A DNA stretch of 64,000 bases. It comes from Bacteroidaceae bacterium. Lineage in GTDB: Bacteria; Bacteroidota; Bacteroidia; Bacteroidales; Bacteroidaceae. The stretch spans positions 20,352 through 84,351 of the forward strand of contig JAGCPY010000061.1 of assembly GCA_017965425.1 (NCBI GenBank), read 5' to 3'. Both the position numbers and the translations under genes were made by a program. Below, piece after piece: positions 1 to 64,000 of this stretch; positions within the stretch are counted from its first letter, which is position 1, and the number at the start of each line of letters is the position of its first letter. The notes beneath the pieces are model-generated. The model did no database searches and was not told the DNA's origin. It saw only the letters and a program-made list of their open reading frames with translations.

Positions 1-87
1 AATGGTCTGTTCCTCTGGAACCTTGTTGGCACGAAGGTCAAAATAGTGCTTCAATTCCTGAAGGAGATAGTCTTTAAGGCGTTGCAT
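1..87 (-). CDS. Partial CDS (N-terminus only), possibly a DUF389-type membrane protein
   Basis: An ATG at 87 opens a frame that runs off the window edge after 29 codons, reading MQRLKDYLLQELKHYFDLRA and then NKVPEEQTI. It begins 20 bp after the stop of the HlyD gene, so it is probably the last gene of the efflux operon or lies just beyond it. The soluble amphipathic start (YFDLRANKVPEEQTI) resembles the beginning of Bacteroidota DUF389 membrane proteins, but that comparison is from memory and the diagnostic membrane part lies outside the window. Confidence 0.55.
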   Translation of the reverse strand, partial: MQRLKDYLLQELKHYFDLRANKVPEEQTI

Positions 88-106
88 AACAGCTGACAAA
101 GGTTAA

Positions 107-1315
107 TTAGTTCTTGTCTTTCTCTTCTACGATGATGCCTCCACGAACGGTCTCGTCTTGGTTCAGGCCTGAACGTATTTCGATATTGATGCCATCAGAG
201 ATTCCAGTCTCTACAGCGCGTCGCTCGTATGCGGGTTCGCCGGAAACGGCATTCTGAAGGACATATACAAAAGTGCTGTCACCGCTGAACTCGATAGCCG
301 CTTCAGGAATCGTGAGAACTCCTTGAGCCTCTTCCAGCACAATTTTTGCAGTGGCACTATAGCCGCTGCGGATGAGTGGAGCTGCACCTTGACCTTTCTC
401 ATCGACAGGAACCCTGACAGCAGCTTTGATTTCAAACTGGTTGGCACCACCTGTAGTCGCCGTGGCTTTCGGGCTAATATATTCCAATGCAGCAGAGAAA
501 CGGAGATCCTGCAAGGCGCCGATAGTAATATCCATAGGCATACCGGTTGACAACCGACCTACTTCCGTTTCGTCGATATTGCCTCGGAAGATGAGGTTGC
601 TCATGTCGGCGACAGAGGCGATGGTGGTGCCGTCATTGAAGGTATTGCTAAGGATGACCGAATTACCTACCTTCACGGGGACGTCGAGGATGATGCCGCT
701 GATAGTGCTGCGGACGAGCGTATTGGACGAAGAAGCGTTGGAGGCTGATACACCGTCTCGGGTCAGTTCCAATTGCTCCTGTGCAATGGCGGCTTCCTCA
801 CGTGCCTGGTTGAACGTCTGGCGAATTTTCTCATAGTCATTGGCGCTGATGAGCCCTTTGTCATAGAGTGTCTTTTGGCGTTCGTGGTCAACACGTGCCT
901 GATCCAGGTTCAGGTGAGCCAAGCGCACACGGCTTTCTGCGGAAGCCAGCTGGTTCATGTCTGGAATGACCTTCAGCTTTGCGATGACCTCCCCTGCTTC
1001 CACATGCTGTCCGGCTTCTTTCAGCAGTTCCGTGATGATGCCGCTGATTTGGGGCTTGACAGCCACCTCGTCCCTTGGCTCGATCTTTCCTGTTACCACC
1101 GTGGTCTTCGAGAGGTCACGAACAGTGGGCGTAAACGTCTCATACCTCACAGGCTTAGGACGCGAGTTGAGGTAGAGGAAGATAAAGGTGCCAAGGAAAA
1201 GCAGGATTACAAATGTGATAAGAAGGTAGCGAAAGAAAGAACGCACCTTCCCACCAAACTCCCTTCTCTTGAGGGAGGGCGTGACTGTAGATGATTGCAT
1301 TTTATCCATTATCAT
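107..1315 (-). CDS. HlyD/MacA-family periplasmic adaptor of an efflux ABC exporter
   Basis: 402 residues. It links an inner-membrane ABC exporter to an outer-membrane channel. Residues about 27-50 form one membrane anchor (LLITFVILLFLGTFIFLYL). A lipoyl-like half motif follows at about 82-112 (VAVKPQISGIITELLKEAG), then an alpha-helical hairpin at about 120-190 and beta-barrel domains, as in MacA. It is the fourth gene after the ATPase and two MacB-type permeases, about 40 bp behind the second permease. No TolC-like gene is visible. The cytoplasmic N-terminus carries TPSLKRREFGG, encoded by a G-rich repeat seen in other genes of this window, and could be an inserted peptide. M3 or M6 are alternative starts. 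Confidence 0.93.
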   Translation of the reverse strand: MIMDKMQSSTVTPSLKRREFGGKVRSFFRYLLITFVILLFLGTFIFLYLNSRPKPVRYETFTPTVRDLSKTTVVTGKIEPRDEVAVKPQISGIITELLKEAGQHVEAGEVIAKLKVIPDMNQLASAESRVRLAHLNLDQARVDHERQKTLYDKGLISANDYEKIRQTFNQAREEAAIAQEQLELTRDGVSASNASSSNTLVRSTISGIILDVPVKVGNSVILSNTFNDGTTIASVADMSNLIFRGNIDETEVGRLSTGMPMDITIGALQDLRFSAALEYISPKATATTGGANQFEIKAAVRVPVDEKGQGAAPLIRSGYSATAKIVLEEAQGVLTIPEAAIEFSGDSTFVYVLQNAVSGEPAYERRAVETGISDGINIEIRSGLNQDETVRGGIIVEEKDKN

Positions 1316-1357
1316 TTATATATTGTTTATTCATCTTTTTATCAACGGGTTAGCCTG

Positions 1358-2677
1358 TTACTCCTCCCGCATCGCATCCACAGGCTTGATGGACATTGCC
1401 CTGGCGGCTGGAGCCAATCCAGCAAGCACACCGAGGGCCGCCAGCAATGCTGCTGCTCCAATGGCTGTCCAAAAGCCCACTTGAAAGTGACTCTGCACGA
1501 TGCCATCCTCCGTGAAACCCATCTCCATCATCTGAAGGATGAGCACGGCAAAGAGGATGCCGCTCATGCCGGCTACCGAGGTAAGCAACACACTTTCAGA
1601 GATAATCTGCGAGAGTATCATGCGTGGGGTGGCACCGATGGCACGTCGGATGCCGATTTCAGTCGTGCGTTCCTTCACCGTCACCATCATAATGTTAGAA
1701 ACGCCGATGGCTCCTGCCAGCAACGTCCCAATACCGACTAACCAAATGAGCAGGTCCACACCGGAAAAGAGGTTGTCCATCAACCCAAAGAGCACCTCTG
1801 TGTTGAATACCATCACCGCCTTCTCATCGGTAGGATCTATGTCATGAGCACGGGCAACCACCTCACGGATCCGAGGCGTGATGTCGCTGATGGCCGTACC
1901 ACGACGGGCTGTGATGGCAATCATTTCTATGTTCTCGCCCATGTTGAAAGCGCGCTGCATCAAGGAGATGGGAATGATGACGGCTTCATCTGCAGATCCG
2001 TTGATGCTCATATTGCCACCAGCATAGTTGACGCCAATCACCGAATAATAAGCCGAATCCAAGCGGATAAGTTGACCACACGGATCGCCACTTCCTGGAA
2101 AGAGCGACTTATAGACTCGCTTTCCCAACACACACACCTTGCGCTGCTGGGCGATGTCCATTTCGTTGATGAAGCGACCATAGTACATCTTTGGCGCTTC
2201 CACCTTAGCGTACTCTGGCAGCTGTCCTTTCACGTTAGCGTTGTATTTATGGTCACCATTGACAACCTGCACGCCCCACTTGGAAATGACGGGTGTGACC
2301 ACATCCAGTTGCGGCACTTGTGCACGCAGGCGGGCAACGTCGCCTGTTGTCAAATCCCAGTAACGTCCTTTGCGGAAGCCGTGGAAAGGCTTCGTCGTCG
2401 GCTGATCCCAGATGATGGCGGAGTTTGTGGCAAAACCTTCGAAGTTGTTATTGAGCATCTCCTTCAGCCCGTCGCCACCACCAATGAGGGCCACCAGCAT
2501 GAACACACCCCAGAACACGCCGAACCCCGTGAGCAAAGAGCGCGTCTTGTTGCGAAGCAGCGTTTCCAGCAGTTCGCGAAAGGAATCAAAGTCGAAGAGC
2601 CACCAAGGGCCACCTCCCACCCTGCCCATTGACGGGGTCGGCTTTTGTGCTGGTTGAAGATGACTTTTTATATTCAT
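1358..2677 (-). CDS. MacB-type ABC transporter permease (second of pair)
   Basis: 439 residues with the MacB_PCD plus FtsX architecture: an N-terminal membrane helix (about 48-68), a large periplasmic domain, and three C-terminal helices with the FtsX signature region around LLAGAIGVSNIMMVTVKERTTEIGIRRAIGA. It lacks its own ATPase and should form a heterodimer with the neighbouring permease, powered by the ATPase upstream. The gene lies about 55 bp after permease one and about 40 bp before the HlyD gene. Residues 13-25 (PTPSMGRVGGGPW) precede the normal start of the family fold and are encoded by a G-rich repeat element. Confidence 0.93.
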   Translation of the reverse strand: MNIKSHLQPAQKPTPSMGRVGGGPWWLFDFDSFRELLETLLRNKTRSLLTGFGVFWGVFMLVALIGGGDGLKEMLNNNFEGFATNSAIIWDQPTTKPFHGFRKGRYWDLTTGDVARLRAQVPQLDVVTPVISKWGVQVVNGDHKYNANVKGQLPEYAKVEAPKMYYGRFINEMDIAQQRKVCVLGKRVYKSLFPGSGDPCGQLIRLDSAYYSVIGVNYAGGNMSINGSADEAVIIPISLMQRAFNMGENIEMIAITARRGTAISDITPRIREVVARAHDIDPTDEKAVMVFNTEVLFGLMDNLFSGVDLLIWLVGIGTLLAGAIGVSNIMMVTVKERTTEIGIRRAIGATPRMILSQIISESVLLTSVAGMSGILFAVLILQMMEMGFTEDGIVQSHFQVGFWTAIGAAALLAALGVLAGLAPAARAMSIKPVDAMREE

Positions 2678-2732
2678 TTCTTAGAAGATAACATTTCGCC
2701 CTACCCAAACGGGAGGAGTCATGAGTGGGTCT

Positions 2733-3989
2733 TTATTCTGCCCTCAACGCCTCTATGGGCCTAATCTTTGCGGCCTTCATGGCAGGCATCAGGCCGGCTA
2801 TCGTTCCAGCAATGATGAGTACAAGGGTTACGCCGAAGCATGTACCGAGACTCACGGTGGGATCCACGAAGACGGTGGTCGTGAACAACCCCGTCTCGAT
2901 GGGTTTCGAACCCAAAGTCGCGTCCATATAGAGATTGGCACCAATGCCCAGAAGCATACCGATGTAACCGAAGAAACCCGTCACCACGATGCTCTCCACA
3001 ATGATGATGCGGAGGATGCTCAGGGGTCGTGCGCCGATGGCTTTGCGGATGCCAAATTCGCGCGTCCGCTCACGCACTGTGATCAGCATGATATTCGAGA
3101 CACCTACGATGCCACTGAGCAACGTGAACAGGCCGATGATCCAAAGAGCCGTCTGCAAGATGCTCATCCCCTTTGCCATTTGCATGGCTTGGGTAAAGCG
3201 ATTCCAAATCCAAATGGCATCCTCGTCGTCGGGTGCTGCCCGATGCTGACGGTTGATTGTGGCACGATAGCGTTTCTCAAAAGCCTCGTTCTCCACCTCC
3301 GTTTCTAAGCCATGGAACGTGAAAGCTATGCGGCCCACGTGGTTGCCCTCGTTGTAAATCGTCTGCAAGGTAGTGAAAGGCACATAGATATCCGTGCTCA
3401 TGCGGCTCTTGTCCTCCTGTTCTATGCCCACCACGGTGAACGCCATATCCCCGACCTTTATGGTTTGTCCGAGCAAAGACAACGGAGCTCGAGGAACCAG
3501 CTCACTCGCCTGATTCTCTGAGATGACCATCGTCTTTCTTCGGTCACGTATGTCTATATCGTTGATGAATCGTCCCGCAGCCAACTTCCGTTTGTTGATC
3601 ACCGCATCCACGGGGAATACCCCCCTGAGTCCGCTGCTGACGTAATTCTGGCCGACAACAACTGACACGTTACTCTCCGTCAGCACCGCACCAGCCCTGT
3701 CTATGTGCTGAGAGAAGCGCGTCTGGGTCGTGTTCAGGTCTGCATCCTCCAGACGAATCTCTCTCCCTTCCTTCAGCCCGTCGTACGCCTTCGAGGTCAG
3801 CCCTCCGAAAACCATCATCGAGTTATCCACGTATCGATCGTTGTTCTCAGCCTGTGCATTGATGAGGCCGTTTCCCGCCCCCAACAGCACCACAAGCATG
3901 AAGATGCCCCACGCCACCGCAAAGCCCGTGAGCGAGGTGCGCAACTTGTTACGCCGCATCGTCTGCCAGATTTCAGCTATCAGTTCCAT
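2733..3989 (-). CDS. MacB-type ABC transporter permease (first of pair)
   Basis: 418 residues beginning MELIAEIWQTMRRNKLRTSL, the usual start of MacB-like permeases. Topology is one N-terminal helix (about 20-40), a periplasmic MacB_PCD domain and a C-terminal FtsX domain with SGIVGVSNIMLITVRERTRE. It is a paralogue of the next gene, and the two would make the permease heterodimer of a MacB/LolCDE-type exporter. The start is 13 bp after the ATPase stop, which argues for one transcript. The substrate cannot be read from sequence; peptides, lipoproteins or drugs are all possible in this family. Confidence 0.93.
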   Translation of the reverse strand: MELIAEIWQTMRRNKLRTSLTGFAVAWGIFMLVVLLGAGNGLINAQAENNDRYVDNSMMVFGGLTSKAYDGLKEGREIRLEDADLNTTQTRFSQHIDRAGAVLTESNVSVVVGQNYVSSGLRGVFPVDAVINKRKLAAGRFINDIDIRDRRKTMVISENQASELVPRAPLSLLGQTIKVGDMAFTVVGIEQEDKSRMSTDIYVPFTTLQTIYNEGNHVGRIAFTFHGLETEVENEAFEKRYRATINRQHRAAPDDEDAIWIWNRFTQAMQMAKGMSILQTALWIIGLFTLLSGIVGVSNIMLITVRERTREFGIRKAIGARPLSILRIIIVESIVVTGFFGYIGMLLGIGANLYMDATLGSKPIETGLFTTTVFVDPTVSLGTCFGVTLVLIIAGTIAGLMPAMKAAKIRPIEALRAE

Positions 3990-4002
3990 CGTTATTCACC
4001 TT

Positions 4003-4665
4003 TCATTCTTCTATCACCCCATCCTTTATTCTGATGATTCTGTTCGTCTGTGCAGCCACACCAGGATCGTGTGTGACGATAATCATCGTGATCTCTTCTT
4101 CGCGATTCAGCCTCTTGAGCAGTTCCATCACTTCGACCCCCGTCTTTGAGTCCAACGCTCCGGTCGGTTCGTCGGCGAGAATCACCTGTGGACGCGTCAC
4201 CAATGCACGTGCAATGGCAACCCTTTGTCTTTGTCCGCCTGACATCTCGTTGGGATAATGGGCGGCCCATTCCGTCAACCCCATCTTCTCCAACTCCTGC
4301 ATCGCCAGCTGATGTCGCTTGTGCCGGGCCACACCTTGATAATAGAGTGGCAGTTCCACATTCTCCACTGCCGTTTTGAAACCTATCAGGTTGAACGACT
4401 GGAAGATGAAGCCAATCATGCGATTACGGTACACTGCAGCCCGCGTTTCCGAGAGGTCCTTGATCAAGTTGCCAGCCAACTCATACACGCCCTCATCGTA
4501 ATCGTCCAAAATACCCAATATATTCAGCAAAGTTGACTTGCCCGATCCACTGGCGCCCATGATGCTGACCAGTTCACCTTTCGCGATATCCAGATCTATG
4601 CCTTTCAGCACGTGCAACGGCTGAGCGCCAGCGTAAGTTTTGTGAATGCCTTGTAGATGAATCAC
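4003..4665 (-). CDS. ABC exporter ATP-binding protein (LolD/MacB N-domain type)
   Basis: 220 residues. Walker A GASGSGKST at 37-45, Q-loop FIFQSFNLIG at about 87, signature MSGGQRQRVAIARAL at 141, Walker B VILADEPTGALD at 161 and the H-loop IIVTHDP near the C-terminus are all intact. It is the first gene of a four-gene minus-strand operon with two MacB-type permeases and an HlyD adaptor. A TAACTTTG promoter box lies 32 bp before the start codon. ATP hydrolysis here should drive the mechanotransmission typical of MacB systems. Confidence 0.95.
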   Translation of the reverse strand: MIHLQGIHKTYAGAQPLHVLKGIDLDIAKGELVSIMGASGSGKSTLLNILGILDDYDEGVYELAGNLIKDLSETRAAVYRNRMIGFIFQSFNLIGFKTAVENVELPLYYQGVARHKRHQLAMQELEKMGLTEWAAHYPNEMSGGQRQRVAIARALVTRPQVILADEPTGALDSKTGVEVMELLKRLNREEEITMIIVTHDPGVAAQTNRIIRIKDGVIEE

Positions 4666-4696
4666 AACAATAACTATTAAAGTTTAAAAGCGGCGA

Positions 4697-4704
4697 CAAA
4701 GTTA
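4697..4704 (-). promoter_or_regulatory. Promoter -7 box of the efflux operon
   Basis: Reads TAACTTTG on the minus strand, matching the Bacteroidota -7 consensus TAnnTTTG, 32 bp ahead of the ATPase start at 4665. No clear -33 TTTG at the usual distance. Confidence 0.45.
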
Positions 4705-4705
4705 C

Positions 4706-4927
4706 TCATTTCTTATTAGTCGGACGAAAGAGTAGTGTGAAAAGTTGTGAAACTTTTGCACGTCTTTTGTTTGGCTCCTTCGACTTTTCTGCAAGACAAT
4801 TCATAATGTCGTCTGTTACAATGTCATAAGACGGGCTGCAACCAATTAGTTTTTCCACATTCTCCAACCTGGCTTTTCCATAAAAAAACCTCAATCCCTC
4901 ACCTTTTGCTCTAACAATCTGAAACAA
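4706..4927 (-). CDS. Possible small ORF next to GTGAGGGAT repeats
   Basis: 73 codons opening with MFQIVRAKGEGLRFFYGKAR and ending in a basic tail. The GEGL residues are encoded by the same GTGAGGGATTG word that makes up the adjacent repeats, so the reading frame and the repeat element are physically linked. Similar small ORFs with a GEGLxFFYGKA start seem familiar from Prevotella genomes, but this could not be checked. It ends 2 bp before the efflux promoter box. No domain is recognised, and it may be a non-coding part of a repeat element. Confidence 0.3.
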   Translation of the reverse strand: MFQIVRAKGEGLRFFYGKARLENVEKLIGCSPSYDIVTDDIMNCLAEKSKEPNKRRAKVSQLFTLLFRPTNKK

Positions 4928-4949
4928 AGAAGTTTGAAGGTGAGGGATT

Positions 4950-5037
4950 GGTGAGGAATAGGTGAGGGATGGTGAGGGATTGCGTTTTTTCTGGATTTCA
5001 AATGCAATCCCTCACCATCCCTCACCTATCCCTCACC
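4950..5037. repeat. Large inverted repeat of tandem GGTGAGGGAT words
   Basis: The arms 4958-4983 and 5004-5029 are perfect reverse complements over 26 bp. After a single mismatch pairing continues for 8 more bp, giving a 34-bp stem (4950-4983 with 5004-5037) around a 20-nt loop. Each arm contains two abutting GGTGAGGGAT units. More copies of the word lie outside at about 4893-4906, 4937-4949 and 5084-5102. Confidence 0.9.
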
Positions 5038-5159
5038 GAAGTCTCACCTGTAAATACCTGAGAAACAACAAAGTAAAGCAAGAGGTGAGGGATTGAGGGA
5101 TTATTGATGAAAAATACAAGGATAGAGGGTGGGTGAAACCATGATTTGACAATCTGTCT

Positions 5160-5199
5160 GGAACGTGTACACCTTATGTGCGGAAGGTGTACACGTTCC
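5160..5199. repeat. 16-bp perfect inverted repeat
   Basis: GGAACGTGTACACCTT at 5160-5175 pairs exactly with its complement at 5184-5199 around an 8-nt loop. No T-run follows on either side, so it is not an obvious terminator. It could be a protein-binding palindrome or a REP-like hairpin. Confidence 0.75.
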
Positions 5200-5383
5200 T
5201 GGCAGAACGCCTACAGATTTACCCTTTTTATTGTTCCACCTCTTCTCATCTTGAATCTCTGAAGCCCGATTTCCCACCAAAAATGTGACATATAGCACGA
5301 ATAATAATAAGATTGTGCGTAAGAAAGCCTTGATATCTATCTTTTCAAGGCAATTTGTGCATTTTTTTCCCTCGGTAGTCTCA

Positions 5384-5410
5384 TTGTAACGGATATTTTA
5401 TCTATATTTG
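5384..5410 (+). promoter_or_regulatory. Promoter of the GH30 gene
   Basis: TATATTTG at 5403-5410 matches TAnnTTTG. TTG at 5384-5386 could be the -33 element with 16-bp spacing. The leader to the ATG at 5474 is about 55 nt. Confidence 0.5.
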
Positions 5411-5473
5411 CAGCGCTCATCAGGTGGGTTAATCGTTCAAGAATAGGAAATATTACCAATAAATCTTACCATA

Positions 5474-6997
5474 ATGAAAAGAATCCTCACCACCTTTGGT
5501 GTACTGGCTGTTGCCACGGTCGTCTGTGCCCGAACCATCACAGTCACCATTAGCAACACCCGACATCAGACGATTACAGGTTTTGGCGCAGCCTGCTGTG
5601 ACGGTGCCATGTGCCCATACGGCACCGACACGCAGCCAGTGAAACTGCTTTATGGCCCTACATCTAAGATTGGCCTTAACATCATGCGTATGGAAATCTC
5701 GCCGAACTTCAAGGGCGACATCACCGCTTCCGACATCGGATGGGACACACCTTACGACTGGCAGGGCTCGGTGCCTTCGGCGAAAATCGTGAAAGACCGC
5801 GGCGGCATTGTCTTCGGAACTCCCTGGTCGCCTCCCGGCGATTACAAGACCAACGGCACAGCCCAAGGCGGCAACAGCGAGGACCAAGGCTTCCAAAGAG
5901 GCGAACTGCGTGAGGACTGCTACGACAAGTTCTTCCCTTGGATGAACACCTTCCTGAAATACATGAAATCGAAGGGCGTAGCCGTTGATGCCGTGTCTAT
6001 TCAGAACGAGCCTGACTGGTGGGTGAACTACTCGGGCTGTCTCTACTCGCCACAACAACAGCTCAACCTTGTCAAGAACTATGCCCACATGCTGGATCGC
6101 GAGACATTTAAGGGAGTGAGACTCATTAGTGCAGAGCCCCTCGGTTTTCGGCAAGATTATTCCGACATGCTTTTAAATGATCCCGTAGCACGCGAACAAA
6201 TCGACATCATCGCGGGACACCTCTATGGTCATCCACCATTGGAAAATGGCAACATGAAGGATGCCGCTGTGCTGGCAGCAAAATACGGCAAAGAGGTCTG
6301 GATGACCGAACACTCGGTGACCGACAACATCGACCGCCTGCCGAACTGGCACGAGCAACTGATTTTTGCTGAAGAGCTGAATGAGTGTATGCTCGCCGGC
6401 TGCACTGGCTACATCTATTGGTATATGCGTGCCCATTGGGCTTTCGTCGGCACCGGCGAAGCAAAGTACAATCCAGGCAATACCAAGAACCGCCTTTTGC
6501 CGCGCGCATACGTGATGTCACATTTCTCCAAGCACGTCACCGGCTCCACTCGTTTGGAAGCCAGGGCTAGCGTCTCCACTGGCACAAATTCCTTCTTCGA
6601 GACTTCGGCATATATCAAAGGCGACTCGCTCATTGTTATGGCCATCGACACCACACAAAACGAATATGACCTCGTCCTCAGACTGCCCTTCAAAGTCAAA
6701 AGCGGCACCCATCTGCTTTCAACGGGCAATGAGACGTCAAAGCTGTGTCAATCGACGCCCATCGACATCGATGAACCTGTGCAGCGCCTGACAGTCAGTA
6801 TGCCTGCACGCAGCTTAAACACCTATATCTTCATGATAGACAGAGGAGAAACAGACGTTGAAGCTCCACAAATAGCTCATGGAGTGGCTAACGGTTCATT
6901 CTTCGACCTACAAGGACGTCGCATGGTGAAGCCACGAGGACTTTATATTGAGCAACGTCCAGACGGATCAACCAGAAAGGTTTTCCGAAGAAACTGA
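5474..6997 (+). CDS. Secreted GH30-family glycoside hydrolase (xylanase/glucosidase type)
   Basis: 507 residues. A signal peptide (MKRILTTFGVLAVATVVCA) is followed by a GH30 (beta/alpha)8 barrel. The acid/base is E179 in SIQNEPDWW and the nucleophile E279 in EVWMTEHSV; YWYMR at about 312 is typical of the active site. A beta-sandwich follows and the protein ends in a FFDLQGRRM...GLYIEQ tail like that of other secreted Prevotella proteins. The arrangement recalls GH30 xylanases such as XynC, but the subfamily and therefore glucuronoxylan versus another beta-glycan is inferred. The gene converges on an esterase gene, which fits joint xylan breakdown. Confidence 0.9.
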   Translation: MKRILTTFGVLAVATVVCARTITVTISNTRHQTITGFGAACCDGAMCPYGTDTQPVKLLYGPTSKIGLNIMRMEISPNFKGDITASDIGWDTPYDWQGSVPSAKIVKDRGGIVFGTPWSPPGDYKTNGTAQGGNSEDQGFQRGELREDCYDKFFPWMNTFLKYMKSKGVAVDAVSIQNEPDWWVNYSGCLYSPQQQLNLVKNYAHMLDRETFKGVRLISAEPLGFRQDYSDMLLNDPVAREQIDIIAGHLYGHPPLENGNMKDAAVLAAKYGKEVWMTEHSVTDNIDRLPNWHEQLIFAEELNECMLAGCTGYIYWYMRAHWAFVGTGEAKYNPGNTKNRLLPRAYVMSHFSKHVTGSTRLEARASVSTGTNSFFETSAYIKGDSLIVMAIDTTQNEYDLVLRLPFKVKSGTHLLSTGNETSKLCQSTPIDIDEPVQRLTVSMPARSLNTYIFMIDRGETDVEAPQIAHGVANGSFFDLQGRRMVKPRGLYIEQRPDGSTRKVFRRN

Positions 6998-7021
6998 GCA
7001 GGGCTGATGGCAGCCCCTGCT
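6997..7021. terminator. Possible hairpin terminator between convergent genes
   Basis: AGCAGGGCTG at 6997-7006 pairs with CAGCCCCTGCT at 7011-7021 with one bulged base. It overlaps the GH30 stop codon and touches the esterase 3' end. No strong U-tract follows, so termination is only likely. Confidence 0.4.
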
Positions 7022-8765
7022 ATTTGAGAATGTAGCTTAGGAATTCGCCGATGCGATCGAGATAAGTGTAGCTACCCGTCCCTGGAACGGCTGTCCGCTG
7101 GAAACAATGGGGGCGGGTAGCTAATGTATGCAACTCGCACTGAATGCCCATGCTGCGCATCTTCTCCCAGGTCTTCACGGAGTTCATGGCCGCCCAACCG
7201 TCAGCATCGCCGTGGACAAAGAGCATCGGAGCCGTCCGAAGGTCGAAACTGAACTCAGGAACCAACAAAGCCTCATCCTCGTTGCCGCCAGTCTTATTGT
7301 ATCCATCTACTCCGTCTGTCAGAGCGTAGGCAGGATAGATGCCAATGCCCCACTGGACGTGACATGGCTGGCGGTCTATGTCATCGACGGGCAGGTATGA
7401 CTGATGCTGAGATGACGTGACACCCATCAGCGTGAGATGGCCTCCCGCACTACTGCCCATGATGCCTATCTGGTTGGGGTCGAGCCCAAGGCTCTCTGCC
7501 TTGCTGCGCACTATGCGAATGGTGCGCTGCAAATCTTGCCAGGCGGTAGTGTGTTTGGCCAATCCGTTCTTGGGCCGAGGCGTACGGTACTTCATGGTGA
7601 CGACCGTCATTCCACGTTCATTTAAGTAGCGCCGAGCGGGTGCCACTTCAAAGCCGTCGGGGTCGTTACCTTGATAGCTACCACCAGAATAGATAATCTG
7701 TATAGCTTTGGTCTTCAACTCTTTTGGGAAGTGCCATTCAAGGTAAGGTTTACATTGGTGCTCCTGTGCACAAGGCATCTTGCCTTCCGGCCACACATCT
7801 TCCATCGTTTTCTCACGGCGAGCATCGTCACTGGCAAAGCGTTTCATCAGTTCCTCCTCAGGCGATAACTCACCAAGGAATCCCATCTGCCTCATGAATT
7901 CAATGCCGCGTTCCAATCCGTAGGCTCCATGTCCCTTACCTGGATAAAGATGTAATTCGGCTGGCACCTTGTGCTTACGCAACTCACGATAAATGAGCGT
8001 TGATCCGTTAGGCGAATACGGATCCGTGCCACCATGATGCAGACTGACGGGACATGTCTTCTCGTCGAACTTGAAGATAGATGAAAGGTGCACGTCAGTT
8101 CCATAGCCTTGACGGGTAGCGGGTGTTCCAGCCTCGGCATCAGTAGTCACATAAGCAGGTGCATTGATAAGTGCCCAGTTGATATGGCATGGCAATTCGT
8201 CCAACTTATCCACAGGTGCGTAGGCGGGTGTCTGAGAGCTGGTAGCCAACAATGTGGCCAAGTGTGAACCCGCCGACATGGATATGACACCGATTCTCTC
8301 TGGGTCGAAGCCGCGTTTCCGAGCTTCGCTGCGAACCATGCGCACAGCACGCTGACCATCTTCCCATGCTGTTTGATAGAGGGGAATGCCTTGAGGACGT
8401 GGTGTGCGATAGACAAAGTTCACACACTGAAAACCCAGCTTTGTAAACGTTTCACGCCACATCTTAATGAGACCTACGTCACAGCAGTTTTGATAAGAAC
8501 CACCAGAAATGAGGATCATGCAGCCAAGCACAGGGGTGTCCTTGGAAGGAGCATCGAACCATTCAAGATAAGCAACACGATGTTTATCAGCCTTGAAACC
8601 CTTACTGCCAACCTCGTCTGTCATAGCGGCTATCTGGTGGGGCTGGGCATCAGGCATCTTGCCCTTCGGCCAAATGGTCTCACGTTCCCAAGCGGAAGCA
8701 CTCAGAGAACAGCACAGACACAACAACAGGAAGAAATGGCTCACATTCAAATTCTTCTTCATCAT
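7020..8765 (-). CDS. Secreted tandem alpha/beta-hydrolase esterase (two catalytic domains)
   Basis: 581 residues with a signal peptide ending near LSASAWE. Two homologous BD-FAE/lipase-3-like domains follow, about 30-300 and 325-581. Both start with W-P-x-G-K-M-P and carry ISGGSYQ / YSGGSYQ (oxyanion region) and YRTPRP. Domain two has the canonical elbow GSSAG and the acid/His region (VHGDADGW, RPHCF). Domain one has SMSAG, where the first Gly is Ser, but keeps HHGGTDPYSP and GKGHGAYG. Likely a carbohydrate esterase acting on acylated hemicellulose beside the GH30 gene; the exact acyl group is unknown. It starts 18 bp after iorB and may end that transcript. Confidence 0.85.
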   Translation of the reverse strand: MMKKNLNVSHFFLLLCLCCSLSASAWERETIWPKGKMPDAQPHQIAAMTDEVGSKGFKADKHRVAYLEWFDAPSKDTPVLGCMILISGGSYQNCCDVGLIKMWRETFTKLGFQCVNFVYRTPRPQGIPLYQTAWEDGQRAVRMVRSEARKRGFDPERIGVISMSAGSHLATLLATSSQTPAYAPVDKLDELPCHINWALINAPAYVTTDAEAGTPATRQGYGTDVHLSSIFKFDEKTCPVSLHHGGTDPYSPNGSTLIYRELRKHKVPAELHLYPGKGHGAYGLERGIEFMRQMGFLGELSPEEELMKRFASDDARREKTMEDVWPEGKMPCAQEHQCKPYLEWHFPKELKTKAIQIIYSGGSYQGNDPDGFEVAPARRYLNERGMTVVTMKYRTPRPKNGLAKHTTAWQDLQRTIRIVRSKAESLGLDPNQIGIMGSSAGGHLTLMGVTSSQHQSYLPVDDIDRQPCHVQWGIGIYPAYALTDGVDGYNKTGGNEDEALLVPEFSFDLRTAPMLFVHGDADGWAAMNSVKTWEKMRSMGIQCELHTLATRPHCFQRTAVPGTGSYTYLDRIGEFLSYILK

Positions 8766-8782
8766 GGCAATATGTTTCTAAG

Positions 8783-9364
8783 TTAAAAAGACTTGGAAGC
8801 TAAATCCCGACCGACAGAAAGGGCTTTGAGGTTGGCTTCAACGATGTCTTCGCCTTTATGAGCAAAAACACGCCTGACAGCTTCTTCGAGCTGACCATAA
8901 TCCAATCCTATGGCTTGCTGAGCACCACCCAAGAGGATGACGTTAGCGCTGCGAGGTACACCATTGTCCTTCGATAATTGTTCGATGTCAAGGGTAACAA
9001 CATGAGGCAACGAAGATAGCGCCTCAGCAATGTCCTTCATGTCGGGATAATTAGGAATATTGACGAAAGGCGAACTGGAGGTAACCACCCATCCTTCTGG
9101 ATGCAGATAAGATACATAGCGCAAGGCTTCCATCGGTTCCATGGAAATAATGACATCGGCCTTTCCCTTGGGGATAAGGTCGCTGTGAATGGGTTGGCTG
9201 CTGATGCGAAGGTTGGATTGCACGTCGCCGCCACGCTGGCTCATACCGTGCACCTCAGCTTGCTTGATATAGAGGTTCTCGTGCATGGCTGCTTCGCCGA
9301 TAATGGTCGCAATGGAGAGGATGCCTTGCCCTCCCACACCGCAGAGAATGATATCCGTTTTCAT
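8783..9364 (-). CDS. iorB: Indolepyruvate:ferredoxin oxidoreductase, beta subunit
   Basis: 193 residues of the pyruvate:ferredoxin oxidoreductase gamma fold. The start MKTDIILCGVGGQGILSIAT and the motif EVHGMSQRGGDVQSNLRI are typical of IorB. With IorA it decarboxylates aryl-pyruvates from aromatic amino-acid transamination (or works in reverse) to give aryl-acetyl-CoA. The start codon lies 2 bp after the iorA stop, so the pair is translationally coupled. Confidence 0.93.
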   Translation of the reverse strand: MKTDIILCGVGGQGILSIATIIGEAAMHENLYIKQAEVHGMSQRGGDVQSNLRISSQPIHSDLIPKGKADVIISMEPMEALRYVSYLHPEGWVVTSSSPFVNIPNYPDMKDIAEALSSLPHVVTLDIEQLSKDNGVPRSANVILLGGAQQAIGLDYGQLEEAVRRVFAHKGEDIVEANLKALSVGRDLASKSF

Positions 9365-9366
9365 CG

Positions 9367-11004
9367 TTATTTCAGTTTTTCCTTGGCATGACGTTTAGCA
9401 GTTTGGATGCATTCACGGCGCGGAATGATGACGCTGACCCCGTGATAGTTGATTTCTTCTCGGATGATGCGGGTTATTTCGGGCATGTTCTTTGACAAAG
9501 GAACAACCACGTGAAGATGTTCTTCTGGAACCCCAAGTCCGCGGCAAATGGCTTCGTACTTGCTGAAACCAGCCGAGTCCTGTCCGCCGGTCATAGCTGT
9601 GGTAAGGTTGTCGGAGATGATGACGGTGATGTCGGCGTTCTCGTTGACGGCATCGAGAAGACCTGTCATACCGGAATGAGTAAAGGTGCTGTCACCTATC
9701 ACGGCGACAGCAGGCCATTGGCCAGCATCGGCTGCTCCTTTGGCCATCGTAATGCTGGCACCCATGTCAACGCAAGAATGGATGGCATGATAAGGGGGCA
9801 GAAAGCCGAGCGTATAACAACCGATGTCGCCGAAAACACGCGGATTGTCGAATTCACCAAGCACTTCATTCAACGCCGTATAGACATCACGATGGCCACA
9901 TCCTTTGCAAAGGGCTGGCGGACGTGAAACGACAACACTCTGAGATGCATTAATCCGATTTTCTTCACTGTTTGCTGCTTCCCCATGCTTCAACGCAGCA
10001 GCCACACAGTCGGGGGTCAGTTCGCCGGTACGAGGCAATTCCCCTGTGAGGCGGCCCAAGATATGAGGAGTATTGAAGACTCCCCGCACTTGTTCCTCAA
10101 TAAATGGCTGCCCCTCCTCGACAATAAGCACTTTCTCGCAGCTCTCCATGAGTTCGCGCACCAGTTTCCGAGGCAGCGGGTATTGCGAAATCTTGAGAAG
10201 AGGAATCTCTTCCCCACCCTTCCCTTGATAAAGGTCATCGAAAGACTCCATGACATAGTTGTAGGCTATTCCGCTGGCGATGATACCCAGAGGTGTTTTT
10301 TGAATATGAGCATGGATTAGTTGGTTATAGCACGAACGAACGGCATCTTCTTCCAGCTGTGTTTGTTGTGCTGTCACCTTATCGTTACGCCGACGGGCAT
10401 TGGCTGGCAACAACACCCAATTGGATGCCACGGCATCGTAGTTCATCTGATTCTCGGGACGAGCCTGCTCCTTAACCTGTACAACGGCACGCGAATGTGC
10501 CATGCGGGTGGTGACACGCATCAACACAGGTAATTGCTGTTGCTCAGAATAGTCAAAGGCTGCTTCCATCATGTCGTATGCTTCTTGCTGGGAAGAAGGC
10601 TCGAAAGTAGGTATCATGGCAAACTTGCCGTAGAAACGGGAGTCTTGCTCGTCCTGGGAAGAGTGCATCGAAGGATCGTCAGCCACGACCACGACCAAGC
10701 CACCTCCAACACCTGTCATGCCACTATTGACAAAAGGGTCGGCACAGACGTTCAGACCTACATGTTTCATGCAAACAAGAGCACGCTTACCCATGAAAGA
10801 CATGCCCAGGGCTGCTTCCATGGCAGTTTTCTCGTTCGTACACCAGCGCGAATGGACGCCACGTTGACGAGCAAGAGGGCTGGATTGGATGTATTCGGTA
10901 ATCTCGGTTGAGGGAGTGCCCGGATAAGCATAGACACCTGAAAGGCCAGCGTATATGGCTCCTTGGGCAATGGCCTCGTCGCCTAACAATAATTGTTTTT
11001 TCAT
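9367..11004 (-). CDS. iorA: Indolepyruvate:ferredoxin oxidoreductase, alpha subunit
   Basis: 545 residues. The N-terminal PYR domain begins MKKQLLLGDEAIAQGAIYAG with YPGTPSTEI. The C-terminal thiamine-diphosphate domain has PPALCKGCGHRDVY, GDIGCYTLG and the TPP motif GDSTFTHSGMTGLLDAV...DN. The C-terminal 2[4Fe-4S] ferredoxin domain of longer archaeal IorA is absent: no CxxCxxCxxxC follows and the chain ends in a short basic helix. A G-rich repeat encodes QGKGGEE at about residue 258. The next gene upstream is an HD hydrolase. Confidence 0.92.
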   Translation of the reverse strand: MKKQLLLGDEAIAQGAIYAGLSGVYAYPGTPSTEITEYIQSSPLARQRGVHSRWCTNEKTAMEAALGMSFMGKRALVCMKHVGLNVCADPFVNSGMTGVGGGLVVVVADDPSMHSSQDEQDSRFYGKFAMIPTFEPSSQQEAYDMMEAAFDYSEQQQLPVLMRVTTRMAHSRAVVQVKEQARPENQMNYDAVASNWVLLPANARRRNDKVTAQQTQLEEDAVRSCYNQLIHAHIQKTPLGIIASGIAYNYVMESFDDLYQGKGGEEIPLLKISQYPLPRKLVRELMESCEKVLIVEEGQPFIEEQVRGVFNTPHILGRLTGELPRTGELTPDCVAAALKHGEAANSEENRINASQSVVVSRPPALCKGCGHRDVYTALNEVLGEFDNPRVFGDIGCYTLGFLPPYHAIHSCVDMGASITMAKGAADAGQWPAVAVIGDSTFTHSGMTGLLDAVNENADITVIISDNLTTAMTGGQDSAGFSKYEAICRGLGVPEEHLHVVVPLSKNMPEITRIIREEINYHGVSVIIPRRECIQTAKRHAKEKLK

Positions 11005-11058
11005 ATCATTGGTTATTAGTGGCCATACAGGAGAGTATGACCCTATGGATGATTGTTA

Positions 11059-11592
11059 TTATGCAAAGAGGTTTATCCAATGACGCATCCGCTGAAGTCC
11101 TTCTTCGCCAAAGCGTTCAAGGCTATGCAAGACTTGTTCAGGGGTACGGACACGCTGAAGATGGCTCTTGGAGAAGAACTTGTCGGCATAGCAGATAATC
11201 TGTTCCTCAATGGTCTCTGGCAAGAAATCTTGAAAGGGCAGCGGTAGTTGTTGTTGACGGATGACCTCAGCAGTCAAGCCCGTCCCTGTGTGGCGCTCTG
11301 CCACACGTGCATGTAAAGGCAAGCCTTCAGCCCTGAGCAGTTCAGCGCCGAGCAAACCGTGACGAATATATGGCTCTTGTCCGTAACAGAAGATGCCAGG
11401 AGCATTGGTTCTGAAGACACCAATGTCATGAAGCATGGAGGCTTCGAAAAGGAACTCTTCATCAGCTCCCAATTCCGGGTGACGCCGTGCAACATCTAAG
11501 GCCATGTCTGCAACAGCCCGGCTGTGTGTCAGCAAGATATGGAGCAAAGGCGGGTTGTCGGAATAGTATTTATCGATGAGTTCTTCGGTCAT
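11059..11592 (-). CDS. HD-domain metal-dependent phosphohydrolase
   Basis: 177 residues. The HD motif is seen as H23 (LLTHSRAVADMAL), HD at 55-56 (SMLHDIGVF), a second His pair (IRHGLLGAELL, ERHTG) and a final Asp in ICYADKFFSK. This layout is that of small HDIG proteins often annotated as phosphohydrolases. Substrate unknown. It starts 3 bp after the stop of the C10 peptidase gene and precedes iorA by about 55 bp, so it is probably co-transcribed, though a functional link is not evident. Confidence 0.88.
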   Translation of the reverse strand: MTEELIDKYYSDNPPLLHILLTHSRAVADMALDVARRHPELGADEEFLFEASMLHDIGVFRTNAPGIFCYGQEPYIRHGLLGAELLRAEGLPLHARVAERHTGTGLTAEVIRQQQLPLPFQDFLPETIEEQIICYADKFFSKSHLQRVRTPEQVLHSLERFGEEGLQRMRHWINLFA

Positions 11593-11595
11593 GTT

Positions 11596-13389
11596 TTATT
11601 TGTGCAACCATTTTCGCCTGTTCTGTATAACGATTCCATGTGCAGCATCGCTTATCCGTCGGCCTCCCAAGTCATATCTGTCGGTGTCTGCCTTGCCGTG
11701 AATGCCGGTTTGCCAAGGCGTTCGTATGGTTGTGGCTACAGGCGTTGTAAAATCAATCTGTTGCTTTACTTTCCAAGGGCATCGGACGAGCAACGTATAG
11801 TGAGTGGCAGGAGTGAGATACGAAAAAGTCACTTGCAACTCTTCGGTCTGCCCGGCAGGAGTCGAAAGCACGCGGTAATGACGGGCATCCTCTTCTTCTT
11901 GGCCATCGGCAAAGAGGCAAAAGGTGACCATGTCACCCGCAAAGCCGTCGGCAGCTTGGTTGCGAACAGAAATGGAGAAGGTGTAGGAGAAGAGGTCATC
12001 GACCATCGGCAGACATTCGCCAACGACATCCCCCCACTCCATCACGGGCAACGTTCCCTTGGCTATCTGAACAGGCGTGGTAAAAGGTATGGTCTCGTCA
12101 TCGTGGGAAATACCAAAGATGCGCTCTCCGGCTTCCATAAACTGAAGATAGACGCGTTGAGTGCGCGTTTCACCTGGAGCCAAAGTAAGCCCTGCAAGAC
12201 CTACATAGTCAGCTTGGTAGAAGATGGCCGTGTCAGTGGGCAGGTATGTCATGACCTCGTAGGTATAGGTGACACTGTCTGTTCCCGTGTTGAGGAAATG
12301 GAAGTCAGCAGGAACATAGCCCTGCAAGTCGGGCTGACGCAAGAAGTCCACGGCCAACAACTTCACACCAAGGCTGTCTAACGAAAGCGTATCGGGTTCC
12401 AACGGACGCATTTCAGACGAAGGGTGCATGAATAAAGCTCCTTGATTGCAGAAAAAGCCTTGTGCCATCCCGTCAAGGGGATAGTCAGTAGGTTCCCATG
12501 GATTCAGCCAATCGAGGTCATACCAGCCATCATAGTTGCCGCCATAGCCCCAATTGACGTGATAATAGCCACGATTGTCCACACCATCGATATTGAAGGC
12601 ATGACCTCCCATCGTCATGTTGTGACCCACGTAAGCTATCGGACGGTTATTCTGCAACTCGTATAACAGCATAGCGTGCCAGCGCTGAGGCGTATATAAT
12701 ATACGATCAAAGTAGCGGGCCATGCCGTAACCGAAAGCGCGCTGCAATGGCTCTACGGCACGATACGTACTGGCTCCAGAAGAACCTATACCATAATTCA
12801 TGTGAACGGCCATTCCCGCAGCCAACGTGGGCAAGGCGATGGCCATTCCCTGTTCTTGAGTCCACCCGTCACGATAATCCTGCAGATAGTTGTCCCAGTC
12901 GAATCGCGTTCCTGGCAGAAGATCATCCAAAACATAGTGGTCGGTCGTCCATCCAAACAAGGTATCGAGCAAAGCCTCTGGATAGCGATAGTAGGCCAGA
13001 ATCTGCTCTATGCTGGTAGCCACACAACCTGAAAGGCAACGCTCATCGCTCTGCTGGCCATCGTCATCTATCCAACGGGGACACAGAAGGTTGTAAGGTT
13101 CCTCTTGATCACGGATAGATTGCAATAATGGACCTATGGTGTGCGACGAGGCCAATGCCTGTCCGCGTCGAATGGCACGAGCCTTGAACGGTGACTGAAT
13201 ATGCCGGCGAGAAGAAAGCTGACGATGTTCGAATTTACGGTTTCCTAACAACTGACGAAGAGCCTCCGGCATCAGGCCAGTACGTTGAACATCATGTGCC
13301 ACAAGTTCCCCTTCAGACAATAAATCATATTGTGCTGAAACGGGGATGACAGCAAGCATTATCAACAAGGAAACCAACCACTTGAACAT
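11596..13389 (-). CDS. Secreted C10-family cysteine peptidase (streptopain-like)
   Basis: 597 residues. Signal peptide 1-19 (ending PVSAQ), a short propeptide, then the C10 domain. The substrate-side motif PYNLLCP precedes catalytic C122 in SGCVATSIEQI, and H263 sits in MGGHAFNIDGV with HVNWGYGGNYDGWYD after it. The C-terminal half is beta-rich and the end, YDLGGRRIS...GIVIQNRRK, resembles the short C-terminal tail of secreted Prevotella proteins. Family members are exported proteases such as SpeB and interpain A. It lies between a DUF3298 lipoprotein and the HD gene with gaps of 20 and 3 bp. Confidence 0.92.
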   Translation of the reverse strand: MFKWLVSLLIMLAVIPVSAQYDLLSEGELVAHDVQRTGLMPEALRQLLGNRKFEHRQLSSRRHIQSPFKARAIRRGQALASSHTIGPLLQSIRDQEEPYNLLCPRWIDDDGQQSDERCLSGCVATSIEQILAYYRYPEALLDTLFGWTTDHYVLDDLLPGTRFDWDNYLQDYRDGWTQEQGMAIALPTLAAGMAVHMNYGIGSSGASTYRAVEPLQRAFGYGMARYFDRILYTPQRWHAMLLYELQNNRPIAYVGHNMTMGGHAFNIDGVDNRGYYHVNWGYGGNYDGWYDLDWLNPWEPTDYPLDGMAQGFFCNQGALFMHPSSEMRPLEPDTLSLDSLGVKLLAVDFLRQPDLQGYVPADFHFLNTGTDSVTYTYEVMTYLPTDTAIFYQADYVGLAGLTLAPGETRTQRVYLQFMEAGERIFGISHDDETIPFTTPVQIAKGTLPVMEWGDVVGECLPMVDDLFSYTFSISVRNQAADGFAGDMVTFCLFADGQEEEDARHYRVLSTPAGQTEELQVTFSYLTPATHYTLLVRCPWKVKQQIDFTTPVATTIRTPWQTGIHGKADTDRYDLGGRRISDAAHGIVIQNRRKWLHK

Positions 13390-13409
13390 AATTAGATAAA
13401 GTTTTACTT

Positions 13410-14357
13410 TTAGTCAATTCCGACAAAGTGCCGCCCCTCTGGAGTGAGGCAATTTTTCAACGCCTCAACAGGCAAACAGAGGTTAGGAAGCCCCCAGGCA
13501 TACGCTGCAATTTCATATTGCTGATAGATAAAGCTGATGCCATCGCGTGTCAGCCAAGGTCGTGCCTGTGGCAGTGGCAAGCCATACTCCAACTCATTCT
13601 CAGGCGTGTCAGGATCATCGTAAAGGATCAGGTTGTCGAAGAGCGCAGAATCTGTGTAGATTTTCTCTTCGACACCCTCGTTGAAGTAACCCATGAGACC
13701 TTTCTTGAGCAATTCAACCAGCTCAGCACGCTTACTCATGTCGAAACAATCCCAGCCGAAAGGTCGTCCGTCGCTCTTGCGGAAGGAAATACCCTCGGAG
13801 TTGTAGCCACCGTGGGCACCACCTAAATAGACTTCATGCCCCGATGACATCGTTACGTAGGAATCTGTATTCTCCAAGAGCTCGATGGACAGATGGTTGA
13901 GGAAACTACCGCTATAGCCTTCTTCGGCCATTGCACGAAGATCTTTCTGCATGTGGTCAAGACCTTGACGGCCATAGAACCGAACATAGTCCTCTGCAAA
14001 ATGTTCGGTTCCTTCAGGACTGGCTTGCACGAAAGAATCGATGTCCAGACTTTCATAGCTGGGAATGCAACGGTTGCGTACTTCATCACAAAGCCAATTG
14101 AAGATTTGCTGTACAAGGAGGCTCGAATCTTCCTCAGAGGGGAAGTCAACACGGATAGTTTGGTAGGCATGTGCGTCCATGTAACTGATACTGTCTTCGA
14201 ACTCCACAGTACAGAAAGTAAAAGCCTGTGCCGAGTCAGCCTCCCCACCCTTTCCCTTGTTGAAGAAGTCGCAAGAGACAAAAATAGAAGAAAGCATAGG
14301 CACCGCAAACAACGCCCAAAGGCGGAAACAACTTTTCCTCATGTTCCTATTCTTCAA
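13410..14357 (-). CDS. DUF3298 (RsiV C-terminal-like) lipoprotein
   Basis: 315 residues. A lipoprotein signal peptide ends in SSIFVSC, giving Cys29 as the lipidated residue. A DUF4163/DUF3298 region follows, recognisable from GHEVYLGGAHGGYNSEGISF and FGWDCFDMSKRAELVELLKKGLMGYF. In RsiV this fold binds lysozyme; the role in Bacteroidota lipoproteins is unknown. Just after the Cys, FNKGKGGE is encoded by a copy of the dispersed G-rich element. About 25 bp downstream of eda and 20 bp upstream of the C10 peptidase. Confidence 0.85.
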   Translation of the reverse strand: MKNRNMRKSCFRLWALFAVPMLSSIFVSCDFFNKGKGGEADSAQAFTFCTVEFEDSISYMDAHAYQTIRVDFPSEEDSSLLVQQIFNWLCDEVRNRCIPSYESLDIDSFVQASPEGTEHFAEDYVRFYGRQGLDHMQKDLRAMAEEGYSGSFLNHLSIELLENTDSYVTMSSGHEVYLGGAHGGYNSEGISFRKSDGRPFGWDCFDMSKRAELVELLKKGLMGYFNEGVEEKIYTDSALFDNLILYDDPDTPENELEYGLPLPQARPWLTRDGISFIYQQYEIAAYAWGLPNLCLPVEALKNCLTPEGRHFVGID

Positions 14358-14381
14358 TTATTACCTCATTATCAGATACAC

Positions 14382-15050
14382 TTAGGCACGCACAGAGGCA
14401 ATGATGTCCAAGCATTCGCGGCATTTGTCGGTAACATACTTCCAATCTTCGGCTGCCACCTTGTCTTTTGGGAACAGTTTACTGCCCATTCCCACACAGA
14501 AGACACCTGCTTTGAACCAACTCTTGAGATTCTCTGCATCTGGCGAGACGCCTCCCGTGACCATAATCTTCGACCACGGCATAGGAGCCATGAGCCCTTT
14601 GACCATGTTGGGGCCATAGACATCACCAGGGAAGAGCTTTGTCAGGTCGCAGCCCAGCTCCTGTGCCTTGCCAATCTCGCTGACGCTGCCGCAGCCAGGA
14701 CAATAAGGAACAAGCCGACGATTGCAGACAGGGGCTATCTCTGGATTGAACAAAGGCCCCACAACAAAGCAAGCCCCCAGTTGCAAATACATCGCAGCCG
14801 TAGGAGCATCCACTACAGAGCCTATACCCAGAGCCAGCTCGGGACATTCCTTGGCGGCAAACTTCACACATTCTGCAAACACTTCCTGAGCGAAATCGCC
14901 ACGATTGGTGAACTCGAAGGCACGCACGCCGCCTTCGTAACAAGCCTTGATGACCTGCTTGGCCACCTCTGCGTCTTTATGATAGAACACGGGCACCATC
15001 GGTGCCTCCTTGATTTTGGCCAGAACGGCCAGCTTATCAAATCTTGCCAT
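14382..15050 (-). CDS. eda: 2-keto-3-deoxy-6-phosphogluconate aldolase (KDPG/KHG aldolase)
   Basis: 222 residues of the small class I aldolase family. EFTNRGDF near residue 46 gives the catalytic acid region and the Schiff-base lysine is expected in [23 protein letters not shown] marks the phosphate-binding loop. Cleaves KDPG to pyruvate and glyceraldehyde-3-phosphate. It sits directly behind the KDG kinase gene (about 60 bp), giving the last two steps of hexuronate breakdown, which fits the GH30/esterase genes nearby. Confidence 0.93.
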
Positions 15051-15109
15051 AGTTTAAATAATCGAGATAACGTGATGACTTAATAACGTGTTGACGAAAA
15101 AGATGAAGG

Positions 15110-16132
15110 TCAGCGCTGCACGCGACCGTTGGCACTGCCACCAGCTAAGGCTTCCACCTCCTCTGCCGAAACCAAGTTGAAATCACCATTGATGGTGTGT
15201 TTCAGCGCACTGGCTGCTACGGCAAATTCAAGAGCTTCGCCTTGGGTGTCCTTGGTCAGAAGGCCGTGGATGAGGCCGCCGGAGAAACTATCGCCTCCAC
15301 CCACACGGTCGATAATAGGATTGATGTCGTAGCGCTTGCTTTGGTAGAATTCCTTACCATCAAAGATAAGTGCTTTCCAACCATTATGTGTGGCAGAGAA
15401 GCTTTCACGCAAGGTCGAGACGACGTACTTGAAACCGAACTCCTCACGCATCTGGCGGAAGATGCCTTCATAACCCGAAGCGTCAGTCTTGCCACCTTCT
15501 ACGTCGGCATCTGGCTTGAAGCCCAAACAGAGTTCTGCATCTTCCTCATTGCCGATGCAGACATCGACATACTTCATCAACGGGCGCATGATACTGATGG
15601 CCTTTTCGCTTGTCCACAGTTTCTTTCGGAAGTTCAGGTCCACACTAATCGTGACACCATGACGTTTGGCTGCTTCACAAGCCAGACGAGTCAGCTCTGC
15701 TGCCTTGTCGCTGATAGCCGGAGTGATGCCGCTCCAATGGAACCAATCGGATCCTTCCATGATGGCATCAAAATCAAAATCTGAAGGCACCGCCTCAGCA
15801 ATGGAACTGTGGGCACGGTCATAGATGACTTTGGAAGGACGCATGGAAGCGCCCGTCTCAGCATAGTATAGACCTATGCGGTCGCCACCACGAGCAACAA
15901 AGCGGGTATCGACGCCATAGCGACGAAGCGCATTAACGGCAATCTGTCCGATTTCGTGCTTGGGAAGCTTGGACACAAAGTAAGCGTCGTGGCCATAATT
16001 GGCCAACGAGATAGCCACGTTGGCCTCGCCGCCACCGGGGATGATGCGGAAGGATTCTGATTGGATGAAACGGTCGTTGCCTTGAGGCGACAGGCGAAGC
16101 ATGATTTCGCCGAGAGTGACAATCTTTGCCAT
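15110..16132 (-). CDS. kdgK: 2-keto-3-deoxygluconate kinase (PfkB family)
   Basis: 340 residues. Starts MAKIVTLGEIMLRLSPQG. The PfkB signature one region is GGGEANVAISLANYG and the anion-hole/catalytic motif is RVGGGDSFSGGLIHGLL near residue 285. Pairing with eda makes KDG the probable substrate; fructokinase-like activity is the alternative for the fold. A TAATTTTG box is centred about 45 bp upstream. First gene of a closely spaced run that extends to the esterase at 7020. Confidence 0.9.
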   Translation of the reverse strand: MAKIVTLGEIMLRLSPQGNDRFIQSESFRIIPGGGEANVAISLANYGHDAYFVSKLPKHEIGQIAVNALRRYGVDTRFVARGGDRIGLYYAETGASMRPSKVIYDRAHSSIAEAVPSDFDFDAIMEGSDWFHWSGITPAISDKAAELTRLACEAAKRHGVTISVDLNFRKKLWTSEKAISIMRPLMKYVDVCIGNEEDAELCLGFKPDADVEGGKTDASGYEGIFRQMREEFGFKYVVSTLRESFSATHNGWKALIFDGKEFYQSKRYDINPIIDRVGGGDSFSGGLIHGLLTKDTQGEALEFAVAASALKHTINGDFNLVSAEEVEALAGGSANGRVQR

Positions 16133-16173
16133 AGAACAATGGTACTTTATGAATGTTTGATGTGTTTTCGGTG

Positions 16174-16181
16174 CAAAATTA
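16174..16181 (-). promoter_or_regulatory. Promoter -7 box of kdgK-eda
   Basis: TAATTTTG on the minus strand, a TAnnTTTG match 42 bp before the kdgK start, in the divergent region shared with the NhaC gene. Confidence 0.45.
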
Positions 16182-16303
16182 GAGATAATCTCTTAAAAAG
16201 TCATGCTCTTCTGACGTTTTTTAAGGCAAAATGGGTAAAAAAGACAGATATTCGCGGTAGAATGCGCTATTATCTCAAATAAAAGCCGTATCTTCGCGCC
16301 TAA

Positions 16304-17578
16304 ATGAATAAAGGTTTAGTTGCCCTCAGTCCTATCGCTGTCTTCTTGGCAGTTTATGTCGTCACCAGCATCGTTGCAGGAGATTTCTACAAGATGCCCA
16401 TCAGCGTGGCCTTTCTCATCACGTCGGTTTACGCCATCTGTGTGACTCGCCATCTGCCGCTTCACGACCGCATCACCCTGTTCTCTGAGGGAGCTGGCCA
16501 TCCAAATATGATGCAGATGATTTGGATCTTCATCCTTGCTGGCGCTTTCGCAGCCTCTGCAAAGGGGATGGGAGCAATCGACGCCACGGTCAACCTCACG
16601 CTTCGTCTCTTGCCAGACGGCCTTTTGTTAGCAGGTTTGTTTGCTGCCGCATGTTTCATTTCGCTAAGCATTGGAACCAGCGTTGGAACCGTCGTGGCAC
16701 TCACACCCATCGCTGCAGGCATTGCCGATGCCACGGGTACCACGACAGCGTTCCTGACTGCGATTGTCGTCGGAGGAGCGTTCTTTGGTGACAACCTGAG
16801 TTTCATTTCCGACACCACCATTATGGCCACGCGCACACAGGGCTGTCGCATGAGCGACAAGTTCAAGGTCAACTCCATGATTGTCGTCCCAGCCGCAGCT
16901 ATCGTCCTCGTTGCATACGTCGCTCTCGGAACACAAATCCACTCGCCGCAGACGCTTCCCGTCGTGGATGCCTTGAAAGTGCTTCCCTACGTGGTTGTGC
17001 TCGTCTGCGCCATTGCTGGAATTGACGTGATGGTCGTGCTCCTTGTCGGCATCATCCTCAGCGGAATCATTGGCATCGCCTATGGCAACTACGACATCTT
17101 CGGATGGTTCGGTGCATTGGGTGACGGCATCCTGGGCATGGGCGAACTGATGATTGTTACCATGCTGGCCGGAGGAGTTATGCAGCTCATCCGGCACGGA
17201 GGAGGCATTGAATATGTCGTCCAGCACTTGACGCGCCGCATCCACGGAAAACGTGGAGCCGAACTTGCCATTGGTTCTCTGGTTGCCTTCACCAATGTCT
17301 GCACGGCCAACAACACCGTGGCCATCCTTACCGTGGGACCTATCGCACGCGAAGTGGCCACCCGCTACGGCATCGACCCGCGCAAGAGCGCAAGCCTTCT
17401 CGACACCTTCTCCTGCTTGGCACAATCCGTGATTCCCTACGGCGCACAACTGCTCATGGCGGCCTCTCTTGCAGCCATCAATCCAATTGAGATTATACCT
17501 TATTTATATTATCCGTTCACCATGGGAGCCTGCGCCTTGCTTTGCATTCTTTTACGTTATCCAAGACGCTACTCTTAA
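16304..17578 (+). CDS. NhaC-family Na+/H+ antiporter
   Basis: 424 residues, almost entirely hydrophobic with about 11-12 membrane helices. The region VVGGAFFGDNLSFISDTTIMATRTQG is the most diagnostic NhaC stretch, and FTNVCTANNTVAILTVGPIA matches the second half. Exchanges Na+ for H+ (or Na+-lactate/malate in relatives) at the inner membrane. A promoter-like TATCTTCG at 16289-16296 lies only 7 bp before the ATG, which would make the transcript nearly leaderless. rsmG follows 22 bp downstream. Confidence 0.9.
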   Translation: MNKGLVALSPIAVFLAVYVVTSIVAGDFYKMPISVAFLITSVYAICVTRHLPLHDRITLFSEGAGHPNMMQMIWIFILAGAFAASAKGMGAIDATVNLTLRLLPDGLLLAGLFAAACFISLSIGTSVGTVVALTPIAAGIADATGTTTAFLTAIVVGGAFFGDNLSFISDTTIMATRTQGCRMSDKFKVNSMIVVPAAAIVLVAYVALGTQIHSPQTLPVVDALKVLPYVVVLVCAIAGIDVMVVLLVGIILSGIIGIAYGNYDIFGWFGALGDGILGMGELMIVTMLAGGVMQLIRHGGGIEYVVQHLTRRIHGKRGAELAIGSLVAFTNVCTANNTVAILTVGPIAREVATRYGIDPRKSASLLDTFSCLAQSVIPYGAQLLMAASLAAINPIEIIPYLYYPFTMGACALLCILLRYPRRYS

Positions 17579-17600
17579 CTTGTCCATCAACCACATCACT

Positions 17601-18224
17601 ATGGAACTCATCAACAAATACTTCCCAGGTCTTTCGGCTGAACAGCTCGACCGCTTTGCGGGTCTCGATGCACTCTACCATGACTGGAACTCCAAAATCA
17701 ACGTCATCAGCCGCAAGGATATCGACAACCTCTATGAACACCATGTGCTCCACAGCCTCGGCATCGCACAAGTCATCCGTTTTCGCCCAGACACCCGCGT
17801 GATGGACCTTGGCACCGGTGGAGGGTTCCCAGGGATCCCTTTGGCCATCCTCTTCCCAGAAGTGCAGTTCCATCTGGTCGATAGCGTCGGCAAGAAAATC
17901 CGCGTCTGCAACGAAGTCATAGCTGCACTCGGCTTGCAGAACGTGACAACGCAACAGACACGTGCAGAGGAGATGAAGCGCGTCCAATATGATTTCATCG
18001 TGAGCCGTGCAGTCATGCCTCTGGCTGACCTCGTCAAGATTTGCAGGCCCTTTATCTCACGGAAACATCACAATGCCCTGCCCAATGGACTCATCGCCCT
18101 TAAAGGAGGAGAACTGGTGCACGAAGCCGCTGCCACCAAAGGCGAGAAGCTCATCACATCCCTCTCTGACTATTTTCAGGAAGAGTATTTCAAAACCAAG
18201 AAAGTCGTTTACGTACAACTCTGA
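17601..18224 (+). CDS. rsmG: 16S rRNA (guanine-527-N7) methyltransferase
   Basis: 207 residues from the ATG at 17601 (MELINKYFPGLSAEQLDRFA). The upstream frame extension to 17469 overlaps the antiporter gene and is not family-like, so it was left out. The SAM motif DLGTGGGFPGIPLAI is at about 74-88, and VSRAV plus the C-terminal KTKKVVYVQL match RsmG. Usual length for the family. Confidence 0.95.
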   Translation: MELINKYFPGLSAEQLDRFAGLDALYHDWNSKINVISRKDIDNLYEHHVLHSLGIAQVIRFRPDTRVMDLGTGGGFPGIPLAILFPEVQFHLVDSVGKKIRVCNEVIAALGLQNVTTQQTRAEEMKRVQYDFIVSRAVMPLADLVKICRPFISRKHHNALPNGLIALKGGELVHEAAATKGEKLITSLSDYFQEEYFKTKKVVYVQL

Positions 18225-18256
18225 TTAGGTTGTCACCATTCCTCATTCTCATCCCC

Positions 18257-18922
18257 ATGCTTACCGTCCAAACATTTCCTGTCAACCCTCTTTCAGAGAA
18301 CACATACATCGTCAGCGACGAGACGCAAGAAGCCGTCATCATCGACTGTGGAGCGTTCTACGACCAAGAGCGTGAAGCTATTGATAAATACATTTCTTCA
18401 AAACAGTTAAAACCTGTTGCTCATATCCTTACGCACGCTCACTTCGACCATATCTTTAGCGCAGCCTTCATCTATGACCGCTATGGACTCAAAGCCCGTT
18501 GCCATCAAGCCGACCTGCCACTCTTCGAGCATGCTGAAGAACAGATGCGCGACATTCTCGGTCACGCCCTACGGCATTATACGAACAGCCCCGCAGGCGA
18601 ACCCCTCACCGACGACTCCGTCATCACTTTCGGCACACACCAGCTCACCCTCATCCCAACACCCGGACACACACCTGGAGGCGTCTGCTTTTACTGTGCC
18701 GAAGAGCACATCCTCTTCTCTGGCGACAGCCTCTTCCAAATGAGCATCGGACGCACCGATTTCCCTGGAGGCGACCATTGGTCACTCATACGAAGCCTCC
18801 ACAAACTCTTGCGTGAACTGCCTGACGACGTCATCGTCTATCCCGGACACGGAATGCCCACAACCACTGCCGACGAAAAGAAACACAATCCTTATTTCTG
18901 TGACCTCGAGCCGGATTCCTGA
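18257..18922 (+). CDS. MBL-fold metallo-hydrolase (glyoxalase II-like)
   Basis: 221 residues from the ATG at 18257 (MLTVQTFPVNPLSENTYIVS). The frame opens at a TTG 27 bp earlier that is not a likely start. Metal ligands are in THAHFDH, TPGHTPGG, FSGDSLF and YPGHG. The pattern is that of the short glyoxalase II-related hydrolases found in most Bacteroidales. It follows rsmG by 32 bp and probably shares its transcript. Substrate not determined. Confidence 0.9.
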   Translation: MLTVQTFPVNPLSENTYIVSDETQEAVIIDCGAFYDQEREAIDKYISSKQLKPVAHILTHAHFDHIFSAAFIYDRYGLKARCHQADLPLFEHAEEQMRDILGHALRHYTNSPAGEPLTDDSVITFGTHQLTLIPTPGHTPGGVCFYCAEEHILFSGDSLFQMSIGRTDFPGGDHWSLIRSLHKLLRELPDDVIVYPGHGMPTTTADEKKHNPYFCDLEPDS

Positions 18923-18973
18923 CAGCCAGGCCCTTTCTTCTTACGCATCCTCTGTGTATTTTTGACCTATAGC

Positions 18974-19774
18974 TCATTTCATGACTTCCAGAAGCTTACC
19001 ATAGGCATCAAAAGCTCGACGAGTGGAAAGCCACAGCGTCAGAATCAGGGAAAGCATGGAAGATGTCATTGTAATGATGACTATCATCATCTGGTATTTC
19101 ACCGCCACGTCAGGCGAAGAACCACCCAGAATCTGGCCAATCATCGTACCTGGCAAAGCGACGATTCCCATGACCGCCATATTCGCGATGCAGGGAGTGA
19201 AGCTCTTAATCACCGCCTCACGCATGAAGGGCAACCAGGCTTCATAACGGGAAGCGCCATTGCCAAGCAGATAGTAGTAAGTTGCCTGTTCACTCTCTAT
19301 GCCGCTGTAGAAAGTCGAAAGCGTGAGGACATTTACACCCAACATATTCCCCATGAGAATGCCCATGATGGGAATAAAATAACGTGCCGTGAATGGATGG
19401 TCGAGTTGCAACACCAAACAAAGGAAATAGAAACCCACAATCAGAGCAGACACCACGAAACTGGAAAAAGCAGGAATGGCCACTACTTTCCAACGCAACC
19501 GTGTCCGTTCACCCATCGTATGTGTGGCAATCACCGCCATCACAATCACCCAAAGCGTGTTCAACCAAGGATAATCCCACTCAAAGAGATAGCGTAAATA
19601 AATGCTGATGAAAAACAGTTGCACAATCATTCGCGCAGCAGCAATCAATGTTGCACGCACCAACCCTGTCCGCAGTTTCCACAAGAAGAAGAGCGGAACG
19701 AGCAACAACAACAGCCCAATGACCAAAGAAGAAATACTGATGTCCACGATGCCTAACGGCTTTTTCGCTTGCAA
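18974..19774 (-). CDS. FetB-family (UPF0014) ABC permease, putative metal exporter subunit
   Basis: 266 residues, 7 or so membrane helices. Matches FetB/YbbM: RATLIAAARMIVQLFFIS, IPIMGILMGNMLGV, and MAVMGIVALPGTMIGQILGGSSP. E. coli FetB (about 259 aa) works with the ATPase FetA in iron export. No FetA-like ATPase is adjacent here, so the partner must lie elsewhere or be missing. The gene is convergent with the MBL-fold gene. Confidence 0.85.
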   Translation of the reverse strand: MQAKKPLGIVDISISSLVIGLLLLLVPLFFLWKLRTGLVRATLIAAARMIVQLFFISIYLRYLFEWDYPWLNTLWVIVMAVIATHTMGERTRLRWKVVAIPAFSSFVVSALIVGFYFLCLVLQLDHPFTARYFIPIMGILMGNMLGVNVLTLSTFYSGIESEQATYYYLLGNGASRYEAWLPFMREAVIKSFTPCIANMAVMGIVALPGTMIGQILGGSSPDVAVKYQMMIVIITMTSSMLSLILTLWLSTRRAFDAYGKLLEVMK

Positions 19775-19843
19775 AGAAACAGCTTTCTACCCATTCCCGC
19801 AAGCTTTTTCCTGAAATAATTTGCTTTTTTTCGTGTCCTGTGT

Positions 19844-20842
19844 CTATTGATGTGGGCAAGCAACTGGTCGAGGGGATTTCGGGGTTGAGAGTTCATCCAT
19901 CAACTGCATAACCGTCAGAGAATGGTCAAGGAGGCGATTCATAGCCATGAAGTCCTCTCGACGAAGAAGGTCGGCAAAGGCTTCAAACTCAGGAGCAAGC
20001 CGATGAACGACAGGCGGCAAAGGAATCTGACGGGATGGCTGACCACGGAGAGAAAGGGTCATGGACGAGATGGTGCTGACAGGGCCATCAATGCGCAGCC
20101 AACCATCGTCGCCTTGAAGGAGACCGAAACTGGGCGCATCGGTGTCCTTGGCACCTGTACAAAGCGCTGTAAGGCCAACATATTCCAATACAGCAGAACC
20201 TGACAGATCCACACCATTGAAGCCTCGACGGGCAAAATAATGTGCAGCCAGGGGAAGACCTAAAAGAGCAAGGGTGAAGTGGAGATTATAGATGTTGATG
20301 TCCATCATAGCACCGCCACCAGCTACAGGGTCGAAGGCCGGCAGCACCTCACCACGCAGGTAAGCATCAAAACGGCTGGAACGTTGGCTGTAGTTACATT
20401 CGACGTGACGGAGGGTTCCCAATTGTGGCAGGAGTTCCGTTTGCAGGAGGTGGAAAGCGGGCAAGTGCAGCAACGTGACGGCCTCGAAGAGCATCAGCCC
20501 ACGGCTGCGCGCTTCCTCGGCCAGACGGGCAAGCTCGCGATGTCTCATGCACGCCGGCTTCTCGAGGATAACGTTTTTCCCAGCTTGCAACGCCTGCAAG
20601 GCGTAGGCGTAATGCACGCTATTGACAAGAGCGACATAGACGGTATCGACCTGCGCATCAGCGAGCACAGCTGCATAATCCGTCGTGACCACAGGAATCC
20701 CGAACCGCTCAGCCAACGCCTGCGCTTTCGCCAACGAATGTTCGCGGCACCAAATGCTCCGAACCATTATGCCGTCCGTAGCTGCCATCACCGGCAGCGC
20801 CTCATGCACAATCTTACCTGTGCCAATAATAGCGACATTCAT
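19844..20842 (-). CDS. Gfo/Idh/MocA-family NAD(P)-dependent oxidoreductase
   Basis: 332 residues from the ATG at 20842 (MNVAIIGTGKIVHEALPVM); an ATG six bases upstream is equally possible. GTGKI is the dinucleotide loop, VILEKPACM near 94 is the EKP motif, and the C-terminal domain (FDPVAGGGAMMDINIYNLHF) carries the GG..DxxxY..H active-site pattern. Sugar or inositol derivatives are typical substrates; none can be specified. A consensus promoter lies 36 bp upstream. Confidence 0.9.
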   Translation of the reverse strand: MNVAIIGTGKIVHEALPVMAATDGIMVRSIWCREHSLAKAQALAERFGIPVVTTDYAAVLADAQVDTVYVALVNSVHYAYALQALQAGKNVILEKPACMRHRELARLAEEARSRGLMLFEAVTLLHLPAFHLLQTELLPQLGTLRHVECNYSQRSSRFDAYLRGEVLPAFDPVAGGGAMMDINIYNLHFTLALLGLPLAAHYFARRGFNGVDLSGSAVLEYVGLTALCTGAKDTDAPSFGLLQGDDGWLRIDGPVSTISSMTLSLRGQPSRQIPLPPVVHRLAPEFEAFADLLRREDFMAMNRLLDHSLTVMQLMDELSTPKSPRPVACPHQ

Positions 20843-20877
20843 ACACATCGTGCCAACATGTTTATCGTTTCTGGGCG

Positions 20878-20885
20878 CAAAGATA
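20878..20885 (-). promoter_or_regulatory. Promoter -7 box of the oxidoreductase gene
   Basis: TATCTTTG on the minus strand, a full TAnnTTTG match about 35 bp before the start codon. Confidence 0.5.
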
Positions 20886-21101
20886 TAAAAAATCCACTAA
20901 AAAGCATTCAATACACGAATTTTTACTACCTTTGTAAACAGAACCTCATAGAAGACTTCGTCCTTGAATATCGCTGCAAAGATACACACTCATAGCTGCA
21001 TAACCAAATCTTCGGCGTGAAGCACAGATTTCATGGACGGGAAACACGCATTCACTGCCGTGAAACGTAGAATACGAAAACAATTACCATCACGACTGCA
21101 A

Positions 21102-21192
21102 CCTTCACCCCTTCACACAACCTTCACACATCCCTTCACGATTTTAATTATTGACATTCAGCAAGTTAAGCCAGAACGTGAAGATGTGAAGG
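21102..21192. repeat. CCTTCAC word cluster with imperfect inverted copy
   Basis: CCTTCAC occurs at 21102, 21110, 21121 and 21133, spaced 8, 11 and 12 bp. An inverted match CGTGAAGATGTGAAGG lies at 21177-21192 and can pair imperfectly with 21121-21140 around a 36-nt loop. The architecture resembles the loci at 4950-5037 and 36761-36967 but the words differ. Confidence 0.65.
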
Positions 21193-21227
21193 CATTTTGA
21201 GGTTTGTTCACGCGCGCGAAGATGGTT

Positions 21228-24200
21228 TTATTCATAGCTGTCTTCTTCGGCGGCCATCGGCAACGGCTCGTTCTCTTCCTCAAACGTAGGATACATGGTC
21301 ACGATGTGCGGCTGCACAGTCTCTTCTGCCGTGCCCAGGAACTTATGCAGGTATGCTTTCAGCTTCTCAATGACCGTCTGTTTCTTCTCCCCGCTTTCAG
21401 GCAGGAAGGGGTTCACGGGGGGCAGTATCTTGGCGATTCCCGTGCCCGTCTCGGTCACATAGCCATCCATGAAGGCACGCTGCATGAAGGCTTCTGTCTC
21501 TACAGGTTTCAGACGCTCTTCTTCGATGATGGTGTTCAGCTGTCTTTTCTTCTCTGCTTCGATGAACGCTTCCCAATCGTCACCCACATTCCTGCCCTTT
21601 TCGGGTGTCATGCTCTCGATGAACTTCTCTATCAGGTCGCGTTTGTCTCTCATGTCAGGGCTGGCTTCCACCTCCTTGCGGATTTTCACGATGATGGCCT
21701 TGTCCTCACAGTTCTTGTCGTGGTACTGCTGCACCAGTTGCAGGATATAGCTGATGTTCACCTGCACCTGCTTCACCAGTTCCATCTCAAACACGATGTC
21801 GTCGGCAATGGATTCCTGATCGCCGCCCGTCTGTGGCCTGAACTCTTCGTGCAGCGTGTTGTACCATCCTCTGTAGTCTTGGAACTGCGATTCTGACACC
21901 AGCAGCCGCTCGCCCTCGAAATCGTCAAAGGCACTCAGCACGTTCCTCAGTCGCAGGAACTCGCCAAACAGTCGGATAAAGCTCTTCTTGGTTTCCTCGT
22001 CCAGTATGTTGGCAATCTTCTCCACGGGGTACTGCTCCAGGAGTCTTCTCACCAATTCCGTATAGGGCTCGTGGAAGTGTCCTTTCTCGTCTTCATATCC
22101 GTTGCTGTAGTAGTCCTCAAACGATTTCAGGAGCACCAGTCCACTGGCCTTCTCGTCGCCGAAGATGGCCAGGCTCTTGTTGGTGGCCTCCTCCAGATTG
22201 CGGAAGCAGACGATGTTGCCGCAGTTCTTCACGGCATTCAGGATGCGGTTTGTCCTGCTGTATGCCTGCAGCAGACCGTGCATCTTCAGGTTCTTATCCA
22301 CCCACAGCGTGTTCAGCGTCTTCGCGTCGAAGCCCGTCAGGAACATACCCACCACTATCAGGATGTCTATCTGCTTGTTCTTCATGCGCAGCGACACATC
22401 CTTGTAGTAGTTCTGGAACGAATCCCCATCCGTTGAGTAGTTGGTGCCCCACATCTGGTTGTAGTCCTTGATGGCAGCCTCCAGCGCGTCGCGCGACTGC
22501 ATATCCATCTTGCCTGTTCCTTCGGGGTTCTCGTCCTCGCCAAGTCCCCATTCATCTTCCTCAGGCTCATTGGCTGAGTAGGTGAAGATGATGGCCACTT
22601 TCAGGTCGGGAGCTCCTGCCTCGGCCAGCTGCCGCTTGAACTCGTTGTAGTATTGGATGGCTGTGGGCACGGCATCAACGGCCAGGATGCTGTTGAATCC
22701 GCGCGTCTTCACCTTCATTTTCTGCTCCTCAGCCTTCTTACCCTTCCTGATGACATCCTCCACATTCAGCAGCTTACTCATGCCGTATGCCTCTGCGCCC
22801 TGCTTCGTTTTTTCTGCAAAGTGCTCGATGATGTAGCGGGTGACGATGCTGATGCGCTGTGGATGGTGCAGCGCCTCGTCTTTGTCGATGCCCCACACCT
22901 GCTTGCGTTCCACGTCGTTCTTCATCTTCATCGTGCTCTCGTAATCCACATGGAATCGGAGCACGTTCTTATCCCTGATGGCATTGATGATGGTATAGGT
23001 ATGTAGTGGCCTTGTGGGCTTGCCTTGGTCGTCGGGCTCACCGCCAAACAGCTGTGCCGTCGTAGAGTATTTGCTGCCCTTGTGCGCATTGACTGCAAAG
23101 ATGGGAGTACCCGTAAAACCAAACATCAGGTACTTCTTGAACCGCTTGGCTATTTCCTGGCGCATATCACCAAACTGGCTCCTATGGCATTCATCGAATA
23201 TCAGCACGATGTTCTCCTTCGTCAATATCTCGCGCAGCCGCTCGTCATTGTCGTAGAACTTTGGCTTCATCAGGTTCGACAGCTTCTGAATGGTCGTGAT
23301 GATGATATGGCAGTCATCGCGCTTCAGCTGACTCAGCAGCACCCTTGCCGATGAATTAGAGTTCGCACAGTCCTTCTCGAAGTTGTCGTACTCCTTCATC
23401 GTCTGGTAGTCCAGATCCTTTCTATCCACCACAAACAGAACCTTCGACACCTGCTCCATTTTCGAAGCCAGCTGGGCAGTCTTGAACGAGGTCAGCGTCT
23501 TGCCTGAACCTGTGGTGTGCCAGATGTAGCCACCAGCCTTGATGGTTCCTTGCCAACGGTTGTAGATAGCTGTCTGTATGCGCCCGAGAATCTTTTCCGT
23601 TGCTGCTATCTGGTAGGGGCGCATCACCAACAGCTGCTTATCCACATTGAACACACAGTACTTCGTCAGGATGTTCAGAATGGTATGCTTGGCAAAGAAG
23701 GTAGTGGTAAAGTCCCGCAGGTCGGTCAGCAGCGTGTTCTCCTGATCGGTCCAGTAAGAAGTAAACTCAAACGTGTTGCCGTCGGTCTTCTGCCGGCGCG
23801 GGCCTCCGTCGGCCTCTTTCTCTTTGGCATAGCGGGTAGTGTTCGAGTAGTATTTCGTTTCCGTGCCGTTAGAGATGACGAATATCTGCACATAGTCGAA
23901 CATCGCCCTGCCTGCCCAGAAGGAGTCCCGCAGATAGCGGTTGATCTGGTTGAAAGCCTCCTTGATGGCCACCCCTCTGCGCTTCAGCTCCACATGCACC
24001 AAGGGCAGACCATTGACCAGTATCGTCACGTCATAGCGATTCCTATGCGCTCCGTCCTCCACCTCGTATTGGTTGATGACTTGAAGGCGATTGTTATAGA
24101 CGTTCTGTTTGTCTATCAGTTTGATGTTCTTCGTCAACCCGTTGTCCAGCGTCAGGTTCAGCACATAGCCCTTGCCCTGTATCATCTCCGTCTTATCGAC

Positions 24201-24482
24201 AATGGTCATCTGCTCATTCGAAATCATAGGCAGCAGTCGCGCCCATTCCGAGTCGCTCAGCGCCACCTCGTTCAGCAGTTCCAGCTGACGGCGCAGGTTC
24301 TTCAGCAGCCCTGCCTCATCCTTGATATGGGCGTACTCATAGCCCTGCCCTTGGAGTTGCTTGATCAGCGATGTCTCCAGTGCAGCCTCGCTCTGGTACC
24401 CTTCAGCAGGCTTTGGCTCCACCTCGTAGTGAGCCATCACCGTCGAATGCTCCTGTTCTACTATGATTTTATAGTCGTCCAT
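21228..24482 (-). CDS. hsdR: Type I restriction enzyme, R (endonuclease/translocase) subunit
   Basis: 1084 residues, full length. The N-terminal HSDR_N nuclease domain shows the PD-ExK core: D151 and E165-L-K167 in HVELKRRG, then QINRY. The SF2 motor has Walker A HTTGSGKT at 322-329, DEAD-type IFDECHRS, FTGTP, and the C-terminal helicase lobe with VGMFLTGFDAKTL and QAYSRTNR. HsdR cuts unmodified DNA after translocation by the HsdM/HsdS complex. It is the last gene of the operon, 11 bp after the Fic gene. Confidence 0.96.
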   Translation of the reverse strand: MDDYKIIVEQEHSTVMAHYEVEPKPAEGYQSEAALETSLIKQLQGQGYEYAHIKDEAGLLKNLRRQLELLNEVALSDSEWARLLPMISNEQMTIVDKTEMIQGKGYVLNLTLDNGLTKNIKLIDKQNVYNNRLQVINQYEVEDGAHRNRYDVTILVNGLPLVHVELKRRGVAIKEAFNQINRYLRDSFWAGRAMFDYVQIFVISNGTETKYYSNTTRYAKEKEADGGPRRQKTDGNTFEFTSYWTDQENTLLTDLRDFTTTFFAKHTILNILTKYCVFNVDKQLLVMRPYQIAATEKILGRIQTAIYNRWQGTIKAGGYIWHTTGSGKTLTSFKTAQLASKMEQVSKVLFVVDRKDLDYQTMKEYDNFEKDCANSNSSARVLLSQLKRDDCHIIITTIQKLSNLMKPKFYDNDERLREILTKENIVLIFDECHRSQFGDMRQEIAKRFKKYLMFGFTGTPIFAVNAHKGSKYSTTAQLFGGEPDDQGKPTRPLHTYTIINAIRDKNVLRFHVDYESTMKMKNDVERKQVWGIDKDEALHHPQRISIVTRYIIEHFAEKTKQGAEAYGMSKLLNVEDVIRKGKKAEEQKMKVKTRGFNSILAVDAVPTAIQYYNEFKRQLAEAGAPDLKVAIIFTYSANEPEEDEWGLGEDENPEGTGKMDMQSRDALEAAIKDYNQMWGTNYSTDGDSFQNYYKDVSLRMKNKQIDILIVVGMFLTGFDAKTLNTLWVDKNLKMHGLLQAYSRTNRILNAVKNCGNIVCFRNLEEATNKSLAIFGDEKASGLVLLKSFEDYYSNGYEDEKGHFHEPYTELVRRLLEQYPVEKIANILDEETKKSFIRLFGEFLRLRNVLSAFDDFEGERLLVSESQFQDYRGWYNTLHEEFRPQTGGDQESIADDIVFEMELVKQVQVNISYILQLVQQYHDKNCEDKAIIVKIRKEVEASPDMRDKRDLIEKFIESMTPEKGRNVGDDWEAFIEAEKKRQLNTIIEEERLKPVETEAFMQRAFMDGYVTETGTGIAKILPPVNPFLPESGEKKQTVIEKLKAYLHKFLGTAEETVQPHIVTMYPTFEEENEPLPMAAEEDSYE

Positions 24483-24493
24483 AAGGCGTTGTT

Positions 24494-25369
24494 TTATTCT
24501 TCTTGTTCGTAATAGTAAGAGTAATCAATACCCTTCATAAAGGTTTCGCGATCATTAATCTTATCCGTAAGGGCTTGCTCGAGCAACTGCTTGATATGAG
24601 CACTATCCGTCTGACTTTCTATCATAGCGTTCAGATATTCTTTCTTATCTATCTTGCTCCAATCTACGCACATCTTCAAACGCTTCTTAAAGATCAAATC
24701 AAGCCAGATACGTGTAGAACGGCCATTGCCCTCCATAAAGGGATGGGCTACATTCATCTCCACATACTTATCTACAATCTCATCGAAAGTTGTCTCTGGC
24801 ATCTGCTCAATGGATTTTAGATTATCATGCAGATATTCAGCCAGGCAGAACAGCGTATTACCCTTAGAGATAGTCTTCGTGCGTATCTTACCAGCAAAGT
24901 CGTACAACCCGCCAAAGAGGTAAGCATGAATCTGCTGCAGCGCTTTTACCTTACCCACATCTTTATCTGCCACAAGGTTACTTTCCCATAGTGTATAAGC
25001 CTTTTTTCGGCTTTGTCCATCGATAGTATTGTCGCTATATGTAAACCAGTCGAGGAAGTCCATTGCACGCTGATTATTAGTGTATTTCGCCAACAATCTT
25101 ATGCCCTCTGCATCTAACACGTCCGTATCGTATCGCTTACCATCAGCAGCACGCAATTTCAGTTGGTTAGTGGCACTAACCAACTCATTTCCTTCCTTGC
25201 GAAGTTTGGTCTTAAGATACTTCCAGTAGTTGCGATTCTTCTTGTGGTCCGACTGGTCATTGATAGCTCCCACCACATCCTGGACAGAGAACCACCACTT
25301 GGAATTCTCCTCATCCCAAATGGCTCTAACCTCATGGTCTTTATAGAAGCGGAAAGATATCTTGCTCAT
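24494..25369 (-). CDS. Bro-N and Fic domain fusion protein in the RM operon
   Basis: 291 residues from the ATG at 25369 (MSKISFRFYKDHEVRAIWDE); a GTG two codons earlier is less likely. Residues about 1-110 are a Bro-N/DinD-like domain (VRAIWDEENSKWWFSVQDVV). Residues about 125-260 are Fic, with the core HPFMEGNGRSTR, which keeps the catalytic His and the GNGRxxR anion loop needed for AMP or other nucleotide transfer. The flap strand is probably KTISKGNTLFC. No S/TxxxEG/N inhibitory motif was clearly seen. The target and a role in defence, regulation or toxin activity are unknown. The N-domain is paralogous to that of the gene at 26562. Confidence 0.88.
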   Translation of the reverse strand: MSKISFRFYKDHEVRAIWDEENSKWWFSVQDVVGAINDQSDHKKNRNYWKYLKTKLRKEGNELVSATNQLKLRAADGKRYDTDVLDAEGIRLLAKYTNNQRAMDFLDWFTYSDNTIDGQSRKKAYTLWESNLVADKDVGKVKALQQIHAYLFGGLYDFAGKIRTKTISKGNTLFCLAEYLHDNLKSIEQMPETTFDEIVDKYVEMNVAHPFMEGNGRSTRIWLDLIFKKRLKMCVDWSKIDKKEYLNAMIESQTDSAHIKQLLEQALTDKINDRETFMKGIDYSYYYEQEE

Positions 25370-25382
25370 ATTCACTCAAAAG

Positions 25383-26558
25383 TTAGCAGTTTATTCCGAT
25401 AATACTCATATTGCTTTCGCGCTGCTTCAGCTGCGCTTCAAGGTTCTGGATAGAGGCCTCAAAGGTATCGAGGATGGAGACAATGCGCTGCTGCTCGTGG
25501 AGGGAAGGGAGCATAAGACTTAACAACCTTAAATCTTTAACATTTATCTGTCTTAACGCAGTACCATTAGTCTTATCTGCGATTATTTTTTGAAGACGTA
25601 CCCCTTTTAATTGATAATAAACAAACATCTTGGTTATCTTGTCATCTATTGTTATAGGAACAATGCCTCTTGTTACATTACAATCTTTAAGCGTCTCTGA
25701 AGCCAAACTCATTACTCCTGTAGTTCCTCGAACACAGAATAAAATCTCATTACCGCGTAAAATTGTTCTCTTATATGAATCAGATATTTCTTTGGTTGTC
25801 TTTTTTAGGCCTTCTTGTCCTACATACATAGTTATAAGATCAACTGGCCGAACAACATGAACTCCATGCTGAACATCATCACCTGGTTGAACAATACCGT
25901 AAGAAAGAGAACAATTATTAGACACAACTTCTTCCAACGTCTTCATCTCCACCCCCTCTTTTCCTTCAAGGTCGAGGAGTTGGTCACGATAATATTCGTA
26001 TTGTTTTCTTCGCTGGGCTATCTGCTCCTTAAGGTTGTCTATAGCAGAAGTGAAGGTATCAAGAATTCCCACTATCCGAGCCTGCTCTGAGAGGGAGGGG
26101 ATGGGGATGAGGATAGATGCAAATTTATCTTTAGAAAGTCCAAACCTTGTCAGCCCCTGAGCTTTCTTTAATATCTGTTTCTTGACAATTTCTGTATCAA
26201 AAGCGTAGTTGATATAATAAGATAAAAGCATATCACTTTCGAATAATCTATACCTCATTATATGATAACTGTACACTGCATTAGAAATAGTTTCTTCAAT
26301 AACTGAAGAATGTCCTATATCGTCAACTGTTTCGGATGATGGTGTAACAAAAATATCGCCTCTTTTAACGGTACAATCTGCTATCTTCTTTTCCGGAGCT
26401 GATACCAGCATTTGAGGAACAGTGGAATCTATATGTTTGTGATGATACACATCAACATAGTTTAACAGGGTAACAAGTTGTTCCCCTTCAACAATCTTCT
26501 TATCTGTTCCAATGTTCTCGAACTTACCTATTTCTCCTAATTTCTTCCACTCCACCAT
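25383..26558 (-). CDS. hsdS: Type I restriction enzyme, specificity subunit (C-terminus probably frameshifted)
   Basis: 391 residues with two target-recognition domains, each followed by a conserved helix: EQARIVGILDTFTSAIDNLKEQIAQ at about 155-180 and EQQRIVSILDTFEASIQNLEAQLKQ near the C-terminus. The first repeat continues RRKQYEYYRDQLLDLEG. The second reads RESNMSIIGINC and stops, but the next frame encodes ARKQYEYYRNKLLTFE and ends at 25372, 2 bp before the Fic ATG. One base lost near 25417-25423 would explain this. Determines the DNA sequence recognised by the complex. Confidence 0.93.
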   Translation of the reverse strand: MVEWKKLGEIGKFENIGTDKKIVEGEQLVTLLNYVDVYHHKHIDSTVPQMLVSAPEKKIADCTVKRGDIFVTPSSETVDDIGHSSVIEETISNAVYSYHIMRYRLFESDMLLSYYINYAFDTEIVKKQILKKAQGLTRFGLSKDKFASILIPIPSLSEQARIVGILDTFTSAIDNLKEQIAQRRKQYEYYRDQLLDLEGKEGVEMKTLEEVVSNNCSLSYGIVQPGDDVQHGVHVVRPVDLITMYVGQEGLKKTTKEISDSYKRTILRGNEILFCVRGTTGVMSLASETLKDCNVTRGIVPITIDDKITKMFVYYQLKGVRLQKIIADKTNGTALRQINVKDLRLLSLMLPSLHEQQRIVSILDTFEASIQNLEAQLKQRESNMSIIGINC

Positions 26559-26561
26559 ACC

Positions 26562-27416
26562 CTACTCTCCTATCTTTTGATTATCCACTTCATCCGTACT
26601 CTCGGGCAGCAGATAGTCGCTGGCCTTTTCTTTGGTGATGACACTGCGCCCCAGCTTGCTCTCCAGTTGCTTGCGTGCTGCCTTAGCTACGCTACCACCT
26701 TCTTTCGCCACCTGTGTCTGAGCATTGTAGCCTTTAGGATTTCGGTCTTTGGAGAGTTCTGTGGCAGATGCTTCCGCAAGGATATTGAGGGCTATCTCCA
26801 GGTTGCTCATATTGTCGCGCAGGTTCTCCTTCTTCAAACCCTTATAGTGCTTATATTGCTTAATGGTAAAGCCACTCCATTCGCGTGTGATGATGTCTGT
26901 CAAAGAGGCATATTCCAACCCCTCTTGCACTCCTGTGCGCTTCCACTCATCCGTCAGTTCCTTGCGCACTTCTATCGACTTGATGCGCTGGTTGATCCAT
27001 GCCTCGCTATACCCCAAGCGCCTGTAGTCAACAATGGCCTGATCAATGCTCTTCTCCGGGTCTTGCATCTGGTCAAGACGTTGGCTCGCCACCTGTGCCA
27101 TCCATTGCTTGAAAGGTTCAGCCTTAGGTGATGGGATGGACTGAATGATGCGGAAAAGGCCTTCTTGATTGGCGCAATTCACCCGTTGCTTGCCTCCTGG
27201 AGTTTGTATAGAAAGGGGGGTGACAATTTGTCCCCACCCTTTAGCAAGTTCCGGGTCACGCTTCTTCATTTTCTTAATGTAATCCGTCGGGTTGACACTA
27301 TCTGTTAGTGCTTCCACAACATCTACTACGCAGAAGTACCACTTCTCTTGCTCGTCGTCCCAAACGGTACGCACTTTGCGCTCCTGAAAAAGTTGTATGG
27401 CTTGTTTCTTTGTCAT
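26562..27416 (-). CDS. Bro-N domain / DinD-like protein in the RM operon
   Basis: 284 residues. The N-terminal Bro-N domain (about 8-115) contains KVRTVWDDEQEKWYFCVVDVVEAL and NQEGLFRIIQ...AEPFKQWM. The C-terminal half (DYRRLGYSEAWINQRIKSIE, LTDIITREWSGFTIKQYKHYKGLKKENLRDNMSNLE) matches E. coli DinD and phage antirepressor relatives. DinD is DNA-damage induced and inhibits RecA filaments in vitro; whether that applies here is inference. It lies 15 bp after hsdM and 3 bp before hsdS. A G-rich stretch encodes AKGWGQIVTPLSIQTPGG. Confidence 0.88.
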   Translation of the reverse strand: MTKKQAIQLFQERKVRTVWDDEQEKWYFCVVDVVEALTDSVNPTDYIKKMKKRDPELAKGWGQIVTPLSIQTPGGKQRVNCANQEGLFRIIQSIPSPKAEPFKQWMAQVASQRLDQMQDPEKSIDQAIVDYRRLGYSEAWINQRIKSIEVRKELTDEWKRTGVQEGLEYASLTDIITREWSGFTIKQYKHYKGLKKENLRDNMSNLEIALNILAEASATELSKDRNPKGYNAQTQVAKEGGSVAKAARKQLESKLGRSVITKEKASDYLLPESTDEVDNQKIGE

Positions 27417-27431
27417 CGCTATCTACAGATT

Positions 27432-28991
27432 TTACTCTCCTAATTCTTTCACTATCGCCTCAATCTTCTTGTTCAGCTCATTGCCCTCTGCAACAAGTGA
27501 CAAGAGCTTGGCATTGACCTCTGCGATGTCAATCACCTCGCGCGTGTCTTCCTGCTCCACATAGCTGCTGACGCTTAGGTTGCAATCGTTCTCTAAGATG
27601 TCATCATTCTTCACCAGTTTGGCAAGGTATTGCTCGTCCTTGCGGTTCGCAAACAGCTCCATAATCTTGTCCTGATGCTCAGGCAGGAGTACGTTCTTGT
27701 TGCCATCCTTTTGGAACAGCTTGCTGGCATCGATGAAGAGGACAGAGGCGTCCGTCTTGGCACTCTTCTTCAGCACAATGATACAGGTGGCAATGCCCAC
27801 GCCGAAGAAGAGGTTGGCAGGCAACTGGATGACGGTATCGACGCGGTTGTTCTTGATGAGATACTGGCGTATTTTCTTCTCGTCGCCGCCACGATAGAGC
27901 ACACCTGGGAACTCTACGATGGCAGCTGTGCCTCGTTCGCTGAGGTGCCATAGCATGTGCAAGGTGAAAGCCAAGTCGGCAGCACTTTTAGGTGCTAAGA
28001 CTCCAGCAGGAGCGTAGCGATCGTCGTTAATCAAGATGGCATTGTCCTTGCCTTCCCATTTCAGCGAGTAAGGAGGATTGCTCACGATGGCATCAAAGGG
28101 AGCATCCTGCATGTGCTGGGGCTTCAGCAGCGTGTCCTCCAGACGAATGTCGAAGTTATCGTAGTTCACATTGTGCAGGAACATGTTGATGCGGCAGAGG
28201 TTGTAGGTCGTGGGGTTCACCTCCTGACCAAAGTATTGCAGATTGGGGTTCTGTTTGCCTACCGTCTTGGCAAATTTCAACAACAATGAGCCCGAGCCAC
28301 AGGCAGGGTCATAGACCTTCTGGATATTGGAGTTATTCCATGAGGCCAGACGAGCCAACAGCTCACTCACCTGCTGAGGGGTGAAGAACTCTCCGCCACT
28401 CTTGCCGGCATTGGCGGCGTACATCTGCATCAAGAACTCGTAGGTGTCGCCGAAGGTGTCGTTCTCCGTGTCGTCGTAGCGCGAACCCAGGTCCATCGCC
28501 GCCACCGTCCGCAGCACCTTTGCCAGCAGCTGGTTGCGCTTGATGACCGTGGAGCCCAGCGCCGAGTTATCGACGGCAAAATCCGAGAACAGCCCGCGCA
28601 GGTCGTCCTCCGACTCGGTGCCCTGCGCCGACGCCTCGATGCTGCGGAAGATGCTCGTCAGACGTTCATTCAGGTTCTCGTCCTTGTCGGCAGATTGTAC
28701 CACATTTTGGAACAATTGCGAGGGCAAAATGAAATAACCTTTTTCTTCCACCATCTTCTTGCGGATGTTCTCTGCCATCTCGTCGCTGATGGTGGCATAG
28801 TTGAAGTCAGGTTGCCCTGCATCCACCATCAATCCGTGAATATAGTCGCAGATATTCTCCGAGATAAAACGATAAAAGATGCTGCCCAAGACGTATGCCT
28901 TAAACTCCCATCCATCCACGCTGCCGCGCAGATCATTGGCTATCTTCCATATTGTCTTGTGCAACTCCGCACGTTCGTTTTGATTTGCCAT
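27432..28991 (-). CDS. hsdM: Type I restriction enzyme, DNA adenine methyltransferase subunit
   Basis: 519 residues. An N-terminal HsdM_N helical domain (1-150) precedes the N6-adenine methylase with motif I DPACGSGSLLLKF at 228-240 and catalytic NPPY at 305-308. The C-terminal coiled region is typical. It is the first gene of the operon and has a TATATTTG box 46 bp upstream. Modifies host DNA and forms the HsdM2S core. Confidence 0.96.
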   Translation of the reverse strand: MANQNERAELHKTIWKIANDLRGSVDGWEFKAYVLGSIFYRFISENICDYIHGLMVDAGQPDFNYATISDEMAENIRKKMVEEKGYFILPSQLFQNVVQSADKDENLNERLTSIFRSIEASAQGTESEDDLRGLFSDFAVDNSALGSTVIKRNQLLAKVLRTVAAMDLGSRYDDTENDTFGDTYEFLMQMYAANAGKSGGEFFTPQQVSELLARLASWNNSNIQKVYDPACGSGSLLLKFAKTVGKQNPNLQYFGQEVNPTTYNLCRINMFLHNVNYDNFDIRLEDTLLKPQHMQDAPFDAIVSNPPYSLKWEGKDNAILINDDRYAPAGVLAPKSAADLAFTLHMLWHLSERGTAAIVEFPGVLYRGGDEKKIRQYLIKNNRVDTVIQLPANLFFGVGIATCIIVLKKSAKTDASVLFIDASKLFQKDGNKNVLLPEHQDKIMELFANRKDEQYLAKLVKNDDILENDCNLSVSSYVEQEDTREVIDIAEVNAKLLSLVAEGNELNKKIEAIVKELGE

Positions 28992-29315
28992 TCTTTATTA
29001 TATATGATTTAAGTCCGATTTACGCTTATGACGCGGCAAATATAGTGATTTTTCTCGAATCGTCAGCAAGTATGAGACTATTACACGTCAGGGTACAAAG
29101 AAGCCTTGAATGATTTGTTTGTTAATGTATCCCAGAACACCATAGAATGGTATATAGCCATTGGATTGCCAATTCAAACTCCTTTGCTTCATTTAAATCA
29201 CACTTTTCTGGACGAACCACCATACTTTTTGCCAATTTTATGAGGGAATAGACGTAATATTCTCACTATTCTTTATTGATGGTAGTGTGGACGGGAGCAT
29301 TAAAAGGCTGCCGCC
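28992..29315. other. 324-bp gene-free spacer upstream of hsdM
   Basis: Contains the RM promoter near 29037 and the U-rich tail of the ald terminator near 29296-29312. The middle is AT-rich with only short stop-filled frames, and no repeat or RNA motif was recognised. Confidence 0.6.
29037..29044 (-). promoter_or_regulatory. Promoter -7 box of the RM operon
   Basis: TATATTTG on the minus strand, 46 bp ahead of hsdM. No clear -33 TTTG. Confidence 0.45.
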
Positions 29316-29340
29316 CTACAGCTCAATTGGGCTGTAGGGC
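29296..29340 (-). terminator. Terminator overlapping the ald stop codon
   Basis: GCCCTACAGC (29313-29322) and GCTGTAGGGC (29331-29340) form a perfect 10-bp stem with an 8-nt loop. On the minus strand it is followed by GGCAGCCTTTTAATG. The stem includes the last ald codons. Confidence 0.55.
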
Positions 29341-30422
29341 AGGTTGAAGGCATCGGCGACGGCCTTGAAGGTGATGCGGCCATCGACGATGTTGAGTCCA
29401 CGGCAGAGGCTTTCGTCATCGCGGCAAGCCTGCTGCCAGCCTTTGTCGGCAAGGGCAAGGGCGTAGCGGAGGGTAGCGTTGGTAAGAGCGATGGTGGAGG
29501 TGTTAGGCACGGCACCAGGAATGTTGGCCACGCAGTAGTGGACGATACCATCAATGTCATAAACGGGTTCGCTGTGCGTGGTGGGACGTGAGGTCTCGAA
29601 GCAGCCGCCCTGGTCGATGGCCACGTCAACGAGTACCGTGCCGCGCTGCATCAGACCGAGCATGTCGCGTGTGATGAGGTGAGGCGCCTTGGCACCAGGG
29701 ATGAGGACGGCTCCGACGATGACATCTGTCGTGGGCAGCTCCTTGCGGATATTGTGCTCCGTGGAATAGAGCGTACGGACATTGACGGGCAGCTCAGCTG
29801 ACAGCTGTTTCAGACGCGGCAGGGAGATGTCGGCAATAGTGACGTCGGCACCAAGTCCAGCTGCCATGCGTGCTGCAGCTTCACCCACAACACCGCCTCC
29901 GAGCACCAAGACACGTGCCGGCTTCACACCTGGCACACCGCTGATGAGCTTACCTGAACCACCCTTCGTTTTCTGGAGATAATATGCTCCGTTGAGGGCT
30001 GCCATACGTCCGGCCACCTCACTCATTGGTAGCAGCAACGGCAGGGCGCCATTGGGAAGCTGTACGGTTTCATAAGCGAGACAGACAGCATGGCTGGTGA
30101 GCATAGCATCGGTGAGCGGACGGTCGCATGCGAAATGGAAGTAGGTGAAGAGCAACTGACCGGGGCGCACCAGCGGGTACTCTGGCTCAATGGGTTCCTT
30201 CACCTTCACAATCATCTCTGCCTGTGCATAGACATCTTCGATGGACGGCAACACCTGGGCGCCAGAACAAATATATTCTTCATCGGCGAAGCCACTGCCC
30301 TCGCCTGCTGTGTGTTGTACAACCACTTGATGTCCGTGGCGCACGAGTTCGGCAACACCTGCAGGTGTCATGCCGACACGGTTTTCATTGTTTTTGATTT
30401 CTTTGGGGATTCCGATGAGCAT
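29316..30422 (-). CDS. ald: Alanine dehydrogenase
   Basis: 368 residues. Starts MLIGIPKEIKNNENRVGMTP, the standard ald N-terminus. FTYFHFACDRPLTDAML holds the active-site His region and VLGGGVVGEAAARMAAGLGADVTIAD is the NAD loop; VDVAIDQGGCFETSRPTTHSEPVY is the conserved C-terminal pattern. Interconverts alanine and pyruvate plus ammonia. It begins 45 bp after the epimerase stop and may be read with the sialic-acid operon, since pyruvate is a NanA product. Confidence 0.95.
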   Translation of the reverse strand: MLIGIPKEIKNNENRVGMTPAGVAELVRHGHQVVVQHTAGEGSGFADEEYICSGAQVLPSIEDVYAQAEMIVKVKEPIEPEYPLVRPGQLLFTYFHFACDRPLTDAMLTSHAVCLAYETVQLPNGALPLLLPMSEVAGRMAALNGAYYLQKTKGGSGKLISGVPGVKPARVLVLGGGVVGEAAARMAAGLGADVTIADISLPRLKQLSAELPVNVRTLYSTEHNIRKELPTTDVIVGAVLIPGAKAPHLITRDMLGLMQRGTVLVDVAIDQGGCFETSRPTTHSEPVYDIDGIVHYCVANIPGAVPNTSTIALTNATLRYALALADKGWQQACRDDESLCRGLNIVDGRITFKAVADAFNLPYSPIEL

Positions 30423-30467
30423 AACTGGAGAGAGAACTGAGTTAATAATGAAAAGAGAAGAGGAATA

Positions 30468-31709
30468 TTACTGACGTGCAGCGAGGTCTTCGAAGATCTT
30501 CCAGACGTTGAGGAGGCCACGAGGAACGTGGAAGCAGCCTTTCCACTTGCCGCCCTTGAGGGGCAGCAGTACTTCGCCCTGACGGTTGAGATAGCCGTAC
30601 CACTCGGGATATTCGGTATCGCGGAAGTGGGTCCATGTGTAGTCGTGGACACGCTGGAACCATTCGAGGCATCGCTGGTCGCCTGTGAGCTGGTAGCCTT
30701 TGATGAGTGAGATGAGTGTCTCGAGGTGTACCCACCAGAGCTTCTGGTCGAACTCGAGCTCATGACGGGGTTTGCCGAGGCGATCCATGAAATAGAAGAC
30801 GCCGTCGTACTCTTTATCCCATCCGTACTCCACTTCTGCGAGGCAAATATCGACGGCTTTCCTGATGAGCTCGGGACGGTTCATGCGCTTGCCGAGGTCC
30901 ATGACGAACCACATGGCTTCGATGGCATGTCCGGGGTTGAGCTTGCGACCGTCGAAACTGTCCACGAGGTTTCCATCCTTGCCGAGGGCTTCGACGATGA
31001 GGCCTAGTTCGGGACGATAGAAGACATCCATGACTTCGTGCAGGCAGTCGTCGATGGCTTTCTGCAGGAAAGCGGGTTCGAGCAGGGGTTCTATTTCCAG
31101 AGCGACGTTGCAGAGGATCATGGGGAGGTCGAAGGTCTTCAGGGCTCGTGCACCAGGAGAGGCTTTGCTCCAGCGGCCTTTGGGGTTGTCGGTCTTGGAG
31201 AGGACGATGTCGAAGGTGCGCTTGGCGATAGAGGCGTATTCGGCAGAGAGGGTATCTGCGGCGATGGAATCGCCGCACACACTCACCGCAGAGAGGCCAC
31301 TCTTGGCGGCTGTGGCGAGGGCGATGGAGAGTTGTCCGAAGGCGATGACGGCGAAGGTGTAGGAGAAGATGTTATAGGGTTCTACGAGGGGATGGCCTTC
31401 GCGATCGAGGGCAAAGTACCAGTTGAGGTTGCCATCGTGTCCGTATTTCTTGAGGAACTCGGCACCCTGAATGGCGGCATCGAGCCACTCCTGCCGGGGC
31501 TCTACGGTGTTGTAGAGCTTGGAGAACATCCACACCTCACGGCCTTGCAGCCAGATGAACTTGTCGGTGTCGTAAACGCTGCCGTCGCGGTCGAGGCAGG
31601 TGAAATAGCCGCCGAAGTCGAGGTCCTGGGACTTGTTGAGCCAGAAGGGGACGACGCGGTCGAGGAGTTCAGAGCGATATTGCTCTGCTAATTGTTTGAA
31701 ATCTACCAT
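30468..31709 (-). CDS. N-acylglucosamine 2-epimerase (AGE/RenBP family)
   Basis: 413 residues of the (alpha/alpha)6 barrel family. Recognised from FWLNKSQDLDFGGYFTCLDRDG, KFIWLQGREVWMFSKLYN and LNPGHAIEAMWFVMDLG; H in PGHAIE and RPRHELEFDQKLWWVH are active-site positions. Converts ManNAc from NanA cleavage to GlcNAc. It is the downstream end of the nan operon, separated from the transporter gene by the GxxExxY element. Cellobiose 2-epimerase is a related activity, but the nan context favours ManNAc. Confidence 0.9.
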   Translation of the reverse strand: MVDFKQLAEQYRSELLDRVVPFWLNKSQDLDFGGYFTCLDRDGSVYDTDKFIWLQGREVWMFSKLYNTVEPRQEWLDAAIQGAEFLKKYGHDGNLNWYFALDREGHPLVEPYNIFSYTFAVIAFGQLSIALATAAKSGLSAVSVCGDSIAADTLSAEYASIAKRTFDIVLSKTDNPKGRWSKASPGARALKTFDLPMILCNVALEIEPLLEPAFLQKAIDDCLHEVMDVFYRPELGLIVEALGKDGNLVDSFDGRKLNPGHAIEAMWFVMDLGKRMNRPELIRKAVDICLAEVEYGWDKEYDGVFYFMDRLGKPRHELEFDQKLWWVHLETLISLIKGYQLTGDQRCLEWFQRVHDYTWTHFRDTEYPEWYGYLNRQGEVLLPLKGGKWKGCFHVPRGLLNVWKIFEDLAARQ

Positions 31710-31730
31710 ATAGTTTCTATTTATAAAGAA

Positions 31731-31917
31731 GTTAATAATTAGTTTTCACATAAATTCGAGACATAAATTATTCATGAATTCAAGACATAAATTATATAAT
31801 GGTCTGTATTCATCATCTTAGAGTTAATAATTTGTTTTTACATAAATTCGAGACATAAATTATTCATGAATTCAAGACATAAATTATATAATGGTCTGTA
31901 TTCATCATCTTAGAGTT
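31731..31917. repeat. 92-bp tandem duplication holding 18-bp iterons
   Basis: 31731-31822 is repeated at 31823-31917 with period 92 and only two substitutions seen near the start. Each copy holds two 18-bp units AATTCRAGACATAAATTA at 31753, 31777, 31845 and 31869, 24 bp apart within a copy. The same units occur inverted on the other side of the GxxExxY gene. Confidence 0.9.
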
Positions 31918-31927
31918 GGGATGGGTT

Positions 31928-32407
31928 TTAGTGAGTAAGGGAGAAACGTTGATAGTCATCATCTTGAGGTTCACTATCAGCAGGATAAAGGAAATCCATG
32001 TTTCGGTCAAGCAATATACATTCATTTGTCTCATGAATATAGGCATAGCGCTCACCCTGTAATGATGGACGTCCGAAATTGAGGAGTAGTCCTATAGGCG
32101 AAAGGGTTAGTCTCATATAGTTAAAGAGCTGTGCCCTATGAGCAGGAATGATATCTGATGTAGCTTTCAACTCAACCATTACATCTCCAACCAACAAATC
32201 TGTCCGATAGGTTTTGTTCATCCTACGGCCTTTATAATAGCAAGGCAATTCAACCTCTTGCTGGCTGGGAATACCCATTGATTCCAATTCCATCTGCAAG
32301 GCTTCAGCATAAAGAGCTTCTAATAGTCCCCAATTCAATTCCTTGTGGACTTTTAACGCAGCTCCAATAATGCTATATACGATATCTTTATACTCCTTGG
32401 GATTCAC
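31928..32407 (-). CDS. GxxExxY family protein (PD-(D/E)XK-like)
   Basis: 159 residues, close to the family's usual 120-150 plus a short tail. The name-giving motif is GLLEALYAEAL at about 27-37. A PD-(D/E)XK-like core follows: YRTDLLVGDVMVELKAT gives D and E-x-K. QLFNYMRLTLSPIGLLLNFG is the usual final block. The family function is unknown; a nuclease is suggested by the fold (PDDEXK_3). The gene lies between inverted repeats within the sialic-acid operon, which points to an inserted cassette. Confidence 0.9.
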   Translation of the reverse strand: MNPKEYKDIVYSIIGAALKVHKELNWGLLEALYAEALQMELESMGIPSQQEVELPCYYKGRRMNKTYRTDLLVGDVMVELKATSDIIPAHRAQLFNYMRLTLSPIGLLLNFGRPSLQGERYAYIHETNECILLDRNMDFLYPADSEPQDDDYQRFSLTH

Positions 32408-32412
32408 AATAC

Positions 32413-32459
32413 TAATTCATGTCTTGAATTCGTGAATAATTCATGTCTGGAATTCGTGT
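32413..32459. repeat. Right inverted repeat of the GxxExxY element
   Basis: On the minus strand it holds two 18-bp units, AATTCCAGACATGAATTA at 32454-32437 and AATTCAAGACATGAATTA at 32430-32413, matching the left iterons with R = G in place of A. It begins 6 bp upstream of the GxxExxY start. Confidence 0.85.
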
Positions 32460-32468
32460 AAAATAATT

Positions 32469-35400
32469 CTATTCCTTGGGCAGCGTCTTCCATGTGAGTC
32501 CCTTCTGCTCTTCTCTCTGAGGCATGAAGATGCTGAGGATGAGGGCTACGAGGACGCTGACGAGCATGGAGACGAAGCCGAAGAGGAGGAAGTTGGCCTG
32601 GGTGCAGAAATTCATGTAGAGGACGGTGGCTGTGCCACAGAGGAAACCGATCATGGCAGCTCTGGAGCCAATGCGCGGGAAGAAGATACCCATCATGAAG
32701 AGACCGCCGATGGCACCGCTGAGGAGGCCGAGGATGGTGTTGAAATAGTCGAGGAGTGACTGTATGTCCACGGTGGCCATGAGCCAAGCGATGGCCATGC
32801 CGATGAGGCCTGCACAGATGCCTGCGATGCGGGCGGTGCGGACGGAGGTATCGCCGGCAGAGGAAGCGCCGGACACACTCTTGGCGGCTTTCTTCCATTT
32901 CGACCAGAGATCCACGGTGAAGGCGGTGGAGATGGAGTTAATGTTGGAGGCGATGGTGGACATGGTGGCAGCAAAGACGGCTGCGATGAGTAGCCCTGCA
33001 AGGCCTGCGGGTAGCTGGCTCATCATGAAGAAGGGGAAGATAGCATCTCCCTTGGCCATGGTGATGTCGAGTTCGGCAGGATGGGTCTTGAAGAAGGTGT
33101 AGAGGCCTGTGCCGATGGTGAAGAAGGCGATGGTGACGACGACGGACATCAAGCCATTGGTCAGGATGCCGCGGGCAGCACTCTTCTCGTCGGAGGTGGT
33201 GAGGTAGCGCTGGATGACAGTCTGGTCGCTGGTGTAGGAGATGAGGTTGTTGGCCAGGCCTCCGAGGATGACTACCCACCATGTGGCATTGACGAAGTCG
33301 AAGGGATTCTCTGCATCGAAGAGGAAGAGACGGAACTTGTCGTGGTCGGTGGCAATCTGCCAGAAGTCGGAGGCTCCGTTCTCGCCTGTATTCACGATGA
33401 GATAGACGGCGGCGAGGATGGCACCTCCCACGAGGATGATGCCCTGGATGACATCGCCCCAGACGACGGCTTCGACACCGCCCATGGTGCAGTAGAGAAT
33501 GGTGATGAGGGCCATCAGGGCTATACATATATAAATATTGATGCCTGTGACGGCGGTCATGGCCAAGGATGGCAGGAAGAGGACGAGAGCCGTGCGTGCC
33601 ACCATGAAAACGATGAAGAGGATGGAGGCCATGAGACGGGTGGCGCTGTTGAAACGACGCTCCAGGTACTCGTAGGCGGTAGTGACGTTCAGGCGACGGA
33701 AGAAGGGCAGATAGTAGCGTATGACGGGGAACGAGACGAGCAGGATGCAGATCTGCATGGGATAGTAGGTCCAGTCAGTAGCGTATGCCTTGGCGGGAAT
33801 CGACATGTAGGTGATGGCGCTGAGCATGGTGGCGAAGATGCTGATGCCTGCAGCCCACCAGGGGATGCGTCCGCCGCCCTTGAAGAAGTCGTCGCTGGAG
33901 TTCGAGGCACGGCGCATGAAGTAGTAGCCGAGATACACCATGCCGAGGAGATAGAGGATGAGGACTGTCCAGTTGAGCCATCCGAAGTGAGCGGTGTATG
34001 AGATATCGACGCGTGTGACATCGGAAGAACGGACACCGGGTTTCTCTTCACCTCCGACGACGATGGCAGAGAGGGAGGAGCTTCCTGTTCCAGACGGAAC
34101 AGGCACTACGGCCGCACCGGCACGGGCGATGAGGGGACTGTCGAAGAGCTCTGCCCAGGAGTCGGTGACGGTGTGATAGACGAGGATGCTGCGACGGAAG
34201 CGATACCATGCTGGCTGCTGCGTCATGTAGGTATGTGCCTCTTCGCGGAGGGCTTGAAGACGGTCGGCAGCGGTAGCCGTGTCTGCGAGGAGGGCGTTGC
34301 GCTGCAGGGCAGTCTCGAAAATGGCTTTGTTCACGCCACCGAAGCAGAGGATATGAGCGGCACCGGAGGGGATGGCAGAGGCACCTACCAAGGCGAGGAC
34401 ATCAAGACTCGCTTCCTGCCCCATTGTCTGGGGGAGAGCCTCACTCTCGTTTGAACATGGGAGGTGCTGGGGCTTTGCCATCAGTGATGTGGGCAGCCAC
34501 TCTCGTTTCCTCGTGTCGTAATAGACACCATTGGCGACGGCTTTGCAATAGCGTGGGTCGAAGCCACCGAGGAGGTAGAAATTGGAGCCTAAGGCACCTT
34601 TCTGTACGACGGCACAGGGCTGCACGCGTGCAGGACCGGGCATCTCGGGCAGCTCTTCCCACGCGGCACCTGTCTGGGCCTCAAACCATGCGGCAGGCAA
34701 TGGCCATTTCAGGCGGAAGGCTTGGCGATTGATGATGCCATTATGCTGACCTCCGGCGATGTAGATGAAGCCATCACCATAAGCGGCGGCAAAATTGTCG
34801 AGGGCGACGGGGAGAGGGGGAAGATCCTGGGACTGCAGCTGTCCTGCCTTGGTGAAGGAGAGGAGGACAGCGAAATCTTCGCTCTTCTGCCCGTCGGCCG
34901 TACCGCCGAGGCAGACGACACCCTCGGGAGTGGTGACGCTGGCGCCATAGGCGAGGGCACAAGGGAGGGAGCCAACGCGCTGCCAGGCAGCGCCTGGGGA
35001 GGAGAGAGCCGCCCCGGCGGAAAAACCGCCGGGCACACTACCAGCGGCGGAGGCAGAAGCAGAAGCGCCGCACGCAGAAGCAGAGGCAGAAGCGGAGGGG
35101 GCAGAACCAGAGGCAGAAGCAGAAGCGGAGGGGGAAGCGCCGCACGCAGAAGCAGAGGCAGAAGCGGAGGGGGAAGCGCCGGAAGCAGAAGCAGAAGCGG
35201 CAGAACCAAAAGCAGAAGCGGAGGCAGAAGCGATGTCGAGGACATAGATGTCGGTGTAGAAGGCTTTCTGACCGCCGTCTGCGGCAGGGATGCCGGGGAA
35301 GTTACAGCCGCCTGCTATGAGGATGCGACCTGCGGTCTGACCTGCGAAGGCACCACTGACGCCTTGACCGCCAAAGGCGGAGAGGGCTGGGATGGGTAGG

Positions 35401-35558
35401 AATGAGACGTCGTTGAAGCGATGGGACTCTCCCGTCACGACTGCAGGTTCACCCCCCTGCCCCTCCCTCGCAGGGAGGGGAGTAGTATCGTTTGCTGATG
35501 AAAAACTTGCTATGAGAATCGCCAGAGCGAAAAGAGACATGATTTTTTTCATTATCAC
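32469..35558 (-). CDS. Sialic-acid mutarotase (kelch) fused to a sodium:solute symporter
   Basis: 1029 residues. A signal peptide (1-22) precedes a NanM/YjhT-like kelch propeller to about 510 (ILIAGGCNFPG, YIAGGQHNG, YLLGGFDPRYC, VVGGEEKPGV), of the cyclically permuted mutarotase type. An SSS transporter with 13 or so helices follows from about 520 (HFGWLNWTVLILYLLGMVYLGYYF, GGRIPWWAAGISIFATMLSA, NLISYTSDQTVIQRYL). Inferred job: mutarotate sialic acid outside and import it with Na+. Residues 109-185 are an Ala-Ser-rich insertion in the propeller, and residues 29-37 (PAREGQGGE) are encoded by a palindromic repeat. Lies between nanA and the epimerase. Confidence 0.93.
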   Translation of the reverse strand: MIMKKIMSLFALAILIASFSSANDTTPLPAREGQGGEPAVVTGESHRFNDVSFLPIPALSAFGGQGVSGAFAGQTAGRILIAGGCNFPGIPAADGGQKAFYTDIYVLDIASASASAFGSAASASASGASPSASASASACGASPSASASASGSAPSASASASACGASASASAAGSVPGGFSAGAALSSPGAAWQRVGSLPCALAYGASVTTPEGVVCLGGTADGQKSEDFAVLLSFTKAGQLQSQDLPPLPVALDNFAAAYGDGFIYIAGGQHNGIINRQAFRLKWPLPAAWFEAQTGAAWEELPEMPGPARVQPCAVVQKGALGSNFYLLGGFDPRYCKAVANGVYYDTRKREWLPTSLMAKPQHLPCSNESEALPQTMGQEASLDVLALVGASAIPSGAAHILCFGGVNKAIFETALQRNALLADTATAADRLQALREEAHTYMTQQPAWYRFRRSILVYHTVTDSWAELFDSPLIARAGAAVVPVPSGTGSSSLSAIVVGGEEKPGVRSSDVTRVDISYTAHFGWLNWTVLILYLLGMVYLGYYFMRRASNSSDDFFKGGGRIPWWAAGISIFATMLSAITYMSIPAKAYATDWTYYPMQICILLVSFPVIRYYLPFFRRLNVTTAYEYLERRFNSATRLMASILFIVFMVARTALVLFLPSLAMTAVTGINIYICIALMALITILYCTMGGVEAVVWGDVIQGIILVGGAILAAVYLIVNTGENGASDFWQIATDHDKFRLFLFDAENPFDFVNATWWVVILGGLANNLISYTSDQTVIQRYLTTSDEKSAARGILTNGLMSVVVTIAFFTIGTGLYTFFKTHPAELDITMAKGDAIFPFFMMSQLPAGLAGLLIAAVFAATMSTIASNINSISTAFTVDLWSKWKKAAKSVSGASSAGDTSVRTARIAGICAGLIGMAIAWLMATVDIQSLLDYFNTILGLLSGAIGGLFMMGIFFPRIGSRAAMIGFLCGTATVLYMNFCTQANFLLFGFVSMLVSVLVALILSIFMPQREEQKGLTWKTLPKE
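35045..35235. repeat. Low-complexity tract encoding an Ala-Ser linker
   Basis: About 190 bp of GCAGAAGC/GGAGGC-type hexamers on the plus strand. A 39-bp unit at 35063-35101 recurs exactly at 35135-35173 (period 72, in frame). Encodes residues of the form ASPSASASASACG inside the kelch domain. Confidence 0.9.
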
Positions 35559-35701
35559 TCTTTTTTAAAGGTTACTACTCCCCTCGCCCTCAAGGTTTCC
35601 CTCGCCCTGCGGAGAGGGGTTCCCGAAAGTGTCGTCCTGCTGGGCCAAGGCGAGGGATGAGGCCGGAATTGGGGTGATGCTTATTGATTACGGGGTGAAG
35701 C

Positions 35702-36628
35702 TTATTTATTGCAATGATTGAAGAAGTCGATGGCTTCGAGTTCTTTGCGAAGCTGCACTTCCTCCTCGGGCGTAACGTTTTGGAAGGGTGTGCGGTTGGG
35801 TCCGAGGTCAAGTCCGATGAGCTTCATGATGCGCTTTCCGCCCACGATATTGCCACGGAAGTGAACGATGACGTCGATGACATCCTGTGCGTAGTTCTGC
35901 AGTTCGCGAGCCTTCTCGAGGTCGCCTGCCGCCCATGCTTCCTGTATGCCTACGAGGCAACGGCCGTTGTAGTTGGTGGTGCCTCCGATGCCACCCTGTG
36001 CACCGCCCATGGCGAGGCATGGAAGGATGGTCTCGTCCTGACCATGGAGCATATCGAACTTTCCGTCTTTATAACGGCGGCATCTGTTGTACTCGTAGAG
36101 GCTCTCGAAGGTATATTTGATGCCGGCGAAGTTGGGGATGCGCCCATCGACAGCGCCGAGGAAGTCGTACATGGAGAGGAACGCGCCGTTGAAGGCGGGG
36201 ATATGGTAGAAATAGAAGGGCAGTTGTGGTGCTCCACAGGCGATTTCCTCGCAATATTTTGCGAGTTCCTCGATACGGCCAACCTTAGGGAAGGGAGGTG
36301 CCATGGCACCGATTCCGAAAGCTCCGATAGCCTGAGCGTGCTCGGCCAGTTTACGGCTGCTGCGCACACAAGTGCTGCCGACATGCACGATGACTTTGAA
36401 GTCGTCCAACGCCTTTGTAGCGTCCATCCAAGCCTCTGCGATCTGCTTGCGCTCGTCCTCGGTCAGCATATAGCCTTCGCCGCTGGAACCATTGATAAAC
36501 ACGCCTTTAAGTCCGTTGCGATGCAACAAAGCAGCGTATTCGGGGATGATGGAGAGATTGATGCTGCCATCGGCGTGCATCGGAGTAAAGGGGGCGTCGA
36601 TGAGGCCCTTGATTTTCTCGAACTTCAT
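35702..36628 (-). CDS. nanA: N-acetylneuraminate lyase
   Basis: 308 residues of the DapA/NanA class I aldolase family. GSSGEGYMLT at 48-57 is the carboxylate loop, YHIP with Y141 supplies the catalytic Tyr, and K171 in FAGIKYTF is the Schiff-base Lys. Cleaves sialic acid to ManNAc and pyruvate. The context with the symporter/mutarotase and epimerase supports NanA over dihydrodipicolinate synthase. First gene of the operon, with a well-formed promoter upstream. Confidence 0.94.
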   Translation of the reverse strand: MKFEKIKGLIDAPFTPMHADGSINLSIIPEYAALLHRNGLKGVFINGSSGEGYMLTEDERKQIAEAWMDATKALDDFKVIVHVGSTCVRSSRKLAEHAQAIGAFGIGAMAPPFPKVGRIEELAKYCEEIACGAPQLPFYFYHIPAFNGAFLSMYDFLGAVDGRIPNFAGIKYTFESLYEYNRCRRYKDGKFDMLHGQDETILPCLAMGGAQGGIGGTTNYNGRCLVGIQEAWAAGDLEKARELQNYAQDVIDVIVHFRGNIVGGKRIMKLIGLDLGPNRTPFQNVTPEEEVQLRKELEAIDFFNHCNK

Positions 36629-36672
36629 AGGTTTTCAGTTTTTAGTTAGTCTTAGGTTTGCTTATTTCGGCA

Positions 36673-36704
36673 CAAAGATACATTCATTTCCTGAAACGAC
36701 CAAA
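36673..36704 (-). promoter_or_regulatory. Promoter of the nan operon
   Basis: On the minus strand TTTG (36704-36701), a 20-bp spacer and TATCTTTG (36680-36673), a full Bacteroidota promoter. The -7 box is 45 bp from the nanA ATG. Confidence 0.65.
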
Positions 36705-36760
36705 TTTTAACGGGCAGGAATGTGTAAAAAACCGTTAAAGCGGCGCAATTGCTTCGGAAC

Positions 36761-36967
36761 GTGACTTTGTGACATGTGACTTTGTGACATTAAGGACTTC
36801 CCGACATCGAAAAAAGGTTCTCGCAGCATACGGCACTACCAACGTACCATAAAACTGCTAAGATATAAGTTATTATTATATATGATATAATAATAAAATT
36901 CTATTCCAACTCTTTTTCCCACTATTGGAACCCCTTAATGTCACAAAGTCACATGTCACAAAGTCAC
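36761..36967. repeat. 207-bp element with 35-bp perfect inverted ends
   Basis: 36761-36795 and 36933-36967 are exact reverse complements. Each arm contains GTGACTTTGTGACAT twice in tandem. The 137-bp interior includes a perfect 12-bp AT palindrome (36870-36881 with 36885-36896, 3-nt loop). No coding capacity. Confidence 0.92.
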
Positions 36968-37010
36968 AGCGGAGAGAATGTGTCGTGGTGTGCAAAATGC
37001 AGCACTATTA

Positions 37011-37042
37011 TTTGGCCGTCTCGAAGGAAAGCCGTATCTTTG
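37011..37042 (+). promoter_or_regulatory. Promoter of the queuosine operon
   Basis: TTTG at 37011-37014, a 20-bp spacer and TATCTTTG at 37035-37042, an ideal Bacteroidota promoter. Transcription should begin near 37049, just before the riboswitch. Confidence 0.7.
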
Positions 37043-37055
37043 CAACCGCAAACCG

Positions 37056-37095
37056 CAGGGGTATCCCAGACCACCCCCTATAACAAAACAAGGAA
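37056..37095 (+). ncRNA. preQ1-I riboswitch
   Basis: CAGGGG (37056-37061) pairs with CCCCTA-type bases near 37075-37080 to form P1; the loop is C-rich. The tail TATAACAAAACAAGGA (37079-37094) is nearly identical to the A-rich tail of the Thermoanaerobacter tengcongensis preQ1-I aptamer. The AAGG at its end would be held in the pseudoknot, 4-5 nt before the ATG at 37098, pointing to translational control. The downstream genes (VUT-family transporter, queC) fit. Confidence 0.85.
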
Positions 37096-37097
37096 TT

Positions 37098-37769
37098 ATG
37101 AATAGAAAAGAACCTGTGAGCGTAACGTTCATGTTGCTCGGCGTCACGTTCTGCGTTTGCCTCATCCTGGCAAACCTCTTGGCAACCAAACAAATCCAAT
37201 TCGGTCCGTTGAATCTAACGGCAGGCGTACTGGTCTTCCCCATCTCGTATGTGGTAAACGACTGCATCACAGAAGTGTGGGGCTATCGTCGCGCCAAACT
37301 CATCATCTGGACGGGTTTCGTGATGAACTTCGCCTTCGTGCTGCTGGCATGGCTGGCCGACCTCATTCCGGGTGCACCCTACTGGACGAACCAAGAAGGA
37401 TTCCACGCCCTGTTCGGCCTGGCACCGCGCGTGGCATTGGCATCGTTTGCCGCCTTCATCGTGGGGTCATTGCTGAATGCCTACGTGATGAGCGTGATGA
37501 AAATTCGCGACAAAGGACGTCGTTTCTCACTGCGTGCCATCGCCTCGACCATCGCCGGTGAACTCTCCGATTCGCTCATCTTCTTCCCCATCGCACTGGG
37601 CGGCATTGTCCCTAAAGAGAACCTTTTACTGATGATCGTCAGCCAGGTCGTTGTCAAGACGCTATACGAAGTGGTCATGCTACCCGTTACCATCCGCGTC
37701 GTGGCATGGCTGAAACGAACCGAGGGTGTGGACGTTTACGATGACGGCATCCATTACAGCGTGATATAA
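37098..37769 (+). CDS. VUT-family queuosine-precursor transporter (YhhQ-like)
   Basis: 223 residues from the ATG at 37098; the in-frame extension to 36978 runs through the riboswitch and is rejected. About six membrane helices. VFPISYVVNDCITEVWGYRRAK is the family hallmark, and GELSDSLIFFPIAL is the second conserved block. YhhQ imports preQ0/preQ1 in E. coli. The preQ1 riboswitch directly upstream and queC downstream support the same job. Confidence 0.93.
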   Translation: MNRKEPVSVTFMLLGVTFCVCLILANLLATKQIQFGPLNLTAGVLVFPISYVVNDCITEVWGYRRAKLIIWTGFVMNFAFVLLAWLADLIPGAPYWTNQEGFHALFGLAPRVALASFAAFIVGSLLNAYVMSVMKIRDKGRRFSLRAIASTIAGELSDSLIFFPIALGGIVPKENLLLMIVSQVVVKTLYEVVMLPVTIRVVAWLKRTEGVDVYDDGIHYSVI

Positions 37770-37897
37770 GCATAAGAATAATCTTTACTCATATATCACC
37801 TGGGCAAGACTCTTAAAAGAGCGAGGCAAGACTCATAAGACATCGGATGAGTCACAGAAACAAGCACCTTTCATCTGACATATAAGACAAGAAAATC

Positions 37898-38614
37898 ATG
37901 AAACCAATGAATAAAGAGACCGCCTTGGTGGTGTTCAGCGGCGGTCAGGATTCGACGACGTGTCTGTTCTGGGCACTGAAACATTTCAAGCAAGTGGTCG
38001 CACTGACCTTCATTTACGGTCAAAAACACGTGCTGGAAGTGGAAAAAGCCCGTGAAATAGCAGCCATAGCAGGCGAAGTGGCCCGCAAAAACGGCCTGAA
38101 CGAGGGCGGAGGCGACGTAGAATGGCACCAGATGGACGTCTCGTTCATTGGGCATCTCGGTCGCAATTCACTCACAGACAGCACGATTACGATGGACCAA
38201 GAGAAGCCCGCCGATGGCCCTCCGAACACGTTTGTGCCCGGCCGCAACCTGTTTTTCCTATCGATAGCAGCCGTTTTTGCCCGCGAAAGGGGTATCAACC
38301 ATCTTGTCACAGGCGTCTCGCAAACCGATTACAGCGGCTATCCCGACTGCCGCGATGCCTTCATCAAAGCATTGAACGTCAGCTTGAACCTGGGCATGGA
38401 CGAGCAGTTCGTCATCCACACGCCTCTCATGTGGATAGACAAGGCGCAGACGTGGGCAAAAGCAGACAGAATGGGCGTCTTCGACCTCGTACGCTACAAG
38501 ACGCTCACCTGCTATAACAGCATCCCTGGCGACGGATGCGGACACTGCCCGGCCTGCAAACTCAGAAGAGAGGGGTTGGAACAATATTTAAAGCGGAACA
38601 AGAGCATATTTTGA
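37898..38614 (+). CDS. queC: 7-cyano-7-deazaguanine synthase
   Basis: 238 residues. The ATP pyrophosphatase loop is [14 protein letters not shown] at 14-27, and the Zn-binding cysteines are in [19 protein letters not shown] near the C-terminus. Converts 7-carboxy-7-deazaguanine to preQ0. It lies 128 bp after the transporter, presumably on the riboswitch-controlled transcript. queD, queE and queF are not in this stretch. The start could also be the second Met ([10 protein letters not shown]). Confidence 0.95.
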
Positions 38615-38617
38615 ATA

Positions 38618-39535
38618 ATGGCACAAAAGTTTGAAATACAGATACTTGGATGTGGCTCTGCACTACCCACGAGGAAACATTTTCCAACGTGTCAAGTAGT
38701 GAACCTGCGAGATAAACTCATCCTCATCGATTGTGGCGAAGGTGCACAATTGCAATGGCGCTATACAGGGTTGAATTGGCAGCGCATCACCCACATCCTG
38801 CTGTCTCACGCCCATGGCGACCACGTCTTTGGCTTGCCAGGCCTCCTCTCCACAATGGGCTTGCTTGGACGAACTCAGCCACTATTTATCCATGGTCCTT
38901 CTAATTTGCAGACCTATTTGGAGTTTATGAAAGCTCATTTTTTCGCCGACATCGACTATGAAATCCAGTTTCATGCTATAGATACGACGCAACACGCCCT
39001 CATTTTCCAAGACCGCTCGATGGAAATTTGGTCGTTGCCTTTAAAGCACCGTTTACCTTGTTGTGGTTACCTCATTAAAGAGAAGCCTGAACAGCGACAT
39101 ATACGACGAGAAATGATTGATTTCTATGGCATTCCACTATGGGCCATCAACAACATCAAAGCAGGTCAAGATTGGACGACAGCAGAAGGGGAAATCATTC
39201 CAAACAACCTCCTCACCACCCCACCCTCCCCCGTGCGCAGCTATGCCTACTGCTCTGATACAAGCCCAGTTATGGAACTAACGAAGTGGTGCGAAGGAGT
39301 CGATTTGATGTACCACGAAGCCACCTACGCAGAAACAGAATCCAGCCTCGCAGTGAAATACAGCCACAGCACGACACGTCAGGCAGCCCAAATCGCCAAG
39401 GAAGCCCATGCCAAGCGTCTGCTCATCGGACACTATTCCTCTCGATATGAAAATGAAAATTTGCTTTTACAAGAGGCTCAAGAAGTCTTTTCTGACACCA
39501 TTTTGGCTCATGAAGGACTGCGTATAACACCATAA
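38618..39535 (+). CDS. rnz: Ribonuclease Z
   Basis: 305 residues. The N-terminal GCGSALPTRKHFPTCQVV, metal motif LSHAHGDHVFGLPGLL, SLPLKHRLPCCGYLI (exosite side) and the C-terminal YHEATY, HSTTRQAAQIAKEA and IGHYSSRY are all intact. Removes 3' trailers from pre-tRNA. Starts 3 bp after the queC stop, so co-transcription is likely. A C-rich stretch near 39215 encodes TTPPSPVRSYAYCS. Confidence 0.95.
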   Translation: MAQKFEIQILGCGSALPTRKHFPTCQVVNLRDKLILIDCGEGAQLQWRYTGLNWQRITHILLSHAHGDHVFGLPGLLSTMGLLGRTQPLFIHGPSNLQTYLEFMKAHFFADIDYEIQFHAIDTTQHALIFQDRSMEIWSLPLKHRLPCCGYLIKEKPEQRHIRREMIDFYGIPLWAINNIKAGQDWTTAEGEIIPNNLLTTPPSPVRSYAYCSDTSPVMELTKWCEGVDLMYHEATYAETESSLAVKYSHSTTRQAAQIAKEAHAKRLLIGHYSSRYENENLLLQEAQEVFSDTILAHEGLRITP

Positions 39536-39567
39536 AAGCAAAAATATTGTGTTTTTTTACGAAAAAA

Positions 39568-39599
39568 TTTGTGAGAACCAAGAAAAAGACCTATATTTG
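39568..39599 (+). promoter_or_regulatory. Promoter of the small secreted protein gene
   Basis: TTTG at 39568-39571, a 20-bp spacer and TATATTTG at 39592-39599, with the ATG at 39628. Confidence 0.65.
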
Positions 39600-39627
39600 C
39601 CAACGGAAAATAAAAGAAACGTAGCGT

Positions 39628-39933
39628 ATGAAGAAAAAATATCTCATCTTGGCACTTGTCGCCATACTTGTTCCTCTGCCCATTTTCGCCAATGAAGACG
39701 GTGAAAATGAAGGTATTGAGCAAGAATTGGCTACCGTGAGAATTAGCGTGAATGGGACGCAGATCCACATCACGGGTGCCATGGGTAAAACGTTGGAAAT
39801 CTATGATGTCTTAGGCGTAAGAGTAGGCACTATTAAGATTGACAGCGAAGAAAAAACACTCAATCTTAACCTGAAACGTGGATGCTATATCCTCAAATTG
39901 GAAAAAGTCGTCCGTAAAGTCTCGATAAAGTAA
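39628..39933 (+). CDS. Small secreted protein with a sorting-domain-like C-terminus
   Basis: 101 residues. The signal peptide (MKKKYLILALVAILVPLPIFA) is followed by an acidic stretch, then about 70 residues that look like a type A C-terminal sorting/adhesion domain: VRISVNGTQIHITGAMGKTLEIYDVLGVRV, ending GCYILKLEKVVRKVSIK. Almost nothing else is present, so the protein is essentially a signal peptide plus a C-terminal domain. It has its own promoter and a following terminator. Function unknown; T9SS cargo status is inference. Confidence 0.75.
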   Translation: MKKKYLILALVAILVPLPIFANEDGENEGIEQELATVRISVNGTQIHITGAMGKTLEIYDVLGVRVGTIKIDSEEKTLNLNLKRGCYILKLEKVVRKVSIK

Positions 39934-39995
39934 TCCACTTCACCACATTTCAAATCACACCACTTTGTCAAACCACATACCATCATAAGAACACT

Positions 39996-40024
39996 AAGGG
40001 TCGGAATCCTCTTCCGGCCCTTTT
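39996..40024 (+). terminator. Rho-independent terminator
   Basis: AAGGGTCGGAA (39996-40006) pairs with TTCCGGCCCTT (40012-40022) with one G-T pair and a 5-nt loop, then TT. It separates the small secreted gene from the next gene, whose ATG is 21 bp further on. Confidence 0.7.
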
Positions 40025-40042
40025 CAGAAACCAACTCAACAC

Positions 40043-40483
40043 ATGAAACCCACCCAGCAAACCCTCCAGCAAATCGAACGTGCCATCCGTAAAGTGACCA
40101 TCAAGTTCCCGCAAGACGCAGATGCAGTGCTCACAGACATCCACCTTCAAGTGAAACCAGACAGTGGTGAATTGCTGGCTTTCGACGATGAGATGAACGA
40201 ACTCACACGCATTGTCGTTGACCAATGGCTGGAACCCACCGAGGAAGACCTCTACCAAGCAGCTGCCACCATCATCAAACAGGTACTGGGTACAATGCGT
40301 GAGGAACTGGAACACATGAGCATCCTGCGCCCCTACTCTTTTGTGCTGATGGGTGAAGACCAGGAAACAATCTGCGACCTCTATCTCGTCGATGATGACA
40401 ATCTTATCCTTGACACCGAATTGCTGAAAGGTTTGGATAAAGAGCTGGACGAATTCCTGGCCAAACTAATGAAGGATAATTAA
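40043..40483 (+). CDS. Conserved hypothetical protein
   Basis: 146 residues, acidic and soluble, with no signal peptide or membrane segment. An amphipathic helical start (TQQTLQQIERAIRKVTIKFP) is followed by mixed alpha/beta sequence and an acidic helical end (LLKGLDKELDEFLAKLMKDN). Strong codon structure and flanking terminators support a real gene. No family recognised. It starts right after a terminator, so a promoter must overlap that hairpin or readthrough occurs. Confidence 0.8.
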   Translation: MKPTQQTLQQIERAIRKVTIKFPQDADAVLTDIHLQVKPDSGELLAFDDEMNELTRIVVDQWLEPTEEDLYQAAATIIKQVLGTMREELEHMSILRPYSFVLMGEDQETICDLYLVDDDNLILDTELLKGLDKELDEFLAKLMKDN

Positions 40484-40520
40484 GTATTCTCCCTCTTCCC
40501 TCAACGAATGAGACGAAAAA

Positions 40521-40560
40521 AGGACGGCCTTAAAGGGTAGGTCGTCCTGAGATTCTTTTA
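40521..40560. terminator. Bidirectional terminator
   Basis: AGGACGGCCT (40521-40530) pairs with AGGTCGTCCT (40539-40548) with one G-T pair. A run of six A's precedes the stem and TTCTTTTA follows it, serving the convergent genes on either side. Confidence 0.65.
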
Positions 40561-40576
40561 TAATGCAGCGATAGCC

Positions 40577-41068
40577 TCAACGTTCATGCTGTGGGCGAGA
40601 ACCTTCGTGAAACTTATCCTTTCCCCATTTTCCACCTCGCTGACCTTGCACCATGCGACGGTGGAAATCATCCTCTGCCGACATGACTTTAAAAACTTTT
40701 TCAGCTGGCACTGTCTTGAGGATACGTTTGTAGTAGCTCTCCTCTAACTGTGCCATTTCAACCTGTAGTTTTTTGATTTTCAATATTGTGCTTGCATAAG
40801 CATCAGAATCGCCCTTCGCGTCTTTCTTCAACTGGTGGATTTGCTTGCCCATCTTGCGCTGCGACGCGCGCATCTCGTTATAGAGCGGGAAAAACGCCTT
40901 AGCCTCTTCAGACGTCAGATTAGCAGCCTTCGTCAGCGACTCCTCCACCATCTGCTGAAACTTCTGAGGGTCAAAGCGTGGGCCGCCTTTTCGTTCATGA
41001 GGTTGTGCCCATGCGCCTATAGAAAGCGTTGCCATGAGCAACAAAAATAGCATCTTTTTCATAGTCAT
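40577..41068 (-). CDS. Spy/CpxP-like periplasmic helical protein
   Basis: 163 residues with a signal peptide ending GAWAQ. The mature part is charged and helical: FDPQKFQQMVEESLTKAANLTSEEAKAFFPLYNEMRAS, then LKIKKLQVEMAQLEESYYKRILKTVPAEKVFKVMSAEDDFHRRM. This LTxEEAxxFxPLYNE pattern is frequent in Bacteroidota genes that travel with ECF sigma factors and resembles Spy/CpxP chaperone-like proteins. Third gene of the sigma unit, 20 bp after the anti-sigma-like gene. Role in envelope stress is inferred. Confidence 0.82.
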   Translation of the reverse strand: MTMKKMLFLLLMATLSIGAWAQPHERKGGPRFDPQKFQQMVEESLTKAANLTSEEAKAFFPLYNEMRASQRKMGKQIHQLKKDAKGDSDAYASTILKIKKLQVEMAQLEESYYKRILKTVPAEKVFKVMSAEDDFHRRMVQGQRGGKWGKDKFHEGSRPQHER

Positions 41069-41087
41069 GTAAATTTAAGTGCGTCCG

Positions 41088-41462
41088 TTAATACGCCTCT
41101 GTGAGATAGTAGGCAATCTTGTTATTGTCAAGCAGTTCGTAGTCAAGGACATCGTCCAGATTCTCGTCGTTAAACACAAACTCCGTAGCATCCATCGATG
41201 CATCCATGACAGGCTGATGCAGATAAAGATAAGCGCCCGCGCCTATGCACACACCCACAAAAACGGCAGCTGCTGCATAGCGGACAATACGGCGGAACAG
41301 ATTTAATCGTTCCACCTTTGAAGCCTCGTGCACAGGCGATGTCAACCTTTCACGCTCCATTCGTTCCATCAACCGGCTGGTGAAGCTTTCAAAGTAGCCG
41401 TCAGGCGTTTGGAACGGGTTGCGTCCTGTGTCGTGCTGTCGTATGAGTTCTTCTTCTTTCAT
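41088..41462 (-). CDS. Putative anti-sigma factor, single-pass membrane protein
   Basis: 124 residues. A charged cytoplasmic N-terminus with NPFQTPDGYFESFTSRLMERM, one helix at about 60-80 (YAAAAVFVGVCIGAGAYLYL) and an acidic periplasmic end. The NPFxxPxGYFE block is common in small proteins encoded next to Bacteroidota ECF sigma genes. Position directly after the sigma gene supports an anti-sigma role; no zinc-binding anti-sigma motif is visible. Confidence 0.75.
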   Translation of the reverse strand: MKEEELIRQHDTGRNPFQTPDGYFESFTSRLMERMERERLTSPVHEASKVERLNLFRRIVRYAAAAVFVGVCIGAGAYLYLHQPVMDASMDATEFVFNDENLDDVLDYELLDNNKIAYYLTEAY

Positions 41463-41509
41463 TTTTTTATGTTTTATCTGATTCTAAGACCCATAAGCGA
41501 GTCAAAGGT

Positions 41510-42061
41510 TTAATCGTGTTGGTGGAAAAAGTCTGAAATCTTCCTGACGGCATGATGATATGAGGCTTTCAGAGCCCCAACGCTGGTTCCAAGAAGGTCA
41601 CTCATATCTTCATATTTCATCTCATCAAAATACTTTAGGTTGAAGACTTGACGTTGCTTGTCTGGCAACTGTGCAATAGCCTCCTGCAACTGTCTTTCCG
41701 TCTCGTCACCGTCAAAGTAAGGGTCGCTTTCCAAACGCGCAGCCACGCCCACAGCAGCATCATCGTCCAAACTCAGCGACTGACGCTTGCGTTCGAGAAA
41801 ATTTAACGTTTCATTACTGGCAATTCTAAACAACCACGTTGAAAGACGTGCCTCGCCACGAAAACCGTCCAAGCCCGTCCACGCCTTGATGAACGAGTTC
41901 TGTAGCACATCATCAGCATCATCATGCGAAAACACCATACGCCGAATCTGCCAATAGAGCTGCTCTTTGAAGTGATCCACCAATACCGTGAAAGCCTGCT
42001 CGCGACGATTCTCGTCACGCAATTGTTCCACCACTTGCTGTTCGTTCCACGCCCTGTTCAT
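41510..42061 (-). CDS. ECF-type RNA polymerase sigma factor
   Basis: 183 residues from the ATG at 42061 (MNRAWNEQQVVEQLRDENRR); the frame runs 7 codons further to a TTG. Region 2 is FTVLVDHFKEQLYWQIRRMVFSHDDADDVLQNSFIKAW with FRGEARLSTWLFRIASNETLNFLERK, and region 4 is ALPDKQRQVF-like (QLPDKQRQVFNLKYFDEMKYEDMSDLLGTSVGALKASYHHAVRKI). Group 4 sigma-70. Followed by an anti-sigma-like gene and a Spy-like gene. A TACTTTTG box lies about 94 bp upstream. Confidence 0.94.
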   Translation of the reverse strand: MNRAWNEQQVVEQLRDENRREQAFTVLVDHFKEQLYWQIRRMVFSHDDADDVLQNSFIKAWTGLDGFRGEARLSTWLFRIASNETLNFLERKRQSLSLDDDAAVGVAARLESDPYFDGDETERQLQEAIAQLPDKQRQVFNLKYFDEMKYEDMSDLLGTSVGALKASYHHAVRKISDFFHQHD

Positions 42062-42154
42062 TTTTTCCGTCAGACGTTTCAAAAAAAGACCCTTTTTCGA
42101 TGAAAAAGTTTAATTGTTTGTACCAATCAGATACTTCTTGGCTTTTTGTTCGTG

Positions 42155-42162
42155 CAAAAGTA
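42155..42162 (-). promoter_or_regulatory. Promoter -7 box of the sigma-factor unit
   Basis: TACTTTTG on the minus strand, a TAnnTTTG match 94 bp ahead of the ATG at 42061, divergent from the DUF486 gene. Confidence 0.4.
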
Positions 42163-42184
42163 CGTTTTTTTCGTGAAAAAGCAG

Positions 42185-42192
42185 TAACTTTG
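42185..42192 (+). promoter_or_regulatory. Promoter -7 box of the DUF486 gene
   Basis: TAACTTTG on the plus strand, 47 bp before the ATG at 42240. Confidence 0.45.
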
Positions 42193-42239
42193 CAACCGAT
42201 TTTTAAGGAAAAGCAGTAAAATAGTCGCAATTGTCCATC

Positions 42240-42605
42240 ATGCCTGCCCTTCAAACCATCCTTCTATTATTAGCCAGCAACGTCTTCATGACCTTTGCAT
42301 GGTATGGCCATCTACGCCTCCAACAAGCAGGCATCAGCACACATTGGCCACTTATCGCCGTTATCGCCTTTTCATGGAGCATCGCCTTCATCGAATATTG
42401 CTTTGCCGTACCTGCCAACCGCATTGGGTTCATGGGGAACGGAGGACCTTTTACACTCGTGCAGTTGAAAGTCATTCAGGAAGTGATTTCCCTCAGCATT
42501 TTCACGGTCATTGTCGGCTTCCTTTTCCAGGGGCAAGGTCTTCATTGGAACCATCTCGCCGCCTTTATTTGCCTCGTCCTCGCCGTCTATTTTGTCTTCA
42601 AGTAA
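42240..42605 (+). CDS. DUF486/DMT-superfamily small membrane protein
   Basis: 121 residues from the ATG at 42240 (the frame opens at a TTG 9 bp earlier). Four membrane helices. LLLLASNVFMTFAWYGHL, AFSWSIAFIEYCFAVPANRIG and FTLVQLKVIQEVISLSIFTVI are the DUF486 hallmarks. The length matches the family. Transport substrate unknown. It converges on the TonB receptor gene, with 4 bp between the stops. Confidence 0.9.
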   Translation: MPALQTILLLLASNVFMTFAWYGHLRLQQAGISTHWPLIAVIAFSWSIAFIEYCFAVPANRIGFMGNGGPFTLVQLKVIQEVISLSIFTVIVGFLFQGQGLHWNHLAAFICLVLAVYFVFK

Positions 42606-42609
42606 AAAA

Positions 42610-45042
42610 TCAAAACTCTATAAGGAAGCGTGCATTTAGCTGGCGTCCTGTAAGATAATTGGGAACTGCATATTGCTGACGCCGAATGTCAGTAATCCAT
42701 AGATAAGAAGCAACATTGCTGATGCCAAGAAGGTTAAAGCAGTCAAGCCCCAGCCACACATTTCGGAGGTTTCGCCCGAAACCATGACGGTGATGATCTT
42801 CGTTGTCGAGCAATCGATAGCTCATGCCGAGGTCAACACGACGATAGGGAGGTGCACGGAAAACATGACGTTCAAGACCTGAGTGTGGCGTACCAAAGGG
42901 CAATCCATCTGCAAAAGCCATCTTGAGAGTCATCTTCCAGCGATCTGTGCCAGGGAAATAATCAGAGAAGAAGAAGTTGATGTTCCATCGTTGATCGGTT
43001 GGCTGTGGAATGTGTTTGCCGTGAAGCTCCATCTGTGCCTTCATCAGCGAAAAAGATATCCAGGAGTCTGTGCCAGGCACGAACTCGCCATACACCTTGA
43101 AATCTGCGCCTACTACGTAACCATTGCCTTCGTTGCGTCCGTAATAGACGACCTTGAGGTTATCTACGTTGTAAGGATTGAGACGGTTCTGAGCCTTGTA
43201 ATATGCCTCAGCTGTAAACTTGAAGGGACGTCCGGCTACGTGAAAACGATACTCTCCACCTAAAACGACCTGAAAAGATTGTTGACTCTGAATGTCCTTA
43301 TTTAGTTGGACGACCGTGGCCCCATCGATAGTCATCGTATCGCGCAATTCTTTGTAGAAAGGGGCTTGATAATACATGCCAGTAGCCAGACGGAAAGTAA
43401 GGCGATCGTTCTTGGCTGGCACAAAGCCCACGCTGACACGTGGCGATAACAATGTCTCGCCATTCCACGACCAGTGACTGAGTCGCACACCATAGTTAAG
43501 GGAGAAGATGCCAAGCCCTGTTTCACGTCGCCATGTGTCCTGTGCAAAAAATTCCAAACGGTTAGAGGATGTCTCCTGCACACTCTTGAGATTATAGATG
43601 AGTTCGAGGCGGTCGCCATAGTGTGGCATGGAATAACCCGCAGAATCACGAAATTCCCATTCACGCGAATTTTCCTTGATGCTCTCATGTTTCCAGAGGA
43701 TGCCAGCTTGCAGATGGTGTTCACTTGGACGAAATTCATAGATAGCACGCAATGTCTGTGTACTGGAAGTCAGCAGGTTGCGTGCATGTTCCATGTAAGT
43801 GCCTACTCCTAATTGTTCACTGGTATTGGTGTCGTCAAGCCAATACTGTCCCTGAATGTCATAGGTCTCTCGTTCCTTGGTAGAGAAGGCCGAAGCACCC
43901 AAAGTAAGCATAGAACGCTGGCCAAAACGACGCGTGACTGAAATGGCACCGAACAAAGTGCGGAAGAGGTCTTCCTCCACGCCGTCAAAATAAACACGGA
44001 AGCTCTTCACGTCTTCCATCGTGCCGAAGTTCGTTTCACGATCCTTAGGCTTAAAGCGGTAGTTATTACGAGAGATGTAACCGATGGCGTCGAATGTCCA
44101 ATTTTTCGACGGTGACCATGAAAGATATGCCTGATAGTCAAGGAACGAGGGATCATACTCACCCGTGGTTTCAAGAGAACCCAAGAGATAACGGTTTGTC
44201 TTGTAGCGCAATCCTTGAGAGAGCGACACCTTGCCTGCACGCATACCATCGTAGAGGCTGGCACCGAGAAGACTGGCACTGAACGAACCTTCGTGGCGGA
44301 CAGGTTTCTTATAAGTGATGTCAAGCACTGACGACATTCGGTCGCCGTACTTTGCCTCAAAACCTCCGGCAGAAAACTGAATGCGTTCCACCATGTCGGA
44401 GTTGATGACAGAGAGCCCTTCCTGTTGACCACTGCTGATGAGCAAAGGCCGATAGACCTCCACCCCATTGACATAGACGCAATTCTCGTCGAATGAACCA
44501 CCACGTACATTATACTGACTTGACAGCTCATTGTGAGTTGATACACCTGCCTGCGTGGCCACAAGATCTTCGACGGCGTTGCCACTGGTCGAAGGCAGAC
44601 GTCTCAAGTCTTCTGTTGTGAGTTCTTGGGTGCTACCCATCTGTCGGCGTGTTTCCTTGACGACGACCTCACCCATGTCTGTACCACTACTACGCAAGGT
44701 GAGATTCCACGTGAGTTTACCCTGCGGGCGCATTAACACTTTCGTTTTCCGCTCGTAACCTATAAGACTATAGATAATGGCTACAGAGTCTTCAGAATGG
44801 AAATCAAACGAATAGCGACCATCGAGGTTGGTAACGCCTCCAGCAATCTGACCTTGCACTTTCACGGTGACAAATGGCAGCGGTTTCTGTTCCTCGTCAA
44901 CCACGCGTCCACTGATAGTACATAATGATATGGGCACGGCAGCCGTGTCCGCCTGAACAACAGCTACGGAATCCGTCTGTGCTGCCACAGATAGCGGAAG
45001 CAAGAAAGCTAACAAGAGAAGGTGCAAGAAGCGCTTCATCAT
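42610..45042 (-). CDS. TonB-dependent outer-membrane receptor
   Basis: 810 residues. A signal peptide (to about 21) is followed by a carboxypeptidase-regulatory-like beta domain (about 40-115; ISGRVVDEEQKPLPFVTVKV), a plug (about 150-255; SQYNVRGGSFDENCVYVNGVEVYRP, GFEAKYGDRMSSVLDITYK) and a 22-strand barrel ending NARFLIEF with the terminal Phe. No SusD-like partner is adjacent, so it is not a standard SusCD pair. Substrate unknown. Last gene of a long minus-strand block, 26 bp after the APH-RapZ fusion. Confidence 0.93.
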   Translation of the reverse strand: MMKRFLHLLLLAFLLPLSVAAQTDSVAVVQADTAAVPISLCTISGRVVDEEQKPLPFVTVKVQGQIAGGVTNLDGRYSFDFHSEDSVAIIYSLIGYERKTKVLMRPQGKLTWNLTLRSSGTDMGEVVVKETRRQMGSTQELTTEDLRRLPSTSGNAVEDLVATQAGVSTHNELSSQYNVRGGSFDENCVYVNGVEVYRPLLISSGQQEGLSVINSDMVERIQFSAGGFEAKYGDRMSSVLDITYKKPVRHEGSFSASLLGASLYDGMRAGKVSLSQGLRYKTNRYLLGSLETTGEYDPSFLDYQAYLSWSPSKNWTFDAIGYISRNNYRFKPKDRETNFGTMEDVKSFRVYFDGVEEDLFRTLFGAISVTRRFGQRSMLTLGASAFSTKERETYDIQGQYWLDDTNTSEQLGVGTYMEHARNLLTSSTQTLRAIYEFRPSEHHLQAGILWKHESIKENSREWEFRDSAGYSMPHYGDRLELIYNLKSVQETSSNRLEFFAQDTWRRETGLGIFSLNYGVRLSHWSWNGETLLSPRVSVGFVPAKNDRLTFRLATGMYYQAPFYKELRDTMTIDGATVVQLNKDIQSQQSFQVVLGGEYRFHVAGRPFKFTAEAYYKAQNRLNPYNVDNLKVVYYGRNEGNGYVVGADFKVYGEFVPGTDSWISFSLMKAQMELHGKHIPQPTDQRWNINFFFSDYFPGTDRWKMTLKMAFADGLPFGTPHSGLERHVFRAPPYRRVDLGMSYRLLDNEDHHRHGFGRNLRNVWLGLDCFNLLGISNVASYLWITDIRRQQYAVPNYLTGRQLNARFLIEF

Positions 45043-45068
45043 TTCTATTAACGCCTTTCCGCCATCAT

Positions 45069-46547
45069 TTATTGTGCAGAAAACAGAGTATGAATCCCTT
45101 GTTCACGATGGGTGAGGTCAATTCGGATTCCGTATTTCTCGTGAAGATGCTCCGCCAAATGCTGAGCACAATAAACAGAACGATGTTGTCCACCCGTACA
45201 GCCGAAGGAGAACATCAAGTCAGTAAAACCTCGTTGGATATAGCGTTCCACATGGGCGTCAGCCAGACGATACACAGAGTCAAGAAATGTCTGTATCTCT
45301 CCATCGTCCTCCAAGAACTTGATGACAGGAGCATCCAACCCTGTCAACTGTTTATAAGGTTCATAGCGTCCTGGATTGTGCGTGCCGCGACAGTCAAATA
45401 CATAACCGCCACCATTGCCACTGGTATCTTCGGGAATGCCACGCTTGTAAGAGAAAGAGAATATTCGAACATTAAGAAGAGGCAAGGGTTCTCCTCCAAT
45501 TCTCTTTGAAAGGGAGGGAGTCATGACATCCACCAGCTTTTCCAATGTTTTTCTCAACTCTGGATAGGGACAGCCATCTTCTTCGGCCAACAGCTCACGA
45601 AGATTTTCCAGTGCAGGTGGGATACTGTCAAGGAAGTGCTGTTTACGCTCGAAATACCCTCGGAAACCGTATGCACCCAAAACTTGGAGAAGACGGAAAA
45701 GAACAAAAAGGTTTAAACGAGAACGAGAAAACTTAATATCGGGAACATGGAATTGTGCTGACTGGATTGTCTCTTCTAAATTCTCGCAATAAACATCTAT
45801 CAACTCATCACGAAGACATTGGGGATAGCGAGCCGATGCTTGCCATAGGAAACTGGCCAGGTCATAGTAAACTGGCCCTCTCCTACCACCTTGAAAGTCG
45901 ATGAAACGAGGATTACCAGAGGCATCGAGCATCACGTTCCTTGCCTGGAAGTCGCGGTAGAGGAAAGTTGACGTTTCACAATCCATAAGAAGATCATGGG
46001 CAAACAGACGGAAATCTTGTTCCAGTCGAACTTCGTGAAAATCAACACCCGTAGCTTTTAGAAAACAATATTTAAAGTAATTGAGGTCAAAGAAAATATT
46101 GGTTTCGTCCAACTCTGGTTGTGGATAGCACACAGAGAAGTCAAGACCTTCTGCACCAATAATTTGCAAACGAGGCAACTGAGCAATGGTTCTACGGAGC
46201 AGCTGTTTCTCCACCTCACCATATCGACCGCCAGCTTCACGAGCAGAACGTAAGGCATCAAAAAGGGAACACGTACCAAGATCTTCCTGAAGGTAACAAC
46301 GTTCATCGTCACTCACTGCGAGAACACGAGGTACTGGCAATGACTTCTCCTGGAAATGGCGTGCAAGGTAAATGAACGCATGGTTCTCCTCCAACGAAGT
46401 ACCGATCACACCGATGATGCTCTTCCCCTCTGAGGAAGTGAAGCGAACGTACTTTCGATTTGAACCAGAACCGGTTATAGATCCAACTGACTTTGGAGCA
46501 GCACCTGTAAAGGAATTATAGAGGTCGAGCAATAATTGATTATCCAT
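45069..46547 (-). CDS. Aminoglycoside-phosphotransferase-like kinase fused to a RapZ C-terminal domain
   Basis: 492 residues. The N-terminal two thirds (1-335) is an APH/choline-kinase fold: LQEDLGTCSLFDAL, the catalytic loop FLYRDFQARNVMLD and the metal Asp in FIDFQGGRRGP. The C-terminal third (about 350-492) is RapZ_C: RIFSFSYKRGIPEDTSGNGGGYVFDCRGTHNPG, LMFSFGCTGGQHRSVYCAQHLAEHL. RapZ senses GlcN6P precursors in E. coli; here it lacks its own P-loop domain and has a kinase instead. Target unknown. Overlaps the permease gene upstream by 8 bp. TPSLSKRIGGEPLP at the junction is encoded by a dispersed repeat. Confidence 0.88.
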   Translation of the reverse strand: MDNQLLLDLYNSFTGAAPKSVGSITGSGSNRKYVRFTSSEGKSIIGVIGTSLEENHAFIYLARHFQEKSLPVPRVLAVSDDERCYLQEDLGTCSLFDALRSAREAGGRYGEVEKQLLRRTIAQLPRLQIIGAEGLDFSVCYPQPELDETNIFFDLNYFKYCFLKATGVDFHEVRLEQDFRLFAHDLLMDCETSTFLYRDFQARNVMLDASGNPRFIDFQGGRRGPVYYDLASFLWQASARYPQCLRDELIDVYCENLEETIQSAQFHVPDIKFSRSRLNLFVLFRLLQVLGAYGFRGYFERKQHFLDSIPPALENLRELLAEEDGCPYPELRKTLEKLVDVMTPSLSKRIGGEPLPLLNVRIFSFSYKRGIPEDTSGNGGGYVFDCRGTHNPGRYEPYKQLTGLDAPVIKFLEDDGEIQTFLDSVYRLADAHVERYIQRGFTDLMFSFGCTGGQHRSVYCAQHLAEHLHEKYGIRIDLTHREQGIHTLFSAQ

Positions 46548-47763
46548 TGATGCTATGATATAAACCTCCCGTTAATTTTTTCCGACGAGGTGTGAGGCTA
46601 TTGATTTTCCCGCGAATAGCGACGATATTAAAGAACGTTACAATCACAAAAAGTGCTACGCCCATGAGTATTGTCATTGATGTCGAACCCTCGCTCATCG
46701 CGGGGAACATCTGCCAAAGCAGATTGAGATACCAACCGCGAATAAAAAATAGGAAGACAAAGGCCAATAGAAGCACCAGGGCGTTCATGGCTATCGTAAG
46801 AAGCTGGTACGGTCGTGACACGCGGGCTGGTGAATAACCGATTAACAAAAGATTCTGCAACTTCTCGGCATTCTTCTGTACCAATAAGTAAATACTGAGC
46901 ATGAGGATATAGAAAGAAAGGGCACTGATGAGCAATCCCACAGCCATAACGATAGCAGCCACCACCTTCAAGAAATAGGTGATACGACCTGCTTCGAGGC
47001 TGTTGTCCTCTAACTCATAGCCTTTCTGTTGAAGGAATGTGGCGATGGCATCATCGGCAGGATTCTTCACTTCCACAATAAGACGCGTAGGTTCGGAAAC
47101 TGCATTAGGAGCCAACTCGGCATTGCTTCGACGCATGAATGACTCTGGCACTAGAACCGTATTCAGACGAGTAGAGAAAGCCACCACACGACCTTTCAAA
47201 TGTCGCTCTGCACCTCCTTCTCCACGCAAACGGATATCCATCTGAATCATGGAGATGATGCCTTCTGATAGCTTCGGCAAGTTCTTGGTTTGGGCAAACC
47301 CGAAGTTATAGAGAGCCAAATATGAACGCGGCAGGATAATCGGGACCTCGCCTTCGCTCACCATTGGCCAGCGGTGATCGACAAAGGCATCAGGAACGCT
47401 CTCGAAGAACATATCAGTTCCCATGCCAATACCACCCATCGACAATGACGCATAGACTTGATACCGTGAAGCCGTAAACGCACCTACACGCCTCACAAAC
47501 CCCTGGCCCTCAAGCTCCTTCACATCTGCCTCTGTAAACGGCTGTGCCTCACCATTGATGGAAGAAACGGCTGCTATACGCTTTGACACAATCATATACG
47601 TATTCTTCATCACACCGTCTTCTCCAGAGAAAGCGGGAAGCACGTCTTCATAGAATTGCAAGGAGAGCAGGACGATGAGCATACCCAACAGATTCGCCAG
47701 AAAGAAACCGACGAGCTGACCGATACTGATATGACGACGAAGAAGTTTCCAGATGAGTTTCAT
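46540..47763 (-). CDS. FtsX-like ABC permease
   Basis: 407 residues. One N-terminal helix (about 17-37), a large extracytoplasmic domain, and three C-terminal helices (about 270-300, 315-345, 365-390) in FtsX/LolE order. It overlaps the ATPase gene by 4 bp, so the two form a pair, and it overlaps the APH-RapZ gene on the other side. Substrate not predictable. Confidence 0.85.
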   Translation of the reverse strand: MKLIWKLLRRHISIGQLVGFFLANLLGMLIVLLSLQFYEDVLPAFSGEDGVMKNTYMIVSKRIAAVSSINGEAQPFTEADVKELEGQGFVRRVGAFTASRYQVYASLSMGGIGMGTDMFFESVPDAFVDHRWPMVSEGEVPIILPRSYLALYNFGFAQTKNLPKLSEGIISMIQMDIRLRGEGGAERHLKGRVVAFSTRLNTVLVPESFMRRSNAELAPNAVSEPTRLIVEVKNPADDAIATFLQQKGYELEDNSLEAGRITYFLKVVAAIVMAVGLLISALSFYILMLSIYLLVQKNAEKLQNLLLIGYSPARVSRPYQLLTIAMNALVLLLAFVFLFFIRGWYLNLLWQMFPAMSEGSTSMTILMGVALFVIVTFFNIVAIRGKINSLTPRRKKLTGGLYHSING

Positions 47764-48404
47764 AGCTTGAAAGTCTTTTCGTAAGGTAAATCCATGTGAT
47801 GACCAATGCTGGTCACGACCACTGCTGCACCCTGTCGCTGTGCTTCTGTCAGCATCAAGGCACCCATCATACGTGTGTTGTCTGCATCAAGGTGACTGAC
47901 AGGCTCGTCGGCCAACAGAAAATCAAAGGGCTGGCAAAGGGCTCGGATGAGTGCCACCCGCTGCTGCTGACCATAGCTGAGATGGCCGAGACGGCTATCG
48001 CGTTTGTCTGCAATGCCGAGAGCTTCAAACCATTCTGCAATCTCCTTATCACTCTTGAAATGCATGAGCTGGTTCTTGACTTGTACATTCTCCCATGCGG
48101 TCAGTTCTGGAAAGACACGGAGCTCTTGAAACATAACACTTAAAGAGTGCTGACGCAACTTCGTCCAATCATAAGTACAGAGTTCACGGATGTCATGACC
48201 GTCGAAGCACATCGTACCTTCATAATCATCGCGATAGCCGATGAGGTAACTGCATAGCGATGACTTGCCTGTACCAGAAGCTGCTTCAATGAGATAAAGG
48301 TGGCCGCGCTCGAACACGACTTCCTGATGCCAAATGTCGGAATGAATGTCTGTGCGGTTTCGGAATACCCGCGGCAAAGTTTGATGAAGAGATATAGATT
48401 CCAA
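47760..48404 (-). CDS. ABC transporter ATP-binding protein
   Basis: 214 residues. Walker A is EAASGTGKSSL at about 40-50, Q-loop MFQELRVF, signature LSYGQQQRVALIRAL and Walker B FLLADEPVSHLD. The signature reads LSYGQ rather than LSGGQ, which is tolerated in this class. The H-loop is VVTSIGHHMD, where the usual TH is GH. Pairs with the FtsX-like permease that overlaps its stop codon. Confidence 0.9.
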   Translation of the reverse strand: MESISLHQTLPRVFRNRTDIHSDIWHQEVVFERGHLYLIEAASGTGKSSLCSYLIGYRDDYEGTMCFDGHDIRELCTYDWTKLRQHSLSVMFQELRVFPELTAWENVQVKNQLMHFKSDKEIAEWFEALGIADKRDSRLGHLSYGQQQRVALIRALCQPFDFLLADEPVSHLDADNTRMMGALMLTEAQRQGAAVVVTSIGHHMDLPYEKTFKL

Positions 48405-48425
48405 AACTATCTACGCATATAAGTT

Positions 48426-49883
48426 CTACAAAATGTTACCCATGAGGATTTCCCTCGCGATATTGCACCCTTCAGGAGCAATCAACTTTAACTTGAACTC
48501 ACCAGCATCTTCCATGACGATATTCACTCGTTCAAACCGACTCAAATCAAGAGGAATACGCATATCTGATGAGGTCAATGCAGGTAGGTCAAAAGTAGCA
48601 AAGAACCGTGCCTGCCGGATATCACTGCGTTCATCTTGAAGATAACGGTTACCTTCATCTGACAGTCCCTGACGGGAACCAAAGTAAAAGATTTTATCTT
48701 TCACGCCAAAATATGAGGTTGACGTCCCGAGGTTCAGAGCAAAATCTGTCGGTGTTAGTGTTTGCACGCCGATGAAACTATTACCCCAAGAAGTAGCCCC
48801 ATCAAGAAAATCCGTATGGGCAACCTTCGCTGTCACATACATATTCTGGATTTGAAAATCAGAGAAATTTCTGGAATAGAGCGATGGAGAACCTGTCAGT
48901 TCAATAGCCACATCACCATCAACGGCACGAATAATGCGGTCAGCATCGACAATTAAGTTCAAAGCCACAAGAGCCGCTCGAATGGTAGGATTGGAACGTA
49001 GTGCATCAAGCAAAGTGGAGCCCTCAACATTCACAGCCAGCCAAGCGACATGGTCGGCATGAGCATAATCAATTAGCTGCCCTCTGAGAGGACGCATAAG
49101 CTGACCTAAACGTTTGAGTTCGTCTTTGACTTCAGGACTTTCGGCAAGGACATCGGCTTCCAGTTTCAACTCGTTGTTTTCACATTCACAGGAAAGCCTC
49201 ATCATCGCATCCTCTATCGAACGAACTTTGAATGTCCGCAAAAAACGACGTGCTTCTGCCGGAAAAACCTCTGGCGCAACGACAGCCACCAAAGGTTCAT
49301 CACCATCCTCCAGACGAGCAAAAAGTTTCTGACTGCAAGCACTTTCATCCTTATCTTGTTCCAGCAGAGCGACCATTTCTGTGCGTAAAAGGTCTTGAGC
49401 CGATCCTAAGGCTGGTCCCATCATAAGAGCCCTCTTACCATCAAAAGCTAACAACCACTGTTGATTCACCACAATCCACGAATAACCTCGCTGGCGAGTC
49501 ATCTCAGAAGCACGACCTGCATCATGTTCCTCCTTGAGGAAGTTCGTTAAGTCATCGGCATCGTCTATGGATGCGAGAAATCCCAAGTTGCCAGATGAAG
49601 AGGTAAAGGCATAAATAGGACGTTTCATATCAATACCTAAAGACTTGACCTCGTCATTTTCCTGTTCTGCTTTAGTTCTGCGAAACAATCTCAGCAGGTC
49701 TTTGAGTCCCAACTTAGCTTCACTAAGGAAAGCCTTGGCATCAAGACGGACGATGGCTGTAGCATCTCGAGGAATGGCATTAACATAAGCATCACCCGAC
49801 GTGCGCATAATAAAGAATGTGACCAACATCGCCACAACAGTGACGGCGATGGAGGAGAGAAGGATGATTTTTGTTTTATTCAT
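48426..49883 (-). CDS. DUF4836 family protein
   Basis: 485 residues. An N-terminal membrane anchor (6-26; LLSSIAVTVVAMLVTFFIM) is followed by YVNAIPRDATAIVRLDAKAFL, the typical DUF4836 opening, and a long exported region with repeats of mixed alpha/beta sequence (GVKDKIFYFGSRQGL). Present in many Bacteroidales; function unknown. It lies between rsmE and the ABC pair, with about 20 bp to the ATPase start. Confidence 0.85.
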   Translation of the reverse strand: MNKTKIILLSSIAVTVVAMLVTFFIMRTSGDAYVNAIPRDATAIVRLDAKAFLSEAKLGLKDLLRLFRRTKAEQENDEVKSLGIDMKRPIYAFTSSSGNLGFLASIDDADDLTNFLKEEHDAGRASEMTRQRGYSWIVVNQQWLLAFDGKRALMMGPALGSAQDLLRTEMVALLEQDKDESACSQKLFARLEDGDEPLVAVVAPEVFPAEARRFLRTFKVRSIEDAMMRLSCECENNELKLEADVLAESPEVKDELKRLGQLMRPLRGQLIDYAHADHVAWLAVNVEGSTLLDALRSNPTIRAALVALNLIVDADRIIRAVDGDVAIELTGSPSLYSRNFSDFQIQNMYVTAKVAHTDFLDGATSWGNSFIGVQTLTPTDFALNLGTSTSYFGVKDKIFYFGSRQGLSDEGNRYLQDERSDIRQARFFATFDLPALTSSDMRIPLDLSRFERVNIVMEDAGEFKLKLIAPEGCNIAREILMGNIL

Positions 49884-49925
49884 GAGGTTCTATCTAAGAT
49901 TAGACTGCGGACGGCTATTGTGGAT

Positions 49926-50633
49926 TTATCTGTTAGCAAGTCGCATCAGATGCACTGCCACGAGGGCAGCTGTTTCCGTGCGTAAACGGCTGGTTCCGAG
50001 TGAGACTGAACGAAAACCTGCGGCCTCTGCTGCACGCACTTCCTCAATGCTGAAATCTCCTTCAGGACCTATGAGGACAAGAGCTGGAGTACAAGGTTCA
50101 AGCAGGTCAAGGAGAAAAGGCTTTTCTTTTTCATAGCAATGGGCGATAAAGCGCTGTGAGGGTAAGTCAGTGCGGGCAATGAACTGGTTAAAAGGAATCA
50201 TTTCGTCCAATTGAGGTTTCCACGCCTTGTGACTCTGCTTCATGGCCGAAACGATTATCTTGTCAAGGCGATCTTTCTTCACGACACGGCGTTCTGAAAA
50301 GCGGCAATCAAGCAAAGTGAGACAGTCGAAACCAATCTCTGTGACCTTCTCTACGAGCCATTCCATACGGTCGAGGTTTTTCGTTGGAGCAACTGCCAGA
50401 TGGATCGCCCCCGTCCATTCTGGTTGCTGTGGCAGGCTTTCGACAATACGATAGCGACAATGGTGGTTGTCCGCCTCGGTGATGACTGCATGATAGAATG
50501 TACCACCTCCATCCATCAGATTCAACTCGTCGCCCACACCCAGACGCAACACTCGTACGACATGTTGTGTCTCATCCTCCGGCAGCTGACCTGCCTCGGG
50601 TGTGGGGGTATAGAAGAAACGGACTTCTTTCAT
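49926..50633 (-). CDS. rsmE: 16S rRNA (uracil-1498-N3) methyltransferase
   Basis: 235 residues. N-terminal PUA-like part (HVVRVLRLGVGDELNLMDGGG) and a SPOUT knot with VLIGPEGDFSIEEV and VSLGTSRLRTETAALVAVHLM. Overlaps the bifunctional nuclease gene by 4 bp (ATGA). Confidence 0.96.
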   Translation of the reverse strand: MKEVRFFYTPTPEAGQLPEDETQHVVRVLRLGVGDELNLMDGGGTFYHAVITEADNHHCRYRIVESLPQQPEWTGAIHLAVAPTKNLDRMEWLVEKVTEIGFDCLTLLDCRFSERRVVKKDRLDKIIVSAMKQSHKAWKPQLDEMIPFNQFIARTDLPSQRFIAHCYEKEKPFLLDLLEPCTPALVLIGPEGDFSIEEVRAAEAAGFRSVSLGTSRLRTETAALVAVHLMRLANR

Positions 50634-51190
50634 GATGGTTGTGCCGGCGAGCGTTTGGCCAATTCGTCACGTAATGCAGAAGCTGCTTCATAGTTTTCAC
50701 TTTCTACTGCGTGTTTCAGGGCGTCCTCTAGCATTTGGCGACTGAGTGTATTGATATTGAGAGCAAAGGTGTTATCGCCTGTCTTATGCATATACTGCGC
50801 TTCCATCAACTCTTCATTTATCATGATGGGGCAGTTGGCAATTACAGCCATCACGAGTCCATCGGGAGCCTGACAGAAATCGACAACTTGCTCCTCACCC
50901 TCGCGTTCACCGACCACACGGCTGAAAAACACCCCATCCTTGATAGCAGTCAATTCGACACGCACAAGACGGATGCCGAATTTGTTCATCAGCTGATAGC
51001 TGAGGTCGGCCACGGACACTGGCACTGGCATAGGCAGAGGTACTTTAGAACGCATCATCAACAACATCGCCCGACGGGTTGACATCATCACAGGCAGGAT
51101 GCGTTCTCCCCCCTTCTCCTTCATGATGACCATTGAGCGATCACCCTCAGACGAAGTACCGGCAACGGCATGGATGAGTAATTCAATCAT
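50630..51190 (-). CDS. Bifunctional nuclease (DUF151) with UVR motif
   Basis: 186 residues. DUF151/BFN domain (about 1-135; GGERILPVMMSTRRAMLLMM, LVRVELTAIKDGVFFSRVV) and a C-terminal UVR motif (ALKHAVESENYEAASALRDEL). Members have RNase and DNase activity in plants; the bacterial role is unclear. The gene precedes rsmE in a 4-bp overlap and follows the nucleoside permease by about 28 bp. Confidence 0.92.
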   Translation of the reverse strand: MIELLIHAVAGTSSEGDRSMVIMKEKGGERILPVMMSTRRAMLLMMRSKVPLPMPVPVSVADLSYQLMNKFGIRLVRVELTAIKDGVFFSRVVGEREGEEQVVDFCQAPDGLVMAVIANCPIMINEELMEAQYMHKTGDNTFALNINTLSRQMLEDALKHAVESENYEAASALRDELAKRSPAQPS

Positions 51191-51218
51191 AGCGATAACA
51201 AATTAACAAGATGTTGAA

Positions 51219-52508
51219 TCAATGGGTAATAGACGAGGCATCTGGTTTCTTGCCATCCTTGAACAATAGGGCGAAGAAGATAGCCACGACAAGGGCGTAG
51301 GCAGCAAAAATGAACCAGCAAGTTTGCCAGCCTTCGATGGTTTCGGATCCTGTAGCACCAGCTTCCTGCGGAAAGAAGACATAGTGGTTGATTATTTGCT
51401 GAGCCACCACTGTGCCAATGAATGCACCTAAACCATTGGTCATCATCATGAACAATCCTTGAGCACTGCTACGGATGCTCTCATCGGTCTCTTGATTAAC
51501 AAAAAGAGAACCACTTATATTAAAGAAGTCAAATGCCACGCCATAAACAATCATCGATAAAACGAACAGCCAAACACCGCTACCAGGATTGCCTAAACCG
51601 AAGAACGCAAAACGCAACACCCAAGCCATGAGAGCTATGAGCACTACCTTCTTGATGCCGAAACGCGAAAGAAAGAAAGGGATGAGCAGAATACACAGCG
51701 TTTCACTCATTTGTGAGAGAGAGATGAGGATATTGGCGTGCTGGACACCAAACGTGTCGGCATATTCAGGTATCGCGCCAAAGCTTGTAATGAAGGGATT
51801 GGCAAAGCCGTTGGTAATCTGCAAACAAACACCCAACAACATGGCAAAGCTAAAGAACATGGCCATCCGAGGATTCAAGAATAACTTGAAGGCATTCAGT
51901 CCAAGAGCCTCAGCCATAGATTTTTTAGCACCGCCCTTCTTAATCCTCATACGAGGCATCGTCAAGGAATAAGCAGCCATGACAAGGCTCAGCCCACCAC
52001 TGACCATCCACTGTCCTGGGGTTGACTGCAAGCCACAGAGATCAACAACCCACATTGTCACAATAAAGCCAACCGTCCCCCAAACGCGGATAGGCGGGAA
52101 AGCTTTGACAGAATCATAGCCGGCACCTTCCAAGGCAGCGTATGCCACCGAATAGCCGAGGGCGATGGTGGGCATGAAGAAAGCCACAGATAATGTATAG
52201 AGTGCAAATAGAGGAGCAAACTGCACCGTGTTCCCTGCTTGATAAGCGTATGCAGAAGCACCCATCATGAAAAGGCCGGCCAGAGCGTGACAGAGGCTCA
52301 GCACACGTTGACCCTCCATCCAACGGTCGGCAACAATCCCCATCAACGCTGGCATGAAAATACTCACAATACCTTGCACTGAATAGAACCAGCCAATGTT
52401 CGAGGCCAACCCTACACTGGCCAGATAAGTTCCCATGGACGTCAAGTAAGCGCCCCAGACAGCAAACTCAATAAAATTGAGAACCGTCAGTCTAATCTTC
52501 AGATTCAT
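51219..52508 (-). CDS. Nucleoside:H+ symporter family MFS permease
   Basis: 429 residues with 12 membrane helices. The start LTVLNFIEFAVWGAYLTSMGTYLA and GIVSIFMPALMGIVADRWM are typical of the NupG/NHS family, and DFFNISGSLFVNQETDESIRSSAQGLFMMMTNGLGAFIG is the conserved C-terminal block. Imports purine or pyrimidine nucleosides. First gene of the long minus-strand block ending at 42610, with its own promoter. Confidence 0.92.
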   Translation of the reverse strand: MNLKIRLTVLNFIEFAVWGAYLTSMGTYLASVGLASNIGWFYSVQGIVSIFMPALMGIVADRWMEGQRVLSLCHALAGLFMMGASAYAYQAGNTVQFAPLFALYTLSVAFFMPTIALGYSVAYAALEGAGYDSVKAFPPIRVWGTVGFIVTMWVVDLCGLQSTPGQWMVSGGLSLVMAAYSLTMPRMRIKKGGAKKSMAEALGLNAFKLFLNPRMAMFFSFAMLLGVCLQITNGFANPFITSFGAIPEYADTFGVQHANILISLSQMSETLCILLIPFFLSRFGIKKVVLIALMAWVLRFAFFGLGNPGSGVWLFVLSMIVYGVAFDFFNISGSLFVNQETDESIRSSAQGLFMMMTNGLGAFIGTVVAQQIINHYVFFPQEAGATGSETIEGWQTCWFIFAAYALVVAIFFALLFKDGKKPDASSITH

Positions 52509-52558
52509 TTTATCTCAGTTATTGTTATTCTTAACCGTTCCATTTGTCAAATATGGCA

Positions 52559-52566
52559 CAAAAGTA
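52559..52566 (-). promoter_or_regulatory. Promoter -7 box of the nucleoside permease
   Basis: TACTTTTG on the minus strand, 51 bp before the start at 52508. Confidence 0.45.
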
Positions 52567-52609
52567 CAAAAAACTCGGCAACAAGCCATCACCTTTCTCT
52601 AATAATTTC

Positions 52610-52617
52610 TACCTTTG
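52610..52617 (+). promoter_or_regulatory. Promoter -7 box of the GH16 gene
   Basis: TACCTTTG on the plus strand, 23 bp before the ATG at 52641. Confidence 0.5.
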
Positions 52618-52640
52618 CCGCAGAAAACCGTCATAAAGTT

Positions 52641-53564
52641 ATGAAAAGACTACTTCAATCCCTACTCCTGGCCCTATTGACGAGCGTCGTCATAGCCCAA
52701 CCGACAACCAAGATTACCGTCCCCGAAGGCATGAAACTCATCTGGCACGACGAGTTTGATTACAATGGCCGTCCAGATTCCGCTCGCTGGCAATTTGAAC
52801 ATGGATTCGTGCGCAATCAGGAATTGCAATGGTATCAGCCTCAGAATGCACGTGTCACGGATGGCGTCCTGCAAATCACAGGCAGAAAGGAACGTGTCAA
52901 CAATCCTCGCTACAAAGCCAACAGCAAGCATTGGACGCTCAACCGCGAATTTGCGGACTACACCAGCGCCTGCATTGAAAGTCGAGAGCGGTTCAACTTC
53001 CGCTATGGACGTCTTGAAGTGCGTGCCCGCATTCCAGATGCTTCGGGATCTTGGCCTGCCATTTGGACACTCGGCAACAAATGGGGATGGCCAGCATGTG
53101 GAGAAATCGACATCATGGAATTCTACCGAGTACCGCCAACTACCACCGACATTCACCATCAGGAAGCATCCAACGAAAGGACGCAACCTATCATCTTGGC
53201 CAACGCATGCTGGCAGGGCGCTAACGGACGCGACGCATGGGATTCCAGCCGTGTACCTCTCTCCCACTTCACTGACCGAGATCCTGATTGGACTCAGAAG
53301 TTCCACATTTGGCGAATGGATTGGACACCTGAAGTCATCCGTCTCTATCTGGACGATGAGCTGATGAACGACATTCCCACTTCACAAGCCAATGGTGGCG
53401 GAGGCGAGAACCACGATGCCAATCCTTTCTCCAACAATGTTCCAGACTTCGGACACTATATCTTGCTCAATCTTGCCATCGGCAGTTGTGGCGGGAAAGT
53501 GAATGACTTAGCCTTTCCGATGGTTTACGAAGTGGATTACGTGCGGGTTTATCAGCAGAAATAG
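52641..53564 (+). CDS. Secreted GH16 beta-glucanase
   Basis: 307 residues. Signal peptide 1-19 (SVVIAQ), then a GH16 jelly roll. The catalytic motif is EIDIMEF, with E155 as nucleophile and E160 as acid/base. The loops fit bacterial laminarinases/lichenases (FRYGRLEVRARIPDASGSWPAIWTLG; ILLNLAIGSCGG; MVYEVDYVRVYQ). Cleaves beta-1,3 or mixed-linked glucan most likely; agarase or carrageenase subfamilies look less likely. It converges on the GH35 gene, with 7 bp between the stops. Confidence 0.92.
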   Translation: MKRLLQSLLLALLTSVVIAQPTTKITVPEGMKLIWHDEFDYNGRPDSARWQFEHGFVRNQELQWYQPQNARVTDGVLQITGRKERVNNPRYKANSKHWTLNREFADYTSACIESRERFNFRYGRLEVRARIPDASGSWPAIWTLGNKWGWPACGEIDIMEFYRVPPTTTDIHHQEASNERTQPIILANACWQGANGRDAWDSSRVPLSHFTDRDPDWTQKFHIWRMDWTPEVIRLYLDDELMNDIPTSQANGGGGENHDANPFSNNVPDFGHYILLNLAIGSCGGKVNDLAFPMVYEVDYVRVYQQK

Positions 53565-53571
53565 CCGACGC

Positions 53572-56118
53572 TTACATCTTGAATGCTCCGCTCTTCACGT
53601 ATATGCGGTATTTCTTGATGCTCTCCGGCGCTCCCGCTTCGACGCGCGGCAGATATTGGAATCCCGTGAAGGTCTGGTCCTGACCGAGGTCTATGATGAG
53701 GTAGTGAGGGAACTGCACGCCGCGGTTCGTTGACCAGTAGGTGGATTCCTGGAGGTCGAAGATCTTGTCGGCAGTCTTGTTGCCCGAGGTGATGTCCTCA
53801 TCGTCGCAGTAAGCTACCTGCCACGGTTCGCGCGAGAGACGTGTTCCGTCAGCGCCGAGGATGTACCATTCGGCGATGCAGCAGTACTCGCGGTTCATGT
53901 GGCTGTTGAGGGCTTCGATGCAGAAGTAGCGTCCGCTGACGGGCTGCGGGAACTTGACTTCCTGCCAGCCGTTGCCGGGCTTGAACTCGCCTTCCATCAC
54001 GTATGGCTCGCCACTGAGGTCGATGGTCTGCCCTTCGAGACGGTGCGTCTGCGGGCGGTCGAGGTTGAGCTTGTCGATGATGGGCTTCTGGAGGCCTTCG
54101 ATGGTGCGTTCGCCTCGCGGTCCCATGATGTCGAGCACGATGACCTCGTTCCGTCCCTTCTTCAGCCAGCAGCCCGGCACGTAGAGCGTCTGCTGCGGAC
54201 CGATGTACCAGTGGCGACCGATGGCGTGGCCGTTGACATAGACCTGTCCCTTGCCCCAGTTCTCGAGGTTGAGGAAGGTGTCGCCCGTCTTGGAGAGGTT
54301 GAAGAAGCCGCGGTAGTAGCCGCGTCCGAAGATGAGGTCTTCGCTCTCCTTAGCATAACGAAAACCGCGTCCAATGACAGGTTCGTTTAACTTTTCGACT
54401 GTCGTAGGCTTGGTCTTCTGCTCCTCCAGCGCTTTGACCGCCACATCATAGTCATCGGGAATACGCATACATTCCCACTTGTTGGGCGTGAAGGTGACTA
54501 TCGTCTCGTCAACGCCGCCGAGATGCGAACGGAGTATAGCTTTGATGGTGGGGCTTCCGATGATACCTTTGAAGTCCTTGATGGCGCGACCGAAGTTGAT
54601 GCGACCCATACCTTCGACGAGGATCTGCAGTTCCTGACCCTGCTTGATGGCGGGCAGGGCAAGTGTCTTCTCGCTCTTCACACGGTCGAGCTTGCCGATG
54701 AACTTGCCATCAATGAACACCTGTGCGTAGTCGTGGGCTTCGAGGTTAAGGGTGCAAAGCCACTTGTCCCTGTCGGCGGGATGAAGGGTTACGCCCTCCA
54801 CCTGAACGTCGTTGATCTCAGGCAAGCGCGTGGTGTAAAGTACGCAGCCCCAACCCATATCGAGCTCTTCAAAAGTCTTCGGGAGATTACCATGTGCTTC
54901 AGCTTCATGATCCCACCACGTGTATCTGTAGTCGAAACCGTTATAGAGCGGTGCGAACTCGGTCAGCTCGAACTTGGGAATGGCGATGGTGGGATATTCC
55001 TTCGGCACGGCTGGCAGTTTCTTCGAGCCTACCCACTTCTGAGCCACAGGATCCCAGTCGCCGCTGTACTTCTCCATGGCCTTGCGCAACTTCCAGAACT
55101 TGTCGGTCACCTGACCTGCCTCGTTGATGGGCGCGTCGTAGTCGTAAGAGGTCACGTCGGGAGCGAAGCCCGGGCTGTTGGCACCAGCCCAGTGGCCCCA
55201 GTTGGTGCCGCCGTGGGTCATGTAGAGGGAGAAGCTGATGCCGCGGTCGAGCATCTGCGAGATGCCATCGACCATTGCCTCTGCGCCGCGCGTCTCGTGG
55301 CGACCACCCCACTTGTCGAACCATCCGCTCCAGAACTCAGAGCACATCTTCGGCGAGTTGGGACGCAGCTCACCCAGGCGCTTGAACTCCTGGTCGATAT
55401 TGGCACCCGTGCCGAAGTTCATGGTCCAGGTGAGGTCGTCGAGTCCGTTCTTGGTGAAGTTGGACGACCAGTCGCACTGGAAGAGTTCCACCTTGTCGAA
55501 TCCGCTCTTGCGCAGGCAGTCGCGCACGGCGCTGATGTAGGGCTTGTCCTCGCCGTAGGAGCCGTACTCGTTCTCCACCTGCACCATGATGATAGGACCG
55601 CCCTTCTCGATTGTGAGGTCACCAAGCTGCTCGCCCACCTTCTTCTCGAAGATCTCCAGACGCTCCATGAAATAAGGATCCTGCTCGCGCAGACGGATGT
55701 CCTTCTTCTTCAGCAGCCACCAGGGCAGACCGCCCATCTCCCATTCGGCGCATACGTAAGGGCCAGGACGAACGATGACCCACATGCCGTTGGCCTGTGC
55801 CAGCTTCACAAAGGCGCGGATGTCGTTGTTGCCAGTGAAGTCGAATACACCTTCCTGCTGCTCGTGTGAGTTCCAGAAGATGTAGATGCAGAGCGTGTTC
55901 ATGCCCAGCGCCTTGCACATCTTGATGCGCTGATCCCAATAGGCGCGCGGGATGCGAGGATAATGCACTTCGGCCGCCTTTACCACGAAAGGCTTGTCGT
56001 TCAGCAGGAACGTTTTGTCGCCTACGCGGAAACTGCCCCCCTTCTGTGCAGCCACAGCAGACGAAGGAGCAAACATCATGCCAGCCGCTAAGGCCAGCGT
56101 TAAGACTGTCTTTCTCAT
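53572..56118 (-). CDS. Secreted GH35 beta-galactosidase with a discoidin-like C-terminus
   Basis: 848 residues. Signal peptide to about 24 (SSAVAAQ). The GH35 barrel has the acid/base E184 in QVENEYGSYG and the nucleophile E261 in MCSEFWSGWFDKWGG. Jelly-roll domains follow (WGKGQVYVNGHAIGRHW, the second catalytic-face motif) and then an F5/8 type C-like module (about 720-848; ESTYWSTNRGVQFPHYLIIDLGQDQTFTGF). Exo-acting on beta-galactosyl ends of plant or mucin glycans. Promoter elements lie about 80 bp upstream. Confidence 0.94.
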   Translation of the reverse strand: MRKTVLTLALAAGMMFAPSSAVAAQKGGSFRVGDKTFLLNDKPFVVKAAEVHYPRIPRAYWDQRIKMCKALGMNTLCIYIFWNSHEQQEGVFDFTGNNDIRAFVKLAQANGMWVIVRPGPYVCAEWEMGGLPWWLLKKKDIRLREQDPYFMERLEIFEKKVGEQLGDLTIEKGGPIIMVQVENEYGSYGEDKPYISAVRDCLRKSGFDKVELFQCDWSSNFTKNGLDDLTWTMNFGTGANIDQEFKRLGELRPNSPKMCSEFWSGWFDKWGGRHETRGAEAMVDGISQMLDRGISFSLYMTHGGTNWGHWAGANSPGFAPDVTSYDYDAPINEAGQVTDKFWKLRKAMEKYSGDWDPVAQKWVGSKKLPAVPKEYPTIAIPKFELTEFAPLYNGFDYRYTWWDHEAEAHGNLPKTFEELDMGWGCVLYTTRLPEINDVQVEGVTLHPADRDKWLCTLNLEAHDYAQVFIDGKFIGKLDRVKSEKTLALPAIKQGQELQILVEGMGRINFGRAIKDFKGIIGSPTIKAILRSHLGGVDETIVTFTPNKWECMRIPDDYDVAVKALEEQKTKPTTVEKLNEPVIGRGFRYAKESEDLIFGRGYYRGFFNLSKTGDTFLNLENWGKGQVYVNGHAIGRHWYIGPQQTLYVPGCWLKKGRNEVIVLDIMGPRGERTIEGLQKPIIDKLNLDRPQTHRLEGQTIDLSGEPYVMEGEFKPGNGWQEVKFPQPVSGRYFCIEALNSHMNREYCCIAEWYILGADGTRLSREPWQVAYCDDEDITSGNKTADKIFDLQESTYWSTNRGVQFPHYLIIDLGQDQTFTGFQYLPRVEAGAPESIKKYRIYVKSGAFKM

Positions 56119-56194
56119 GATTCTATTAGTTTGTTGTTTATAAAGCCTAATGAACGTTCGGTCAATTCATGCAACCTTTGGAGGTTTCACGCTG

Positions 56195-56227
56195 CAAAGT
56201 TACACATTCTTTTCAATCTACTGCAAA
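56195..56227 (-). promoter_or_regulatory. Promoter of the GH35 gene
   Basis: On the minus strand TTTG (56227-56224), a 21-bp spacer and TAACTTTG (56202-56195), 77 bp before the ATG at 56118. Confidence 0.55.
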
Positions 56228-56330
56228 GTTTTTGCTCCTTTTCTTCTTTTCTCTCTTCCGAAATGCGTAATTCAGCGTTCGGAAGAAAGAATTTTTCCAT
56301 CCACCTTACCACTTTTTCAGAAATAAAACG

Positions 56331-56338
56331 TACCTTTG
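56331..56338 (+). promoter_or_regulatory. Promoter -7 box of aspS
   Basis: TACCTTTG on the plus strand, 53 bp before the aspS ATG at 56392. Confidence 0.5.
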
Positions 56339-56391
56339 TCCCCCGTAATTAACTCAAAACATTAAACAACCCTTAAACCCTCAATTAAATA

Positions 56392-58158
56392 ATGTACAGA
56401 ACACATACCTGTGGCGAGCTTCGTCTCGCCAACGTGGGTGAAAAAGTTACTCTCGCCGGATGGGTGCAGCGCACCCGCAAGATGGGCGGCATGACTTTCG
56501 TGGACATGCGCGACCGATACGGCATCACCCAGATTGTCTTCGAAGAAGCCACTAACCAAAACCTCTGTGAACACGCCAACCATCTCGGACGTGAATACGT
56601 TGTTCAAGTGACGGGTACTGTAGGCGAGCGCTCCAACAAGAACAAGAACCTGCCCACGGGTGACATCGAAATCATCGCGACTGAGCTGCGCGTCCTGAAC
56701 CAGAGCGCGACTCCTCCCTTCACCATCGAGGACCAGAGTGACGGCGGAGATGACCTGCGTATGAAGTACCGCTACCTCGACTTGCGCCGCACACCCGTTC
56801 GCCGCAACTTGGAGTTGCGTCACAAGATGACGATGGAGGTGCGCCGCTACCTCGACAGCCTCGGCTTCCTCGAAATAGAGACCCCCATGCTCATCGGCTC
56901 CACGCCCGAAGGTGCCCGTGATTTCGTCGTACCTTCCCGCATGAACCCTGGCCAGTTCTACGCCCTGCCTCAGAGCCCGCAGACGCTAAAGCAGCTTCTG
57001 ATGGTCTCCGGCATGGACCGCTACTTCCAGATTGTGAAGTGCTTCCGCGACGAGGACCTGCGTGCCGACCGCCAGCCGGAGTTCACGCAGATCGACTGCG
57101 AGATGTCGTTTGTCACGCAGGAGGATATCCTTCAGACCTTCGAGGGAATGGCCAAGCACCTGTTCCGCGAGTTGCGCGGCATCGACATCAAGGAGGCATT
57201 CCCCCGCATGACATGGGCCGATGCGATGAAGTACTACGGCAGCGACAAGCCCGACACGCGCTTCGGCATGAAGTTCGTCGAACTGAAGGACGTCTTCGCA
57301 CAGGCACCGGGCTTCTCGGTCTTCGACGAGGCCCAGTACATCGGCGGCATCTGTGCCACAGGGCAGGCCGTCTATACGCGCAAGCAGCTCGACCAGCTCA
57401 CCGACTTCGTCAAGCGTCCGCAGATCGGCGCCAAGGGCCTCGTCTATGCACGTGTCAACGACGACGGCAGCGTGAAGAGCAGCGTGGATAAGTTCTACGG
57501 CCCCGACGTGCTGAACACGCTCAAAGAGAAGATGCAGGCCCAACCTGGCGACCTCATCCTCATCCTCTCGGGCGACGATGCCATGAAGACGCGCAAGCAG
57601 CTATGCGAACTGCGTCTGGAGATGGGCGCACGCATGGGTCTGCGCGACAAGAATCAGTTCTCCCTGCTCTGGGTCATCGACTTCCCGATGTTCGAGTGGA
57701 GCGAAGAGGAAGGCCGACTGATGGCCACCCACCATCCCTTCACGCACCCGAAGGACGAGGACATCCCCCTGCTGGACAGCGACCCGGCCGCCGTGCGTGC
57801 CGATGCTTACGACATGGTGTGCAACGGCGTCGAGGTGGGCGGCGGCAGCATCCGTATCCACGACCCGGAATTGCAGGACAAGATGTTCCGCATCCTCGGC
57901 TTCACGGAAGAACGTGCACAGGAGCAGTTCGGCTTCCTCATGAATGCCTTCAAGTACGGCGCACCTCCTCACGGAGGTCTCGCCTACGGCCTCGACCGCT
58001 GGGTGAGCCTCTTCGCAGGGCTCGACAGCATACGCGACTGCATCGCCTTCCCGAAGAACAACTCCGGACGCGACGTCATGCTCGATGCTCCGGCACGCCT
58101 GGAACAGAAGCAGCTCGACGAGTTGTTCTTAGAAATCAAGACTCCCGCCGAACAATAA
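56392..58158 (+). CDS. aspS: Aspartyl-tRNA synthetase
   Basis: 588 residues, the usual bacterial length. The OB-fold anticodon domain ([24 protein letters not shown]) is followed by class II motif 1, motif 2 ([23 protein letters not shown]), the bacterial GAD insertion and motif 3 ([15 protein letters not shown]). Charges tRNA-Asp. The codon use is noticeably more GC-rich than in the flanking genes, as expected for a highly expressed gene. Confidence 0.97.
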
Positions 58159-58255
58159 TAAGCAGACTCTCCCCCGCCCTCCCCGTTCAGGAGAGAGCGA
58201 ATACCTTTCAAGAGATAAAAAGCCACACTAGTGGTTAACATATAAACTTTAGCTT

Positions 58256-58570
58256 ATGATTCCAACCTCTCAAACAGATACCGCTCCCTCCCTTGAAGGG
58301 AGGGCGGAGGAAGAGTCTATCCTCTACACCTGCCAAGGCACCTGCTCGAAGGCCATTGAAGTGACGGCCAAAGACGGCATCATCGAGAACGTGACCTTCT
58401 TCGGTGGATGCAACGGCAACACCAAAGGCATCTCACAGCTCGTCCGCGGCATGAAGGTGGAGGATGTCATCGCCAAACTGAAAGGTACGCAGTGTGGCAA
58501 CCGTGGCACCTCATGTCCAGACCAACTCAGTCACGCCCTTGAACAACTAAAAACTAATAGCCATGCATAA
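58256..58570 (+). CDS. TSCPD-domain protein (TIGR03905 family)
   Basis: 104 residues. The core (about 22-100; LYTCQGTCSKAIEVTAKDGIIENVTFFGGCNGNTKGISQLV ... GTQCGNRGTSCPDQLSHAL) has the TSCPD cysteines also found at the C-terminus of class II ribonucleotide reductase, probably a zinc site. The first 21 residues, including APSLEGRAEE, are not in the family core and are encoded by a palindromic repeat (58286-58304). A start after the repeat is possible but no ATG is available there. Overlaps the next gene by 8 bp. Confidence 0.85.
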   Translation: MIPTSQTDTAPSLEGRAEEESILYTCQGTCSKAIEVTAKDGIIENVTFFGGCNGNTKGISQLVRGMKVEDVIAKLKGTQCGNRGTSCPDQLSHALEQLKTNSHA

Positions 58571-58976
58571 GCATTCGAACATTGTACATTATTCTTTATT
58601 TCTTTTATTCTCTGCCCTGGCTGTCATGGGTTGTACCGAATCGTTTGAGGACCGATGCCGCCGGGAAGCCAGAGAATTTACTGAACGACAATGCCCGAGG
58701 CTGGTTGGCAAGTACATCATTATAGACAGCATGACCTACGTGGACGAACCGGCTGGTTTTGCTTATCATTATCGAGTTCAGGGCGAACTTGACAATCCTG
58801 AGATACTGACAGAAGAAGCTTTGAATGTTTTTACTTCTAGCCTTCTTGACCAAGTACGCAAAGACATTTCCCTCAGACCTTACAAGGAGCGTGGTTTCCA
58901 TTTCACGTACAGATACATTTCTTCCGCTACGGGAAAGCTTTTCACCGAAGCTGAGTTTGGTCCCGAAGACTACTGA
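58563..58976 (+). CDS. Hypothetical lipoprotein
   Basis: 137 residues. Signal peptide with the lipobox LAVMGC, then a charged alpha-helical start (RCRREAREFTERQCPR) and a beta-rich domain ending FHFTYRYISSATGKLFTEAEFGPEDY. No family recognised. Overlaps the TSCPD gene by 8 bp, so it is probably co-expressed. Confidence 0.78.
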   Translation: MHKHSNIVHYSLFLLFSALAVMGCTESFEDRCRREAREFTERQCPRLVGKYIIIDSMTYVDEPAGFAYHYRVQGELDNPEILTEEALNVFTSSLLDQVRKDISLRPYKERGFHFTYRYISSATGKLFTEAEFGPEDY

Positions 58977-58997
58977 TCAAATACCTATCCCCCGGCC

Positions 58998-61037
58998 TTA
59001 ATGCTTTTCCTTTGAAAAGCGTTTGATAAGGTGATAGGCTTGGTAGAGCCCATATTCACCAGCTTGACTGAGATCGGAAAGCCCCAATTGCAGTTGTCCG
59101 TCAAGAATACACGCCAAGCCACGATTGTAATAGGCATCGGGTAAACGCGGATCGATGTTTAGGGCATGTGAATAAGCTTTTCGTGCCTCATTATAGTCGT
59201 GCATAATCATGTGGATGCCACCCATATCATACCAGGCATAAACTAATTCGGGTTGCAATTCCACAGCACGCCTCAACTCGTCAAGAGCACGGGCATAACC
59301 CAATTTCGCTGTTACGCCAAGCACATCAGCATCCACATTTTGTGCTTCTAACTGACGGCAACGCACCTGAGCTGTCATGAACGGGATGAGAGCTTCTTTC
59401 GCATCCAAGGTTGCAGCATGTTCTAGATCGGCAATTGCCGCCTCAAAGTCACGGACGTGATAGTAGTCGAGCGCACGGAACAAGAACAGGAGAGCCAAGC
59501 GTTGAGTATCGTTTGAGGACAGACGGCCTTTGGACAACTCGTTCTGCTGTGCTGTCAGACGAGAAATGGACGCAAAATGCGCTTGCATCTGACTATCATC
59601 CAATTGGGGCTCCATATTGGTCAGATACACGGAATAAGGTCCTTCTGCATTCAACCGATCCAACCCACGATAATAAGGGAGGTATCGGACAGTAGGACTT
59701 TGTTGATTGTGACCTGACAACACATAGAGCGGTTGTGGCTGCACATCTACCTTTCGGTCTTGCACACGACCTCGGTATGCGCTGGCATACTCGCGTTCGG
59801 GCTCATCGGTATCTGCTTCAACGATGCTGGCATAGTCCTCAATATTGCGCTGACTCTGCTTTCGGGTCTTGGCTGGCGAAGATGTCTTGACGCCGGAACG
59901 TGCATCCAAACGAGCCTTGACCACTCGGAACTCATCGCGTTCGGCTCCGTATGTGTCGCCAATCTTCCTAAGGATGGAGGCGCGTTGCTGGTAGCCTGTC
60001 CAGAATTCAGGATACTCATCGATGACAGCGGAGATGTCGCGGATAGCCCCACGGTAGTCGCCCGTTTGATCAAGCAACAAGGCACGGTTGAAGAGCGCTA
60101 TCATGTTGTCAGGCTCCACGGAAAGGACATAGTTGAAATCCTCGATGGCACGATTGTCATCCCCCACCTGTGCACGCAGCAATCCACGGTTGAAGTGTCC
60201 CAGGTAATTACGCGGGTCTATCTCAAGTGCCTGGTCATAGTCGGTCATGGCACCACGCAGATTGTTTTGGTGGAAACGCGCAAGCGCACGGTTGATAAAA
60301 TATCCAGCCACACGTGGACGCTGCAAGATGGCTCGATCCAGCTCGCTTTCGGCCTGCGCATACTCGCCTCTTTGCAAACTGATACCAGACCGCATCACCA
60401 AGGCCTGAGCGTCATAAGCATCCATCTCCAAGGCCGAATCCACATAAGCCAATGCCATTACAGTATCTCCCTGTACAATTGCCACTTGTGCCTTCATCGT
60501 CTGATTCTCTGCTTCACGCGGCCAGTAGCGAATCATTTGGTCAAGAGCTGTGTTGGCTTCATCGTATTGCTTTTGTTCAAACAAGCAGAGTACGAGATTG
60601 TGCCAACTGGCCTTATTCTTGGGTTCCATGTCGATTACCTTACGATAATCTTCAATGGCTCCAAGGTAGTTCTTCTGGTTGACACGACACAAGCCACGCA
60701 ACTGATAAGCGTTTGATACATAAGGATTGCGAGCGAGACTTTCCGAACAATCCTGTTCTGCGCCCGTGAAGTCCTCCAGATAGAACTTCGCTAAGCCACG
60801 AAAGAAAAAGGGTTCGGAAAGATAAGGCTTCGCATTGATGACCATGTTAAAGCGCTGAATCGATAGCACATAATCCTCATAATAGAGCGCATTGCGCCCC
60901 ATCATCATCACACGGTCGGTGTTAATCTGGGCAAAAGAATGAACAGTGAAAAGGTGAAAACTGAGAAATAGAATGATGCAACGCAGACAGAGAAGCCTGC
61001 ATGAACGCATCGTCCGAAAGAAACTCATCATTTTCAC
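58998..61037 (-). CDS. Secreted TPR-repeat protein
   Basis: 679 residues. A signal peptide or anchor (about 15-36; ending HSFAQ) precedes about ten tetratricopeptide repeats: RFNMVINAKPYLSEPFFFRGLAKFYLEDFTGAEQDCSESLARNP and many of the form YDQALEIDPRNYLGHFNRGLLRA. A non-TPR linker (about 385-470, KTSSPAKTRKQSQRNIEDY) separates the two TPR blocks. Follows ruvX and def on the same strand, an order common in Bacteroidales. A scaffold or envelope role is inferred. Confidence 0.9.
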   Translation of the reverse strand: MKMMSFFRTMRSCRLLCLRCIILFLSFHLFTVHSFAQINTDRVMMMGRNALYYEDYVLSIQRFNMVINAKPYLSEPFFFRGLAKFYLEDFTGAEQDCSESLARNPYVSNAYQLRGLCRVNQKNYLGAIEDYRKVIDMEPKNKASWHNLVLCLFEQKQYDEANTALDQMIRYWPREAENQTMKAQVAIVQGDTVMALAYVDSALEMDAYDAQALVMRSGISLQRGEYAQAESELDRAILQRPRVAGYFINRALARFHQNNLRGAMTDYDQALEIDPRNYLGHFNRGLLRAQVGDDNRAIEDFNYVLSVEPDNMIALFNRALLLDQTGDYRGAIRDISAVIDEYPEFWTGYQQRASILRKIGDTYGAERDEFRVVKARLDARSGVKTSSPAKTRKQSQRNIEDYASIVEADTDEPEREYASAYRGRVQDRKVDVQPQPLYVLSGHNQQSPTVRYLPYYRGLDRLNAEGPYSVYLTNMEPQLDDSQMQAHFASISRLTAQQNELSKGRLSSNDTQRLALLFLFRALDYYHVRDFEAAIADLEHAATLDAKEALIPFMTAQVRCRQLEAQNVDADVLGVTAKLGYARALDELRRAVELQPELVYAWYDMGGIHMIMHDYNEARKAYSHALNIDPRLPDAYYNRGLACILDGQLQLGLSDLSQAGEYGLYQAYHLIKRFSKEKH

Positions 61038-61070
61038 TTTTCACGTTTTCACTCCATCAAGGTTCATTCC

Positions 61071-61628
61071 TTATCTCTTCACTTTTACCTTATAATCACA
61101 GGAGAACCGCCCCTTAATAACATCATTGAGTTTTCCCTTGAGCATCTGTTTACGCAAGCCAACGATGTGGTCGGTATAAACTTTTCCGTCAAGGTGATCG
61201 AACTCATGCTGCATGACACGCGCCAGATAACCATCCACCCATTCATCGTGTTCTTGGAAATCTTCATCCTGATAGCTGACACGTACACGGGTGGGACGCT
61301 TCACACTCTCGCTCATACCGGGCAATGAAAGGCAGCCTTCATCCATTGATTCTTGCTTACTCTTATCATATTCCTCGATGTAAGGATTATAGAAAACATG
61401 TCGATAACCCTCGTACTGTGGATAATCCTCCTTGATGGGGTTCAAGTCGATGACGACGACACGCACTGAACGGCCCACCTGCGGAGCCGCCAGACCAATG
61501 CCGCCACTGTGGTCGAGGGTGTCAAACATGTCTTGAACAAATTGTGGGAGTTCAGGGTCTGCAGGGTCGATGTCTTCAGCCACCTGACGAAGAACAGACT
61601 GACCAAGTGTATAAATAGGCAATACCAT
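61071..61628 (-). CDS. def: Peptide deformylase
   Basis: 185 residues from the ATG at 61628 (MVLPIYTLGQSVLRQ); the longer frame to 61892 runs antiparallel-like through ruvX and is rejected. GGIGLAAPQVG at 42-52, EGCLSLPG with Cys99 and HEFDHLDG with His141, Glu142 and His145 form the metal site. Removes N-formyl groups from nascent chains. Lies between ruvX and the TPR gene. Confidence 0.96.
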   Translation of the reverse strand: MVLPIYTLGQSVLRQVAEDIDPADPELPQFVQDMFDTLDHSGGIGLAAPQVGRSVRVVVIDLNPIKEDYPQYEGYRHVFYNPYIEEYDKSKQESMDEGCLSLPGMSESVKRPTRVRVSYQDEDFQEHDEWVDGYLARVMQHEFDHLDGKVYTDHIVGLRKQMLKGKLNDVIKGRFSCDYKVKVKR

Positions 61629-61653
61629 ACTTTTATTTCTTATTTCTTCACTA

Positions 61654-62073
61654 TTAATTCTTCGTTTTCCTCGCCTCCATCCATCCTTGGAGGATGATGG
61701 TGGCAGAGATTTCGTCAACAAGAGCCTTGTCCTGCCGTGCTTTCCTGCCCAATCCCCCATCAAGCATGGCACGATGAGCCAGCACACTGGTGAAACGTTC
61801 ATCAAAGAATTCCACTTCCATCGCAGGCAATAACTTATGCAATCGGTTGACAAAAGGCGTGATGCGGCGCATGTTCTCGCTGTCCTCACCATTCATCTGC
61901 CGGGGATAGCCCACGACAATGCGTTCCACAGGTTCGCGACTCACATAATCAAGCACAAACGCCTCCAACTCTGTCGTGGGAACCGTACAGAGTCCGTTGG
62001 CAATGATTTGCAATGGGTCGGTGACCGCTATGCCTGTTCGTTTCTTTCCGTAGTCAATAGCAAGGACGCGCAT
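61654..62073 (-). CDS. ruvX: Holliday-junction resolvase-like protein
   Basis: 139 residues. RNase H-like fold with LAIDYGKKRTGIAVTDP, RIVVGYPRQMNGEDSENMRR and VEFFDERFTSVLAHR, ending VDEISATIILQGWM. Also known as YqgF, involved in rRNA processing. Located 25 bp ahead of def. Confidence 0.95.
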   Translation of the reverse strand: MRVLAIDYGKKRTGIAVTDPLQIIANGLCTVPTTELEAFVLDYVSREPVERIVVGYPRQMNGEDSENMRRITPFVNRLHKLLPAMEVEFFDERFTSVLAHRAMLDGGLGRKARQDKALVDEISATIILQGWMEARKTKN

Positions 62074-62165
62074 ACATTTCTAAAAGGAAAAACAGGAGTT
62101 AGCTTCACAGCCCACTCCTGTCTGAAAAATCTTACATATATTCACTTTACCAAAAAGAAATGCCT

Positions 62166-62639
62166 TTATTTGCGCAGGAGCCAAGCATCGGAGTACTGTG
62201 AACGCAGATTGTTGCGACTCTCAACAGCACTATTCAAGTCATCGAACGTAGATGCGATGACGCGATACATGCCCTGTGGGTTGGTAGCGATCTGGGCTGC
62301 ATAGCCGGCACTATTGAGCTTGCGCTGCAAAGCCTCCGCATTCGCCTTCACGCTGAAGCTGCCGACGACCACGCTGAAAGCCTTCAGGCCAGCGCCATTG
62401 ACGACAGTAAGGTTTTCGGTTCGGGTTGCCTCATTGGTAACAGGGGTTGTGGTAACCGTCTGCACAGGAGCGACAGTTGTGGGCTGCTGAGCCGTTGAAC
62501 GCTGCACAGGTGCCTGAGCAGACGTCTGTTGTTGTTTGGCTTTTTCATAAGCCTTCTTGTAAGCGCTCTCCTTGCTTTTGCAGGATACCATCGAAAGAGC
62601 CACACAAATGGCAGCACCTAATACGAGATAATTTTTCAT
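62166..62639 (-). CDS. SPOR-domain lipoprotein
   Basis: 157 residues from the ATG at 62639 (MKNYLVLGAAICVALSMVSC); the 27-codon extension upstream overlaps the promoter and is rejected. Lipobox SMVSC, a Lys/Gln-rich and Thr/Pro/Val-rich linker (about 35-85) and a SPOR domain (about 90-157; AFSVVVGSFSVKANAEALQRKLNSAGYAAQIATN). SPOR domains bind denuded glycan at the septum. Single gene with its own promoter. Confidence 0.92.
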   Translation of the reverse strand: MKNYLVLGAAICVALSMVSCKSKESAYKKAYEKAKQQQTSAQAPVQRSTAQQPTTVAPVQTVTTTPVTNEATRTENLTVVNGAGLKAFSVVVGSFSVKANAEALQRKLNSAGYAAQIATNPQGMYRVIASTFDDLNSAVESRNNLRSQYSDAWLLRK

Positions 62640-62682
62640 TGTTTTATACTCCTTATTTAATATATAAATATGTTTTCCGCTG

Positions 62683-62712
62683 CAAATGTACACAAAAAAG
62701 GTATGACACAAA
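62683..62712 (-). promoter_or_regulatory. Promoter of the SPOR lipoprotein gene
   Basis: On the minus strand TTTG (62712-62709), an 18-bp spacer and TACATTTG (62690-62683), 44 bp before the ATG. Confidence 0.55.
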
Positions 62713-62807
62713 GGATTCACATATAAAAAAAACGTTAAAAGTGTGCACTTTAACGGATATTTTGTGAAAAACCCGCCTTTTCATGAACAAATAAGACAGA
62801 AAAAGCT

Positions 62808-62815
62808 TACATTTG
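62808..62815 (+). promoter_or_regulatory. Promoter -7 box of the YtxH gene
   Basis: TACATTTG on the plus strand, 45 bp before the ATG at 62861. Confidence 0.5.
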
Positions 62816-62860
62816 CCGTCGCAAACCTCAATTATCAACCATTAACAACATCCTTAGACA

Positions 62861-63076
62861 ATGAAAGCACTCAACTATCTCGTAGCATTCCTCGGTGGCG
62901 TGGCTATAGGCTCTGCCGCAGGCATCCTCCTCGCACCCGAAAAAGGCACAGACACCCGCGAACGCATCGCAGAAGCATTGCGTAAACGCGGCATCCGCCT
63001 CAACCGAAAGGACATGAACGCACTCGTGAACGACATCTCCGAGGAACTGGCCAACGCCACCGACGAAAACGAATAA
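62861..63076 (+). CDS. YtxH-domain small membrane protein
   Basis: 71 residues. One helix with small residues (YLVAFLGGVAIGSAAGILLAPEKG), the YtxH signature, followed by a charged helical tail. Nine bp ahead of the holin-like gene. Function unknown; members are often linked to stress or envelope genes. Confidence 0.88.
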   Translation: MKALNYLVAFLGGVAIGSAAGILLAPEKGTDTRERIAEALRKRGIRLNRKDMNALVNDISEELANATDENE

Positions 63077-63085
63077 GCACGCGGC

Positions 63086-63691
63086 ATGTTCTTCTCCAAC
63101 GAACAGAACACCGAACGCATGAGCCAGCTGTTTGCGGAAGCCCGCGACTTTTGGCAACTGCAGAAAAAGTACCTCAGCCTCAATACGGCTGAGGTGCTTA
63201 CCCGCATCCTCTCTGCCATCGCTCTTTGGGGCATCATCATCTTGGTAGGGTCGTTAGTTTTGCTCTTCGGTAGCTTCGCCCTCGCTTTCTGGCTCGGAAG
63301 CCTGTTGGACAGCAACATGCTCGGTTTCGCTATCATTGCTGCCGTTCTCGCATTGCTCATATTCATGATTTATGCGAATCGCGTCGCTTGGATCGTTGCT
63401 CCAACCACACGGTTTATTGTCAACTTGTTGGCATCCAAACTCGTCATTCCAACCTTGGAGGCAGTGACCATAGAAAAGGAACACACACGCCAGCAACTCG
63501 AACAAAACCAAGAAGAACTTCGCACCACGGCCAGCACAATTCTTGCTCCACCATCTGAACACAAGGACAAATGGGAAAACGTGTCCAACCTTGTTCAGAA
63601 CGGTTTTACCATCTTTCGAGGCGTCCAGATTGGACTCAGCGCCATCGCCGCCGCCCGTTCTTTCTTCAAGATAGGCAAGCGCCGCCGCTGA
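63086..63691 (+). CDS. Phage holin-superfamily (actinobacterial Holin-X-like) membrane protein
   Basis: 201 residues. Two strong membrane helices (about 43-70 and 78-98), a short amphipathic start (MSQLFAEARDFWQLQKKYLSLNTAEVLTRI) and a long cytoplasmic tail with a third hydrophobic helix near the end (GVQIGLSAIAAARSFF). The block before and between the helices resembles the putative superfamily III holin-X group common next to YtxH genes in Bacteroidota. It is unlikely to be a real phage lysis gene here. Confidence 0.8.
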   Translation: MFFSNEQNTERMSQLFAEARDFWQLQKKYLSLNTAEVLTRILSAIALWGIIILVGSLVLLFGSFALAFWLGSLLDSNMLGFAIIAAVLALLIFMIYANRVAWIVAPTTRFIVNLLASKLVIPTLEAVTIEKEHTRQQLEQNQEELRTTASTILAPPSEHKDKWENVSNLVQNGFTIFRGVQIGLSAIAAARSFFKIGKRRR

Positions 63692-63716
63692 TTACTCTGC
63701 ATTTCCACATACACAC

Positions 63717-63751
63717 CGCCGCCAGTCCCATGCACGATGGAACTGGCGGCG
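63717..63751. terminator. Hairpin at the end of the YtxH/holin unit
   Basis: CGCCGCCAGT (63717-63726) pairs perfectly with ACTGGCGGCG (63742-63751) around a 15-nt loop. No clean U-run follows, so a terminator role is likely but not certain. The partial minus gene converges on it. Confidence 0.5.
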
Positions 63752-63774
63752 AATCATTTATCAAAAAGGGACGT

Positions 63775-64000
63775 CTACTTCACCACGACCTTACGACCGT
63801 TGATGATATAAATGCCTTTCGGCAAGTGAGGTAGCTGTCCGGCAGTGCGTCCTCCGCCGTGAGGTGATAGGCCAGGAAGGGCTTGATCTCTCCTTTCTGG
63901 TGCGTGATGGTCTGCACGTCGAATGGCAGCACCAGCGACTCCCATCCCCTGCACTCGCCCTTGTTGGTTTCTTGCAGGTAGGCGTGCGTGTAGCTGATGC
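63775..64000 (-). pseudogene. 3' end of a secreted-protein gene, probably frameshifted
   Basis: From the window edge one frame reads ISYTHAYLQETNKGECRGWE then SLVLPFDVQTITHQKGEIKP and is of the type seen in Prevotella surface proteins before the C-terminal tail. It then leaves the expected track and stops at 63780. A different frame over the same bases ends GIYIINGRKVVVK and stops at 63775, the usual tail of such proteins. The shift between frames occurs at about 63840-63870. A deletion joining two parts of a longer gene, or a sequencing error, are the alternatives. Confidence 0.55.

Follow-up and report, generated by a model that had tools for sequence, protein, structure and literature searches.

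Inverted core arrays around a GxxExxY nuclease-family gene suggest a miniature mobile element

A stretch of 64,000 nucleotides from a Bacteroidaceae genome (hereafter the window) holds, among genes of a sialic-acid pathway, a small GxxExxY gene bounded on both sides by inverted repeats, and the question raised by this locus is whether the repeats belong to the gene and whether gene and repeats form a unit that moves. The initial annotation had read the gene as interrupting sialic-acid genes on one strand, and symporter and epimerase genes indeed flank it, all on the minus strand (Table 1). The encoded protein matches PF13366 (9.9e-34) and TIGR04256 (5.7e-36) and passes the curated cut-offs with 116.6 bits (cut-off 22) and 123.4 bits (cut-off 35), placing it in the GxxExxY family. 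These two were its only family matches, with no known transposase domain between the terminal inverted repeats, and no Rfam family reached the gathering score in the 64-kb window.

Table 1 Features of the GxxExxY locus and its neighbours, in window coordinates.
Feature	Position	Strand	Basis
N-acylglucosamine 2-epimerase gene (context)	30468-31709	-	family match
92-bp tandem duplication (arm and 3' part)	31730-31913	not applicable	halves 98% identical
Downstream arm of GxxExxY gene, outer copy, first half of tandem duplication	31744-31794	+	86% complementary
Downstream arm of GxxExxY gene, inner copy	31836-31886	+	inverted relative to upstream arm, 88% complementary
GxxExxY gene (PD-(D/E)XK nuclease family, 159 aa, GTG start)	31928-32407	-	profile match, invariant residues, AlphaFold2 model
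Arm upstream of GxxExxY gene (gene sense), four 7-bp cores CACGAAT/CATGAAT	32413-32463	-	
Sodium:solute symporter gene with NanM-like part (context)	32469-35558	-	family match
DHDPS/NanA-family lyase gene (context)	35702-36628	-	family match

The repeats were described initially as 18-bp units, four to the left of the gene and two, inverted, to its right. Their positions bear this out: the 18-mer AATTCRAGACATRAATTA lies at 31753, 31777, 31845 and 31869 on the plus strand and at 32413 and 32437 on the minus strand (the copy at 32437 with one mismatch), and with up to three mismatches it occurs six times in 64 kb, against a mean of 0.18 and a maximum of 2 in 100 dinucleotide shuffles. Each 18-bp unit consists of two 7-bp cores (CAYGAAT/CATAAAT) 11-13 bp apart, and the upstream arm, in gene sense, is the four-core chain CACGAAT-6-CATGAAT-4-CACGAAT-6-CATGAAT with steps of 11 or 13 bp, so that each arm, paired over 51 nt with its counterpart, is better read as four 7-bp cores than as 18-bp units. 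The left half also forms part of a 92-bp tandem duplication, as had been claimed, although that segment is single-copy in G048 (locus L129), the sole relative read with the same element and the same arms; because of this single copy the duplication lies outside the basic element, and it was probably gained in the window's own lineage. The term iteron, in its plasmid-replication sense, found no support: the arrangement expected of plasmid iterons, with an adjoining replication initiator and an origin, was not found, and the adjoining genes encode the nuclease, symporter, epimerase and lyase, with no replication initiator among them.

An alignment of 16 sequences contains seven invariant residues (E30, Y33, D70, E79, K81, Q93 and Y97 in the numbering of the window protein), as would be expected if the PD-(D/E)XK active site is intact and includes a QxxxY motif. 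An AlphaFold2 model of the window protein (pLDDT 91.5) found 4ic1 (SSO0001), which we take to be a Cas4, as its best match in a fold search (E = 3.6e-4). Lambda exonuclease and RecE came next (E = 0.035) and, with LHK-Exo, cover the range E = 0.035-0.38, in which some unrelated folds also appear; because TM-scores were low (0.33-0.43), this search places the fold and not the function. The predicted fold is Cas4/lambda-exonuclease-like, and together with the invariant residues it is consistent with the PD-(D/E)XK-like core assigned at the outset. T7 endonuclease I, a junction resolvase, was considered as the closest relative (profile E = 0.012 and 0.042) and rejected, with Cas4 and lambda exonuclease ranking first in the fold search. 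The family thus resembles Cas4, lambda exonuclease, RecE and RecB-type nucleases in fold, in its PD-(D/E)XK core and in the invariant E, D, ExK and QxxxY, but is a minimal single-domain protein without an invariant cysteine in the 16-sequence alignment, encoded inside its own repeat arms. PD-(D/E)XK homing endonucleases, too, are small selfish nuclease genes; GxxExxY elements differ from them in having no intron or intein, in lying between genes and in carrying inverted arrays at both ends. dN/dS was 0.03-0.21 in the 12 of 18 related-copy pairs for which it could be computed (dS > 1 in 6 of the 12), indicating purifying selection on a protein kept for what it does.

We next asked how general the arms are, scoring the best inverted ungapped match between the 300-bp flanks on the two sides of each gene against flanks taken from different loci. 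The genus set comprised 73 of 83 PF13366 matches (the 10 left out were all partial or very weak), and the 95th percentile of its 254 mismatched pairs, 14.7, served as the cut-off there. Loci with flanks shortened by contig ends were left out (8 of 73 in the genus, 6 of 80 in the wider sample and 4 of 31 four-helix-bundle loci). The start codon was taken as the start nearest the family match, with L001, L005, L291 and some others clipped or extended, and rows with a mis-set match start (for example, L039 and L170) were left out of comparisons of arm letters, their scores being unaffected.

All five PF13366 genes of the window's own genome (G000) have inverted arms, of four types, with scores of 15.5-40.5. 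Across the genus, 50 of 65 full-flank loci scored above the 95th percentile and 23 exceeded the highest mismatched score, with 15 below the cut-off and means of 18.9 for matched and 9.4 for mismatched flanks. In the class sample 19 of 30 loci were above the cut-off, 7 of them above the highest mismatched score, and 11 were below. A wider sample, the best 80 of 560 confirmed stretches in named genomes and mostly Bacteroidota, gave 53 of 74 loci above the cut-off and 21 below, with 3 above the highest mismatched score, a maximum raised to 33.5 here by mismatched pairs that can share a unit type. Within this sample, loci from outside Bacteroidota or of unassigned taxon passed in 16 of 21 cases; these loci include Nostoc, Geobacter and other Desulfobacterota relatives, SAR324, Planctomycetota, Lentisphaerae, Opitutae, Ignavibacteria and Margulisiibacteriota. 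The sole archaeal locus (L214) scored below the cut-off. In the single genome G151, where 17 loci covered 18 of 19 PF13366 matches, 15 loci exceeded the 95th percentile of mismatched pairs from that same genome (means of 18.7 matched and 10.1 mismatched). Random 400-bp inserts in the window, used as a control, had a mean of 8.8 and a maximum of 13.5 (n = 384). Because matched scores exceed mismatched ones, within a single genome too, the arms belong to the gene and not to the genome. It had been asked at the outset whether each GxxExxY gene carries the same inverted ends: most have matched arms, but the repeat differs from gene to gene. Far from being unique to the window, the layout with inverted arms is frequent among GxxExxY genes. 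Separately, a quarter to a third of GxxExxY loci miss the arms cut-off.

Cores at GxxExxY genes fall into the wider class C-R-Y-N-R-A-(G/T/A), with C-R-C-A-R-A-K as the commonest form (CACAGAG, CACAGAT, CGCAAAG and CGCAGAT; CACGAAT and CATGAAT too), usually at a step of 9 bp. Chains of at least three cores occurred in 49% of 216 flanks in the broad GxxExxY set and in 21% of 141 genus flanks, against 5% of 59 flanks of four-helix-bundle genes. Controls gave 2% for 337 far flanks of these same loci, 2% for 600 pieces taken at random from the window and 0.3% after the flanks had been shuffled. Because the core pattern was chosen after the arms had been inspected, the arm-match test is the independent one. 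Tandem duplications with a period of at least 30 bp lay beside the gene in 10 of 136 genus flanks, compared with 2 of 131 far flanks and 3 of 291 window pieces; at L002 a 65-bp unit is present twice with a partial third copy, and L001 has a 164-bp step. Judged by the longest nearby frames, the gene is co-directional with both neighbours at 34 of 73 genus loci and 63 of 110 broad loci.

To follow one site through related genomes, we read the junction between the symporter and epimerase genes (the nan junction) at 26 of 30 loci, drawn from 90 genomes with the epimerase, plus G042 (L104). A full element is present in G000, G048, G134 and G042; G112, G126 and G060 have arms without a gene, as does G040, with a stub of the gene's first codons; and the remaining loci, apart from those named below, hold other sequence. 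The initial annotation had asked whether related strains have an empty nan site, and G018, G029, G041, G033 and G007 have gaps of 8-34 bp there. A gene at this site without repeats, which would have spoken against the initial reading, was found at 1 of the 26 loci, and there it is a fragment (G011, L139, amino acids 81-141). The arms of the G134 element are unlike those of G000, yet match each other, and in G040 another, complete element lies 3.2 kb away from the epimerase gene, immediately past the end of the lyase gene and in the orientation of the epimerase gene. The G099 junction, as we read its sequence, holds a remnant of arms of the four-helix type. Fitch counts on single-gene trees gave 15 state changes for the nan site (25 epimerase genes) and 11 for the korA-korB site described below (29 korB genes), counts that cover all filling types including a mixed 'other' and that transfer between species would inflate.

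The junction of korA and korB (2-oxoacid:ferredoxin oxidoreductase subunits, named from translation) was read at 30 loci from 109 genomes with korB. Nine hold a GxxExxY element, 3 a four-helix-bundle gene, 14 a gap of 5-43 bp and 3 apparent arm remnants only, and 1 falls at a contig end. The four-helix-bundle genes at this site, identified by a PF05635 match in G024 and by sequence reading in G121 and G131, carry GTTAAGAGTTAAG-type arms. In 17 kor-site GxxExxY elements the core is mostly ACAGATT, ACGAATT or ACGGATT, and the commonest core variant is common to both arms in 15 (L267 is a tie and L040 mixed). On the protein tree L046 and L267, with ACGAATT, nest among ACAGATT carriers, indicating that the cores of both arms changed together in at least these cases. 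By a measure biased toward favouring within-element matches, the two arms of one element were more alike than arms of same-site relatives in 144 of 182 cases at kor, and in 4 of 6, 2 of 2, 0 of 12, 0 of 2 and 0 of 2 at the other sites.

Comparisons between different sites point to movement of gene and arms together. Arm similarity climbs with protein identity, from 0.24 below 35% identity to 0.62 at 75% or above (5967 pairs, rho = 0.28), among 134 elements with an arm score of at least 14.5, from 196 put in, with pairs below 35% identity thinned and with L291, L294 and L302 (all G151) and the duplicate L158 left out. In G151, where pairs of GxxExxY copies 91-93% identical lie at different sites, L291 and L295 have 483 bp in common at 90% identity, with proteins 93% identical; the common DNA extends from about 11 bp outside one arm to the other arm's outer edge, and the sequences past these limits are unrelated. 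In 35 usable of 37 further different-site pairs with protein identity of at least 70%, common DNA ended no more than 42 bp past the arm edge, with arm edges taken from one member; these pairs lend weak support, since no more than 4 of the 35 have common DNA that continues beyond the gene by over 10 bp at each end. The kor-site gene is kept in many species. No target-site duplication was visible by eye at the nan site among its strongly diverged relatives. The window protein, as a single query, had close relatives in 8 of 72,556 plasmid records and no match in 50,697 phage records. At a polysaccharide-type locus, a simple inversion of the element between G051 and G029 or G005 was considered and rejected, because the flanking genes have changed places without being inverted. 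Mobility of the GxxExxY unit over evolutionary time is well supported, as judged from these sequence comparisons.

Arrays also occur away from the gene. Three-core ACGAATT arrays with up to two mismatches were counted in 61 genus genomes, including the gene's own arms and ignoring relatedness: 13 genomes with a kor-site GxxExxY gene hold 5-78 (mean 29.5), the 20 without a PF13366 match hold a mean of 0.75 (maximum 5) and the other 28 a mean of 7.8, among them G026 with 86 and G038 with 65, both without a kor-site gene; the reversed pattern matched 3 times in total. Among the matches listed for six genomes, neighbouring ACGAATT arrays within 250 bp of each other were inward (+-) 31 times, outward (-+) never and in tandem 25 times, and the starts of 22 of these 31 inward pairs were 49-84 bp apart, too close to hold a gene, so that we take these 22 as gene-less hairpins. 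ACAGATT arrays, again including the gene's own arms and ignoring relatedness, number 167 in G018 and 50 in G048, with 12 and 5 in the other carriers of ACAGATT arms, G029 and G015; they also number 17 in G040 and 16 in G053, exceeding two of the four carriers, and 14 in G038, all three without an ACAGATT-armed kor gene. The 20 genomes without PF13366 have 3 altogether, and the reversed pattern has none. Unit and gene are loosely matched: G015, with ACAGATT arms, has 33 ACGAATT arrays versus 5 ACAGATT arrays, and genomes with ACGGATT arms have 14-78 ACGAATT arrays each.

The window's own unit, CAYGAATTCNAGACAT, is present with up to one mismatch in 44 of 121 genomes, mostly as one or two matches (reversed pattern, 8 in total), and is abundant in G043 (43), G087 (22), G000 (9), G139 (7) and G015 (7). 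In G000 six matches belong to the element and the other three to a hairpin without a gene on contig C30. Eight gene-less hairpins of this unit occur in G043 (97% complete), seven of them with a conserved spacer, and they point outward, opposite to the gene-bearing element; no gene with window-type arms was found there, and its only PF13366 gene has other arms. A RAYT was considered as their owner and rejected, the only PF01797 match being partial (positions 24-80 in a 469-aa frame). The search of G087 (70% complete) found no PF13366 gene beside its 22 matches. Widespread repeats with no gene near them would, according to the initial annotation, refute its reading. Repeats without a nearby gene do exist for the window's unit (G043, G087, G139 and the one hairpin of the own genome), but gene-less arrays of the two related unit types were seen almost exclusively in genomes that carry the gene family. 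Of all observations, the G043 hairpins argue most strongly against a resident nuclease as sole driver; gene loss after spread, if it took place, would account for them.

We consider it probable that the segment at 31.7-32.5 kb is one copy of a miniature mobile element of about 0.5-0.7 kb that works as a two-part system in the manner of REPIN/RAYT, with a PD-(D/E)XK nuclease in place of the HUH transposase. Its unit would be a stand-alone nuclease gene between inverted arrays of three to four short cores owned by that nuclease; a gene copy could persist at a site under purifying selection as arms and gene-less inverted arm pairs spread to intergenic sites. The nuclease may bind the phased cores of its own array, as duplex or as a single-strand hairpin during replication or repair, and may cut or trim ends at the inverted arrays. 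Repair would then copy the unit, or the arms alone, to another intergenic place, would sometimes duplicate an arm with its flank (92 bp in the window, and the cases at L002 and L001) and would keep both arms alike. The association of arms with gene and the evolutionary mobility are strong; the action of the enzyme on the arms is putative. The element's own protein is proposed as the recogniser mainly because the private arms track that protein and not the genome.

The arms could instead be ends for some other trans-acting enzyme, such as a host transposase, a recombinase or a retroelement, with GxxExxY as cargo. This is made more credible by elements that encode a four-helix-bundle, non-nuclease protein: in the same arms test 23 of 27 exceeded the 95th percentile and 18 of 27 the highest mismatched score, and they occupy the korA-korB junction in the three genomes noted above. 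Because they show the same architecture, a nuclease is not needed for arms, and because a non-nuclease protein can own arms, host enzymes may do part of the work in both element types. The G043 hairpins without a cognate gene point the same way. Yet arms differ among most elements of one genome, as the G151 means show, so no single enzyme would recognise them all; arms track the encoded protein; array styles differ by family, with a lag of 9 for GxxExxY versus lags of 7, 14 and 21 for the four-helix type; and the RAYT-like PF01797 gene of the window's own genome has its own, different repeats. We regard the cargo reading as unlikely. A self-maintaining or trans-mobilised cassette had been suggested from the start; the cassette part stands, in that a unit of gene and inverted arms was gained and lost at nan and has relatives at unrelated sites, but trans-mobilisation by one common enzyme is disfavoured by the arm differences within one genome.

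Also unlikely, in our estimate, is a unit that stays in place: GxxExxY would be a resident nuclease for repair or defence whose binding sites grow into arrays as a result of cuts next to its own gene, the arms being duplicated and made uniform by break repair. The excess of tandem duplications beside the gene, the core variant common to both arms at most kor sites and the low dN/dS would all follow from it; what it does not account for is the same gene-and-arms unit at unrelated sites, within one genome too, nan and kor junctions that are empty in many relatives, and gene-less pairs that are dispersed. Much less probable still is that the arms are kept as a transcript stem that RNase III excises in the manner of 23S rRNA intervening sequences; for these, the accessible text of PMC4990558 describes a four-helix-bundle ORF between inverted ends with an RNase III cut. 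A long stem is predicted for the transcript of the element (z = -5.9 versus 20 shuffles), but any inverted repeat folds well, so that the z-score alone is no evidence, and selection on a stem should favour G-U pairs, whereas arm differences in 121 elements have no such bias (113 compatible versus 112 incompatible transitions). The arms, by this comparison, appear to act as DNA or to be kept alike by DNA exchange. Least credible is a defence or toxin-antitoxin gene lying by chance in repeat-rich intergenic DNA. In its favour, a PADLOC scan of three proteins matched L023 weakly to Cas4 (8.2e-4), the window protein and L002 matching nothing; against it, the arms match the gene they flank and not the neighbourhood or the genome, and the phage records yielded no match to the window protein.

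Returning to a mobile element with its own nuclease, its closest likeness among known systems is REPIN/RAYT, which the accessible text of PMC3116915 and PMC3733652 describes as a single enzyme gene between inverted copies of the repeat type that goes with it, with dispersed intergenic gene-less inverted doublets, several distinct pairs per genome and tandem clusters. Genomes that hold the gene likewise contain dispersed gene-less doublets of both related unit types; the window's own unit gives a mixed picture, with one hairpin in G000 and eight in G043 without a cognate gene. The differences are that the enzyme is PD-(D/E)XK (PF13366) and not an HUH/Y1 transposase (PF01797), that GxxExxY arms consist of 7-bp cores chained at a spacing of 8-14 bp where the REPIN/RAYT repeat is a single imperfect palindrome of 20-40 bp, typically GTAG-tagged, and that a RAYT-like gene present separately in the window's own genome is associated with different repeats (two PF01797 genes were examined, and their repeats differ). 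By analogy, GxxExxY elements would work like REPIN/RAYT systems without being members of them.

The 23S rRNA intervening sequences and other PF05635 elements also have a small gene between inverted arms, a sporadic distribution and a mobility that is unsettled according to the available part of PMC4990558, and PF05635 and GxxExxY elements both use the korA-korB junction; however, the proteins are unrelated (the window protein is not a four-helix bundle), the array period is another and the GxxExxY element does not lie in rRNA. The BrickBuilt MITE of Porphyromonas gingivalis is, in the accessible text of PMC4596501, an intergenic miniature element with inverted ends and tandem repeats, differing in that no gene is confirmed for it there and its ends are compared with insertion-sequence ends, whereas GxxExxY arms are gene-specific. 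A broader proposal, which we offer tentatively and hold to be somewhat less probable than not, is that the smallest autonomous unit is a Cas4/lambda-exonuclease-like nuclease of about 120-160 aa with phased core arrays, present in several phyla with dependent swarms of gene-less hairpins, and that four-helix-bundle elements, including 23S rRNA intervening sequences, would be the same kind of element with another protein, both competing for the same operon junctions. In the literature searched by concept and by repeat letters, mostly outside subscription papers, we found no description of GxxExxY arms; the accessible text of PMC8934634 mentions GxxExxY beside a reverse transcriptase, and the term also occurs in PMC12085832. 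The element is real and general and, to our knowledge, has not been described before.

GxxExxY is a named family without a known function, and if the proposed reading is true, the family would gain one. Intergenic repeats built on CACAGAG, CGCAGAT, ACGAATT and their kin would gain an owner, and mobile DNA would gain a class built on a stand-alone PD-(D/E)XK nuclease. It would also become a testable question whether 23S rRNA intervening sequences are mobile elements of the same architecture.

Genes for four-helix-bundle proteins (PF05635; loci L048-L077 and L117) likewise lie between inverted arrays, here with periods of 7, 14 and 21, and their arm score exceeded the 95th percentile of mismatched pairs, whose flanks come from different loci, in 23 of the 27 four-helix-bundle loci with full flanks. 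On one contig of a sampled genome (C18 of G029), successive gene junctions are occupied by GxxExxY and four-helix genes. The two genes on either side of a GxxExxY element occur in swapped order in G051 versus G029 and G005 (L083, L085 and L095), within an operon that, on our reading of its sequence, appears to be of polysaccharide type.

Inverted elements lacking a clear gene also occur in the genome of the window itself. The miniature element upstream of the NanA-family gene carries two 15-bp units of GTGACTTTGTGACAT followed, about 150 bp further on, by an inverted copy, with no clear gene between the copies. Elsewhere in the window, GGTGAGGGATT arrays stand in inverted orientation, and a 52-bp inverted pair on another contig (L014) resembles them and encloses 507 bp, also without a clear gene. 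The Ser/Ala-rich stretch within the symporter frame contains tandem repeats of 12-72 bp.

Further features of the window
Feature	Position	Remark
GGTGAGGGATT arrays	4939-5105	inverted
Methylase-like and specificity-like genes resembling those of Type I restriction systems	25383-28991	named by reading only
Phage-antirepressor-like frame	between the methylase-like and specificity-like genes	named by reading only
Low-complexity Ser/Ala-rich stretch	35053-35232	inside the long symporter frame
Miniature GTGACTTTGTGACAT element	36761-36968	gap upstream of the NanA-family gene

Six relatives (L122, L124, L126, L127, L128 and L137) carry at their nan junction, in the gap adjoining the epimerase start, a GC-rich inverted element of CCCTCCCTGTGAGGGAGGG type, which differs from the GxxExxY element. 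Two stretches of a locus in G087 (L341, 1049-1330 and 4430-4790) read as nested hairpins, the outer formed by window-type arms facing outward and the inner by arms of the G134 nan type facing inward. Just outside several elements of G151 (L289, L292, L288 and L293) lies a further common motif resembling TTGTTACT..CAGG, which may represent a target or another repeat.
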